Of a DNA stretch of 64,000 nucleotides, positions 1 to 64,000 are shown piece after piece; positions within the stretch are counted from its first letter, which is position 1, and each line of letters begins with the position of its first letter. The translations under genes were made by a program, and so were the position numbers. The DNA is from Powellomyces hirtus (lineage: Eukaryota > Chytridiomycota > Chytridiomycetes > Spizellomycetales > Powellomycetaceae). Under the pieces are notes generated by a model, which worked only from the letters and a program-made list of their open reading frames with translations, was not told the origin of the DNA and made no database searches. The stretch is from NCBI GenBank assembly GCA_025526995.1, contig JAHLKG010000023.1:496001-560000 (forward strand), given 5' to 3'.

Positions 1-2452
1 CGGCTCGCACGCCCGTCCTGAATCGATCGACAAATTCGCGCATCGTGACTTTGCCGCCTTCATCGGCATACGGGTTGTGCAAGTCGGCATTGAGTTCCAT
101 GACCGCAAACACGAGTTTCAGGATGACGTTGGCGTCCGATTGCACAGAGTCCTTGTTGCAATTGTACCACCGTTTCGCAAACGCGTCGAGAACCGAGTCA
201 ATAACGACCGTTTCGCCAGGGAGTCGGACCGTCGAAAGAAAGAGCCGGAGGGATTCGTCCACGCGGAGGTTCTTGAACTGCAGCATGTCGAGGAATGCCT
301 GCAAAATGTCACGGTGCTCTTGGACGCCGAGGAAGCGGCCAAGCTGGCGCCGGCTGAGCCCTGGTGTGACGTGCAGGAAATGAGCAATGGCTTCGGGAGT
401 GCAGGGAAAGGCGCGTTTGGATATCAGGTACGCGACGGCTTTGATGGGGTTGGTCGAAAACTTGCGGACGGCAGCCTGCACGGCGGGACTCGGAGCGCGC
501 GGCGTGTACTGCCATCGTTCGTCTTTGAGCACCAGCTGTGAGGTTTGTAGGGCAAGAATGTTTTTGATTTGGAACGTCGAGTTGTCGGGGTCGTGAGGGT
601 CTTCTTGCAGCAGCTTGGCAATGACCAAAACATCACTGAACAGAAATAGGTAGCGATCCTTGACGGTGCTGGTTGTAATGACCTGCCATGCGCGGCCTTG
701 CTGCAGAAACTCTCGCGGACTCTGAGTCAAAAAGGTGGGATCAGTTGGCGTCGGGAACAATGGGGACAAGGGTAAAGTGGCCTCACGAGGCGAGACGAGT
801 GGTTGGGATGGCCTTTGTGCGCCGCCGCCAGACGGTTCGCGAATGACCGGGACCTGCCGGAGGGGATGCAAAAGATGACTGCCTTGGCGACCCGTCATCG
901 GAGGGCGTTCATTGGCGGCGACCGAGACTTCCGATTCAGATCTTTGCCTGCGGTATCCTGGACGCGCTGGAGATTCCGGCGGAGACATGATTCCTCCGGC
1001 GGTCGGTTGGGTTCTGGAGGCGATCAAGTCGGCGACCGGGTGCTGCTGGCCAGAGGACCGCGACGACGACGACGCGGGCGCTGCTGCTGCTGCTGCCAAT
1101 CTTTTGCCATGCCCATCGGCCTCGTCGTCTCCATCGTCGTAATCGTATCTGGGAACCGGTCGTCGCTCGTGCTGCAGCAGCAGCGGCGGCGGCGGTGGCT
1201 GGCGAGTGTGAGGGGAACGAGGAGTGCGGGGGGAGGTGGGAGAGGGAGGGCTGGACATTTCGACAGCGTGTTCCATCTTTGGTGGAGCCAGCATCCGTGG
1301 GCGACTCGACGAGCGAACTGGGAAACCGGCGGGCATGTTGGGCATGGGCATGGAAGGATCCACGTGCATAGGCACGGAAGAGGAAAAGAGAGAGGACGGT
1401 GGCGAGATGCGGCCAGATCGGGTGGAATCGTTGCGGGGCAATTCGAACGAGTGGTCGTCGTGGGCAGCGTTCTCGGGTGCGGTGGAGGGATCACTGCCCG
1501 TGTCGTCGGGCGCCATGTAAGGCGCTAGCAAGCCGACGCCAGTGTCCATGTCTTCCTTTCCATCGCTCGGAGTCAAGGAGGAGGAGTTTGAGATGCTGCT
1601 GCGGCGGACGTTGCTTCCTCGTCTCCCCAGTGTGGTCTTGCACCGTCGAACAAAGGAGGGAGAGTCTCTGGTGGTGGTGGTGGTGGTGAAAGAAGCAGTG
1701 TCATTGCCCTCGTTTACCGTGCTTTGGTGAACCACGGCAGCTTCGGCGCGGGAGGTGGGTCGGCGTTCGAGTTCCGCCCGCGGGCCCTCGTTTCTTGTCC
1801 TGCCCGGGCCCAGAAAGCCAATGGCCTGAGCTCTGGTGCGCAGCCTGTCTTCTGCAGTGACGGATGGCGCGGGCGCGGGGTTGGTTTCTGGGAGTAGGGT
1901 CAATCCAGCGGCAGCTGCGGCCGCGTCCCTTTCCTTTTGGCGTTTTTCTTCCACGTGTCGCAGTTTGCGCTCAAAGGTGGTCTCGTTTGCGTCCTCTGCT
2001 TCCTTTTGATAGCGCAGCTCTTCTTCCTTGCGCCGCAGCATGACAGAGATGCGTTCGAGACTGACCAAGCCATGGTATTCGGCGGAGCGGCCGGCGCCTG
2101 CAGCAGGTTGAGCTTGAGCTTGGGGGTAGACTGGTGTTGGTGGCGAAGCAAGTAGAAAGTCGTGTGTTTGGACCAGAGGAGAGACTCTGGAGGAAGAGGT
2201 GGGAGGAGGGAGTTGGGGCGGGCCAACCCCCTCTGCAGCGGGGGAGACTGGAATGGGCTGGGAAGCGAGAGCGGGGTGGTGGTGGTGGTGGTGGTGGTAG
2301 GGCGAGAGCAGTGGGGTTGCAGTGTCGATTGGGGCGAGAGGTGAGGCGAGTCCAGCCTCTTTGCGCTCTGTGCCTCTTCGTCGGAGGAAGCCTATTGCGG
2401 CGGCCCGTTGAGTTCCCTGGGGCGGCGGCGGCGGCGACGGCGGAGCGGACAT
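1..2452 (-). CDS. Sec7-domain ARF guanine-nucleotide exchange factor (3' end outside window)
   Basis: One intronless frame runs from the ATG at 2450-2452 to the window edge, about 817 codons, so the C-terminus is missing. The first ~135 residues are Pro/Ser-rich with a His run (2281-2302). A charged Glu/Lys/Arg coiled coil follows at about residues 135-178, then a long disordered stretch. A PH-like segment containing RYLFLFSDVLVIAK lies near residues 575-635. A Sec7 domain starts near residue 650, with the blocks KAVAYLISKRAF, GLSRRQLGRFLG, RLPGETVVIDSVLDAFAKRW and LNADLHNPYADEG. Sec7 proteins load GTP onto ARF GTPases at Golgi, endosome or plasma membrane. The PH-like-before-Sec7 order differs from cytohesins, so the exact subfamily is left open. 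An internal ATG at 1516 is also possible, but upstream coding is continuous and the coiled coil lies before it. Confidence 0.85.
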   Translation of the reverse strand, partial: MSAPPSPPPPPQGTQRAAAIGFLRRRGTERKEAGLASPLAPIDTATPLLSPYHHHHHHHPALASQPIPVSPAAEGVGPPQLPPPTSSSRVSPLVQTHDFLLASPPTPVYPQAQAQPAAGAGRSAEYHGLVSLERISVMLRRKEEELRYQKEAEDANETTFERKLRHVEEKRQKERDAAAAAAGLTLLPETNPAPAPSVTAEDRLRTRAQAIGFLGPGRTRNEGPRAELERRPTSRAEAAVVHQSTVNEGNDTASFTTTTTTRDSPSFVRRCKTTLGRRGSNVRRSSISNSSSLTPSDGKEDMDTGVGLLAPYMAPDDTGSDPSTAPENAAHDDHSFELPRNDSTRSGRISPPSSLFSSSVPMHVDPSMPMPNMPAGFPVRSSSRPRMLAPPKMEHAVEMSSPPSPTSPRTPRSPHTRQPPPPPLLLQHERRPVPRYDYDDGDDEADGHGKRLAAAAAAPASSSSRSSGQQHPVADLIASRTQPTAGGIMSPPESPARPGYRRQRSESEVSVAANERPPMTGRQGSHLLHPLRQVPVIREPSGGGAQRPSQPLVSPREATLPLSPLFPTPTDPTFLTQSPREFLQQGRAWQVITTSTVKDRYLFLFSDVLVIAKLLQEDPHDPDNSTFQIKNILALQTSQLVLKDERWQYTPRAPSPAVQAAVRKFSTNPIKAVAYLISKRAFPCTPEAIAHFLHVTPGLSRRQLGRFLGVQEHRDILQAFLDMLQFKNLRVDESLRLFLSTVRLPGETVVIDSVLDAFAKRWYNCNKDSVQSDANVILKLVFAVMELNADLHNPYADEGGKVTMREFVDRFRTGVRA

Positions 2453-2750
2453 GAGGGGGTATACCAAAGCGAGAGAGGAGACCAGGACGACGACAGCACA
2501 GCAGGGGGACTAGGAGAGCGACGTGGGAAAGAACTCGTTAGTTAGTGAGTGGGTGGGAGCAGCAGGGAGTAGTGGAGGAGGGAGTAGGAGGAGCGGGTTT
2601 GAACTGTGGGAGCGTTGGGGTTGCGTGCGTGCGGTCAGCCTGTCAATAATAGAGATATCATACATAAGATAATAGTAAGTCATCATCATCATCACCCATC
2701 CATCACTCCATTATTGGGGGGCCGCGGCACACACGTGAGAGAAACGCTTT

Positions 2751-2795
2751 GATTGATTGATTGACTTGACTTGACTTGACTGAGTGACTGACTCA
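2751..2795. repeat. GATT/TTGAC microsatellite
   Basis: GATT is repeated about three times and is followed by four TTGAC units, then TGAGTGACTGACT. Confidence 0.8.
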
Positions 2796-2927
2796 TGGAC
2801 TCCTTATTGCCTCTTTCATAAGTCAGTCTCTCTTGATGAGAACGAAAGATCACTCACTCAGTCAATCACTCCTCGTTCCCCTTTCTTTCTTTCTTTTTGC
2901 CCCCAAAACACTCGCCCAGGGCCCTGC

Positions 2928-3003
2928 TACATCTGGCATAACAACTACGTCTGGCATCACTACATCTGGGATAGCTACATGTGCCACAACTACATCTGGT
3001 AAC
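2928..3003. repeat. ~16-bp minisatellite, five imperfect units
   Basis: Five imperfect copies of a 15-16 bp unit with the core CTACATCTGGCAT stand head to tail. Units differ by one to three substitutions. Confidence 0.7.
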
Positions 3004-3416
3004 TAGATATGGCATGAGTACTGAATCTGGAAATGCTGAATCTGGGACCCACTCAGTCGATAGTGATGATGATGATGCTGGATATGGTGGCGTCCCATCT
3101 GACTATATGCAGTATGTCCATGTCCAAGCGACGAGCGAATCTCCACAAGTCACTCAATCAATCGCTCACTCAGTCAATCCTCCCCCCATTTGCTATCAAT
3201 TGTCACTCACTCAGTCTAAGAGCTTTACTCGGATCATAGTCCATCCTACTCCTGGTATCTACCACTCTTCAACCATGAAACCCGCCCCCATCTCCCCCTC
3301 TTTTCCTATTTGTGAAACGGCAATCCGCCCCCCTCTTTCGTCCATCTATATATGGGCAAAGCCGCATACCCAATCAAAATATCTTCACTATCGCCGACAC
3401 TCGCCAAAATGTAAAT

Positions 3417-3486
3417 GCATTGGCCGAGAATCGAACTCGGGTCTACCGCGTGGCAGGCGGTAATTATGCCACTAAACCACCAATGC
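3417..3486 (-). tRNA. tRNA-Gly (anticodon GCC)
   Basis: The minus strand folds as a complete 70-nt cloverleaf without an encoded CCA or an intron. The acceptor stem GCATTGG pairs with CCAATGC. The D arm carries GTTTAGTGG. The anticodon stem ACCGC/GCGGT encloses the loop CTGCCAC with anticodon GCC. The T stem CCGAG/CTCGG encloses TTCGATT. All stems pair perfectly. Confidence 0.97.
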
Positions 3487-4438
3487 CGGCGATGGACAAC
3501 CGTTCACCACGTCCAAACGCATACACATATTGCTTGCACCATGGGAATTGCGATCGCTTGTGGCTTGCGCCTCAACCCCTCAACGCAAAAGGAAAGTTCC
3601 CCTTTCCCTATCGTCCTTCCCTATTCTCCCCTGTTAAGAAAAGAGTCTCATCCTCTTTAAGCCATAACGGTTATGATGACATTCCCAGACGTTTATTTCC
3701 CATTACTTCATGTCTTTGTCTGAAAATGTGGCAAACCCAGCACCAGACTCCGAGTCTATCTGAAACAAGGCGTTCCCATGTTGTAGGTCCTTTTCCTACC
3801 TCACATGCGTAATGGTGATGATGCAACCACGGTACAGTGTGCTTTTTTTCTTGGCCCAGGAAGCTATCCTTGTAGCATGTCTCACTTCCACAACCACAAC
3901 CCTCCCCGCCCGCGTTCGCCTTCCTTAAATGTCTCACTTCACAGACGCGTTTCCCAATCCCCTCCCTCCGCAAGCCTATCCATCACCTCCTCCCTCCATT
4001 GCTCACTCCCGCGTCTACCAACCCAACCCAGCCCCTTCCGAAAAAAGCTCTGCTGGCCAGCTCCTTTTCTCGTGGTGGCATCATGTCGAGCCAAGTCGAG
4101 TCCGGGCAGGCATCCCTTCGCCTTCTTGCCATTCCTCGCCGCCAGCCTCCTGAAAGAGCCTCCCCAAAGGGCCTCCCGAAAGAGCCTCCTGGCCATGTGG
4201 GGACAGTCTAATGATCATGTCTAAATTTCAATCTATGACATCTACAATCCTGAAAGGGTCAAGGTGGTCCCCCCCCCATATGATTTTCGCTCATCTATAT
4301 AAAGACCACAGCGATTTGTTCCCTCGCTCTCCATTCTCAAGCTTTTTTTACCCCATCCTGTCCACGACCCACTCGTCCACCATCTCATACACTCCACTGT
4401 GAACCCAAAAAAAAACTTGCCCACAACTCACACAAACC
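3487..4438. other. Intergenic region, promoter side of the YTH gene
   Basis: Pyrimidine-rich DNA without a supported gene. Imperfect GAAAGAGCCTCC repeats occur around 4150-4190. A TATA element precedes the YTH gene. Confidence 0.55.
4296..4303 (+). promoter_or_regulatory. TATA box of the YTH gene
   Basis: TATATAAA lies 136 bp upstream of the ATG at 4439, with pyrimidine-rich DNA downstream as is common at fungal start sites. Confidence 0.5.
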
Positions 4439-7400
4439 ATGAGCGACTCCCGCCAAGGAAGCGCAGCGCCATCCTCCTCCAACTCTGTCGACGGGGACCC
4501 CAGAGACTACTCTGTCTCGCAATTCCTCGAACCGTTCCGCCGCTGCTACAGCATGCCACCCGCGGGATCAGGTCCGGTACCTGATGCTGAAGAGACCGAT
4601 TTTCCCGCTGCCGGCGGCGCTCAAGGCACCCATGATCTGAACAACTTTCCAAACTCGTCCCACACCCAGTGCAATCAGCAACAGACCCAGCCAGAGCTCC
4701 AATCAAAACCTGCAAACGACAAGCCCATTCCCGCAAAACTCACAATCGCGACCTCAAAGGCATCTTACGCCAATACCGTCGCAAACGGACGCACCGACAG
4801 CCCACCCACGCGTGGCCAAGACATCTCAACTGACTGGGCAAGCTCCTTGTCGACCACGTTCCGCTTCGAACCCCAATTTGACGAGCCTCGCAATCGCTAC
4901 CTCCCGACGCCAATGGACATCCCGTCGGCACCGCTGCCCGCCATGCCTGGACGCGCCCTGCGCTTCCACCCGCAACCGTGTCAGCATCCCATTGTCCCAC
5001 AGCCGCCTCCCGTGCATCACATGCAGTACCCGGCAACTCCATACCAGTTGGATTGCTGCCCTTGTGCTTGCTCGGCGGTTTATGGGCCTTGTCACCATGA
5101 TGCAAAGGGGATCCACACCCACCACCATCATCATCACCAGCCCGCGTCGCCTCCGGCTCTTCCTTACACCTTTGATTTTGGAACTGCTAACCCGTACATG
5201 AGTCCACTCTCGCCGCCAATGTTCTCGCAGCCGCAAGTCCCCCTTTCGTACGGCGGTGGCATGAACGGGGCCGCCACCACCAACACTACCAACGGCGCCC
5301 ATAATTGCGGGCAGACCCCTCCGGATGCGTACCGAGTCCAACCCGCAATGACACACCACAGCCACCGGTACGACAGAGACGTGAGATTGGGCGCAAAGTC
5401 TTACGCTTCGGCAGTCAGCAACACCACCAACGCTGACCGAGACACCAGGCACGCGCCTGCCCCTCCGACCTTCATCCAGTCGTCTCCCCCTTCCGGCTCT
5501 GCTCTCAATGGACGCCATGGACGCCACAATGAAAAAGACCGCGGTCGCTGGATGGAAGACACTATTAAAATGGACTGGCAACAACACCGTCATGCAAAGA
5601 ACAACAACAATCATAACAATCATGCCGTGCTCCACGACGACAGCAAGGCCATGTGGTGAGTGCGCTGACATGATATGAGACATGCAGTCGGGGTTGGCGA
5701 GTGTGGCTTGCGGGGACTGATAGTTTCCTTGTACGACTGCTGGTTTAGGGTCGGTAACCTCCCCACTGGCATTACGGAATCTGACATCCGAGACTTTTTC
5801 GACCACCGGCACAATGTCACGGTAAGGGGGTCGTTTGGGCGCGCGCGGGATCGTCTGCTTCACGAGTGGCGCGGGTGTGGCTTGTTTGGTTTTGACGGGC
5901 GCGTTTATTTCTCACCTCTGTTCGGAACACGCCCTGCTTTATCTCTCCCATCATCTATCTAGTCGGTCGCCTACATTTCAAAAACCCGCTGCGCGTTCGT
6001 CAACTTTGAATCGACCCACGATGTTGAAGAAGCTATCCACTGCTACAACCATTCCTTCTTCAAGGGCTGTCTGGTTGCGTGCAAGTCCCGCAAGGTAGGT
6101 AGGCCAAGAATGCATCAAGGGGGACAAGGTGGGGCCTAACATGGCCTTTTTGGTTCTTCTTTTCCCGCCGCGTCTATAGGACTATAGGCCTCGCAAAGGC
6201 AGCGCCAGCAGCTCCGGCTCCAGCGGTGATACCCGCGCCATGACAGCCGCCGCCCTCATTCCCAGCCGCAACACCAACACCAACAACAACAACAACAACA
6301 ACAAATCCACTTCGCCTTCTTCCACATCCACCCGCCGCGCAGGCAGCCACAACAGCACCGTCAGCAGCAGCAGCGGCGCCTACTCGGCGGCCAATTCAAG
6401 CAAGAAAGGCTCACCCATGTCCTCAGGTTCTTCCTCTTCGTCCCAACCGCCCTTTGAAAACAAATACTTTATCCTCAAATCACTCACGAAAGACGATCTG
6501 GATATTGCGCGAGAGAAGGGCCTGTGGGCAACTCAGCCCAAGAATGAACCGATTTTGAACAAGGCGTTTGCGGTAGGCGGAGCAATGACGAAACTCAGGT
6601 GTCCCTAAAAAACAGCGTCTGATTGCCCGCGGTCCCATCTAGAAATCCCGCAATGTGTACCTCATTTTCAGTGCGAATAAGAGCGGCGAGTTTTATGGAT
6701 ATGCGAGGTATGGGAACAAGAACACCAACACCACCCGTTCCTCGATCCCCTGGTCCGCTAATCATGACTGAACATGCACATGACGGATGGATTGCAGAAT
6801 GGAATCCCCAATCGATGCTTCCACCGCTGATCACATTGATTGGGTACCCGTCACGATCAACAACGCCGGCAACTCAGTGACCAGTGCAGCGAGTGCAACG
6901 GACGCTGCAGCGGCAACCCCGCCTGCTACGTCGGACGCCGTTGATCGCGTTCCGCCTAAATGGGGTAAGTCATCGATGATGTATACGAACAAGAAACCAT
7001 GCCTCCTCCTTGTTTGAAGTTTGATGGTTCCATTTGCCCCCGCATGTTCCATTTTAGGCACACCCTTCCGCATTGCCTGGCACACCACGCACCCGCTGCC
7101 CTTCCCCGCCGTCAACCACATTTACAACGCCTGGAACGGAAACAAGCCCGTCAAAATCTCCCGCGACGGTATCGAACTCGATACACTTGCTGGCGGGACC
7201 CTCCTTGACCATTTCGCAACCAATAATAATGAGGACGACAAGGAGGGCGACACGTGCGGACACGCCAAGGGACCGCATGATGAGAGGGAGAAAGAGCAGT
7301 GGCAGGTTTTGCCGAGAATTGATACTGAGCGGTGAGTCTTCGGGTTAGGAACCTGTGTCCACAGGAAACGATGGATATTGAATTGAGTTACTGTATCCCC

Positions 7401-7534
7401 TTCCTGCTTTTTTTCCCCCCCTAACCCAACTCAGCCCACTCTCGCGTTGCAACGCTCCCGCCACCGTCAAACAGCCCCGCCAAGCCTTCCTGACGCCTGA
7501 CACCCCATCCTGTCCCATCGTTGCTCCTGTCTGA
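4439..7534 (+). CDS. RRM and YTH domain RNA-binding protein (m6A reader family)
   Basis: Exons 4439-5655, 5749-5821, 5963-6094, 6180-6572, 6643-6707, 6798-6964, 7058-7331 and 7435-7534 join in frame to 806 aa. The first ~400 residues are Pro/Asn/His-rich and probably disordered. An RRM spans about residues 405-475 (WVGNLPTGITESDI as RNP2, CAFVNFES as RNP1). A YTH domain spans about 564-735 (NKYFILKSLTKDDL, KGLWATQ, VYLIFSANKSGEFYGYARM, PFRIAWHTTHPLPF). The two Trp residues expected for the methyl-adenine cage are present. YTH domains bind N6-methyladenosine in RNA, so a role in mRNA processing or decay is inferred. The last intron (7332-7434) has GTGAGT and a long pyrimidine tract; retaining it gives a TGA at once (7333-7335). 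Confidence 0.9.
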
Positions 7535-8207
7535 AAAAAAAAAAAAAGTGCAGAAAAAACAGCAAAACAAAACCCAAAAACATACAACAAACACGACACC
7601 GATATGCACGAGAAAGCAATACCCGAGCATTCAGTACCTACAAGCACCATCAACACCACCACCCCCACCATCCATTCCAGCGTCGTGCGTCCCACTCTTG
7701 TTTGTCTGCGGGTCTCCGCTCAACATCCAGTTGAGTCCGGCCTCGTTTTTCTTTCTGCCACATGGCTCCTTTGGTTCGGTTTTGCCCGCGAGTTCTTGCT
7801 TTGGGGGGGGGGGTTGCACAAGCCCCACCCCGGTTGTGTATATATGTAGGATATACATCGGCTATGGCGGGCGTGTTTTTTTTCGAGGTTCTGCCCTTCT
7901 GTTGCTTTTTGGGTGGGGCATTTTTGGCTGCTGGCTTTTGCTTTTGCTCTTGCTTTTGTAGATGGTGCTTCTGTCTGTATTGTGTATGTAGTGTGTGTAT
8001 TAAAATATGTTTGAAAGATGTGTTTGTGCAAAGTGCAGCTGATTTTTCCAAAATTACATCTGACGCGATGTTTGTGGTTGCTTTTTTCGGGTGCGAGTTT
8101 GCACCAATGAAGAACAAAAAAAAAGAAAAAAAATCTCACTCATTTGTTTTTCATCAGATCGTACACCTACGTCAATATATGCACGCGAGAGTCATTCGTC
8201 CTTTCGT
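7535..8207. other. Convergent 3' flanks of the YTH and cyclase-like genes
   Basis: Low-complexity A, G and T runs and TATATATG motifs suit 3' UTRs and polyadenylation signals. No gene is seen, and the ORFs here are homopolymer-driven. Confidence 0.5.
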
Positions 8208-11200
8208 CTACTCCCACCGCCAAACCCCATCCCACGGATCAGGCAACACGACCGCCCCGTCCATGACGGCCGAGCAGCGGTCAAACATGACGCGCGCGGG
8301 CGCGTCGTCTGTGATCGCCACGGCTTTTTCGAAATGTCCCGCGGCGACGCGGAAATTCTGCATGCGGTATTCGGAGAGGCCGAGCTCGTAGCAGATCAGG
8401 GCCTAAATGTCAAACAAAAAAAAAAAAGAGAGAGAGAGAGGTCAGAAAAAGATTGAGACGTGAGAGAGGGAGGGGTCAAGTACGTACGGTCAACACCGAC
8501 TGATCCAACGGCGTCTTCCCATCCGCCAACACCTGATGCACCACCATCAGCTGCTGCTGCGGCTGCTGGTCCGGCAAGTGGATCTGTACTCCCGCGCCCG
8601 GGCCTCCATCCACCGGCGGAGTTTGGGGCCTCACCCCCGGCACGACCTCCAACGCATCCAACTCCCTAATATGAAAACTGCCCGCGACCAAATCCGCCGT
8701 GGGCGCATCGACCAAAATCAAGGGCGTATCAACCGCCAACGCCGTTGTCGTCGTTGTTGTTGACGGGCGGGAGGACGGAAAGGGGGATAGGGCGGGTGTG
8801 TAGAGCTCCGACAGCGCGTGCAGGAGGTGGGTGCGATGCGTCGGGGCGCCGATACACGCCCAATCGGTGTTGGTGGCGCCCCACAGACCTGACACGACGC
8901 TCCCTGTGCAGATGACGATGGCCGCGCGCGGGCTGGTGTGGCGGATTTGCAGGGCCGTGAGGAGAGCGTTGCGCGCGGCGGTGGCGGGCGAGGGCGTTGC
9001 GGGGACGGAGGTGCTGCCGAGGGCGGTGGAGTGGAAGAGGATGGTGGCGGTGGTCGGGGTTTGGGAGTAGACGAGGCCGTCTGCGGAAAAAAAGAGTAAG
9101 GAATAAGAGAAAGGTGCGTGAGAGGGGGGGAGAAGGAGCGTTGGGGAAAGGAGAGGATGAGGCGTACGGTTTTGGGCTGCGGACTGGTGAATGGGGGATA
9201 GCGTTGCTGTCAAGTCGGAGAGAACTTGGGACGCGGGGGTGGACATGTCGAGGTCGGTTTCTGTAAGCACGAGATGGAGAGCAAAAGAACGGGAAATGCT
9301 GAGTTAGAGATACGGAGAGGGGGAGGAATGAGTGTGGGCTTATTTCGTCTCTTTTACCTGGCAAAATGGTGCTGACGACAGAAGCGATCCCGCGGGTGCC
9401 TTTGTCGAGATTGGACCGGAGAACGTGGGGCGTGTCTTCCGTGCTGAAATATCTACAAAAAAAAAACGATGCGAATCGTTACACGCACAGCCCGAAGGCG
9501 AGACAGACCCGCACGGGGGGAAGATAGAAACATCATCATCTTCATCAAACACCTACCTCCGAATGGCTCTCGTTCGCCGCACCTCCTCATTCACAGCCCC
9601 GACGGCCACTAGCAAGCCTTTATTCTCCGGCACCATCTCCACGACCCAATCCACAACCACCCTCAACCCATCGTCATTCACAAACACCTCCCCAACGCCA
9701 TACACTCTCCCCGCACGGCCATCATACACTGCGGCAATATCCCGCACCAAACCACCATTGTCCGCCCCGAGCCACGTGTCGTACGATGCGATGGCGGGGA
9801 GCGGTCCGGCGGCGATCGTGAGCGTCGGGTGGGGTGTGGAGGATAGGAGACGACCCGCGTGGTTGAGGTGCAGGAGAAGGACGGGGGAGACGAGCAGCGT
9901 CGAGGTGAGCGAGGAGAGTGTGGATTGGCTTTGGAGGAGCGCTTTTTGGACGGTTTTGAGAATCATGGTCTTGTCGAGCATTCCGCCCGCTGAGATGGAA
10001 TCACGGGGGAGTCAAAAGCATGAAAGCGTATTAGTAAGTATTGAAACCCTGCGGTGGGCTAAACAATTCCGCCATCTGTTTTGTTTACCCAGGGTTGAGA
10101 AACTCGCCAACAACAGCTCGTCGTCTTTCCCGAACGGGGTGTTGGGCGCCGGCAGCTTGTTGATGATCTGCGTGACCCCTATCACGCGCCCCTGCGCGTT
10201 CCGCATCGGCATGCAGAGGATATTGCGCGTGCGGAAGCCCGTCTTGTTGTCAATCTCGCGGTTGAAACGAGGGTCCTTGTATGCTATAGCCCATGCATCA
10301 CAGAAAAGGGAGGGGTCGATTGATCAGTCAGGGCAGTGGAGGGGGACTTTGATAAGAGGGCGGTTCGTCTACGTACCGTTTGGAATGTTCAACGTCTTCC
10401 CACTCGTTGCAACATACCCCGCAATGCCTTTATTGAGCGGCACCCGGATCTCCTGGGTCCCCTGCGCAACCGTCGTCCACAGCTCCTGTTTCTCCTCATC
10501 CACAATAAACAAACTCGCCCGTTCCGCCGACAACAGCTCCTGCACCGTCTTCATGATCGTCGTAATCAAGTCCGCCAGATCAAGTTCAGTCGACATGACA
10601 GAAGCGGTATCGATGATGGCGCGCACGTGGGCGTTCCGCCCACCCCCGTCCCCACTGGCTCCCCCATGGCCGCCGCCACCGTCCCCAAGGTTCTGGTTGT
10701 ACGCCGCGGCAGCTTCCAACAGCGGGGCGAGCAATGCGCTCCAGATACTCCCCAATGCGCGAGCCACAAACTCATCTTGGTCGTTAAAGTAAGGCGTCGC
10801 ACCCGTACGCGCCTTGTTGATCAGTTCCAGCACCGCCACCACCCGCCCCGTCCGCTGGACCACCAACGGAACCGACAAGATACATTCCGGATCCAATTTC
10901 TCATACCCCGCATGCAGATCCTCCATAAACTGATCACTCGTCTTGACATTGCCCACACACACGACCTCCCCCTTCATCAACGCCCCCGCCGCATAGATCC
11001 GCGGCGTCGGGATGCGCCCCGTGTTGAAACAGCTCGTGCTGGTCGTCTGCGGGTTCACCGCTAGCCAGTTGGACGCGCGAACGCAGACCGTGTCCGTGTC
11101 GGCGTTTTCGTCCACGACGTAGAGCGTGGCGTATTGGGCGTCAACGCTTTCTTTGGCGCAGACAAAGACGGTGGATATTATTTCTGCAGCGTCGCTGGAG

Positions 11201-12315
11201 GAGGAAACGGTGGAGAGGGTTTGCAGAACGCTGCGAAAGGTCTGCACCGTGCGCGTGAGGTACCCGACAAACGCGGCGACGGTCCCGGTGGTGTTGGCGT
11301 CCCGCCGTTGCGCGAGATGCTTGGCGAGGACCTGTACGTCGCTAGACGAGCTTTGCAAGAGTTTGGCATAAAGGTTGATGTTGGCGGCAGCTCCAACGGC
11401 GTCTACGTCACCCCCATCAGGTCCACGCGTGCTGGACCGTGCAAAACTCCCATCTGTAGCAGGTGTGATTTTCTCGGCTGCTGCTGTTCCGGGTGCTGTT
11501 GCCGGGATATGGAATGTGCTGCCGGGTGTCGTGGGTGGAACAGCCGCTTTGGCCAGTGCGGAGAAAAAGGTGGGTTCGATGGTGCCGCCTAGCAATAGAC
11601 TGGTGGCTGGGTGGGTGCTGCTGGGGTGACTGGGTTTGGGACGGCGGGGTTTGACACCTGGGATCTCGCTCCGCTTCCCCGTCATGACTCCGGTCTCTGG
11701 GTGGATGACCTGGTGATACAATCCGATAGAGAAGGGAAAAAGAAACGAGACAATGTGAGACACTGAATGTTCAATAGTGGGGAAGGGAGGTCGAAAACCA
11801 AGTAGCTCGCGCCTGCCCTTGAACAGACGAGTCTAAATCATATGAGGGGCGACTCCCTCGCTCCGCTCAGGGATCCCTCTTGCTTGCACCCTTTGTTCCT
11901 CAACCTTCATCTTCCGCCCGGACTCGTGTGCCTGCTGGATGCTCCCTCAACCGTCCATCATATTCTCTCACCCTCTCTTACCTGACCACAATCGTCGTCT
12001 ACCATTTTGAGGTTCAGGGAGGTGCAGATCGCCCTGACCTGAGCCTCTGCACATCGCTTGACGATCCCCTTCAGGAGGGTATTCCTGTGAACATCAGTCA
12101 TTGCATCAAAGTGAGCCCAGATGGCCTGGATGGTCTCGTTGGTCGTCGCATGGAGGGGGTGTTGCTGCGGCTGCTGCAATTGCTGGTCGGATTGCGATGG
12201 AGGATGCGCCGCGAGGGAAGCGGTGAGAGGGGAGACGTTGAGGGTGAGTTTTGGTAGGGAGCGGTTGCGGCTGAAGGGCGATGGCTGGGGCGGGAGTTGT
12301 TGGTTGTTGCGACGC

Positions 12316-12349
<34 letters not shown>

Positions 12350-12461
12350 GCTGCTGTTGTTTTTGAGTGGCGGCGCTTTGGGGTGTGCGGGGGATGGAGA
12401 CTGCTGCGACGGCGGCGGGTGTGCCATCTGGGTTTTCGCCAAAGAGGCTCAAGGTGCGCAT
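8208..12461 (-). CDS. GAF-GAF-PAS-like protein with degenerate class III cyclase domain
   Basis: Exons 12461-11982, 11709-10377, 10283-10089, 9989-9557, 9452-9358, 9260-9168, 9080-8488 and 8402-8208 join in frame to 978 aa. The N-terminus has a poly-Gln tract. GAF1 is near residues 340-490 and GAF2 near 525-665, with the GAF landmarks [23 protein letters not shown] and [17 protein letters not shown]-like segment ([21 protein letters not shown]) leads into RRYFS and a region that aligns by eye with class III nucleotide cyclases, ending in [19 protein letters not shown] and the tail motif DPWDGVW. The metal-binding motif expected as FSDIRGFT is replaced near STILPETDLDM, so the cyclase half is probably a pseudoenzyme. 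A ligand-sensing regulatory role is inferred. The alternative is a highly diverged active enzyme. Confidence 0.8.
12305..12363 (-). repeat. CAA/CAG triplet repeat encoding poly-Gln
   Basis: About 18 consecutive CAA/CAG codons (TTG/CTG on plus) in exon 1 of the cyclase-like gene. It is a likely length-polymorphic site. Confidence 0.8.
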
Positions 12462-13531
12462 GGATAGAGTGGGAGGTAGACCAAAACAACAAGAATGAAA
12501 CTAACTGAAAAATAAAAAAATGAAAATGAAAAATGGGCAACATCCGCGACGCGCAGTTCATGGATGCAGCTTACGAGAAAGCGCGACTCTCACGTGACTA
12601 GCAGCAGTGGCGCGGGCTCCGAGACTCAGCCGACGGGGGCTGAGCACCCGTGGAACCAACTCATGGGACCTGTATCCGGGACCACGGGATCCCGAGATAC
12701 AAATGGGGATCTATCTGGAGTCAATCAATGAACCCATATTGGGTGTAAATCAAAGTGAACATTGACCGTATTTAACGTTACTCCTTTGTTATTGTTATTA
12801 CCTATTATTAGCATGTCCGAACTCGAGTGAGAAGTCACACTCTCTCCTTCACCAATAGCTATCATACTATCGACAAGTTGTTATCTTGCAATGATACTAC
12901 GGCGGTAGGAGCCACGGAGTAAAGTGACTCGGGAAGCGACTGTTCTTGTGACGCGGAGGTGAATGAACACGAAAAAATTCAACTTTCGCACGCGGGACCT
13001 CCTTCTTCTTTCGCGCGCGTGTTCAGCCCCCACGTCTCCCTCTTACTGCTACTTTCGCACTCACTCAGCCCGCTCTCACTACTCTACGGCCATCTCTCTT
13101 TCGACACGCTCTTTCTGTGCAACTAACTACTTTTTCACTTGTGCCCGCTTTCGCCGAGTCTTGACTGCGGCTTTCTATCAGTGTGGTCTTCCCCGTCTAC
13201 AGTACTGTATCTTGTCGCTCTGTCTGTGCGCCTTTTGTCCCACCCACGAACGCTGCGCCCACGTCCGACTCTCGCTTGTTTGTTCTTCCTATTCTCTACT
13301 TTTTCTTTGTCTTTCCCAGTCCCTCATTCCCCACAGAGCTTTTCTCCCACCCCGTTCTCTGTCCCGTCTTTTAACAACTCCCATCGCCCTCTCCCACAGA
13401 CGGAAGGAGTGACTGACGGAAACTCGGCGTCACTCTTTCTTGTCTTGCCTTGCTTGGTTCTCTCTCGTCGTCTTCTCAGTGTTCCTCTTGAGTTCCCACG
13501 CCCTTTCATTCCCAGGAACGACACACACTGT
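12462..13531. other. Divergent promoter region between cyclase-like and PX genes
   Basis: No gene is seen. From about 12990 to the ATG at 13532 it is C/T-rich, as expected of a fungal 5' UTR. The reading frame of the PX gene stays open here but has no ATG. Confidence 0.55.
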
Positions 13532-16216
13532 ATGGCAGAGCACGAGAGACTCTCAGAAACCACCTTGTCCGCAGCAGCAGTTGCTCCTGCTGCCGCGGTG
13601 GCGGCTGCCCACCCAACTCCCTTTACCACCCCAAAGAACAATCAGCGTCACTCCCACCATCGCCGCAACTCCCCTTCGACATCCTCCTGCTCGTCCACTA
13701 TCACAACCATCCTCCTCTCCCAACCCGAATCAGAGTCACCACCCTTTGTCGCCACTCCCATCCCGTCCCCACCATCACCACTCCCCGCAACGCCGCCAAA
13801 TGTTCCTTCCTCCATTGCGTCCTCTTTGTGCGACGACGACTGTCTCACGCCAACCGCCGAGCGCCTCACTTTTCTCCACAACTCTTCCACTGCCACCGCT
13901 CAACACGTCGATGCAACGCCAGAGCTGCCTTCCTTGATATTCCAAACAACTGGACCCAAGAATGACCAGAATGTCTCTGTGCAAGTAGGAGTGTCTCCCG
14001 TCGAGGCCGCGGTGGCCGCGGACGCTGATCCCGACATGGACAGCGACGAAGACGCGGCCGATGAGGATCAACAAAGCCAGCGCGGTTGGGGCTCTGTGGA
14101 AGCTGGACTTTATCACCATCCCGACCACGCCGATGACGAGTGCGACGGTGATCACGATGATGATGACGATGAAGAGGACGACGAGGACGATGACGACCAC
14201 GAGGTGGAGCACGACCACGAAGATGAAGAAAGCGAACATGATCATGGGTTGCGCAGCGATACCGCCTCGCATCGTTCCCAGTCACCCGCCGCTACCCGTC
14301 TCCATCTTTCGACCAACGGCCTTTCGCTCCTCCCCGTTTCCGACGAGAGAACATATTCGCCGTCTAGTGCCCACTTTCTCTCCGAAGTTTGGGACACTCA
14401 AGCTCGCTTCTACAATGATTCCAAATCCGACACGGCCGACTACAACAATCTTTTCAACACGAAACGTCTCTCCTCTTCGAGGATAGTGGCTCCAGGTGTC
14501 CTGGCAACTCCGCTGGCTCCTCGCCACTGCAAAAATCACAGCGTCATTGCTTATGTTCCTAGTCGCACCTCGTCCATGTCCCTCCCCAGCACTGGTGGTC
14601 CGCGAGGGTTCCTTAGACGTGCTTCTACGACCGACGCCGGACTGCGCGAGGAAGGCCGCAAGGCTAACCGAAACATGCGAGACGCCGGGCGCGGATTAAC
14701 CCCCGCCACAGTAGGTGAAGGCCTGTTTGGCATATTGTCCAACTGGTTTGGACGTGCACAATATGAACCCACTACCACTGGTGCCGGCGCCAGAGTACCC
14801 ACCGACGCGCGGACCCGATCCCTGGAGGACGAGTCGGGTTTCGGTGGTCGCGGTTTCTCTACTTTTTCCTCGGACGATGAAGTCGACAGCAATGCCGATT
14901 CGGACGCTGCATGGAGATACAAACGGCGTATCAAGGGCTGGAATTACGGAGTCGGCACTGGCAACGAGAGCGTTTGTACGGAAACAGAAAGCGAAAGAGG
15001 GACTGTTGAATCGGACTATGATGCACATAGCTTGCATCATCATTACCACCACAACAACATGCATTACAACAATACCATTCAGACCCCACTCACTGCCGGC
15101 AGTCATCCGCTTTCACGCGGAGGTGGCCAATCCTCTGGCGACGAGGAGGAAAGCGACCACGATGAAAGTAATCAAGGTTACGACCACGAGAGCAAAGAGG
15201 ACAACAAATTCGAATCGCAACTACGCAAGTGGTGGTCGCGCGCCGACGAAAGGCTTTCCTTCCTTTCAGCCCCGTCGCTGCCTCCACTTCTGCCACAATC
15301 TCAAACGTCAGACCCTTCAACCGCCTCGACATCACCCGATTCGCAGCTTGCCGCCTCCCTTCAACAACAACCCTCGCCACCTCCATCTCCTCCCACACCC
15401 AAGCCCGCCGCACTGCTCCTCAACTCACCAGCTTCTCGGTCTTCCTCCCCGCAAACAAATCATTTGCAATTGGAAACCTTGCAGACACCGCCCCCGCCAC
15501 CGCCCATCCCGCAACGACAAAATATTCTGAGAGCGTTCACCACCCCTGCATACCGTCACAATTCTCTCTTAGATCAGAAATCACCGACACCGCGGCAGCA
15601 ACAGCAACATCAAGAACAGAAGCGACAACAGCCCAAACTTCCACAGAATGCTACTATCACCGTCTCCAACCCTGTTCTCCGACCGGGGTCCGTCTTCCCG
15701 CCGCGCGCCTCGTATACCGTGTACAAAGTTACAACAACCATCACGACAGCCCCGACTCTGCAGAAGCACCATCATCACTATCACATGAACCCTCGCTCGT
15801 GTTCGTGCCAATCTGTTCCAACGACCACCACTACGGTCGTCTGGAAACGCTACTCAGAGTTTAGACAGCTATGGAACGACCCGCGAAACCTGCATTACCG
15901 GGCGCTCGCCGCCAAAAGGACAAAGGACGGTGTCGGTCCTGTCTTTGTCTTCCCTCCCAAAATGAGGGCGAACCGGTTTGCTGAAGCGGTCATTGAATTC
16001 CGCTGTCACGCCTTCACGGAACTGCTCAACAATAACAGTGACATGATGCTGCTGGATCCCATTGCACGAGACGAGTTCTTGGGGATCGTGGATTATGGCG
16101 CTGCTGCGGAGCATGCGTCGAGCCTTGAATCGCTGCCCGAGGTTCGGGGCGGCGAGGAAGACGACATGGGCTTTACAAACCGGTCACGATTGCACACACA
16201 GAGCTGGATCTGGTGA
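13532..16216 (+). CDS. PX-domain phosphoinositide-binding protein
   Basis: A single-exon frame of 894 aa. The start is the first in-frame ATG (MAEHERLSE); the frame is open further upstream but without ATG. The N-terminal ~700 residues are disordered, with Ala-, Pro- and Ser-rich tracts, a strongly acidic Asp/Glu/His segment (about 14080-14240) and poly-Pro near 15490. A C-terminal PX domain lies at about residues 723-875: YTVYKV, then a long His-rich insert, then VWKRYSEFRQLW, VFPPKM and RFAEAVIEFRCHAFTELL. The Arg of the RYSEF motif, which contacts the 3-phosphate in PX domains that bind PI3P, is present. Endosomal membrane targeting is inferred. No BAR or other partner domain is visible, so a sorting-nexin name is not given. 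Confidence 0.85.
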   Translation: MAEHERLSETTLSAAAVAPAAAVAAAHPTPFTTPKNNQRHSHHRRNSPSTSSCSSTITTILLSQPESESPPFVATPIPSPPSPLPATPPNVPSSIASSLCDDDCLTPTAERLTFLHNSSTATAQHVDATPELPSLIFQTTGPKNDQNVSVQVGVSPVEAAVAADADPDMDSDEDAADEDQQSQRGWGSVEAGLYHHPDHADDECDGDHDDDDDEEDDEDDDDHEVEHDHEDEESEHDHGLRSDTASHRSQSPAATRLHLSTNGLSLLPVSDERTYSPSSAHFLSEVWDTQARFYNDSKSDTADYNNLFNTKRLSSSRIVAPGVLATPLAPRHCKNHSVIAYVPSRTSSMSLPSTGGPRGFLRRASTTDAGLREEGRKANRNMRDAGRGLTPATVGEGLFGILSNWFGRAQYEPTTTGAGARVPTDARTRSLEDESGFGGRGFSTFSSDDEVDSNADSDAAWRYKRRIKGWNYGVGTGNESVCTETESERGTVESDYDAHSLHHHYHHNNMHYNNTIQTPLTAGSHPLSRGGGQSSGDEEESDHDESNQGYDHESKEDNKFESQLRKWWSRADERLSFLSAPSLPPLLPQSQTSDPSTASTSPDSQLAASLQQQPSPPPSPPTPKPAALLLNSPASRSSSPQTNHLQLETLQTPPPPPPIPQRQNILRAFTTPAYRHNSLLDQKSPTPRQQQQHQEQKRQQPKLPQNATITVSNPVLRPGSVFPPRASYTVYKVTTTITTAPTLQKHHHHYHMNPRSCSCQSVPTTTTTVVWKRYSEFRQLWNDPRNLHYRALAAKRTKDGVGPVFVFPPKMRANRFAEAVIEFRCHAFTELLNNNSDMMLLDPIARDEFLGIVDYGAAAEHASSLESLPEVRGGEEDDMGFTNRSRLHTQSWIW

Positions 16217-17046
16217 TGAGCCTCACGCGTGCGAATCTCGTTGGATCGGAAAAGCCATCAACATGAACATCCCTAACATCAAAAACACATACACGTCCGC
16301 ATAAACGCACTTTGCTACAAAACTTATTTACTTTAGACACTCGTCGTCCACCGCTTATACATAGCCACACAACACCCTCGAACTCCCTTTTATACACACG
16401 TACATACTTTGGACCACCTACCGCGCAATGAATACATTTACATATACGACAGGATGGGCTCGGCATTCAACGGCGGGGCACATACTTTTATGACGGAAGG
16501 GCCATAACAAATGTCACCCATGCATTTCATGTTTACTGGTGCTGCCTGACACTATTCCTCCCCTCCCCATGTTTGTTGTTTTTGGATTTGACTGCACAAT
16601 GTAAGTCTAGTCGTGCTGCTCAAGCCCCAGCAATCCTGGACATTGCGCTTGTGCAGTTTGAAAGCGTATGTGGCTTAGCGACGCGTTCTCGCGCACCGCG
16701 ACGGATCCGCTGCGAAGTGCGCACTGTACAAATACGCATTTCGCACCGCCAAATTCTCCAATAGGGTGGAGTCTCATCAAAAAAGCAGAACTTAGTGAGC
16801 CCCACGGTAAGTTCCACACCTCGATCCACAGCAGAGCCGTTAGGGTATTTTTGTCCTGCCATGTAAATCACGTAAAGTGGGGCATGTCTCTGCTTTGGTA
16901 CGAACGGTAAGGGCGCCAACCATTGTCAAGCGATCCGCCAGTTGCTATTTTTGGCCTATTTGGATAATGCCTCAGACCAGCCCTTTGGTAGTAGGACCAG
17001 CGCCATGGGCACAGTATTTTGTTGACCGTCGGACAACGTTTTTGGG
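16217..17046. other. Intergenic region
   Basis: 3' flank of the PX gene and 5' flank of the membrane-protein gene. No gene, tRNA or clear repeat is seen. Confidence 0.5.
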
Positions 17047-19955
17047 ATGTGGAAGGAAACTCTCGAATGGCATGAAGACTTGAACTCCCAGTTGGGATCT
17101 GCACTTGCTGCTCTCCCATGCTCCCTATACATGCTCTCTACACCCGAAGTCCATTTTGCTCAGAGTTTACGAAGCAGCGATAACCAAACCAGTTTAGCAG
17201 GCACAAGCACACAAATAATGGGCGGGTTGGCAGACGAAGATGAAGGCAGTGTCAAATACGCGCGCATGCGCGGGCTGAGTGACATTGAAATATCGGCGAG
17301 CAACACTCATGCGACCCAAAGGCCGAGCAAAGTGCGACTGGACAATATAGCGAGAACAGCGTCGCTTACTAAAGACGACATGGTGGAATCGCATACCGGA
17401 TCTCCAGTGCTCCATCGGGATAACTACTACCACGACGCAGAGGAACAAGGTCGCGCGAGCACTGGCAGTCGGAAGCACCAGGATGCCCGTATCAGGCAGG
17501 ATGAGATTAAGGGAAAAAGGACAGAAGATCAGAAAAATTCAGCGGGGAAACCAACGGATAGTGAAAATCAAGATGAGGATGAAGCAAAGGCGGCATATGC
17601 TATGCGAAACAAGTTCCACATCCGCATGACCGTCATTAGTCTTGTCCGCAACCTTCTTCTCATCATTCTTTGTCTTGCTGGCGGATGCGTAGGCGGCTAC
17701 GGTCTCATTGTCGTTGAAAACAGGTCCTGGCAACAAACTTTCACGGGACTCGGATTCGGAATCCTCGTCCAGCTGTCCCTGGTTCCAATCGTCGAATTCG
17801 GTCGCATGCTCTGCCAGCATTGGTTTGCACGTAAACTCACAGTCAAAGGAATGAAAGCCCGCGAAATGATGACGGCATGGTCCGCACTGTATTCCGGCTC
17901 TTACAGAGGTGTCGAGGATGTGGCAGGTATTGGACCCATAGCCGGCTTTCTGATCCTGATCTACGCCGCGGAAGCTGTGGTAATCGGCGCTGTGGGGAAC
18001 CTCTACCGCATCACACCAACTCTAGTCATCAAAGCAACCAACACTGTTCCACTGCACTCACCCATGAGTGCAGCATCCTGGCGTGGATCCCAGGGCCTCA
18101 CGTACGAGAGTTATGTGACCGATATGAGTTCTCGAAATGCAGACAATTGGATCACCTTGACCCAAGATTATACCCGAGTCCAGTTCATGAAGGATAGAGC
18201 CGACGTGAGCTGTAGAGCGGATGGGTGTACAGCGGTTGTGAACGGTGTCTTCAGCCCACTGGCCATCAGTTCACTCAAAGGTGCAGTTATGCCTTTACCG
18301 AAGGCACATCCAAGTCCGAATTTCGTCTCATCTTCTCATCTTTCTCAACCACTTTTCCATCTTCTTTGTTCTGTGGTTATCGTCTCTTTCGTCTTCACTG
18401 ATTTCAGGCGCAGAAAGCACTCTGCCTTGGACGACTCTTACAGTCAATGACGTCCTTCGCACACAAGCCACCATGATTGAAATAACAACCACTTGCGGAA
18501 CAGTCCCCGAAAATCGAACGGCCTTTCCCGGCGTACAACCGAGTAAGCTCGCATGATCAAATGAGAGGAAGCCCATATTTTAACTTCTTGCTCATTATTT
18601 TGCCTCCTCAGATGTTATCTCGTACCCATCCGTCATGATCCCTGGTGGGATTGGAAAATGGCTGGTAATGGAGCACGTTCATACTTCACACCGTTCGACA
18701 TCAATGCATTTTGAGTTCCTGACATCTTTTGGGCCACCTCTCGGCATTTTTCCATCCCAAAGACACCTGTGCGGAGTGGCGGTCGCTTCTATAACAACCT
18801 CTCTCCGGAGGTAGGCTTGCTTCCACAAACCGCCGACGGAACCGGCAGCAACGACCTCACGCCTGTCTACGCATCCCGCGCTACCGGCGAGATGTACGTG
18901 ATTGCCTATGCGAGCAACATTGCGGGTCAATTCGCTCACATGATGTACATGCAAGAGCCGTACTCCAATCGCTCCGTTGGCTTCACATTTTGTGGGATTG
19001 CGGCGAATATCGGACTCGCGAACGTCGCAATCAAAGTGACTGGCCAAGCGGAGGCGACCACCGGAAGCGATAGCCGGAGCAAAGACGAGGGAACGCTGCA
19101 CAAGACGCTGTACACACAAGTACAGGAGATGGAACAGGTTGGAGATCTGAGAAAGTTAAGCTTCAATAATTCAGAAGCGTATCCCTCGGCGGTGGTCGTG
19201 TCGCATCTGTTCAATGCCCTGGGTTGCAGCTGGCGGATGTACGTATCACGCTCCAAATCCTACTTGTCGCCAAGTCTTTGGACTGGTGCTTCGCGTGCTC
19301 ATTTCATTAGTAATCTCCTCTTGTCTGCTTGCAAAGATGTCCGGCGAAAAACCTATCGACCTCAGTTCCGTTTTTCGACGAGACCTCGGGGCTGTTGAGT
19401 ATCCCACCCACACCTCTTGGCTGGGACTATGAGAACCAAGTAGGTCTCATTGCACGGCGAATCTCAGAGATTACGGTCACGGGAGTGGCTGCCGTCAGCA
19501 GTGCAACAGGACGTCTTGGTGCCATCACAGTGAATACCATCGCACCAACGTTCAACCCAAAAATGGTTCGCGCTCAAGTCCTGACTCCCAACACTCACGG
19601 CAAGGTGGTTATTTCCACGTCCTGCATAGGCATTCTACTCATCGGCGCGGGAAGCGCATTGATCCTGATCATCCTGGAAGTCACAACACTTGTGTTGCCA
19701 TCACGCCGACGAGCAAGACGAGCCCCCGCGATTCTAATGACCAACTCAATTTATTATTTCCTTAAATCGTTCCAGGACTCGATAGTCCACCCGCATACAC
19801 CCAACATGGTGGATCCCCATCCGGATGAGCTGCGGCAAGCAATGGGAAGCAAGACGTTCCTCCTGGGACAGAGGTGTGGGATTCAGTCGATCGGAGAAGA
19901 AGAGACGGAGTCTGTCCTCGACTTCTGGATCCATGTGACGAAAGAACCATCGTGA
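17047..19955 (+). CDS. Four-TM membrane protein of unknown function
   Basis: Exons 17047-18280, 18408-18542, 18612-18664, 18763-19238 and 19337-19955, with a possible extra refinement near 18665-18762, join in frame to 838 aa. The intron at 18665-18762 uses GT but a weaker AAG acceptor, so that junction is the least certain. After a ~190-residue charged N-terminal tail come three membrane spans (near residues 195-222, 232-255 and 297-322). A large loop of about 400 residues with Cys and several N-x-S/T sites follows, then a last span near 724-750 (HGKVVISTSCIGILLIGAG) and a basic cytoplasmic tail. The topology suits a surface or vacuolar membrane protein with a big lumenal loop. I do not recognise the family. 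A downstream start at 17218 is possible. Confidence 0.7.
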
Positions 19956-21059
19956 GATGGGAAGAAGGAAAGGACCTATGGCTATGTTAGTTTGAGTAGA
20001 GCCTGAAGGTGTGTGCTGGCGGGATCCTTAATGTCCTTTTCCTGCAAGGCGAAGGGAACAAACTCTTGATAATCGCATCTTACTGTTGTTGACGAATTCG
20101 ATGAATAATGCTAATCCCAAAGCAACCCTTTGCCATCGTATCGATACATTGCTGCACTTCACCACTTTTGCTGCGCTTCCTCAATTCATAAGCCAATGGC
20201 TTCGCAACCTTTCTGACGCCACAAATGTGGCGAAGGAAGCAAATTCTTAATAATCGCATTTTGCCATTTTTGACAAATTCGATGAATAATGCTAGTCTCA
20301 AAGCAACCCTTTGCCATTGTTATTGTATTACATTGCTGGTCTTGTCCAACTTTAATTCGCTTCCCTTCTTTGTCTCAATCCGTATCCAATGGCCTCGCAA
20401 CCTTTCTAGGTCACACAAATGTGATGGATCGCAGGCCCTGCAGGGACAGTTGAGCTGAGATGGCATTTGCTGCAGATTCTGAAACTCACGGGGCCCAATT
20501 GTGCTGTCTGACCCCCTGGGGGCGGCTGTGTCCCTTGCCTCGCCTTCCCCACATGACTGATGCTGGTACGACCCAACGTTGGTGGGTCTGCCATCCCATC
20601 CCATCCCATCCGAGCAGGAAGGGCAGGAAGGGCAGGAAGGATTCACTTTCACTCACGCGTTTTGATGCCTAAGGCTAAGCCTCTCAATTGGTCATCCTTG
20701 AGAATTAGAGTTTATTGGGAATGGGATCACGTCTCAACTATTCCCTACAGGGCTCAGGGACTGCATAGCGACGTGGTGGAAATGCAAAGCGACCTTTATT
20801 TTGAGTCCCTGGACTCTGCGAGGTTGGCCAGCGATGACGTTTATTTTGCAGATTTCGAAGCAAAGTTGCGATGGCGGGGAAGAAAAAACTAAAGGTATAA
20901 CGCCGATATCTGCTCGCTCGCCTCAAGTTCATTCCGCTTGTCTCCTCGGTCGCCGCCGCTGCTCGTTCCCGCGCCCACATATCTATTGCAATTGACACAG
21001 CAATAACTTGCAATCAAACCCACCAGCCTCATCTATACCCACCCACTCACTGCCGTTGA
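19956..21059. other. Intergenic region with a 181-bp tandem duplication
   Basis: No gene is seen. It contains the duplication at 20046-20420 and short CATCC and GGGCAGGAA tandem units around 20592-20642. Confidence 0.5.
20046..20420. repeat. Two-copy tandem duplication, unit ~181 bp
   Basis: Both copies carry AATCGCAT (20071 and 20252), GAATTCGATGAATAATGCTA-type text, AAGCAACCCTTTGCCAT and GCAACCTTTCT in the same order. The copies have diverged by substitutions and small gaps. Confidence 0.75.
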
Positions 21060-22475
21060 ATGGCATACACTTGGCTTGTCTCGTCTCCCTCCGCTGCAAT
21101 TGAAGTGGACTGTTTCCCTGGCTTTGCTGCCCCCTATTATTACTCTGGCCCTCCGATTGCATCTGTAGTTACAGAACCTGAAAATGATATAACCATCAAC
21201 AACGACTCGCCTCTGACGGCCCATCTTCCTGGCGATGATCGGGACGATTCAGAAGTGACGTTCAATGGAGACAAGCAGGACGGCCGCGCCGGACAGGGAA
21301 ACAGCAGACCGCCACGCGCAACCCGCCGGAAAACGACCGCTGCGCAGCTAGCCGTGCTAGAACCAATCTTCAACACCAGTCCAAACCCTCCGAAAAACCT
21401 CCGGCAGCATCTGGCAGAGACCGTGGGACTTTCGGAGCGTTCCGTACAGATCTGGTTTCAGAACAGGTACAACCCTTTCCCTTTGTTAGGCGACGGTGGT
21501 CCATGCGCTTTGCAACCATCTTGCACATCTTTGTGCCATACTCAAACCTTCGCTTTATGCAGGAGAGCAAAAGCCAGATCCACAAAGCACGCGCGAAAGC
21601 TTAAGAAATCCTCTCGCATATTAGACTCCGAATCAAACTCTTCAACCTCAGATCCTCAAACGCCAGATTCCATCACGAGCAAGATGAACGATGACATTAT
21701 AGAACAAGTGCAGACAATACAAACCGATTTCGATGAACATTATTCATCTTCGATGCAGATTCTCTGGTCGCAGGGGAATCCCAAAATGTCTGCCCCAGGT
21801 ATGCAACGTTCGAGACAAGCATGAACTAGGGTTTCATGCTAATATGTCCCATGTTCGCAAGATTATCGACTGGACCATATCAATCCAGCTATTCAACGTT
21901 TCACACCCGTATTCCCATGTCCCTCACGAGATGTCTCAAAACGTCCGCGCGTCTCCCTTGACCGGTGTCGGCTGGAGGTCACCTTGCCTGAACGTTCACC
22001 ACCATTTCCTTCCTTGCCACCATATGGCCCGTCGCCACTCAACATTGGGGCCATATGCGTTGACAGCATCTCAATTGGAAACTGGCATCGACGTGCCCTT
22101 TCTGAAACATCAGACCTGTTCACTGAAGTTGACCTGAATCAGAACGTATTGCGGACCACCTTTGTTGAGGGCGCTCAGCGATATCGGCTCACGTCAAATC
22201 TGGAATCATTGATTGGGATGTCCATGGTTCCTCGGGAAAGCGGTGTGACGAGGCTGAAAGTCGATTTTCTCGGCCCTCCGACTTTCGAAACGCTGGATGA
22301 CAACCAGAACTGGATCAAGTGTCAAGACTTTAGCGACAGAGGACAAGCATCCTTGTACTTTTCACAGACATTCTATGGACCGACGAGCGATCTTCCATCA
22401 GAAATAAGTGCTCTCGCGCAGCAGTCATTCTGCATTCGACAAGCGCTACATCATGAAGCTCTGCGTTCAAACTAA
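21060..22475 (+). CDS. Phx1-like homeodomain transcription factor
   Basis: Exons 21060-21466, 21563-21798 and 21889-22475 join in frame to 409 aa. The homeodomain spans about residues 86-146 and contains TTAAQLAVLEPIFNTSPNPP and, across the first intron, WFQNRRAKAR, the DNA-recognition helix. The intron splits the codon after QN, in recognition helix 3. The C-terminal half carries ISIGNWHRRA and a downstream region (LKVDFLGPPTFE, WIKCQDFSDRGQAS). This resembles the conserved C-terminal region of fungal Phx1-type homeodomain regulators, an assignment made from memory of the family. It should act in the nucleus as a transcription factor. The second acceptor could instead be the AAG at 21861, which keeps the frame and adds nine residues. 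Confidence 0.8.
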
Positions 22476-23713
22476 AGTCACTTGATGGGTTTTACGTCCG
22501 CCCCAACCACCGCACATCAATCAAAGCACCTCACGCAAAACGTTCCATGGGTCCGGTTGCATCGAACATCCCGCCGGCTGCGTATTTACATAGCCACTGA
22601 CTAGTCAACACTCGGATTTTGACAGGGCATCTTTAGTAAGATCATGAACCCTATTATCTGGAAAGAAGCCCCGATGTATTTGTGATGGTTGCGTCTAGCA
22701 AAATTCTACATGATGTACAAACTATGTAGGATAGTAATATCACGCTTCTTGTCAATTGAATCCCCAATGCAAGTTGCTGCGCATACGCGTTTCGATGTGG
22801 CGCAGTGAGGCGCAGTGAGGCGCAACCCATCATCTTTTAGATCGACGAGGTGGAACCAATATTACCTCACTTGACATCCAACGGGGAACTCCGTCAAGAC
22901 TGTTATTTACTCTGTGGTGGTAAAGGCTCAACCAACCCCGGATATCAGAACGTCTTTACACTAAGGTCTACTCAGTAAGTGATATGATCATGTCTTTCAC
23001 AAGCCGCAACTCGGGGTATCCTGAATGAAAAACATTTACAAACCAGCGAGCTTGGCTTCCCGCCTCAAACATGTACAGATCTTGCCAGTATCTGGAAATG
23101 AGGTCGAAAATAACCGCAGAACTGGGTGTCCGAATGGTTCCGCGTGACTTGAGAGTGGGACTGCTGACGTCAGCTGTTAGTGAGCCTTTCGGACGAGCGG
23201 CTTTCCGCGCTCTGCAGATTTCGTGTGCACACACTCCCCTCTCACGCACGCACATTCCAAAGTCCCACACGGACGGGCGAAAGGGAGGACCTTGCCTGCA
23301 AAAACAAGGATATCTTGGGAAATACTGCACACATTTTCAGGCCGTCTAGATCTCTCTCTTTCAGCCTATGCCAGTGTCCCGAAACTCAACCGTCTGTGAG
23401 TCCAACCTCCCGCCTCGTGCAGTATAAAGTATTTTCTTTGTGCAACCGCGGAGGTAGGCCGGAGCGCATAAGAACTAAGAAAGCAAGAAAGAAGAACGTC
23501 TGTATCTCTGTGTGCCAATATAGCGCCAGGTAGGTTTTGCCATTCGTTCTCCATTTTCTTCAATATCATAGTGGCGCGCAATGTCTCGCGGTCTCCCTCC
23601 CCTCGCCCTATTGCGTACTGTGCAAGCCGGAAATCCGTAGAACAAGCACTCATCCACTCTTGATCCAGCTAATCGCACGCCTTATCCCCAGCATCGAGAC
23701 TGAAAGAACTAGA
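22476..23713. other. Intergenic region upstream of the C2CD3-like gene
   Basis: No supported gene. A short GGCGCAGTGA triple repeat lies at 22797-22826. The 120-codon minus-strand ORF near 22968-23330 shows no family signal and was not accepted. Confidence 0.45.
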
Positions 23714-26700
23714 ATGGCGACCATTACCACCACCAGGTCGCCGTCACACCTTCCCGCCGCTCCAAGCCCGACTGTCTCCCTACCTCCCAAACTCACGGGC
23801 AACGTCAACTACTTTCTACATGTGACCATCTCGAAGCTGGTCTGGACGAATTCACCCGAACCTACGAAACCTACAGCGGTGCTGAATCCGGCACGTGGAA
23901 AGACTACATTGGTAGGTTGAATGATTGCTGAGCCACATATGGGACCTCGAAGCTTGACTAGGCGGCCGCTAGACCTGAGCCTGAGCGTGTGGGTTGGGGA
24001 ACGGGCCAAGGTTGGCCGTGATCTTGTGCGGGCTGGAAACGCGTCACGTTGGACTACACCGTTGCTACACGCCAACGCAGCACTCACAGTACTATCTCTC
24101 CCCAATCTTTCGTAGCAGGACACAGTAACAAGTGCCTCCCTTTCGACAGAACCCCGTGTCCGTCTCCTATGGTGGGGCGAAGATGGGCCGGGCACTATCT
24201 TCCAACCTCTCAGCATTGGCAGACGTGAGTATCCGCACAAGCGCGTTCAGCAACAACCTTCCACTTCATCTACTTCTTCCCTGCCCGTTCCTCTCATCCG
24301 CGCCAAGACATGGTCCGCATCGGCCTCGGCTTCCGCTCAGGCCACGCCGCAACAACCGCGCCATTCACATCATCAACAACAACAGCATCACGGCAGAACG
24401 ACCGTTGCCTTCCCAGTGCGGTGCTACAAAACTCAACTGGCAGCTTATTTCAGAGATATGGGACGTTTGGTCCTGCAAGTACTGATCGACGGTAAAGTCA
24501 TTGCTGATGTCACCGCACCCGACTTGGCTGCTATGGTGTCGGACGGCAACACGGCGCGTCCCATCAACGGATTCTTTCCCGTGATGGAGAAGCCAACCAC
24601 CACAAAGCAGCATTATTCAGTAAAGCGCCGGAAACTAGGTGAACTACACCTCTCGGTTTTGCTTGAACCAGCTGTTGTCAACACCAACAGCACCAGCAAC
24701 ATTACTAGCAACGCACATCGCCATCATATCCCGATAGCCGCTGCCTCAGCATCTACCGCCGGCCCAACGCTCAGCCGGCACCACATTCTGGCCGACATGA
24801 AAAGATACGCGGTTGCTGGCCAAGAAGAAGTGCGATCGGCTGATGTGACCATGAGCCACTCCATCACAATCCACGAACCACGTAGCCCACCCAGTGGGCC
24901 AACAGAACAAAGCATGTTCCATGAAGCTGACTCGGTCGACGACGGGCGCGCGTCACCGAAATGTGACATGATCGAATCTACCGGCACATCACCTCTTCTT
25001 AGGCGGGCGGGACAGCTGAGAGATGCTATCGATGAGTTGCCGGATCCAGACGATGATCTGGATTTGAAGAACTTGGAAGCTGATGACAGTACGAAAGGAC
25101 AAGAACCCGCGACAACAGTTGAAGATGCTGCAAATGACGACTGCGAACAACAGGAAAAAGAAATACCGAACGAGGAGCGTGACGTTACCGCAACTGACAT
25201 ACAGTCTTTGACTAAAGATCCAGCAGCTACTTTCGCGCAACCACAGAACGATGAGGGTAACCACCATCAGGCCACAAACACATGTCAATCAAAAGAGCAC
25301 ACGGAGGGCCAAGCGGACGAGCAGATCGATCAAGACATCAGCAATGCCAAAGAGCACCGCACCAAACGCGACATTTTCAACATGTCCAGTTCCGACGATG
25401 ACGGCTCGGATCTGCTGGAAGATGATGTCCTCATTGAAGCGTTGAATTCCGCCAAGGGCAGGAACCTGATCGACCGCAATTCCACGCATACGTACGCGTA
25501 TGACAAACAATACCGGTCTCTCAGCAGTGATGGCCTTGACGACGGTGAGGACGATGATGAGGACGAGGATCCCGAGCTGAGCGATGATGAACGTAAACGG
25601 AGAGCTGTGCTCGACACTGCGCGCCGACATCGGAAAAAAGCGGCTGCCGTGGCAGCTGCTGTCCAAGCGCGGCCACGCAGTCCTACGCTCTCAGTGGATA
25701 AACTAACGACCCTACGACGCGTTGATCTAGTCAAAGTCACCGTCAAGAGCCTCGACCTGCTCCCAGAAGCCGTGCCGCTCTCGCCCGCCGCAATCCTCGT
25801 GCAGTATGCTCTCCCAGTCTCATCTACATCTTCTTCTCCTTCGCACACCGCCCCCGTCACCATCCGCTCAAAACACCTTCCTCGTCTCGCGGTATCCCGC
25901 AACACCAGCAGGCGACCCATTGGCGCCATTAACCCCATAGACCCGCCCAGATACACCACTTCGTTTGACCACGATCACGTTGCACCGTGTAGCTTTGATG
26001 CGCTCATCGAGGTGTGGGTCGAGAAACAAATACAGTTCAAGGTTACGGTGGAATATAAACGTGCCACTGGCAGGGTGCCGATACAAGAAGAATGGGCGGC
26101 GGAAGGGGCTATCAAGTGCGCGGATGTCCTCGCAAAAGATGGGTTGGAGTGGGAGGGCAAAATACCCATGTATCGCATTAATGCCGCTGAGCCCCATCCA
26201 TCTGTCAAATCTCGGGTGAACAGCGGTAAGGTGCTACCACACGGCCGAGAGACTCGACGACTCGTCGGACACCTTTCTGTCAACATCGCTTTGCAACACG
26301 GACTATCACAAGAATCGAGCTTGCACTCGAAAGAAGCGGTATCCGGGGCCGCGCTCACCACGACAAACGAGCACAATGCACACAAGCAGGTTGAAACTCG
26401 CTCATCCCTCGCGCTTCCGCCCAGCATACCGTACTACTTCCACATGACCATCTCCACCGCGCGTGCGCTCGCCATCCTCCCGACACTCGAAACAGCCACC
26501 ATCACCAACACCCTGCTCTACCTCGTCATCCGCCTCTTTTCTGCCTCAACCCCGCCCATCGAAACCCCGCCTGTTGTATTCAAATCACCCTTCGACCTCA
26601 AAACCGGCCGCCTCAATCCGCCACCTGACTTTGCTTTCGCCTACACGGTACCCCTCGCTATGACGGCGGAGTTTATCGCCACGCATAGCGAGACACCTCT

Positions 26701-29700
26701 CATTGCCGAAGTGTGGGTCGTGGATTCCGACACCACTCAACCATCCAGGGCACCGACGATGAAGCGCACAGAAGTCAAGTCTCTGGATCTTGTTGATCGA
26801 GGTGCCAAACTCTTGGGGCTTGTCCGTTTGCCGTTCCCGCATTTGCTCAGGACCCTCACGGCGGGATGCACTCGTGCTGCGGAGTTTGATCAACCGCTCC
26901 CTGTCATGATCCCCGATGCGGAATATTGCATATTGGACCCATTTTCGGGATCTGCCAAAGGATGGGTCAATGCTTTCATGGCACTTGGCACATGGGATCA
27001 GATAAAGAAAGTCAGAAGGTCAATCTCTGCGGATGCGCCATCGGCCATGCATGAACGCGAATCAAACGTTGCAAAGAAAGCTACAGCGTCGGACGACAAC
27101 GGGAAAGAAGCAAAAGCTTCGCGAACGAAACACAGGTCCAAGAGAGAGCAGGTGACGACAGGACAGGAGGCTGATAATCTGCTTCCGCCGCGGGCTCAAG
27201 CGGCATCGTCAACGTGCAAGATGGTTCTCACGATACATCAAGCGTGCGGCCTCCGCGGCCTCGTCAACCATCTGATTATGGCCCAAGAGGACACGCGAAG
27301 TCATCGCCGATCACGCGATGATATGTACACACCCCTGCACTACGCACAACAAGTCGGCGCTAACGCCTATGTCCGCTTCTCTGCGTTTCCGCGACGCCTA
27401 TACAGCGTCCGCGCTGGATCTCGCCATAGCGGCTACGGCAACAACGACAGTCCAACGCCAACCAATACTAGCAGCGGCAGCGAGTCTGACAATCCCGCAG
27501 CGACGGTTGAAACCCATATTGTTGCGCAAAGTTTTACACCGCATTGGAGCCACACCACCCCCATTGCTGTGCAGGGCGTCGACAATGATCTTTTGAGATG
27601 GATGCGACATGGTGGAGAGGCTCGTGGAGAGATATGGCACCGCGTACCCGAAGACATTGTTGATGGTGAAGCCCAAGATGTCCTCCTCGGAACGTTCCGT
27701 CTGCCGCTCCGTGATATCGTGACAAAACAGAAAGGAATCGACCGTGTATGGATTCCTGTTCTCGCCGCAAACGCTAACCTGGATCAGGACGATGACAGCA
27801 ATGATGAAGATGATATGCTCCTTGACTTTAATGCTGCGATCAAGGTTTCTGTGAAACTGGCGAATGCATTTGATTTCGGCGTCTCGGCATATCAGCATGG
27901 CTTGAGCACTGCCGGCGAAAATTGGTGGTGTGGACTGAAATTGAAAGTGGGGCGCATCAAGGTTCCAGCCAAAGGTACCCGCCGGCGCCGCTTTTCGGAT
28001 CATGATGTGGAGTCGAATGAAGCAAAGGACCTGCTATACATTCGATGGAGACATCCGCGCCTTGCTGAAGCTCGAGACGATGGCGGAGATGAATGGCAGG
28101 TCGTGTCGTCTGCGCCGGTACCTGCCAAGAGAATAACGGCGCATTCTCAGCATCAACAACAACGCTCCTCAAACACACTGTTAGTTGCGGACATGCATTA
28201 TCGCCACGCTGTCAACATCGAAATGACACCCTCCACGACGCGCGGATACCGGGATCACAGAATGGAGATTCAGGTGTTCCGTAAGTCTCTGCGTCCATTG
28301 AGCGATGACGATAACAATGGGACTGGTGAGGGAGCGGCCGTCCTGGTCGGCGCGGCGTACATTGACTTGTCCGACGCGTTTGCCAAAGCCCGAGCTGCTC
28401 ATCGAAAACGCAAGAAATCTGGGTACCAAAGTGATCGACCTCAGATGGGTGACGATGTATTTGTCGTGGACGGATCGTTTCCGCTCATTGACCCTTCCAG
28501 CACTGACTTGCGAGGTGCAACCATACAGCTTCGCATCGACGTGTCGCCCTCGGCGCCACCTGCTGTGGACCAAGTCGTGCCCAAATCAAAGCCTGCTTCC
28601 ATCACACAACCTGCCATTGTATCGCGCCAACGAGAAAATGATGCCTTGCCCACGCGCACCGAACGAAACGACACTGACAACGCTCTGGCCGATTTCTCGA
28701 ACCACATACCAGTTGAGGTCACGGTTGAGAAGGCAATGAAGCTCCCACTAATGGCCGATCCCGTAACGGCCTACCTCCCTTCGCCGTTCGTTCCTCACAA
28801 CACTACCCAACTTGCGCCGCCCAACACATTCGTTACCTTCAAATGGAACGAGGAAGCATCAAAGAAAAGACAAGCATCGCAAAGTGGACCGGAGGCGTTT
28901 TGTACACGTGTCGTTCCCGCCCAGCGTGCCCCAGTGTGGAACCATTCCGTCACCATATATCAGGAGAGAACTGAGGATGCGCTCAAAGCACTCAAAGCCG
29001 GGAAGAGTATAGAGTTTACTGTCTGGCATACGCCCGCTGGTGATAGCTTCGCCAGCACGCGTGGCCGAGATATCAACACGAGCCGGGAACGGGATAGTGG
29101 AAACGAGGAACCGCGTGAGCTTGTCGGTGTCGCAACCGTGGACATGGGTGGCCTGTTCGGAGGACTGAAGGAGATCTACGGGTGGTATCACGTACTGGAT
29201 GACCGTAACGTTTCTAAGGGACAGCTTCTTATCCGTGTGCTCCCTAAACTGGATGTGGCTGCCATTCTGAGGGAGCTGACGCGCGGCCCCGAGGGCATCG
29301 CAGCATCTCGCAATGCTGGTAGCCTCGGCGTCGCCAGCACGGGCTCGGAATACCGGGGCAGAATTTCTGGATCACGAGAAAAATGTGGTCGACGACCTCT
29401 GCAGGACGCTTGCTGTGACGTAGGGTCTCTGTCCCCTCCACAACGCTCCATGCCGCCACCGGTTGCCATTGCGATTCCCGCGTCCGCCGCAGCAGGCCTG
29501 CGGGGCGAGACTGGCCACCATCGTCAAGGCAATTCCGTGGCGACATCATCCTTGTTCGCCGCCGCTGCCTCCACAGCCAGCCATGGGTCGGTCAGCAAAT
29601 CCTCGACCTTAGGCGTTCCTGCAGCGCAGAGCGTCGACACGTGGGTATGGAACGGTACCAATTGGGAACATCGCCAGGTGGATGTCCTGAAAACCAGCAC

Positions 29701-31782
29701 TGATGCAATCTTGAGACACAACGAGGATGATGCGGGCAGTGGCACCACGCTGCAAAACCAGTCCACATCCTTCCCCGTACATGTTCCCGTTGGCAGTGTT
29801 GATGTCATGGCCAGTGAACATTCCCCCGGCAGGCTAAGCTTCCGATGCACTGTTGGGCCTGAAGAACAACACCCTGATGTGAAGGAAGCTTTTCGACGAA
29901 GTAGGGGAGAATTGGATGCTCTGAACGCGAAGCTCAAGCATCGTGGGATGATTGACCCCGCCGTTGTCCCGACCCCTGTCATGCCGCCACATGCATCCCT
30001 CGCAAATGAAACGCACATCTCATCCCCGAGCAAAGAAGTGACCGCTCTGAAGCTACAACCGCACACGGCTGCTCAAGCACCGGGCCCGCTTCTGGTGTCG
30101 CCATCAACACCGCCATCATCACAGAACCTGCAGAAGCAGATGCCCATAGACACAAAATGCGTCAATGGTCAAATCAGCGCTCTTCATCATTCTGATGATG
30201 AGAGCATTGAAGCAGGGGAGTTGAGGATGAGTCATCTGGGGGCGATTGAGCGCACTGCTTCCCCGGCGAGCCAACATGCCCATGACCCGCTAAGCGAAAA
30301 TCGCGCCCTGCCGTCACCTGCACCTGTAGTTGCCACAGACGCGCCTGCAGCACTCCGACCTGCCTGGCATTCGTCGCACAACGATGAAGTTAGCAACCGC
30401 GATAATCCGCTCTCAGTGCCTGATGTCCCCCGATCTGTTACCTCGCTTCCTACCGTCCTGCTGCCCAGAGCGCCGCAAGAGGAAAAAGCCATTGGACATG
30501 GGCATGACAGTCACGAGCCCAGCACCAAAGCTCCTCAGGATTCGGCTGTGATAACACCTGCAACCGTCAATCCCACCGCGGCGCACCCTAGCCAGCCTCA
30601 TCAAGAAGAGAATGCCCACACATCACATCATGTAAGTTTGAACAACCAATATGTCCTTCATAAGCAAGTTGTGCTTATGTGTGCTACTTTCTGCACGATC
30701 AGATCACTTCCCGTGAAGCGGATGACACATGGAAGACTTTGGCTGGGCGCCTTGAGGCCGTGCGAGCCGATATCCGCATGAGCCAATATCGTGACATGGA
30801 AGATGAATTCGACCGAGAGGATGCAGAGACCCAGAGTTTTAGACGCCATAGTCGCGATGTTCTGCGTCGCGGACAAGGCCCTGAGAACATGGGTTACGAT
30901 AGCGAAGAGCACCCCGCGGACGACGACGGATCATCGGCGTCAGCCAGTACCGATGACGTCCCAATCAGGGTCCGCCTCTCGGATGACGACGAGAATGAGA
31001 AGGATCATAGCCTTGAAAGCGATGGTCAGCGGGGAGATGATCACGATGACGACGGTGACGATGATGAGGACCTTCAGATTTATAATCCGGGTCTGCTTAC
31101 TCGTAAAGCGAAGCGCACAAGCTCCGCGGCCTCAAAGAATGAGAACTCGTGGTACCGCCGAGCAACTTCACAACACAGCGCCAACAAGGAGAACCTTCGC
31201 CAGGTCCCAGATTTGGACGACTATGACGCCAATGAAACCACCAGCGACGACGAAATCTACAGCGTCCTTGCTTACCGTCGTATGGCAGCAGCGGCTACCA
31301 CCACCAGCAGTACATCCGGAGCACGACGGGCCGCACGTCCTATGACAAAGATTCTGGACGTTGTCGGCCAAGCGCACAAGCCGTACGATCCATTTGGCGC
31401 ACGCCTCCCAACAGCTGGCCCGCGCATACCATGGAAAACAGCAGCTCCAGAGTCTTCAGACACAGACGCTGGAGCCGACCGTCTGGACAATCGCCGTCGC
31501 CGACATCACGATATGGACAAACTGCGTCCGCCACTTCACCCTACCGCAATATTGACGACCACAACAACAAGTATTAGCAGCACAACTGCAGCAACACGAG
31601 CACCACTTCCCGGACCAGAGCCTGACGCGGATGTCGCTGGCGTTTCTTCTTCGTCGATCAAGGAGTGGAAAACACTCTTGCAACACAGGACAGTGGAGAT
31701 GAGCAAAGAACGCCAGGAACGCATGGAGCGTATCTTCCGGGATGCAGATCGTCAGATCGTACCGGACCTTCCAACCGAGTGA
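23714..31782 (+). CDS. C2CD3: C2CD3-like multi-C2 centriolar protein
   Basis: Exons 23714-23911, 24116-30631 and 30703-31782 join in phase 0 to 2597 aa. The N-terminus matches the C2CD3 layout: SLPPKLTGNVNYFLHVTISKLVW, then VRLLWWGEDGPGTIF (compare RVRWWGE in animal C2CD3). Several C2-like units follow, beginning near residues 604 (VDLVKVTVKSLDLLP), 838 (YYFHMTISTARALAIL), 1097 (MVLTIHQACGLRGL) and 1595 (VEVTVEKAMKLPL, then FVTFKWNE and RAPVWNHS). Acidic and Pro-rich disordered linkers and a long disordered C-terminus fill the rest. In animals C2CD3 sits at the distal centriole and is needed for distal appendages and cilium assembly. A basal-body role in the zoospore flagellum is inferred. 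The first acceptor (24115) was chosen because it alone keeps the WWGE frame. Confidence 0.75.
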
Positions 31783-32079
31783 TTGCTTCGGGGGATTTGC
31801 ATTTGTACATAAACATGTTTTGTCTTCTTTTTTCTTGCATGTGTGCATCAGACAGTGTGCATCAATCACATCACTTCACAACAGTCTCAAAGTCTTAACA
31901 ACTCTTTTGTGTGAGTGACATCCTACATATAAGCAGACTTATCAGGGCCTTGTCTAAAATAAATGTGGCTTTGCCCTGTTCTGATGACTGTGCCACTCTG
32001 ACAGATTTCGCCGCTCACCACCCAACAAGATTCCTTGAAATTTGCAATTTGACAAATTCGCAACCCCTCGCACACCACA

Positions 32080-32733
32080 ATGAGAATCACAGACGTCCTA
32101 TTGGGCGCCACTCGCGGCGTCATGACCTCAAAGCGGGGAAACAAGAACTTCTACAAGGGAACGGGTTCGGGGAAAATGGGACGGTGGACTACAAGAGGTG
32201 CTAAGCGGTAGTACTGTCACAAGTAAAGAGAGAACGGCGTGCTAAGCTATTGGGTTTTGATAGGTCGCTACATTCTGGAACCATGGCGATTCAGGCAGTG
32301 GATTGTCCCAGATCTGACTATGTGCGAGGTAAATATCTCAGCTGTCTCGTCCTTGTTTGGGACTAGGAGGCATGGATTTAGAGGCTTCGGAAGTTTGAAA
32401 CATGGAACGTTGGACTGAGGAGGTGAATGAGAGGACGATAGCATGAAAGCTAGATGACGGGGACAGGCCTCGACACAGCTGGGGATGAAGAGGATGGCCA
32501 ACGTACCTACTGCGATTTGATCAATCTGCTGACTCGCGATTGTTGTCTGGCAGCTCAAGCCATTCGTTTCGAAAGAAGCCAACCAATGGGTACGACGAGA
32601 CCACTCCTTCCGAGACTACTTCCGAAAAGAGAACATTCCCGAGGACATGAACGCAAAGCTCGCGGAACGATGCAGAGATACCGCCCGGGAAGCTTATAAA
32701 AACATTGTTGCGAGAAAGCCGTGGAACCAGTGA
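32080..32733 (+). CDS. Mitochondrial large-subunit ribosomal protein mL41 (MRPL27 family)
   Basis: Exons 32080-32197, 32264-32328 and 32554-32733 join in frame to 120 aa. It contains the family signature TSKRGNKNFYKGTGSGKMGRW near the N-terminus and WIVPDLTMCELKPFVS across the second junction, where yeast Mrpl27 has VVPDLT followed by LKPYV. The protein is a structural part of the mitochondrial 54S/39S subunit; the basic N-terminus would serve as or include the targeting signal. Its length is close to other members. The second intron (32329-32553) is long for this region at 225 bp. Confidence 0.88.
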
Positions 32734-33149
32734 GCGCATCCGGGCATCGAACCCATGCCCGAAAATCATCGTGCCCTTGCCCAGGTGTAGCGTAACAGGA
32801 GGGAGCTCATGGGTGGGATGACGTTCACTTCTTTTTTTCTTGTATATATGTAATACAGGCTGAAACGCTAATTGAAGTCTTTGATATCGTTAGTCAGGGA
32901 GAAATGCGTCTTTTGTCGATGGAGAGTCTAACATGTTTCATTGTGGCGATAGGTTGTGTTTGACGGGAATAGAATAGAGTCGGTCTCCTTTTCGGCGTCT
33001 TTTGGGCGTACTCGCTGAGGCACAAGGAGCAGTTTATCCCATGAAAGGAACATGGAAGGTTGACCGATTGATTATAAGTACAGATACGTAGCATGAGTGT
33101 CTCCCGCGAGTTCTGCTCCAAGGTCAACGTCGTTATGAGAGGCACTATA
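32734..33149. other. Convergent 3' flanks of mL41 and FERM genes
   Basis: About 415 bp between two stop codons. It has T-rich and TATATATG motifs typical of 3' ends and nothing else seen. Confidence 0.5.
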
Positions 33150-36100
33150 TTAATTATAATCAGCGTACGATCCGGCGGACCAATCCGGGCCTTGGTCCGC
33201 TCCGCGTCTGATGGGTCCACTGCTGCCTTCCTGATTCTTGAAGGCCTGACTAATAGATTTCACCATACTGGGCTTTCGTGTTGCAACAACAGTGGGCCTT
33301 TGGTATCCGGCCAGGAGTTCGCTCTGCTGAGCGTCGGCAAACATTCTTGCAGTGGTAGAGTTGGAACGGCTGCGCATACTGCCACCGTGGGCGAACAATC
33401 CTCCCGTGACGGAGTTGGAGCGGCTGCTGCCAGCAAACACCTGGCCAATTGGAGGCTCAGACGACGATGCTGCATAGAATGCGGTCTGAACAACATGGGC
33501 GTTGTTCGCGACCGCGCCATCTGATGCATTCGAAACATTCGGGTCCTGTCTGGGAGCGTAGAAGGCTGCTGCTAACGGGCTATCATTCCGACCAACTGGC
33601 ATGTAAGATGGGGTTGATGAGACTGCACTGACGCTCATGGGCTGAGATGGAATGGTTGGACGGTGTTGCTGCGGGGAAGGCCTGCCGCCGGGGGCGGTCC
33701 ATGTGCTGACTATGACTTCCTCCTCTCCCTCATAATCGTTATCATCCTTGTTTTGTTGCGGCTTCGAGACTTGTAGACTCTCAAGCTCCGCGATCTGCTC
33801 CTGCAGCCTAATTTCCTGCTCCGTCCGCGCCTGTCCTCCGAACGCCTGCATCGAAATGCGTCTTGGCTCTGCAAATGTAGCCGGCGGCGGATTAAACGAA
33901 ACGGGGCGTGTATAACTCTGCTGCTGTTGTGCTGGGTGCTGGAACGATGTTGAGCGCGTGAACGAGCTCAGTGCTTTTGTCTGCGATGCGCGCCGCCCGC
34001 CTTGCAGTGTAGGAATTGGTGGTCCTGCTTGCGGGTTGTACTCCGGGTGCTGTTGCTGTTGTCGTGTGCGAAGCTCGCTCGGCAGGTGCCGACTTGGCTC
34101 CGAGGGTAGGCCTTGCTGCGGCTCCGATTGGCGCATGAATCGCGCTTCGGACTCGCGCATCTGCCGATCGTAGTCTGTCTGCTTCCCGTCGTCCTGGTAG
34201 CGCTGCGGCTGCTGGTCAGCCCGAGGCCGCAAGGGCTCTCCCCGCCAACTCTCCGACTGTCTAATATGCTCGATCGGCGGCGCAGAAGGCTCGCTTGCGC
34301 CCCATTGCTCTTGCACGCGAGGCGGCTGGTACGACCGTCGATTGTCGTTTTGGTGCTGCGTTGGGGCGGGCGGCTGCACTGAATATCGTCCTTGCTGCTG
34401 CACATAGGGCCCACCGTGACCGGGCGGCACACCCCACCCAAGCTGCGATGGATCGAGATTTGTACCTGCCGGCCGATGTTTCAGTGATTCTTCGTAAACC
34501 GGAGGCATATCGTTCGGGCGAGGGACACTGCTCGAACGCTTGCGATTTGCGTCCCCCGAACCTGGTTGGCCTAATGAGTAAGAAAGATTCAGTCATCCTG
34601 GAACATCAGTGATTCTGTCGTTTCCTAAGCAATTTTGTTTAGTACCTTGTTCCTGAGGCGCCGCCCATTGCCCTTGCTCCGGGCGGGTCGGGCTCTGAGG
34701 ATTATCGGTGTGCCTTCTGTTGTGTGGTCCGTTCGCATTGGTTTGCGATGCGCCTCCAGCATTTTGCGGGCCTGCAGCGCTTCGTCCACCAGCGGTAGCA
34801 GTACTGCCTGGCCCTGTTTGTGCACTGGCGACACTGGCAGGTGTTGTTCTAGTGCGGTTGTTTTCGTCTGAATCTCCGGCGGCCTCCTTGAGGGCAACAT
34901 ATTTCGATCGGAGGGCCAGGTTCTGCACCATCATTGCTTGCGGCGTGAAGAGCTTCATTTTCATATCTTTTCCTGATGCATGGTCCTTCCAGCGAAGGAT
35001 TATTCGGTCTGGACCTCGCCTGACGACAAGATCTTCCCATTGTTCGGCAAATGCGTAACCCTACAAAGGTATAGGAAACACAAAGCATCATTAGCAAAGG
35101 ACATACTAAACCCTGTATCAAACTCCATGTGAAAAACACACACATTTTTGTCGAGATCCATAACAACAACACCCGATGTGCTGACGCCGAGGAGCCATCT
35201 TTGCAACCTGAACTCAAAGAATCCTGCGGGGGGCTTCTCTCTGCAACATGGGAAGAACGAGCATCCATAACACGCCCATTCGCGAACTAGCTCGAGAAAC
35301 CTAATTGTTGTCATGCGTGAAAAAACATTAGGCACCTCACAGACTCTGAAACATTGACTGGGAACGTACATGATCCGTAGCGTTTCCGTCGTCCGGCCGA
35401 TATGTTTTGCATGTTCCGCCTGCAGACAGGTCTCCCATTCCTCTGGCCGCAAATCGTCCTGCAACCTTTTGGTTATAAATGTTTTCCATAGATCGTTCTT
35501 GCTAGAAGGCGGAACGCAATGATCCAAAAAAAAAGCGTATATGAGCTCCAGTATGAGCCGAACGAAGATCACGACGTACGACACTCACATGCAGTATCCC
35601 GCCGGGTGTCGGATTCGGTCATAGCTTCCTGTTGAAATGGCCAGCATCATTCCACCGAGCGCCACCCCATCTGACAAGGTGCACACATATCGGCCGGTCA
35701 TGACATTGCGTTTTGCCTGAGCAATTGCGATTTCAGTACCAATGTTTGGGTAGCTGCTATTTTCTGGGGAGATCTACTCACCTCGCCATACAAAAGACGA
35801 ACTGTAGCGTCGTCCGAATATCTTTTCTCGGTGTTTTTGGTCACAGACGCTTCACGCCGATACACAAACCAGTGACGGTTGATAGGGTGTGTGGGATCCA
35901 CGGCTTCCGGGTAATGGGTGTAGTCAAGCACCCTAAGGAAATGCGTGCGTGTCAATTAAAAGTGACTGGCTGCCTTTCCAAGTTGATTCGGCGAATCTGT
36001 TACATGGTATTCCATTGGGCCATGATTGCGAAGATGTCAACGTCAGGGCGAATCTGCAATTCTGCAAAACGTCACAAAGACGGGTTAAATTTTCGAGCAG

Positions 36101-36506
36101 TTCCGCGTGTGATGGAACAAGTGCCAACTTTTGGGATCCTTGGCATCATACCCAGGTCCTTTGCCACGATCCACAGCGTAAAGAGATGACCGGCCTCTGG
36201 CAGCGCCTCTTTTTCCGCAATAATTTTGCATATCCTCGAGCCCAGGAGTGGACCAGATGGGAATTTGGCGTTGAAGTCATGTTCGGAATCACCGTTTAAA
36301 ATACGAACACGGATGGTGACAAACTCGGTTCCGTCATCTGGTTTGATGTGCCGCTGGAGTGGAGGCAGCCATGATGCTTCTCTCGCAGCCTCGGGGGCCT
36401 TGGCAATGACAGTTTGTGCCGGTGCACGCCGTGTGAGTGCTTGCTCCTGCAGGAGCGGGTTCGATGTGTGGTGGTCTTTCTTTCCTTTCTTGCTGAACAG
36501 GCCCAT
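33150..36506 (-). CDS. FERM-domain protein with long disordered tail
   Basis: Exons 36506-36152, 36061-36004, 35932-35782, 35716-35589, 35501-35370, 35300-35144, 35060-34646 and 34570-33150 join in frame to 938 aa. The N-terminus MGLFSKKGKK is basic and may contact membrane; Gly2 is not in an ideal myristoylation context. Residues ~45-400 form a FERM-like module: a ubiquitin-like lobe (FVTIRVRILNGD, LFTLWIVAKDLELQIRP), a helical lobe ending in LRIMFLELVREWACYG, and a PTB-like lobe (GFFEFRLQRWLLGVSTSGVVVMDLDKN, WEDLVVRRGPDRIILRW). The remaining ~500 residues are Gln/Pro/Ser-rich with PPVYEE, possibly a WW-domain ligand. FERM modules link membrane lipids or receptors to cytoskeleton. The specific partner is unknown, and orthology to a named animal protein is not claimed. 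Confidence 0.8.
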
Positions 36507-37715
36507 GTTGTTCTCTTTGAGATGGTTGGTGGGCACCCGCTCTTGAGGTCAAATAGTTGCTCGGAACCGTCTGCTTATGTCCTTTGTTGAGAGCTAGAGG
36601 CTTGGCGCGGATCGGACGGTCTTAGTTCGACAAATTTTATTTATATGGGGCACACGCCTCCACAGATCTTCTCCACCCCTCGGAGAGTTTATTCCACGTA
36701 AAAGTTCTTTCTTTGCAGGCCATTGAATCTTGGCGCGAGACGACCTGCTCTATTTTTAGCGCTACCGACAGGATTGACGTAACCGAGCTTCAGGGAACCG
36801 TGAAAACGTATAACCATTGGAACCTATTTGCTAATGTTTCTACTATTGCATGGGCTACAAGCCTTGCTTAATCTGGTGTGAAGTCCGCACCCTCCAGGGT
36901 CTGCGTCGTTGATACTCGGACAAAGGTCTCGGTAAACTATCTGACATTTGCCAAGGGGATGCTCTGTGTCGACAATAGCAGACACATGTATTCCGACGCA
37001 CGGTATTTAACCTCCTATACTCTGAATGTTGACCAGACTTCTCATTTGGAGTGTTAAATTCATTTGGACGTCGAGGTAGTTACAAGGGGAAACGCGTGTA
37101 CGTAATCGTAACCCCGCTGACGTGAAGGGCGCGACTTTGCAAGCCCCGTTTTTCACAGAAAACGAACAACTCGTGCGAACTCGTTGTGGGTATAGTGCAT
37201 GTGTTGTGTTCATATCGGGAGGTGCATATATCTGGAGAGGATTTGTGATACATAGATTGTCCGTCCTCACGAACTTGTTTCGCGATTGAACTTTGGATTC
37301 TTTCCAGGCGGTGCTGGGTGACATGTTTTTACGATGTGCCCAAAAATAGAGGTATAAAACACATTTCGTCCCGCGATATTTTGCCGTGACGTGTGTTTAG
37401 AGGTCTTGATATGGATGATAGTCTTTTGATTGTCAATTCGTTGCATCAAAAATATTATTCTTCTGTCGTTTTGGCAACCAAGCCTCTTCTTGGTCTCTTT
37501 GCAAGGCCTGAAGCAAATCAGAAAGGAAGGAACCTGTTGTATGTTTCAGTTGTCCGGCCTTACAAACCGATTCTGTTGTGCTCACAAGAGACAACAAAGA
37601 CCAGAGCGAGCCCTGTTCATTGGTCCTTTCACTGGGCAGCCTTTGCGAGAGTTGAACAGAAGCGTGCGATATTGTTGTTACATCAGATCGTTTTCAGCAC
37701 GGTCAAGGATCAGGA
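36507..37715. other. Divergent promoter region between FERM and Cyclin Y genes
   Basis: About 1.2 kb with no gene and no clear repeat. Both flanking genes start outward from it. Confidence 0.5.
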
Positions 37716-40335
37716 ATGGGAAATGCCGGTTCTGACACTGGGAGGCATTACCCTCCGCCGCCTCATCATCCTCAGAACCAATACGAGGCACACAACAGTT
37801 CAACGGGTGGCTTGAAGCAAGATGGCAACACCACGGGACGAGCTGCTAGCGGCTGGTTCGATGAAGAGCAGCAGCAACTAAGAGGCAAAACCATCAGCAC
37901 GGGAGACCTGCAGAATCAAAGTCGCAAAGCTTTGTCGACATATGATCCAGAAGGTTGTGGAGAAAATCCAGGGTTCTCGACTGGGAGGTTGCGGATTATC
38001 GAGAGCCGTGAGGTCCCGGACGACGACGGTGTCCTTCAACCACAGCACACGCATCCGGATTACCGGTCGACTGGAAGCGCGGCCGGATCACTTATACGTG
38101 GAGCAAAGATCGGGTCTGCTTTTGATATTGATGTTGAGAAAGGCAACGGATCCGAGACGCCCACGAACAGCTTTAGTCAATCCGGAGTACGGAAGGGCAG
38201 CTGGGCTGAGACCATGGCGGGAGTGGTGGATGGTTTTCTGCTTGCTGCGGGTAGCGTTGTCAAAGATACAGTCCGCGACTGGGAGAATCCACATCACCAG
38301 ACATTTATGCCTCATGATGTTGATTATGGAGGAGGGCGGATGCCAGGCGCTTTCAAGCCTCAGCCAGGTGCGTTATCGGCTGAGCGGACGATTGTTCTCA
38401 CAGTAACTTCCCTGACTTTCCTGGCAATAACTTGTGTTGGTTCCTGTATCAGTGGCGCCGTCATCGAAAGCGAAGCCCGCCATAAGCCTGGCTACTCTCG
38501 ACTCTGTGGAGGATGGGCATCAACATCCATCAGCAGAGGATATGCTCTCTCAACCCATTGAAGTGCCGCATACCGGAGAAGATCGAGTGACATCGGCATT
38601 ATCGCGTCAACTTCAAAAGTTGGAATTAAAACCGCAACCAATATCACACCCACTGGAGATTTGCGCTCCGCAGAACTCTGAGCAAATACCACCAAATCAC
38701 CGATACCACCTCCCAGCCATTTCCACTCAACCGCTGAGCATTCCTCAATTTTCAGCGCCACCAAGCGCCAGAAGGATTGATGGTGAACCGTACCCGCCAC
38801 AATCTGCAATTCCGCATTCACCACCAAAGGACATTGGAGATGGGATTCTTGCTCGACGTGCATACAACAACAATAACGTAACTGCGTCCCCGCTCCCAGT
38901 CCCGGTACCTGTGGTTCTCCAAGAAAAGCAGCCGGCAAACCGTCAGAACCAGCACCACACCGATGAGTCACCGCTATCCCCGAATTCTGAGAAGGAGGAG
39001 CAGCAACGATTGCGCGCGCCGAAATTGAGCCGGATAACAAAATATAACTCGTGCTCTACATTGTTTGTTGAGTCGACAATATCCAATTCTGATTTAACAG
39101 ATACCTTACGATGGTAAGCCCCTGCATTCCTCCCAACTATCTCTCTATGTTGTTTTTTATTGAACATTACATGCCTGGCACCCAGTGTTGCCAGTGCTCT
39201 TGTCAATCACATGAAGAACCCGCCATCTCGACATGAGGGGTTGCCAGATATCCTTTCTGAAGAGCTGCATCCTCTATCGGTAAGATGATCTCTTGTTTAA
39301 CTCCTACTTAATTATTGATGGCGATGAATCGTGCTGACATTTGTGATGCAGAATCACATTCGCTTCCACCGTCGCAAACCGCGGGAAGACGACGTATTTC
39401 GGTTTCTGGAATGCCTGTTCAACGCCGCTGAGCTGACCGCCGAATGCGGTATCATAACACTGGTACAGGCTCAAATGCAACTTCTCACTCCAACTGTCTC
39501 TTATTTACAAGCTAGACTTTTAATTTGCTTTCGCCCTTTCGCGCCACAGATATACATCGAACGACTGCTTAAAAACGCTCAACTCCATATCACCGCGGGC
39601 AACTGGACACGTATCGTTCTGGGAGCCTTGCTCCTTGCCTCAAAAGTGTGGGACGATCATGCTGTGTGGAACGTGGACTTTGTGCAAATTTTTCCCGATG
39701 TGGCCGTTGATGACATGTAAGCAAACATCCTCGAAGCCCTTGCATCATTGTGTGGTCCCAGAAGCTTATTGTGTCGCGAAACCCTAGGAATGACCTGGAA
39801 CGATATTACATAGCCACACTCGAGTTCAATGTCAATATTAAGTCGTCCGAGTATGCCAAATACTATTTCTCGCTGCGGGAACTGACAGAAAATAGTAACC
39901 GGCAAAGCGACGAAGAACGGAAGCCGTTGACGACGCGCGATGTAGGGTTGCTCGATGTACGTGGTTGCCAGGCGCTTCACTCTATTTTGCAGATATTCTG
40001 GAGCTAAAGCTCTCTCCCTTGTCTGCTTTCAGGCTCGTCAACCACGTCCAACGACACCCATCCCGTTACAACCCCTCTCCAGTAGTGGGACAGCTCCACT
40101 GCTGCTGCCGCTGTCTCATGCCGCTGCACCCACGCGGTCATTCTCGCCATCGTACAAAGCATCACCAACACCGTCAAACAAGTCGGGATTAAACACATCG
40201 CTAACTCCGCGTGGTCTCAACGACGCCGCAGCTGCTGCGGCCGCCCTTCCGCGCAACGCACTCGCTGGATCCCTACGTCGCTCGGCGAGCGACTACATCT
40301 TTGTTCCATCCAAACCGTTTGCGACGATACTGTAG
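37716..40335 (+). CDS. CCNY: Cyclin Y homologue
   Basis: Exons 37716-38367, 38453-39113, 39186-39279, 39352-39462, 39550-39716, 39788-39956 and 40033-40335 join in frame to 718 aa. The N-terminus MGNAGSD fits an N-myristoylation signal, as in animal Cyclin Y, which is anchored at the plasma membrane. After ~400 disordered residues, the conserved block opens with YNSCSTLFVESTISNSDL. The cyclin box follows: LFNAAELTAECGIITL, then YIERLLKNAQ, NWTRIVLGALLLASKVWDD, VWNVDFVQI, DLERYYIATLEFNVNI and YAKYYFSLREL. In animals Cyclin Y partners PCTAIRE/PFTAIRE kinases (CDK14/CDK16). The protein is longer than the ~340-aa human form because of N- and C-terminal disordered tails. Every junction restores a Cyclin Y-like motif, which supports the model. 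Confidence 0.9.
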
Positions 40336-40697
40336 ATCTTTCGCCAATCGACGGACTGCTCAGACCCTTTCTGTCATTTCTGTTACATTAGTTATTCAAT
40401 CTATATGCTCGCTCTGTCGCTTTGCAACAGTCGATTGTGCTACATTTGAAGGCAGCTTTCTTCGCTCATTGTGCGCTGACTCAGAAAAGAAATGCTGTTG
40501 GTGGAACCTACTACCCACTTCAAGAAGAGTAAAAAGAGTGCAAATCAGTTCTGATCTCAATGCATATTTTGCAAACGTATTCATGCAATTTATTGTAACC
40601 TCCTATGCAAAAACAAACAAAAACCGCCCGCCGCTAAACCCAACCTCAACCAAGCCGTACCTCCACTCTCGCAAACTTCAGAGGGTTTCATTGACCT
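40336..40697. other. Intergenic region, 3' of Cyclin Y
   Basis: A/T-richer DNA between the Cyclin Y stop and the SOD relic. Nothing else is seen. Confidence 0.45.
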
Positions 40698-40950
40698 CTA
40701 AAGTGTGAAGTGTGCGGAAGCCAAGATGCTGGTCAAGCTCCCCGCCACGTCTCCGAGATCATCAAACTGACAGGTGGGAGCATTGGGAGCACAGTGCGTC
40801 TTGTAAAATGGGCTGAAATTACCGCCGGCGGCTGTGCGTGCGTAGGAGATGTCGCCGAATTTGTTGATGTGGAATCCGTGCGTCAAACCGTCGCACTTGA
40901 CCTTCATAACGGCAGGGGCGAAGCCGAACTGGCACCATCTTGATGGTCGC
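40698..40950 (-). pseudogene. Cu/Zn superoxide dismutase relic
   Basis: The minus-strand frame 40907-40698 reads CDGLTHGFHINKFGD, AAGGNFSPFYKTHCAPN and DDLGDV, which lines up with the Cu/Zn-SOD core (GLTPGLHGFHIHEFGD, SAGPHFNP, KHGAP, VGDLGN). Metal ligands are lost: the second His of HxH is Asn, the bridging His is Asn, and the His before GDLGN is Phe; the disulphide Cys is Arg. The frame stops right after this core, so the C-terminal third is absent. No intact N-terminal strand could be read upstream; the next ~40 codons may continue in another frame. It is a truncated, decayed copy, and an exapted non-enzymatic protein is unlikely. Confidence 0.6.
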
Positions 40951-41257
40951 GGTTATGTTAGCGCCAAAGGTGACATCCGGGGTAACGTTGGTGAAACCTC
41001 TTGTGACGGCCGTGAGATGGCGGGCATGACCGAAACGTAATTACGCATAGTGCAGTCCTCTAACTCCGACCATTGCGCAAGTATTGTAGCCCGCTGCGGC
41101 GGGATGGGCTTTGGCCGACAAAGGTCCTTATGAGCAGCAAAAAGCTTTGCTGATGGTGGTCCTTTTTCTTGAGGACCCCGCGGCCGGCGCCTCCCTCCCC
41201 GGCCATGTCCAAAGCATTTCGTGACATCTTTTTCACGCACACCTTCCCCGAGTTACA
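40951..41257. other. Unassigned DNA between the SOD relic and inverted-repeat elements
   Basis: GC-rich stretch. Reading frames here show no recognisable family. It may hold decayed 5' sequence of the SOD relic. Confidence 0.35.
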
Positions 41258-41616
41258 ATGCTTCCTGGCACTGTGTCATGTCTTCCCCCAGCCAGTAAGC
41301 GGGGTTGACTAGCCATTTGATTTTCAAGGCCACTGCTGATTGCCGGTTGGAACCGGGGTTTCTTCGGCTGCCTCCAGCCAGCAAAGATGCTGTTGGGGAT
41401 GCCTGCCAAAGCAGCGTCGTCAGCTTGCTTCGTTTTCTTAACCTGAGTGGGGGGGGGGGGGGGGGATCTCATCGTTCTGCCAGTCAGCGAGCCGCTTCAA
41501 GCCTGTGTGCGCACACAAAAACAAAAAAATTCACCAGTGGCTTAAAAAATCAAATGGCTGGTCAGCCACCCATACCAGACTATTTGGTGGAAGACATGAC
41601 AGTGCCAGGAAGCATT
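41258..41616. mobile_element. MITE-like element A (~359 bp) with ~80-bp imperfect TIRs
   Basis: The left end (ATGCTTCCTGGCACTG, then TCATGTCTTCC, then AGCCATTTGATTTT) is the reverse complement of the right end (41533-41616), with about 80% match over ~80 bp by eye. The interior holds a 17-G run at 41449-41465 and no ORF. No target-site duplication is certain. Confidence 0.65.
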
Positions 41617-41976
41617 AGGGGGTTTCAAACATGGGGTTTTCGGCGTTAGTTCAGTAAATAATACTGACGTTACCGTGTTCTGGGCCCCTCGTCCCTGTGT
41701 TTGGGAATTCGGTAACGGGGGGCACGGAACGCGTCCGATTGGCTGTTTCCTCCCGAACTACTGACGTTAGTTTATTTTTCTATCGACCTCTGGAGGTCGA
41801 TTTTTGAGTTACTGACGCGTTTTTCATAGTCGTCCCTAAGAAACTAGCAGCGCAACTATCGTCGCAAAAAAGGGGCATTCAAATATAAAAGCAAAAAAAG
41901 AAAAAAGTGTGGCTTATCCAGTCAAATTTTTACTGACGGAAAACGCGTCAGAAGTTTTCGATGTTTGAAACCCCCT
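41617..41976. mobile_element. MITE-like element B (~360 bp) with 16-bp TIRs
   Basis: AGGGGGTTTCAAACAT (41617-41632) is perfectly inverted at 41961-41976. The interior repeats GACGTTA and ACTGACG motifs and has a central hairpin, ATCGACCTC/GAGGTCGAT (41782-41801, 2-nt loop). It abuts element A directly. No ORF. Confidence 0.55.
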
Positions 41977-42181
41977 TGTAGTGGTACTAAAAGTGTTGGG
42001 AAACCTCGGGGAAGATGTGCATCTGTCCAAGAAAAACAGAGTTCTTTGAAAGTAGGCGAGGATTTGAGATCGTGGTTGGTGGTTCAAATATTGGTTCCAA
42101 CGACGGTTCAAGCCAGCCAAGCAGCCGGAAATTACGCGTCTGTATGAAGGGCTGCTGTTCTTCACCTGGCCTGGACCTCAT

Positions 42182-42225
42182 CTTATTCTCATCTTATTCT
42201 CATCTTCTTCTCATCTTCTTCCATT
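42182..42225. repeat. TCTCATCTTAT microsatellite
   Basis: Four to five imperfect copies of an 11-12 bp unit (TTCTCATCTTAT, TTCTCATCTTC). Confidence 0.6.
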
Positions 42226-42425
42226 CCTCCTCGTCTGTCTTATTCCCGCCTCTCTCAATCTCTCTTCAATTGAAAGTATTAACGCCGAGCGCATCCATTC
42301 CTTCGCTCATCAACCTCCTGCCGTTTCCAAGCGGACGTGGTAATTGAAGTGGGTAGTGGGTAGTGGGGAAACGAGATAAAATTCCTGCCACACATGATGC
42401 CTTGGTCAATACCGGAGTATGTTCT

Positions 42426-43200
42426 GGCAGGTCATGATCCCATCTTGATGGGGGGACGCCTGGGGTATGGCGTTTGCATCTCTCTGTGAGAGCGCAATCG
42501 TACCATATGACGTTCAAGCGGGAGAAGGGGCCGTGGAAGCATCTTGTTAAGTGCTTCATTGGTGGGGCGAGACACAGAGCGCCTTCTCCTAAGTGTTAGC
42601 GTCTCCATACCTATGGGGGCCAGGGACGTCATGTGTGAGCAGGTCAAAGTGGGCTAAGGGCACCGGCTGGTCCGGCAGGTCATGATCCCGTCTTGATGAA
42701 TGAGGTCCAGCAGGTCGTGATCCATCATGATTTTGGGGGGACGCCTGGGGTATGGCGTTGGCGTTTCTCTCTGTGAGAGCGCAAACGTACCAGATGACGT
42801 TAAAAAGCAGGAGACTGGGCCGTGGAAGCATCTTGTTAAGTGCTTCATTGGTGGGGCGAGACACAGAGCGCCTTCTCCTAAGTGTTAGCGTCTCCATACC
42901 TATGGGGGCCAGGGACGTCATGTGTGAGCAGGTCAAAGTCGGCTAAGGGCACCGGCTGGTCCGGCAGGTCATGATCCCGTCTTGATGGATGAGGTCGAGC
43001 AGGTCGTGATCCATCATGATTTTGGGGGGACGCCTGGGGTATGGCGTTGGCGTTTCTCTCTGTGAGAGCGCAAACGTACCAGATGACGTTAAAAAGCGGG
43101 AGACTGGGCCGTGGAAGCATTGTGCTTCACCTCGAGACACGCAGCGCTTTCTTCCAAGCTTTTATGTCTCCATACCTACACCCTCCCCTAACAACGTGAT
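42426..43200. repeat. Tandem repeat, unit ~289 bp, three copies
   Basis: GGCAGGTCATGATCCC recurs at 42426, 42674 and 42963. Copy 1 lacks about 41 bp, copy 2 is full length, and copy 3 decays near its end. Copies 2 and 3 are almost identical. ORFs on the minus strand repeat with the unit and are not accepted as genes. Confidence 0.85.
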
Positions 43201-45002
43201 GTGGTGCATGAAAATCTAACTTCCTTTCTCTTCTTGTTTTTCGGTCTTGCATGTGTGTACACGAGGGATTCCGCGCAGCCACTTCAGGTTAGTGATGAAA
43301 TGGCCATCACTCATCAGACCACGCGCCTCTATTTTCTATCTCAAATGCTAAATTACTTCTTTATGTTACAGAACAATCCAATACGCTATGCACGAGATTC
43401 TCAAACGCAAAGTATGTCTTTTGTGCGCCTCATGGAATTTCACCGCACCATGCAACTCATATGTTCCAGAAACTGTCATCAGCGCAGAAGTGACTGTAGA
43501 CCTGAGAGCTCGTAGGCTGCTTCGGAGAACGGCACATGTCATCGGGACGGTCGCCGACCTATTACCCATTCGAGAGATATCATTTCTTAATTGCTGTCTT
43601 TTCGCTCTAACACCATGTAATATTAACAACTGTTGATAATACGAACTAAAATAATAAACACCAAATCATTTTAAAATGAATCCGTCGTCCATCCCTTACT
43701 CATCTTAAGAGCAACTGTGACATACCACAAATGGCGGAACAATCCAAGACGCGCACACTCAAATTGCCAAATCCGCTCATTGCTGCTGCCAGTGTTCGCA
43801 TCGGGTGAAGGAAATCCAAGTGATGTGTCCTGGTGAATGTACGATATCAGGGGGACTCTTTCATCGCGTCCGATGGGGAGTATTTTGACGAGAAAGTTTT
43901 TTGTATCTAAACTTTTCGGCGACAAACTAGCAGAACCGCACGATGACATGGTGGTCGTCACCAGTTCTAGCTTAGGTCTGGGCAACAACATGTCGCCACT
44001 TGCAACGAATGGAATTTATCATGTCAACGTTACATCCAACCTATCCATCTACTATCCATCAGAGATGGATCGGCACAAGCTGACGTGCGTTGGGCCCTGG
44101 ATCTGTAATCTGTTCTAGGAGCCAGCTTAGGCAATGTTACTTGGGAAGCTGAATACTCATCATTTGACAGGCTCTCCAGGCCCACTCCGCAGGGCACGGA
44201 AGCAAGGAAAGTTGTGGATTAGACGGTTCGCCTACCACTGTCTTCAGTGCAACTTTCATCCAGCGATGTGAGCAAACTGATGCTGAGCAGGCAAATTTGG
44301 TCATTTAAACCCAGCGGTTGAACGGCATTCGCAGCGCCCATTGGCACGGCGTCTTCCCCGGAACATAAACCTTGGTCCGTTTTTTCTCATTGTAGAGTTC
44401 TGCTTCTGATATATTTTTGCACAGCGCTACTTAACCTCACGCCAGCAGTCGAGTTCACGGTGTAAGCTCCACAGTCGAATTGTTGCTGTACACCGTGAAC
44501 CCCTGCAGCGACCAATCCACGTGCTTTTTTGACGTTGGACACACGAAAGAATTTGCGTGTGTATACGTCCCACTTTTGACGCAAACCCATTAAAAAAGGT
44601 CACCACTATGTCGACGTGTTTCCACGTTTGAGAGGAGATATAGGTCAACCACTGCCCGGCAAACGCTCATCAGATGGAAGTTTAGACGCCAGTTTCAGAC
44701 AAAACCAATGTGACAAAGCCCATGTTTCGGATGCAAATCCAACACCAACATTCTGTTCCAAATGTGAGTGGAACAGCGCTTTTCCCCATCTTCTTTCCAA
44801 CATTATTTGGCGACAATCTTGGCCGGTGATTCACCTGAATTCCACTTCTCCCTTTCGGGAATTTGGCGCTCGAGGCATGTTCCTGTCCTTGATTTTTTGC
44901 ATCGATGTGGCGGCACGGCCATCGATTGTCAAAAACGTCCATTAAACCCGGGGACAAACAGCGGAAATAGTTCACATTTTGTTGCGGAGCATCTGTGATT
45001 TT
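43201..45002. other. Unassigned accessory DNA
   Basis: No recognisable gene in 1.8 kb. Short frames here have no family signal. A 12-bp perfect inverted repeat with a 24-nt loop lies at 44453-44500. Confidence 0.4.
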
Positions 45003-45018
45003 ATTGCAAAAAAGGTTT

Positions 45019-45077
45019 AATTGAGCGCTTATGGGCTGCTAATTGAGCGCCTATGGCAGCTAATCGAGCGCTTATGG
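45019..45077. repeat. Three subterminal repeats of the Plavaka element
   Basis: AATTGAGCGCTTATGG, AATTGAGCGCCTATGG and AATCGAGCGCTTATGG start at 45019, 45041 and 45062. The spacing of 21-22 bp is two helical turns, as expected of transposase-binding sites. Confidence 0.7.
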
Positions 45078-45576
45078 ACTCCCACAAGCGCCAAACAGAT
45101 CAATCCAATTGTGTAAGGGAGTCGTTGGTTAATGCTTGACTGGGAAAGATCCCTGAGTCCTGGATATTGGTAGAATGTGCAAACTGGCCCGGGAACCCGC
45201 TATCCACGGTGAAAGAGTTGCCATAGGTTAAGGGCGGAGCAGAGTTGGCGGGACCTGCAAACGCCGAGATTGGGGGGAGATGATCGACTTCATCGTCAGA
45301 ATCCTCGTCCTCTGGCAGGATTGGGCTAGGCTCCATTCTGAAATTGGCTTCAGAATTGGCCATGGACTGGCGCCGGCAAGTGTCTTCATCTTCGCCCTCA
45401 TCCGAGTCTGGCACCGCACCTTTCCAGAGCGCCAGATCCTGAGAGACAACCGTGCTTAGGAAAGTCGCCTGTTCCGAGGGTGGATACTTGAAGATAGCCG
45501 CTAAATAATCCTCCACAGTCGACCACAGAAGCTCGCTCTTCTGGTCTGGTGTTTTTCCCTTCTTCTCAAGCGCTTC

Positions 45577-45942
45577 TATTGGAAATATCAGCACTTCCAG
45601 TACTTTATCGGAATTGCAGAGGAATGACCGAATTTGATGCAGCCTCCAGTATACTCCGTAAAGGGGGGGTTACAGAGCTCTTCTGTGATGCAGTTGACGA
45701 TGTAGCATTGTCAGATGCACGGAGATGTAATGTATGTGAATGTATTTTATGTCTTAAAGTGTTATCGGTAATGTCTCGCTTCGAGCGTTCTAATCTACTT
45801 TTTCTCCATTCGGTGATCACACGTGATCCAATTCAGCTCTTAGCGTTACCGGTATGGCAGTCACGCGTTCTAGTCGGAGAATCCAAGTAAGGATCTAATG
45901 TAAGGACCAAACGTTGAGTACGCAAGTCTCAACATTCCAATA
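45577..45942 (-). repeat. 3' LTR of copia-1
   Basis: About 96% identical by eye to 50815-51181. It is bounded by the GCTTC duplication outside and a polypurine tract inside. Confidence 0.95.
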
Positions 45943-45953
45943 CACCCCCTGTC
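45943..45953 (-). promoter_or_regulatory. Polypurine tract of copia-1
   Basis: ACAGGGGGTG on the minus strand directly precedes the 3' LTR, as needed for plus-strand DNA priming. Confidence 0.75.
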
Positions 45954-45981
45954 CAAGCAATCAATCCGCGATGATGGGATT

Positions 45982-48900
45982 TTACTCATTCGGGAGCTCC
46001 GTCGTGGACGTTTTCGTCATTGGCGTGATGGTGTTGCCGTAGTGCTTGATGCACATGTTTTTGCGATGGTGTTTGAATGCCGGGGCCGGTAAGGGCTTTG
46101 TAAGTGAGTCGGCGACCATCTCAGCCGTAGGCAAGTACTCCAGATGAATCTCCTTGTCGACGTGATCACGGATGAGGTGATGTCGAATGTCGATGTGCTT
46201 GGTACGGGCGTGATGCACGGGATTCATTGCCAGCGAGATGCATGACTGGTTATCTTTGTAGATTGTTGTGGGTCGAGCATTTTCATCGAGATATTCGAGG
46301 ATTTGAAGTTCTTGCAGAAGTGAGCGAAGCCAGATTGTCTCTTGAGTGGTGAAGGAAAGTGCCATGTATTCAGCTTCGGTGGATGAGAGAGCAACGGTGG
46401 GTTGGCGCTTCGAAGCCCAAGTAACGGGGCCCGCATTTCCCATGTAGTAAAGGTAGCCAGTGATTGACCGTCGATCAATGATATTGTTTCCCCAATCGGC
46501 ATCGCTGTAGCCGCGAAGGGTAACGTTATTTCCGCCGATGCAGAGGCTGTAGTTTGATGTTCCTCGTAGGTAGCGAAGGACGCGCTTTGCAGCTTGCAGA
46601 TGTTGAGGCGAGGGGTTGCTTGCGAAGCGAGAAAGCATATTGACTGCGACAGCGATGTCAGGACGCGTGCATATCATCAGGTACATGAGAGAACCAACGA
46701 TTTCGCGATATTCTCCTTCTTGCGGGTTTGGTGAAGTCTTTGTATTTTCAACTTCGTAGGGTTCAAGCTTGGTCTGGTCCATCGGAGTATTGACGGGCTT
46801 GCAATCTTGCATACCAAAGCGCTCGAGGATGTCATTTACATATGACTCTTGATCGAGATAGATGACGTGTCTTGAGTAATCGCGTCGAACTCTCATTCCT
46901 AGGTAGTGGTTGACTTCGCCTAGGTCTGTCATGTTGAACTCGTTGTGCAGGGATGTCTTGATTGACGAGATTTCCGATTCGGTCTTTGCAAAGATGAGGA
47001 GATCGTCGACGTAGACGGAGATGTACTGCTATGAGTCACTTTCAGGTAGAGTTCTGATGTAGACGGCATTGTCATTTGCCAGACGCTTGAATCCCAAAGA
47101 AGTAAGTTCTTTGTGAAGTAGGGAGTACCATTCGCGCAGAGCTTGTTTCAGACCGTAAAGGGCCTTTCGAAGTCGAAGGATGGTCCCAGGTGGAAAGCCA
47201 GAGCCTTCAGGGGCATAGATTAGGATGGTCTCGGTAACAATCCCATTCAGGAATGCGGTTACTACATCCATTTGATGGCATTTCAAGCCTAGGCTGGCGG
47301 CAAGAGTGAGAAGGACGCGTTGGGTAGCTATCTTGGCAACCGGAGCGTAGGTTTCGTTGTAGTCGATACTGTAGCGTTGTTCGAAGCCTTTCACTACAAG
47401 CTGGGCCTTGTATCGTTGGGGTTGACCATTCAGGTCTCGCTTAATCTTGAATACCCATTTAGTGCGGATGGGCCGTTGATTGTGCGGTAAGGATTTGGGG
47501 TTAATGACTTCCCATGTCTCATTGGTATGAAGGGACTTCAATTCGGCATTTATGGCCTCGGTCCACTTTGGCGCGTCGTCTGATGAGAGCGCTTGTTTGT
47601 AGGTTTGGGGTTCTTTGGTACTTGCAGCCAAAAGAGCGATCGCCGTCTTCTCGTTGATGTAGTCAGCGAAGACCGTCAAATGATTGACATTTTCGAGCGG
47701 TTCCCATGTATTATCTTCGTCTTCGAATCCTAGCCATTTGCAGAGGAATTCGGGGCCTTCCGGGCTGTCACGTGAGTCGAGAATCTCTTCGACTTCGTAG
47801 AGTTCTTCAGGCGGGATGTAGTCTTTTGCTAGTTCGAGTGCTGAGGTTTCGTCGAACGTTACATTGCAAGAAATGACTATTTCTTGACGGTTGTCATCCC
47901 AACAGCGGTAAGCGCCGTCAAATTCATAACCGATGAGTTTGAGACGTGTGGCGCGCGGTGCCAACTTTGAGACTTGTTTTCTCTTGACGAGATGCACGAA
48001 GGCATCGGCCCAAATCACACGAAGGTGAGAAAGTGAGGGCTATTCGCCGTTGAGCCGTTCGTACGGCGAAATGTTGTTATTGGACTTGTGGGGTAGGCGA
48101 TTCCGTAAGTAGACTGATGTAGCCGCTAACTCGGTCCAGAGTTGTTTTGGGATGCCGTATGAGTGTTCCAAAGAACGTATGGTGTCGAACAGAGTGAGGT
48201 TGAACCTTTCTGCTACACTGTTGGACTGTGGGGAATCTGCAGCGGTGAGTTCGTGCAGAATGCCCTTTTTCGAAATGAATTCTTTCAGATGTGATTGACA
48301 AACTCCCCCCCTCGATCAGAATGACGTCGTCTGACCCTTTCGTTGGTCTGTTTTTCGATGAAATTGATGAATTCAACCAATTTTGCAGTAGATTTGCTCT
48401 TTGTCTTCAAGAAGAAGATCCATGTGAAGCGTGAATAGTCATCGATCACAACGAGGGCATATTTCTCATCGCCAACCGCGGGTATGTGCGGACCGTTTAG
48501 GTCAAAATGTAGGTGATTGAGTGGCGTCTTGGACCGTGTCATCGTACCGTTGAATGGTGAGCGCTTGTGCTTACCAAACTCGCAACTTTTGCAGACCTCG
48601 TTGGTCAATGGGAGCTTGAGTTGCTTCATGATGTGAGTGCCGGGATGGCCCAAACGGTGATGCCAGAGGGTTCCTTCGTTGACAGGAGAAGAGGGACCAG
48701 AACAAGCCCCAGAAGAAGCCGCTGAAGCAGCAGCGGAGGCAGTGCTAAATCTGCCTGCCCCCTCTGCAGGGGTGCGTGCCCCCCCCCCCTCCTTTCCGAG
48801 AGCACCGAGGGGACGGTGCTCTGGGGGGGGGGCATCCTCAGTGAGGATGGGGCCGAGGTTCCTGGATGGGGCCGACCAGCCCCGATTTGGGGCAGCCGGC

Positions 48901-50700
48901 CCTTTCGTCGTAGCTTGGGTCGGAGTAGAACGCATGACCGAGATACCGGTAGCGTCTGTCGACAGGTTGGACGCTTTTGTCCTTGAGCGAGTTTGAGTAG
49001 CGAAAGCCATCGGAGTTGGCGAGATGTGATACATTCCTCGAACGAGAGGTATGGTGATGTCATTCGTAGTGCCATTGCAGTCTTGAATGACAGCGCTCTC
49101 ATCTTCAAAAGTGACTCTCTTTCCATCTTTGGTGAGTGCGGAGACCGAGATGAGAGTTTTGGCGAGTTTCGGAACGTAGAGAACATCAGTGAGAGGTACA
49201 TCTCCATCTGGAAGCGTTCCCTTTTGCTTCGGCATCGAGAAAGGCGTTGTTTCCAAATCTGATGCGCGTTGAGTGCTCTTCGTAGGATTCGAGAATGGAA
49301 ATGTCATTCGTCATGTGCTGTGAGCAGCCCAAATCCAAGTAAGCCAATGTAGTGGCGTTGTGTGCTTCTGCAATGTTGGCATTAGCAGCGGGTTTTAAGG
49401 CTTCGACTGCCTTGGCTTTGAGGGGACAATTGAATGGGGTATGTTGATTCAAATTGCATAACCAACAGGGGAAGTTCTGTCTTTTCTTCGAGTCTGTGGT
49501 CTTCTTCGCGTCGGTCTTCTTGTGACTTGAGCCGTCTTTCTTTGAAGGTTGGGCTTCGAGCGCGATGTTTTCGCTCTTCTTGGCGAAACGGTTGCTTTGG
49601 TTACTCTTGTTACTTCCATTGTCTAAACGTTTGGCAGCAGCTTGTAGGCCTTCGAGATCTTCAAAGCTTTGTGTTCTGACGAGCTCTGCTTGATGTTCGT
49701 TCATGCCTCGAAGGTAGAACCATTTGTAGACTAGAAAAGGGATGTCCGATACGAGCTGACTGGTAATTTTTGTGAACGAGGTATTGTACTGTGAGATGGT
49801 GTGGCTTCCTTGTCGCAATCTTTCTAGTTGAGTGAGTAGGACTTCCTCGTGATCGGTCGGTTGATAACGCCGGAGGAATGGTTGCTTGAAAGTTTGCCAA
49901 TTTGTGATGGGGTCAGCATTTCCCTTTTCAGCCTCTTTGCAGTAATTTCAATACCATTGTTTTGCATCGCCAGAGAGTTTGGTGAAGATGAATGCAAGTT
50001 GTTCTTCTCCAGGTACTGATTTGAGACGAAAGACCACTTCAATCTGATCAACGAAGTCGACGAGTTTTGAGAGATTTCCCGTTCCGTCGAAAGTGAGGAC
50101 TGCATTGATCGCTGATTGAAAGAATGTGAATGATGTGCGCTGGGCTTCACGGTCATCGCTCTTTCTGCTGCTCGTAGTTGTTGTGCTCTCCGTTGGGGAA
50201 GGCGGACGAAAGTGAGGGGCAACTGGGGCTTCAACTCCGCCGTGAGTAATGTGTTGATGTAGAAAAGGGTACTCAATGGTCGCTTTTGGGCTTCTCATCG
50301 GTGAAACGGCCGTAGGATGACCACCGATATGAGGCTTTTCGTACTTTTCAGGATGTTGATGGGAAGTTGATGTAGCGAGAGGGTTTGAACTAGTCAATAA
50401 AGTCCTCTCCAACCTGTCCATCCGATGGTCGAGCTTTTCGTCGATTTCCATCTTGAACCTCTGCAGAATTTCCATGACAATGTCAGTCGGTACTTCGGAC
50501 GGTACTGTCGCCGGATCTGCATGAATTTCTCCATGATTCATCTCATCCACATCGGCATCTGCGTCATGGGAATCATGGTAGATCGAGGCATCGATATTAA
50601 CGTCTTCTTCAGCGTCAGGACCCCGTTGGGCTTCTCGTGTGGCTTGACGGGCTTGTTGGCGGGTCTGCACTCCTAGAATGGGAGATCTTGCAGTAGGCAT
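45982..50700 (-). pseudogene. copia-1 gag-pol, broken
   Basis: Read on the minus strand from the ATG at 50700. Gag ends in a CX2CX4HX4C knuckle (CWLCNLNQHTPFNC). A protease-like DLGCSQHM follows, then GAG-pre-integrase (LWHHRLGHPGTH), integrase (HFDLNGP, HSDRGGEF), a chromodomain (about 47800-47650), RT with an intact YVDD, and RNase H (YSDADWG, STEAEYMAL). Lesions are an in-frame TGA in gag (49948), a frameshift near 49225, a frameshift after the 7-G run near 48297, TAG at 48040-48042 and TAG at 47029-47031 just before YVDD. A GC-rich insert lies at 48680-48915. The element cannot make its own enzymes unless stops are read through. Confidence 0.9.
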
Positions 50701-50800
50701 CTTGACGGTGTGCTTGGTACTTTCTTGGCACTTGAATTTGACGGAAGACTTGTAGTTTACAGGTTTTACGAAGGGAGAATGATTCGAATTCGACCGGTCT

Positions 50801-50814
50801 CAGGGCTCATAACC
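50801..50814 (-). promoter_or_regulatory. Primer-binding site of copia-1 (half tRNA-iMet)
   Basis: GGTTATGAGCCCTG touches the LTR. Its complement, CAGGGCTCATAACC, matches the anticodon stem-loop of initiator tRNA-Met up to nucleotide 39, the end of the half-tRNA primer known from Drosophila copia. Confidence 0.85.
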
Positions 50815-51181
50815 TATTGGAAATATCGGCACTTCCAGTACTTTATCCGAATTGCAGAGGATTGACCGAATTCGATGCAGCCTCCAGTATACTTCGTAAA
50901 GGGGGGGTTACAGAGCTCTTCTGTGATGCAGTTGACAATGTAGCGTTGTCAGATGCACGGAGATGTAATGTATGTGAATGTATTTTATGTTTTAAAGTGT
51001 TATCGGTAATGTCTCGCTTTGAGCGTTCTAATCTACTTTTTCTCCAATCACGTGATCACACGTGATCCAATTCAGCTCTTAGCGTTACCGGTATGGCGGT
51101 CACGCATTCTAGTCGGAGAATCCAAGTAAGGATCTAATGTAAGGACCAAACGTTGAGTACGCAAGTCTCAACATTCCAATA
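50815..51181 (-). repeat. 5' LTR of copia-1
   Basis: Partner of 45577-45942. The primer-binding site follows directly at 50814. Confidence 0.95.
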
Positions 51182-52224
51182 GCTTCAACTACATGACGCT
51201 GTCGACATAATGGTGAACACACATGGCATTCAACGATATCAGGCGCCAGTTCCAACTTCTCGCCAAGAGCGCAGCGCGTGCCATTTGGTCACTTGTGGGC
51301 AAGGATCGAATGACAAACAGTCGCTTGGTAAAAGTGGGAAGATCATATCGGTTGATTTGGCGCCTCGCTGATCCTAGGAGCTGAGAAGCGCTCGCTCAAA
51401 TGAGTTTGGCGCTTAAATTGGCGCCAAAAGAGACTTACATCTGCTTTCCGCGCTGCTTTCCATTGAGAGATGCAATAACTGATGTGCTTTTGAACGGTGG
51501 TCTTGACGTGATCTTTTCGGGTAAGAGAACGGGGAAACATCTCTGCTTCCACCATCTGTTTCCAGATCGCGTCTGAGATGCCATGACCGCGGTTGTTATA
51601 ACTGGGAAGGTCCAGCCGACTCATGTGCTTTCCAACTTTGGCTCGAATCACTGACTAGAAATGAAGACGCCATAAGTATGTTGTGAGTGTCAACAGGCGC
51701 CGCAACTGAATGCATACCATATCACTGGCGCTTAAGGAGAAGCCAGCCGCCAACTGACCCTGAAGTTTTGTCATTTCCGCCATTAGACGGATGACAACCC
51801 CCAGTATCACCAGTTCTCCTTGTGACATAGAGCCCATCCCCGCTAAAGCTGGGACCTGAACAAAGAGTTATGGCGTTTCATCCATGTGGGGGTTAATCAA
51901 GCGCCACCCACCCACCATTCCTCCAGTTATCTGTTTCACATGCGCTTGTGCTTGTGCCAGGAGAGAGGACTGGTTGGCAACCCCAGATGAGGGCCGGATA
52001 TCTGAGCCCGCATTTGAGCTTGTGGGTGTTGGACTTTCGGCGGGTTGCAGAGCACTCCACATGAGCTGCCTGTGGCTGTTACTCGATGTTCGTTGTCTCT
52101 TTGCTGCTGGTGTGTCAAATGGATTGGGGGAGTACTCTGGATGTGTCGGATGGGTCATGAAGGACAATTAAGGGTTCAGGGTGTGAGTGAGAAGGAAAAA
52201 AGGGTCCAACGGAGGAGGCCAAGA

Positions 52225-52231
52225 TTTTATA
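52225..52231 (-). promoter_or_regulatory. TATA box of the Plavaka companion gene
   Basis: TATAAAA on the minus strand, 67-73 bp upstream of the ATG at 52158 and just after the transposase stop at 52273. Confidence 0.4.
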
Positions 52232-52884
52232 TTCGGTGTGGTAGACAGAAGGTGTAGACTTAAGTGCTGTTGCTATGGCACCAATGTGGAGCTCTTGGCG
52301 CCTTCGTCCTCTTCATTGGCGCTTGAGGCGCCATCCACTAGCGCCCGTGACTGACTGGGGAGTGTTGGCGCCTGTGTCCATTTGGCGCTTGACCATGTTC
52401 GGCTCAGGGTCTCCTTCAATCTGGCAGCATTTTCCTCCCGATCTAGTTTTGGAACCATTGTCCGAAGCGCTTGGGCTGTTTTAATGCAATTTAGGTTCAC
52501 TACAAACTGTTGGAGAGGCCCATGCAAAATGGACCGCCTCATTATGGTTGTTTCACGACGCTCCAAACGCTTCCGTCCCGTAACAGCAATGGCGCATCCT
52601 GCCGCCGCACAGTGGTGCTGGAAATTCAGAATTGCCTTCACATCGGCAGGTGAGACCGAGCGCCTATGTGGTGTTTCCTCAACAATGGGCAGTCCATGAA
52701 AGACAACATCAGGAACGAGCCGGAGAAGGTTGACCTCGAGCTCAGCCTTAGTTTGAACTGCAATCCGAGCTAAGCGCCGGTCTTGGAGAAGGACAAACAT
52801 TCCTTTTTGCAGGACAAACGCTGACGCCTTCAGTTGGATGCCAAAGAGCACCTGTACGGTGGGGTCACCTGCAAGACAAGTTAT

Positions 52885-53387
52885 AGTTGCAAGTCGGTGC
52901 GCTGGAGGGTAATCGCTTAGACGGCCAAGCTTAAAGGTGCAAGTAGCAAAGAGCAAAAGGTAGTGTATTGCCGATAGTATAACAAGTCTCTCATAAATCT
53001 CTCTCAGAGCAAGGGGCGGAAGTAAAGAGCCCCGGGCTTAAGAGTAAACTGGGTGAAGACAGCAGCGGCTCTAGAACAATGGAAATGAAGGAGCCGTGCA
53101 AATGAAAGGAACGCAAGGGGCCTAATGTCACAATGCAAGGAGAACAATGGGAACCAAGTGGGGACCGTGACACCAAAGACGTGTGGTGGTAGAGGATTAA
53201 TCATGGAACCGTGTGCCACTTAAGACGTGTAGGTGGCACAGTTCGTAGGTAGCAGAGTGATGAAAATAGCCATGTACCGTCCAAAGAATCGTGGATGGCA
53301 CAGTACGATAGTGTCCAAAGTAGAAGAATAGAAGCAAAGGAATAAAGGCTTCTGAGTGACCGGCCGGAGCTCCTTGGTATCCCAATA
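52885..53387 (-). repeat. 3' LTR of copia-2
   Basis: 503 bp, matching 60089-60591 except at about three sites. In element sense it starts TATTGGGATACC. Confidence 0.95.
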
Positions 53388-53398
53388 CGCCCCCTCCA
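53388..53398 (-). promoter_or_regulatory. Polypurine tract of copia-2
   Basis: GGAGGGGGCG on the minus strand touches the 3' LTR. Confidence 0.75.
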
Positions 53399-53467
53399 AG
53401 GAGCAAAGGTAGGGAAAAGGTAATTGGAACTTCCGAAGGTCAAGACGAAATTTGTTGTCAGGATGGT

Positions 53468-53530
53468 TGAGACTTAGTGCACTGGGCTGACGCAGGGACG
53501 CAGGCATGGAACCGCAAGTTCAATTCCCGC
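53468..53530 (+). other. tRNA-like segment with A- and B-box matches
   Basis: TTAGTGCACTGGGC resembles a pol III A box, and AGTTCAATTCC matches the B-box pattern GWTCRANNC, about 45 bp apart. The stems do not pair well, so this is not a functional tRNA. Confidence 0.3.
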
Positions 53531-53808
53531 TAGCTGTAATTGAGGGGCCCAATGAATTTTTCGGAATTCTGAAGGTAGCAGGGGTGTCCGGGACTTGTCC
53601 TTTAATCCCACGTCCTGTTGCAATGCAAAACCAGATCCAGTTCCGGGTGTCAAGTGGGGTGCGGAACTAGTGGGAGATGCAGTTGAAATCGCATCTGGAT
53701 CCAGAGCTTGTAACAGGAGGAGACCACCTTCACTAAGTCTTTTGCCGAAATAAAAATGGAACTGTGTGACGGAAGCCGATAGAAGGTGATGGAAGAATGA
53801 TTCCCGGA

Positions 53809-53815
53809 TATAAAA
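53809..53815 (+). promoter_or_regulatory. TATA box of the antisense cargo gene
   Basis: TATAAAA lies 70-76 bp upstream of the ATG at 53885 and is on the strand opposite to the retrotransposon, so the gene may have its own promoter. Confidence 0.5.
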
Positions 53816-53884
53816 GGAGGAAGGGGCACTGCCGCCCCCTCCAAAAGAGTCCTGAGGAAATCGGAAGTCCATCCCAAGTCGAAA

Positions 53885-54760
53885 ATGGAAAATCGGAAAA
53901 TCGGCCAAGTCAAGTCCAAGCCCAACAGTTTCAAGAAACGAGGCGGGGTCAAGAAGCAGATGGAGACCCTCGGACGTGAAGAAACAAAACGGATCGAAAC
54001 GGGACGCACAAGTCGAGTTCTGATTAGGAAGAAGAATGCTGAATCGGAAACTCTGATCCTGGTGCTGGCTGCTAACGAAACGGTGATTGTCAAGGATGAA
54101 GAGACAGGAGAAACCGTGTTGGTAGCCAGTTCCGATGCCGGTACGATGGAAGTTGCTGCAGCTCAGCTGGCAGATGCTAAAGCAGCATCTGAAAGCTACA
54201 GACCGATGCCCAGAGGAAAGGGCAAGATCATGAAAGGCCTCATGGTTGGGATCGGGGCTAGAAGTGGAGACACACTCAATTTTGCGGCACAGGCTACATC
54301 AGAGTATAGTCTTAAGATCCAATACCGTGCTCCCGACAATAAAGCAGAGATCCGAAAGAGAGAAGGAAAGAGGGTAGCTCAGAGGGTGATGACATTGGGA
54401 AGAGTTCATCATCCGGAGCAGTGGAAAGGCTTGACGCAGACGCTGAACATCTACATGCCGACTTTCCCTTTGTTCCTGGCCAAGAACTTCGAGATTTCCG
54501 ATCATACCGATAGGGATATGCAACCCTGGACGATAGGATACTGTGTCGAAGATGAAGGAACGATTGGAGATTGGATATTTCGATACCCGGAGTATGCACT
54601 GAAGGTGCAACTTAGGCATAGGGTTCTCTGGTCTTTTTCGTCTAAGAACGTCCATGGAACGGAACCGGTGAACAGTAAAGGCGGTGATAGATTCATGGGG
54701 GTCATAGGGATGCCTGGGACGACTGGCAGGGCGATTGAGCGTTATGGAAGGCCCAGATAG
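53885..54760 (+). CDS. Candidate 2OG-Fe(II) dioxygenase (Tet/JBP-like), antisense cargo of copia-2
   Basis: An intact 291-aa frame starts at an ATG downstream of a TATA box and ends 18 bp from the pol stop on the opposite strand (54779). The first ~60 residues are Lys/Arg-rich, compatible with nuclear entry. The C-terminal half shows the double-stranded beta-helix dioxygenase pattern: ISDHTDRD (His207, Asp209), GDWIFRYPEYAL, LRHRVLWSFSSKNVHGT (His257), then Arg269 in GGDRFMGVIG. HxD plus a distal His binds iron, and Arg about 12 residues later binds 2-oxoglutarate. Spacing and the VHGT text resemble the Tet-like 2OG oxygenases that are numerous in some fungi. Substrate is unknown; 5-methylcytosine or another base or protein is possible. 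It is not part of gag-pol. I am confident it is a real gene and less sure of the enzyme class. Confidence 0.6.
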   Translation: MENRKIGQVKSKPNSFKKRGGVKKQMETLGREETKRIETGRTSRVLIRKKNAESETLILVLAANETVIVKDEETGETVLVASSDAGTMEVAAAQLADAKAASESYRPMPRGKGKIMKGLMVGIGARSGDTLNFAAQATSEYSLKIQYRAPDNKAEIRKREGKRVAQRVMTLGRVHHPEQWKGLTQTLNIYMPTFPLFLAKNFEISDHTDRDMQPWTIGYCVEDEGTIGDWIFRYPEYALKVQLRHRVLWSFSSKNVHGTEPVNSKGGDRFMGVIGMPGTTGRAIERYGRPR

Positions 54761-54778
54761 ATAGGTACTGCCATATAG

Positions 54779-57700
54779 TCATGCGATAGATAATAAAGAT
54801 AGTCCAAGTTGATCCCGAAAAGCCGTGAATCGTGGATTGCCAATGGCTTTAGTGAAGACGTCAGCCAAGTTGTCTGTGCCGGCAATTGGTTGTAGGATAA
54901 GTTCTTCCTGATGAATCCAGTCCCGAATGGCGTGGTAGCGTATGTCAATGTGTTTGGTGCGTCTGGAATTTGTATTCCGGTGAGCCAATAGACGTGCACT
55001 AGCACTGTCCATATGGACAATAGTTGGAGCCTTGGGAAGGTCTGGACGGATTTGGGCCATGAGACGTGAGAACCAGAGAGTTTCTTGCCCAGCAGTAGCA
55101 GCAGCTATGTACTCAGACTCAGTAGAAGAGAGAGCAATGCAGGTCTGCTTGGTAGATCGCCAATGCATGACGGCTCCTGATAAGAGAAAACAGTAGCCAG
55201 AAGTGGAATGGCGGGTATTGGGATCAGAAGCCCAATCAGCATCCGTATAGCAATGGAGAGTTGTAGTATCGGATGCCTTGTATGTCAGAGCAAGACGTGA
55301 AGTGCCCCGAAGATACTTGAGGATACGTTGAACCGCTGTCCAATGAGCTTTGCGTGGACAGGAGACGTGACGTGCTAGGAGGCCCACAGAAGCAGCAATG
55401 TCAGGGCGGGTACAGACAGAAGCATAGAGTAAAGTGCCGATAGCAGTCTGATAAAGTTTGACATCGATAGGAGGGCCAGCATCGTCAGTGTCATATAAAC
55501 GTAAGTTGGGATCCATGGGCAGGAGAGAAGGATTGCAATCCGCCATGTTAAATCGGGTGAGGGAGTCCTTGATGTAACGTTCTTGATCCAAAGAGATAGG
55601 ACCGTCAGGATGCCAAGTGACCCGGATTCCCAAGATGTATGAAAGCCTGCCCGCATCAGTCATCTTATATTTGGTGCAGAGACTGGCCTTGAGATCTGTG
55701 AGGAGGTTAGGCTGAGTGCGGGGGGCAGCCACAATGATATTGTCCACATATAAAACGAGGAAGACAGGATGTCCATCCACCAGCTTGTGGTAGAGGCAAG
55801 GTTCGCCGGTACAAGGCATAAAGCCAAGTTCAGTAGTAAGGAAACTATCGATGTCATCGTTCCAGAGTTTACCGGCTTGCTTGAGACCATAGAGACTTCG
55901 GTTGAGTAAGGCCACTTTGTGTGCAGAACGTAATGGGCCGGGTGGAAGTTCCATGTAGATGATAAAGTCGATAAGCCCATTGAGATAGGCAGTGACTACA
56001 TCCAGTTGATGAGCGTCTAGGCCCATCTGCGCACATAAGGCAAGAAAGAGGCGCAGAGCCGGCCAGCCCACAACAGGAGCATAAGTGTCTTGGTAGTCCA
56101 GGCCATGGCGTTGGGTAAAGCCCTTAGCTACAAGGCGAGCTTTGAATTTGTTGATAGTACCGTCCACATTGCGTTTGAGTGCAAAGACCCAGCGGGAATC
56201 CACAACGTTGGTGGGAGGGGCTGGACGGTCAACAACTGACCAGGTGTTGTTAATGGTCAGGGAGTCAAGTTCGGTTTGCATGGCGTTTTCCCAGGAGACA
56301 CGGTGGGGAGAAGCAAGAGCCTGCTTGAGAGTATTGGGTACATCGTAATTGCAAGGCACAGGAGTGGCTTCAGACGTAGCAGTAGATGTCTGGAAGGCAT
56401 GGGTGCGTCGGGTGCGTGATGAGTTGCCCAAGTCATTGTCCTCAAGGTATTGATTGAGAAGTTCGTGACAATGATCAAGCCGGTCTTCATCTTCCCAAGT
56501 GTTGTCAGAAGACGGATAACCTTTCCATTTGATGTAGAACTGGAGCTTGCCACGACGGTGGCGATGCTGCATGATATTCTCCACTTCATACTTGTCTTCA
56601 GATAAGGAAGATTCGTCAGAAGAGCTGCCGGCAGAGCCAGACGTGGGGAGGTCATTGCCAGTGGGATTGTCAATGGGAAGGTCGGCCACTGTGAAGTCTT
56701 GGAGTTGATCCAAGGAAAGAGTTGCGTCCCAGAATAGTTTAGATTCATCAAAGCGGACGTCACGAGTTTCCACAATGGAAGAGGTGGCCGGATGCCAAAT
56801 ACGGTAGGTAGGTGAGGAAAGGCCATAGCCAACAAGAACGCCAGTCCATGAACGTGGAAGGAGTTTGTTCTTCATAGGGACTGGGGTTACATAGGCGGTG
56901 CACCCAATGAGTTTGAGATGGTCCAGTTTAGGTTTGATGCCGGTCCAAGCTTCAAAAGGTGTCTTGGTATATCCACAGGCCGGTAGACGGTTACGTAGAT
57001 AGTTTGCGGTATTCCAAGCTTCAGCCCAAAAGTCCAGAGTGAAATGAGCTGCATGAAGCAGTGTACGTCCCATGTCCGCAAGGGTACGATGAGTACATTC
57101 AACCGGATTTTGGAAGGAAGAATAAGCAGCCGTGGTGTTCCAGATGATGCCTTGGGAAGCACTCCAACCCTGAATTACATCGTTGAGGAATTCAGAGCCT
57201 TGATCCGTGTGGGCTTGCTTGATAGGGTAGCCACGTTGGGTCTTGTAGAGGGCAGCATAATCCAATAGGCAGGTATGAACGGTATGGACCGACTTGTCCT
57301 TTAAGAAGTAGCTCTTGGAATAACGTGTGTCTTGGTCAAGAATAACCAGACAATAGATAGCTCCTGACAGAGAAGGAGTTGAAACCGGGCCAAAGAGATC
57401 AACGTGGATCAGGCCGGAATCGTCAGGATAGATGGTGGGGTTGACTTTGGGTTTGGCCACTCTATGGCCCTTGCCGACAGCACATTCAGCACAAAGAGGG
57501 ATGGCGTCTGAAGGCAGTAAAGTGAAGGCAAGAGGTAAAGCGGTGGCCAGCTCTTTAAAGCGGTCGTAGGAAGGATGACCAAGTCGAGCATGCCAAAGGA
57601 GATAGTCTCCCAAAGAGAGGATAGTGGGAGCCCCAGTAGCCAGTGCCAAGCTGGAGGCCGGTGCAGCCGTTCTAAGTTTGCAGGTGAAGGGCAATTGACC

Positions 57701-58626
57701 GGATGGTGTGCGGGGGATGGTAAGAGAAATCCCGTCTGGTAGGTCCATAGAACAATGGGTACGCTTGAAAGAAAGATTGATTCCCCGCTTTGACAAAGTA
57801 GGCTCAGAGAGTAGGTTGTGGCGAAAGGATGGAACGAAAAGTACGTCCCGGATGATCAGTCCATGTCCTTGATATGTCACTGAAATGTCTCCAAGGCCAA
57901 TAGCGTCAACAATAACACCGTTAGCCACTTCCACAGTGTGGGTGATGGGCTTGAGGTGTAGGAAGGCGGATTCCTGATAGCACATGTGGTCAGAGGCGCC
58001 GGAATCAACTACCCATTTGAGTTTGCCATTAGAGGCTGCTCTAAATGCTTTAGAAGAGTCGGAATCTTCCAAGGCAAAGGTGGGAGCGGTAGAGGCAACT
58101 AGGAGGCCTGAGGAAGTAGCCGTCATGGCGTTTGCGGAGGCCAGTTGCTTCTGGTGGTATTCCAATTTGCGCTTTTTGCGTTCGGCTTGCTTTTGGGAGT
58201 CTGTGGCTCTAGGGCAATCCCAATAGTTGTGTTTACCGGTAGCAGAGCAAAAGGGACAAGTCACAGTAGCCTTGACTGGAATAGCGTCCCGTTTAGAAGG
58301 TTTCTTAGGAGACTCAGCCGTGGCAGGAGCTGCGACAGAAGGGGTAGTCGGCACAGGTGCAGTATTGGCAGCTGGAGATGACTTCTGTTTCTTCTTGTTG
58401 CCAGACTGAAGGGCTGAAGAAGATGATGAGTCCGACTGATTGATCCGTTTGTTTAAAGCCTCCAATCTTAAGGCAGTGGCTTGAAGTTCTGCCAGACTAA
58501 GCTGACGATCGGTATTGCCAGCCGTGATTGACAGAAGGTAATGGGGATCAAGGGCCCTCTTGTAGAAGTTGCGTTCTTCTTCAGAGGTGAGAGGACAAGG
58601 GAGTTGGATCCGCAGATCCAGAAATG
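54779..58626 (-). pseudogene. copia-2 gag C-terminus and pol polyprotein (long open frame, RT motif altered)
   Basis: About 1280 codons stay open on the minus strand. In order: gag end (PLTSEEERNFYKRALDP), a knuckle CPFCSATGKHNYWDC with five residues instead of four before His, protease (VVDSGASDHM), GAG-pre-integrase (LLWHARLGHPSYDRF), integrase (HVDLFGP, HTDQGSEF, NPVECTHRTLADMGR), a chromodomain (56602-56437: YEVENIMQHRHRRGKLQFYIKW, then KGYPSSDNTWE), RT (HQLDVVTAYLNG) and RNase H (YTDADWASD, STESEYIAAA). The catalytic RT motif is YVDN (Asn codon 55739-55741), not YVDD. No ATG opens the frame at its 5' side because the inverted segment begins at 58627, so translation as a normal gag-pol is lost in this copy. 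Confidence 0.85.
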
Positions 58627-58915
58627 CCAAGGAGCTCCGGCCGGTCACTCAGAAGCCTTTATTCCTTTGCTTCTATTCTTCTACTTTGGACACTATCGTA
58701 CTGTGCCATCCACGATTCTTTGGACGGTACATGGCTATTTTCATCGCTCTGCTACCTACGAACTGTGCCACCTACACGTCTTAAGTGGCACACGGTTCCA
58801 TGATTAATCCTCTACCACCACGCGTCTTACCTCAAGAAAGCCCACTGCCCTATCGATCATCAGGACGTCATCCTTGAAAAGTTCTATAATCTTAAACAGG
58901 GGAAGCGCTCAGTGG
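58627..58915 (+). other. Inverted segment in copia-2 gag: LTR piece plus gag middle
   Basis: 58627-58828 is the first ~200 bp of the LTR in reverse orientation to the element, with about two differences by eye. Directly after it, 58829-58915 reads on the plus strand LKKAHCPIDHQDVILEKFYN, a gag-like sequence that fits the gap between the flanking minus-strand gag pieces. Confidence 0.75.
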
Positions 58916-60084
58916 ATCAGCTTAACAAGGCATTTCTGTAGTTGTTCCCAAGTCGCAATCAAAGGTTCAGTGCCAGCATTCATTGCCAATTGGTAGGATT
59001 GGTAACGTTGAGCCGCTTCGCCAGTCAGATAAGAGACAGCCAAAAGTACTTGGTTGGCGTCACTGAGCTGGGCAACTGAAAAGTAGTTGTTGAACGCACG
59101 GATATAGTCAAAGAGACTCTGATAGTCAGGTTGGCCACTGTTGTTGCGTCCAGAGAAGTTCTTCAGGTTCTTGGAAAGAGAAGCGATCATAGCTTTGATG
59201 GCATTGGGGTCATCCTGACTTGCAGTAGACAGGGGTGGACCCACATGGGCGAGATAGCTACTAGTCGTCCGGCTTGCGGGTCTAATAGTCTCTTCACGAA
59301 ACATAGGTGCGGGTACAGCTAAGGGTGTAGGACTGACAACGCTAAGGCGTTCGTGCGGACGGGCCGAATGCATGGGCTCAGCTAAGGGTGTAGTGCTGCC
59401 CTCATGCTGTATGGCACGGTTAGGTTCCTCCTCCGGCGCTTTAGTTGGAGAAGTGCCCCTCATCATAGGAGACATGACCGTTTCAATAAAGTCATGGGTC
59501 TCAATAAGGGCTGCCCAAAGACCGTCAGTGACTTCATGTTGGATACTGAAAGCCTTTTTGAGTGTGTTGATGTCCTTAGCCATGCGGATGGCCCAACGGG
59601 GAGGTTCCCCTTCAGAAGCAGTGTCCTGGGGATTGCTTGGTTCGGACGGGTCACCCTCAGAACTGGATGATGGATGATCAGGTTCTTCAGCATCACCAGT
59701 CACATGTGCGGCATGCCGTTCGTCAGGTAGGGGTACAGAGGGTTGAGGATCAGCAGCAGATGCCTTTCCCTTGTCAGTGAAAGTAGCTGCACGTTCTCCT
59801 CTGGGAGAGGAAGATCCTTCCAAAGGATCTGCCCGCTTGACGGTAGGTGGACGCACTGGATCAGGAAGTTGATATTGATTATCCCTGACCCAATCTTCTG
59901 GATTCCGATCTCCATCCTCTGAGATGTCCGCCATATTGAAGTAGTAGGTGGGTTGGTAGATGAGGTGGGTGACCGAAGGTAGAAGGGAGAGTGTAAAGGT
60001 GAAAGCTGCTAAAGGCAAAGCACTTGTAGGGTGCTCGAATGCGTACTGAGCGAAAGTAGCTAGGTCGTCAGGAGCAGGGCTCAT
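58909..60084 (-). pseudogene. copia-2 gag N-terminal part
   Basis: The open frame can start at the ATG inside the primer-binding site (60084) or at MADISEDGDRNPEDW (59934). It holds a disordered, acidic head with SSSSEGD, then the gag core (AMIASLSKNLKNFSGRNNSGQPDYQ, YSLFDYIRAFNNYFSV-type text, VLLAVSYLTGEAAQRYQSY, TWEQLQKCLVKLI). The frame stops at 58909, where the inverted segment begins. It encodes the capsid part of the virus-like particle in the intact element. Confidence 0.75.
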
Positions 60085-60088
60085 AACC
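60075..60088 (-). promoter_or_regulatory. Primer-binding site of copia-2 (half tRNA-iMet)
   Basis: Same GGTTATGAGCCCTG as copia-1, touching the 5' LTR. It contains an ATG (60082-60084) that is in frame with gag. Confidence 0.85.
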
Positions 60089-60591
60089 AGTTGCAAGTCG
60101 GTGCGCTGGAGGGTAATCGCTTAGACGGCCAAGCTTAAAGGTGCAAGTAGCAAAGAGCAAAAGGTAGTGTATTGCCGATAGTATAACAAGTCTCTCATAA
60201 ATCTCTCTCAGAGCAAGGGGCGGAAGTAAAGAGCCCCGGGCTTAAGAGTAAAATGGGTGAAGACAGCAGCGGCTCTAGAACAATGGAAATGAAGGAGCCA
60301 TGCAAATGAAAGGAACGCAAGGGGCCTAATGTCACAATGCAAGGAGAACAATGGGAACCAAGTGGGGACCGTGCCACCAAAGACGTGTGGTGGTAGAGGA
60401 TTAATCATGGAACCGTGTGCCACTTAAGACGTGTAGGTGGCACAGTTCGTAGGTAGCAGAGTGATGAAAATAGCCATGTACCGTCCAAAGAATCGTGGAT
60501 GGCACAGTACGATAGTGTCCAAAGTAGAAGAATAGAAGCAAAGGAATAAAGGCTTCTGAGTGACCGGCCGGAGCTCCTTGGTATCCCAATA
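60089..60591 (-). repeat. 5' LTR of copia-2
   Basis: Partner of 52885-53387. The primer-binding site adjoins at 60088. Confidence 0.95.
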
Positions 60592-63045
60592 GTTATCGCC
60601 TCGGACGCATGAATCAGCTCCAACGGGGCTTCAGGCTCCACTGGCGCTTGCAGAATGCCTCCCGAGACAATATGGCGCATAGTGGCGAGAAGAGAAAAAC
60701 CGCTCGCGATGTCCAATGATGGCGCCTGTCTGTTGCTATGTACGGACTGACTGCGTATCGCATGGTTGAACCTCTCAGATGTTTCGGTATGGTAGTGGCG
60801 AGGAAGTCCAAAATGACGAACGTCCTGAACTAGATGACGAAAGATGTGATATTTTGTCTTTTTGAAAAGTCGAATGGAGAAGCTGGCGACTGCAGCAAAG
60901 AAAGCGTCTGTTGCAGCTTCCAATTGATCACAGTATGCATCAAGGTTCGAGATTCGGTTTTCATAAACCAACACGGAAAGCACGGCCAGTTTTTCCCACA
61001 TGGCCATCACATCATCAGCAATGAGCCCATGAAAAATGAAGACCCCGGCTTGAATGGAAGCTTTGAAGTCCCTTCCAATGAGAGATCCGACATAGGTTAC
61101 AAATGTGGACCCCCGCATTGGTCCTTGATCTGTGCCGTTAGCATCAAACGAGTCAATCCTGGCGATGACTGTCGCCTTGTTTGTCGCTCAGTTGGCGCCT
61201 GTCACAAGGCCATATTTGATCGTTTGATTGCTGACATATTTGACAAACCCAAGCAGCACAGTGTGAAGGACTTCGACCGGGGTATCCAAATGCCCATCAA
61301 ACCCCGGCAATTGAAGGAGGGGATTGCGTCTCTGCAGTAAGGAAGCGAGACCCTCTCTGATGAAATTGGCTGGGAAATCTCTACTTTGGGCGCCCATCTG
61401 GAATGTTTATGAAAAGACATGATGTTAAGCGCCAACCGCCAGTTGCAAGCGCCAATATGAATGGAGGGGACTCACCTTGTCAATGACCTTTTGAGCAAGG
61501 ACGCATTTGACGCCCGTTGCAGTCTGAAGCTCCCGGATTTTTGTTTTGGTGCGTCTCTCAAATAACCGCTGCAGTTGTTGAGCAATGATGGCCGCCGTTG
61601 TTTGCCAGTTCCGTTGTGTTGTGGGCATTGAGATGAGCTCAATAAGGCCAGCGGCGTCTGTCAGCTTGCGGCTCACTTGACAATGACGACAACATTTCAA
61701 GGACATTAACCCACTGTGGCAGCAAAACTTGCTCGACTGGGGGTTGTCGCCCAGCAGACATAGCAGTCCTCCAATCACAAGCAATGGCTCATGGGAGACG
61801 CCATGAACACATGAGATGCTCTCGGTGAGCTGCTTCAATTGGGCGACAATGGCGCTTGTCATTTCCATCCCATCAAGTCCGTTGCTTGTGCAAACAAAAT
61901 GCTGATGGTAATCTGAGCTTTGTTGGTCAAATGGAAGACCGGCCAACGTGAATATCCAAGTGTCATGATTGTTCCATTGTTTTGATATGTTGCCAGAAGA
62001 ACCATCACAGAACATCACGAGGGGAACAACGAGAATCCGACGACCATTGGCAGTTTGGCGTCAATGATTCACGGACGCTTGGATGTTCAAGATGGCTCCA
62101 TCCGCTTCCTGTTCGACAACCATTGTTATTGAGGCGCTTGGTAACAGATCTTCCATGGGCCTTGTAATGGAGGATAATGGATGGCGTGCAAGGGCAAACA
62201 ATTGTCCAACCGGAGTCTCTGGAAGAGCGGGCAGTTCCGTCAATATTGTCCCTGAAAAGGACAGTTTCCCTTTGACTTTGAAGAATTTCATGATTCTGAT
62301 AAGTGTTCCATCACCAGTCATCGCCGTTTCCCCGGTACAGAAATCAAGACCATTAACCCTGACCATAGGCGCTTGCAGAATGGGTTCCTCATGCCACTTC
62401 ACACCATGCCACAGTTCTGAAGGCCGTGTAGTCTCTTCAGGATATGTTTCCAACAGCCCCACAACCACAGGATTTGATATCTCCCGCCGAATAGTGTCCA
62501 AAAGGGAATTTTGAAAGAAAGGGCGCCCAGAGACCGAGTTTTCTTCATATGTGTGGCATCGTGCTACATTGCGGGCGGCATGCATCTCCTTTTGAATAGA
62601 CTTGAGGGATGGAAGACGGAGCCCCAAAGTACGCGCCCACCACCAAATCCATTTCCGCACTCGAACTGACAGGCGCTGGTGTGTCCCACTGAACAAGAGA
62701 GCTGAGAAGAAATGCTCCTTCGTTGAAAATGGCCAATATTCGGACCGCATGGACCTCATGAAGACATCGGGTGATGCAGTGACTGACCGATCAGGCGACT
62801 CTGGAGACGCCAAATCTGGTGCTTGTTCGGAATTGTCGCCATCAAAACTTTCAAGGGAGACAAGGTCATCAAAGTCGCATGTAGTAATGGCATGGCTGGA
62901 CAGGTCAGAGTTGGGACTAATGTCATCCAAGTTGTCATCTTCAGGCTCTGGGATGCCAGGAACATGCCCCTCAATGTCATCCTGTCCGCTTTCGAACTCC
63001 AGATGTGCAATGCGCCGTTGGTGTCTTCGGGTTGCAAGATGTCAC

Positions 63046-63589
63046 TGCCGACAACTTTCTCTCAGCATTCTGGACGAGCCGAGCCGAGAGTTACAAAGTC
63101 GGCATTCTCAGAACTTGACCCCATCCGGCCCTTTCCGGCAACAAAAGAAGGAGCTCAGTCCTGTAGTGTGTCGATCCATCAGATGAGACTCCGAATTGAG
63201 TTGGAATTGAGATGGAGACCCTTCATTTGCGGACCTCATGATTTTCCAGCTCAAGCGCTTGTCAAAATCCGTTGTTGGCGCCTCATTGGCTTCATGGTTC
63301 GAATCAGCGACTCACTCAAGCGCTTCTGATATTCGAAGATTGGCGCCTGTGTGGATTCGAATCTGCCATTGCGGTTTGAACCAGTGGTTCGAAAGATGGA
63401 ATTTTGTCACAACTTTCATGTCAACCTCAACTCCCAAGTGATGAACTCCCGTAGTCACCTCTCAGGCAAAACTCTCACGTCAATTCTGGCACATCTTCCA
63501 CGGCATTTCAACCCCTCTAACAACCCCCCCTCCCCTCAAATGCTGGTGAGTGTTCTGGCCTTGTTCGCTTTGTCGCTGGCGCTCCTGTG
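63046..63589. other. Right flank of the Plavaka element
   Basis: Contains GCGCTT and GGCGCC motifs (63250-63350) and no gene. The transposase start and the element end should lie here or just beyond. Confidence 0.4.
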
Positions 63590-63593
63590 GTGG

Positions 63594-63955
63594 GACCATG
63601 AAAATGAAAGGCCCGACGGGTCCGACAATCGACAACCTTGGCACCAGCTCAGGAACGTGGCGCCGTGAGAATGGAAGGTCTTGCGGGCCCAACAACCTCG
63701 GCATCCGTTCTGTTCTGCTCAGGTTTTTGTTGGAGTTGTTTTTGGATTGCGGCGCCATGAGAATGAAAGGCCTTGCGGGCCCAACAACCTTGGCGCCTCT
63801 TCCGTTCCGCTTGGGCTTTTCGTTGGATTTGTTTTCGGATTGCGGCGCCATGAGAATGAAAGGCCTTGCGGGCCCAACAACCTTGGCGCCTGCTCAGGAA
63901 CATGGCACCGTGAGAATGAAAGACCTTGTGGGCCCAACAACCGTGGCGCCCTTCC
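63594..63955. repeat. GGCGCC-bounded ~47-bp repeat cassettes, five copies
   Basis: The unit GGCGCCATGAGAATGAAAGG, then CCTTGCGGGCCCAACAACC, then TTGGCGCC occurs near 63596, 63659, 63752, 63844 and 63902. Copies at 63752 and 63844 are almost identical, and spacers vary from about 10 to 45 bp. The bordering GGCGCC motifs match those of the Plavaka element. Confidence 0.75.
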
Positions 63956-64000
63956 TAACCCCTCTTATGAAAGATGAAAAATGGTGCCCCTACTTTGATC

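Follow-up and report, generated by a model that had tools for sequence, protein, structure and literature searches.

Our results suggest that, in the chytrid Powellomyces hirtus (Spizellomycetales), a family of Copia LTR retrotransposons has a selected antisense gene for a predicted TET/JBP-like protein. By oxidising methylated bases on the DNA of the element that encodes it, this protein would likely counteract silencing. We hold this reading tentatively, at a probability of roughly 0.45. The copy that led to it lies in a window of 64,000 nucleotides, contig C23 positions 496001-560000 (the whole stretch of DNA that was analysed). The protein is called TET/JBP-like from its metal-site pattern and its context, as a predicted rather than a proven member of that family. 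The features of the element are as follows, in window coordinates.

52885-60591, minus strand: Copia LTR retrotransposon, with target-site duplication GTTAT
52880..52884, no strand: left target-site duplication, GTTAT (sequence)
60592..60596, no strand: right target-site duplication, GTTAT (sequence)
52885..53387, minus strand: 3' LTR, 503 bp (LTR comparison; the element reads on the minus strand)
60089..60591, minus strand: 5' LTR, 503 bp (LTR comparison)
53388..53398, minus strand: purine-rich (G-rich) tract adjoining the 3' LTR, a likely polypurine tract by its sequence
60077..60088, minus strand: primer-binding-site-like GGTTATGAGCCC after the 5' LTR (sequence)
58909..60096, minus strand: gag-like ORF
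54779..58648, minus strand: Copia pol with GAG-pre-integrase, integrase, chromodomain and RVT_2 (ORF and Pfam)
58624..58828, plus strand: 205-bp LTR piece, inverted, where gag meets pol in the window copy
58826-58938: inverted 113-bp neighbour of that LTR piece in the window copy
53809-53815, plus strand: TATAAAA box, a putative promoter element that precedes the antisense ATG by about 70 bp
53885..54760, plus strand: antisense gene of 291 codons for a predicted TET/JBP-like Fe(II)/2-oxoglutarate dioxygenase (ORF, copies, selection, residues H207, D209, H257 and R269)

The element has the marks of the Ty1/Copia group, with an integrase upstream of RVT_2, paired LTRs and a 5-bp target-site duplication. 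The Pfam domains of pol follow the Copia order (rve 413-511; RVT_2 800-1045, E = 9.5e-55), and a chromodomain (E = 3.5e-17) lies between integrase and reverse transcriptase. The primer-binding-site-like GGTTATGAGCCC resembles the anticodon region of initiator tRNA-Met. The gag-like ORF gave no Pfam match, and its listed start falls in the LTR. An earlier reading of the duplication as ATAGT was replaced by GTTAT given the copy on contig C12, which is flanked by TTCAA on both sides, and the LTR edges were moved out by 3 bp per side from the duplications of these two copies; in the C1 copy only 4 of the 5 duplication bases agree. The LTR pair of the window copy has three differences in the 497 bp compared, indicating a young insertion. 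The inversion at its gag-pol junction, which the two copies set against it (C12 and C1) lack, perhaps arose by a template switch during reverse transcription or as an assembly fault.

A second Copia element, at window positions 45576-51181, has LTRs that align in two pieces, 96% and 98% alike. It too has a chromodomain in the interval between integrase and reverse transcriptase (47029-48015, Pfam E = 9.2e-13), and only about 40 bp separate the end of its pol from the LTR, leaving no room for an antisense ORF. Elsewhere in the window, positions 42516-43093 hold two 289-bp tandem copies that are 98% alike. Chromodomains in fungal LTR elements are described in one survey for Gypsy chromoviruses (PMC3248453).

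The preliminary description of this DNA had proposed an intact 291-codon gene with its own TATA box, opposite to gag-pol, between pol and the 3' LTR, and the coordinates bear this out. The ORF runs from an ATG to a TAG on the opposite strand, and 18 bp separate its stop from that of pol (54779-54781, minus strand). The TATAAAA box is exact in seven of the eight copies that cover the site, the window copy among them, and one base off in the C26 copy. Shuffling the dinucleotides of 53388-54778 did not yield a 291-aa ATG ORF on either strand in any of 1000 trials (maximum 286 aa). The protein collection returned no record for the 291-aa protein, its own entry included, so the gene is probably unannotated.

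A protein-level search of the P. hirtus genome, 29.3 Mb in 60 contigs, with the antisense ORF gave 19 matches. Three are full-length uninterrupted copies (C23, C12 and C1, at 100, 97 and 95%), and the remainder are broken or partial copies and distant relatives. At all seven places where the 3' end of pol reaches the junction, the window copy included, the sequence runs on into the end of the ORF (there are 12 pol-end matches in all, and the other five begin inside pol). The gene is thus a feature of the Copia family and not an accident of one copy. All three open-ORF copies are damaged in or near gag-pol; about 76 bp of pol are missing from the C12 copy, and the C1 pol has stops and frame shifts. 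The C6 and C8 copies have a common stop at codon 180, a non-CpG change, so an element whose ORF was already broken may have gone on spreading, perhaps with help in trans. Copies lacking the ORF, or carrying it broken with neutral substitution patterns, had been named in advance as evidence that would count against the proposal. Broken copies do exist, but the private changes in them look like decay after insertion.

Comparison of the copies points to selection on the protein. We aligned ten other copies in the register of the window copy and counted changes in the resulting 11 rows, setting CpG-type transitions aside; the rows come from 44 DNA matches, mostly LTR pieces, of which C28, C8:377 kb, C2:1011 kb, C12:310 kb and C8:445 kb were left out as diverged, short or UTR-only. 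Changes shared by at least two rows had an N:S of 11:16 (27 sites on few independent branches) versus 124:38 for changes private to one row (Fisher p = 0.00036), and with CpG changes counted in, the values were 37:39 versus 151:47 (p = 2e-5). The private N:S of 3.3 slightly exceeds the 2.5 to 3.0 expected under neutrality, and we take the shared changes to have arisen mostly while the elements were still spreading and the private ones mostly after insertion. No such difference was seen in two forward and two reverse off-frames of the ORF (p = 0.33, 1, 0.64 and 0.45), in the UTRs (p = 0.62, 0.68 and 0.18) or in the LTRs (p = 0.73, 1 and 1); the reverse frame that uses the same wobble base as the ORF gave p = 0.038. 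The 3' end of pol, as a positive control, gave 3:19 versus 103:54 (p = 3.9e-6). One pol off-frame differed in the opposite sense (p = 0.0047; 22:0, an N excess), because the true third position is there read as the first, and the other gave p = 0.8. These comparisons suggest that the antisense protein has been under purifying constraint in its own frame, weaker than that on pol. Protein-level constraint across copies, proposed earlier as a check on the gene, is what emerges, in a comparison of shared with private N:S rather than a fitted dN/dS.

The antisense protein has relatives in the same genome. It matches P0001, a 607-aa hypothetical protein of P. hirtus, over residues 72-289 (BLASTP E = 1e-18), with an hhalign probability of 97.8 over 194 columns. 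In a separate shuffling test none of 500 shuffles scored as high, and its identity to P0001-type proteins is 23-35%. A third TET-like family, L016 (C1:1325013-1328264), has a full match at one place only and is related to both the antisense ORF and P0001 (0 of 500 shuffles each). Its reading frame is split over several ORFs, so it apparently contains introns, and it may belong to the host or be a domesticated copy. A weak relative of L016 at C17:603899-604063 (39% over 51 residues, with one stop) is perhaps the relic of another TET-like copy.

Alignment of these proteins preserves the predicted metal site. In all seven aligned rows, which are not independent (three Copia copies, three P0001-type proteins and L016), H207, T208, W215, F232, P235, W249, H257 and T259 are the same. 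Six rows have D209, the C12 copy having N there, and six have R269, which is M in L016. The HxD at 207/209, distal His 257 and Arg 269 singled out in the preliminary description are all at the positions given there; the four are kept in the three P0001-type rows and the first three in L016, so that the full HxD...H triad with a following Arg is found in the window copy and the three P0001-type rows. This pattern is common to other 2-oxoglutarate dioxygenases and thus does not single out TET/JBP. The spacing of 48 from D to H equals that of NgTET1, and the P0001-type proteins have a long insertion there. The C12 copy, one of the three open copies, carries D209N, which should abolish iron binding, and broken copies show further losses at the site, such as HVN in C6 and H257 replaced by Y in C18. 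We considered D209N as general proof of lost function and dropped this idea, since the D209 codon lies in a CpG (ACC|GAT) and D209N therefore fits methyl-CpG decay of the C12 copy.

Pfam gave no family for the window ORF at E<=1 and none for L014, L013 or L016 at E<=10, AlkB/2OG-FeII_Oxy included in both cases; for the antisense ORF family, NCBIfam gave no match and PHROG no informative one. The PDB returned nothing for the ORF or for profile A2, three scans of viral contigs, one of them with a putative mushroom TET-like consensus, found no relative, and a further search of the protein collection found none among the best ~8000 candidates. AlphaFold models were unusable, both for the full length with a 7-row alignment (pLDDT 30.1) and for residues 40-291 with 13 rows (pLDDT 38.0). 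With the latter model, none of 349 Foldseek matches reached E<=0.001, and the best (RNA polymerase, talin) had E above 0.5. The mushroom consensus did not align with the ORF family profile (probability 0.2) and found no TET in the PDB; its Pfam scores for 2OG-FeII_Oxy_3 (E = 0.017) and Tet_JBP (E = 0.069) are both below the cut-offs and serve as a lead only.

Several of these tests could miss a genuine member. Comparison with NgTET1 gave an hhalign probability of 0.3 over 11 columns, with 450 of 500 shuffles scoring as high, but the accepted pair TET2-NgTET1 fails as well (for two TET2 pieces, 315 and 28 of 500 shuffles equalled or exceeded the real score), so this test has little power. Pfam PF12851, PF20515 and PF18758 had no match in the genome and were silent in control genomes too, so that their silence is no proof of absence. 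Transposon TETs of the PE type reach HHpred E = 1.4 at best (PMC12730594), and profile silence can thus be expected even for real members. The proposal of a Tet/JBP dioxygenase survives in part: the gene is element-borne, antisense, family-wide and constrained, and the residues are kept, but neither Pfam nor NCBIfam recognises the protein, and with models of such low confidence the double-stranded beta-helix stays a prediction.

The strongest competing explanation, which we regard as rather unlikely, is that the ORF is a selected Copia accessory gene of another fold, for example a DNA- or RNA-binding protein, in which the H-x-D, H and R are a look-alike. The lack of profile or fold support for a dioxygenase is in its favour, as are plant LTR elements that carry antisense ORFs of unknown function in the interval between pol and the 3' LTR (PMC7264820). 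However, the four residues were picked from one sequence and proved to be kept in a family alike at only about one third of positions in this region (31/92, L014), and the NgTET1-like D-to-H spacing also argues for a dioxygenase, although the P0001-type proteins have their insertion at that point.

The older copies provide a hint of the substrate. With the window copy as reference and each window site counted once per covering copy, we summed decay over seven older copies (C26, C6, C9, C12b, C32, C8 and C18), leaving out two younger copies (C12 and C1) and a short one (C10). The product of a C-to-T change (T or A) was found at 189 of 614 CpG cytosines, versus 38 of 877 at CpA, 103 of 953 at CpC and 70 of 916 at CpT; 16 sites show the opposite, a T in the window copy at a CpG of the other copy. 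Judged from the sequences, this decay is probably the trace of 5-methylcytosine deamination, as expected if the host methylates these copies. The genome contains 14 rows matching DNA_methylase (PF00145), which are predicted methyltransferases, and seven predicted MT-A70 matches.

The MT-A70 matches would also suit a different substrate. A 2-oxoglutarate dioxygenase could have m6A in RNA or 6mA in DNA as its substrate instead of 5mC, as in the orchid Gypsy AlkB case, where an LTR element captured a functional AlkB-type m6A RNA demethylase (PMC9289625), and CcTET oxidises 6mA as well (PMC12730594). We consider this clearly unlikely, given that no AlkB profile matches, that 6mA is low in Chytridiomycota, under 0.3% (PMC11258239), and that decay at CpG points to 5mC.

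It is highly improbable that the ORF is a passive captured fragment with no role. The close copies other than the three open ones are broken or partial, D209 is gone from one of the open copies, and the same stop codon is found in C6 and C8, but the shared changes are mostly synonymous in the real frame, and both the ORF end (seven of seven junctions) and the TATA box (seven of eight copies) are kept. Least probable of all is that the antisense transcript rather than a protein matters, by regulating gag-pol RNA; antisense transcripts of LTR elements can be regulatory (PMC7264820), but the constraint on the ORF is at the protein level.

The Copia element with its TET-like gene is itself inserted in a transposase-like gene that adjoins a second gene of this kind, in the following setting.

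52273..52879, minus strand: C-terminal part of a transposase-like ORF cut by the Copia insertion (frame open across the join)
60597..63041, minus strand: other pieces of the transposase-like gene, with stops between the pieces (sequence)
63550..64000, plus strand: start of a second TET-like ORF of 623 codons (C23:559550-561421, past the window end)

When the flanks are joined with one GTTAT, a minus-strand transposase-like frame is open for 400 codons. The preliminary description placed the Copia element inside a Plavaka transposon. The insertion into a transposase-like gene is upheld by the frame across the join, but the name Plavaka is not: its Pfam domain, PF18759, has two matches in the genome, both at C6:372 kb and none in the window region. 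The copy at C6:372 kb was examined as a relative of the window pieces and rejected, as there is no resemblance. The window transposase may follow the pattern of Plavaka or KDZ proteins, but its pieces matched no transposase family, and the KDZ profile (PF18758) matched nothing in this genome or in the control genomes.

P0001 is 94% identical to the second TET-like ORF over the 476-aa query and is its only relative among the best ~8000 candidates. Genes of this type occur full-length at three places, the other two being 93-94% identical to the window-side copy, and all three adjoin the same transposase-like sequence within the flanks, which cover ~540 bp of that ORF. A DNA transposon is therefore their probable carrier, an arrangement that fits the published TET-positive DNA transposons (PMC12730594). 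The termini of this carrier did not emerge: two copies stop at the same point, L052:5233, and one reaches 5880, with no convincing inverted repeat. Window positions 63632-63951 hold ~92-bp tandem repeats whose frame gives repeated GPTTLAP peptides at the N-terminus of the TET-like protein (607/623 aa). Since the two TET-like proteins are only 23-35% identical, the present nesting does not itself represent the capture, and we infer that the TET-like gene was exchanged long before between DNA transposon and retrotransposon.

Transposons may make their own counter-silencing enzymes, and the TET/JBP genes found on mobile DNA are candidates for this. A paper of 2014 reportedly first linked fungal TET/JBP genes to KDZ transposons. 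Their linkage to DNA transposons, mentioned in the preliminary description, agrees with a survey that places them on 11 lineages of such elements in the Dikarya groups Pucciniomycotina, Agaricomycotina and Pezizomycotina (Kojima 2025, PMC12730594). According to the same survey, they occur on "no retrotransposon", for which high copy number was suggested as a possible reason, and the words chytrid and Powellomyces are absent from it (PMC12730594). A 2026 review likewise describes transposon-encoded TET/JBP in Basidiomycota and Pezizomycetes (PMC13297926). Among the open-access titles listed for the subject (20 of 399 papers in one listing), none concerned a TET-carrying retrotransposon.

Related systems are known elsewhere. 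As in the TET-positive fungal DNA transposons, a TET/JBP-like gene lies beside the transposition genes of a mobile element, escape from methylation has been proposed, and the protein can be so diverged that only HHpred or structure reveals the link; unlike them, the carrier here is an LTR retrotransposon of a chytrid, with the gene antisense to gag-pol (PMC12730594). The orchid Gypsy AlkB domain (2-ODD) is likewise a 2-oxoglutarate dioxygenase removing a methyl mark from within an LTR element, a role only predicted here, but it belongs to the AlkB family, acts on RNA m6A and resides in plant Gypsy elements, and no AlkB profile matched our protein (PMC9289625). Retrotransposons also encode DNA methyltransferases, in Gypsy elements of K. 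nitens, where purifying selection was reported, and in other retrotransposons of Symbiodinium. These too carry a DNA-modification enzyme, although a methylating one, whereas that of P. hirtus is predicted to remove modification; the Symbiodinium Copia elements lack the methyltransferase (PMC5890265). The antisense ORFs of plant elements (Grande gene23, RIRE2 and Retand) have the same place and orientation, with a promoter of their own in Grande, but the named examples are plant elements and their ORFs are of unknown function (PMC7264820).

Taken together, we propose that a chromodomain Copia element with an own-promoter antisense TET gene, kin to one found beside a DNA-transposon transposase, reactivates its copies in methylated chromatin, a fuller version of the TET/JBP-like reading that we put forward just as tentatively. 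Production of the enzyme from the antisense promoter would not depend on LTR transcription and would continue even with the LTR silenced. The protein would bind iron and 2-oxoglutarate and oxidise 5-methylcytosine, the presumed substrate, on element DNA, so that LTR transcription is restored. Chromodomain integrases of other elements direct insertion into silent chromatin, and by analogy the pol chromodomain may direct insertion to where the enzyme would help most.

Should the activity prove real, no earlier TET-carrying retrotransposon is known to us. A selected TET-like gene on a retrotransposon would break the no-retrotransposon rule of the 2025 survey and extend the subject to chytrids. 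The protein is small (291 aa) and encoded by an uninterrupted ORF, making it directly testable for oxidation of 5mC, 6mA or T, and the three protein families of this one genome offer a natural comparison of a retrotransposon, a likely DNA transposon and a possible host gene.
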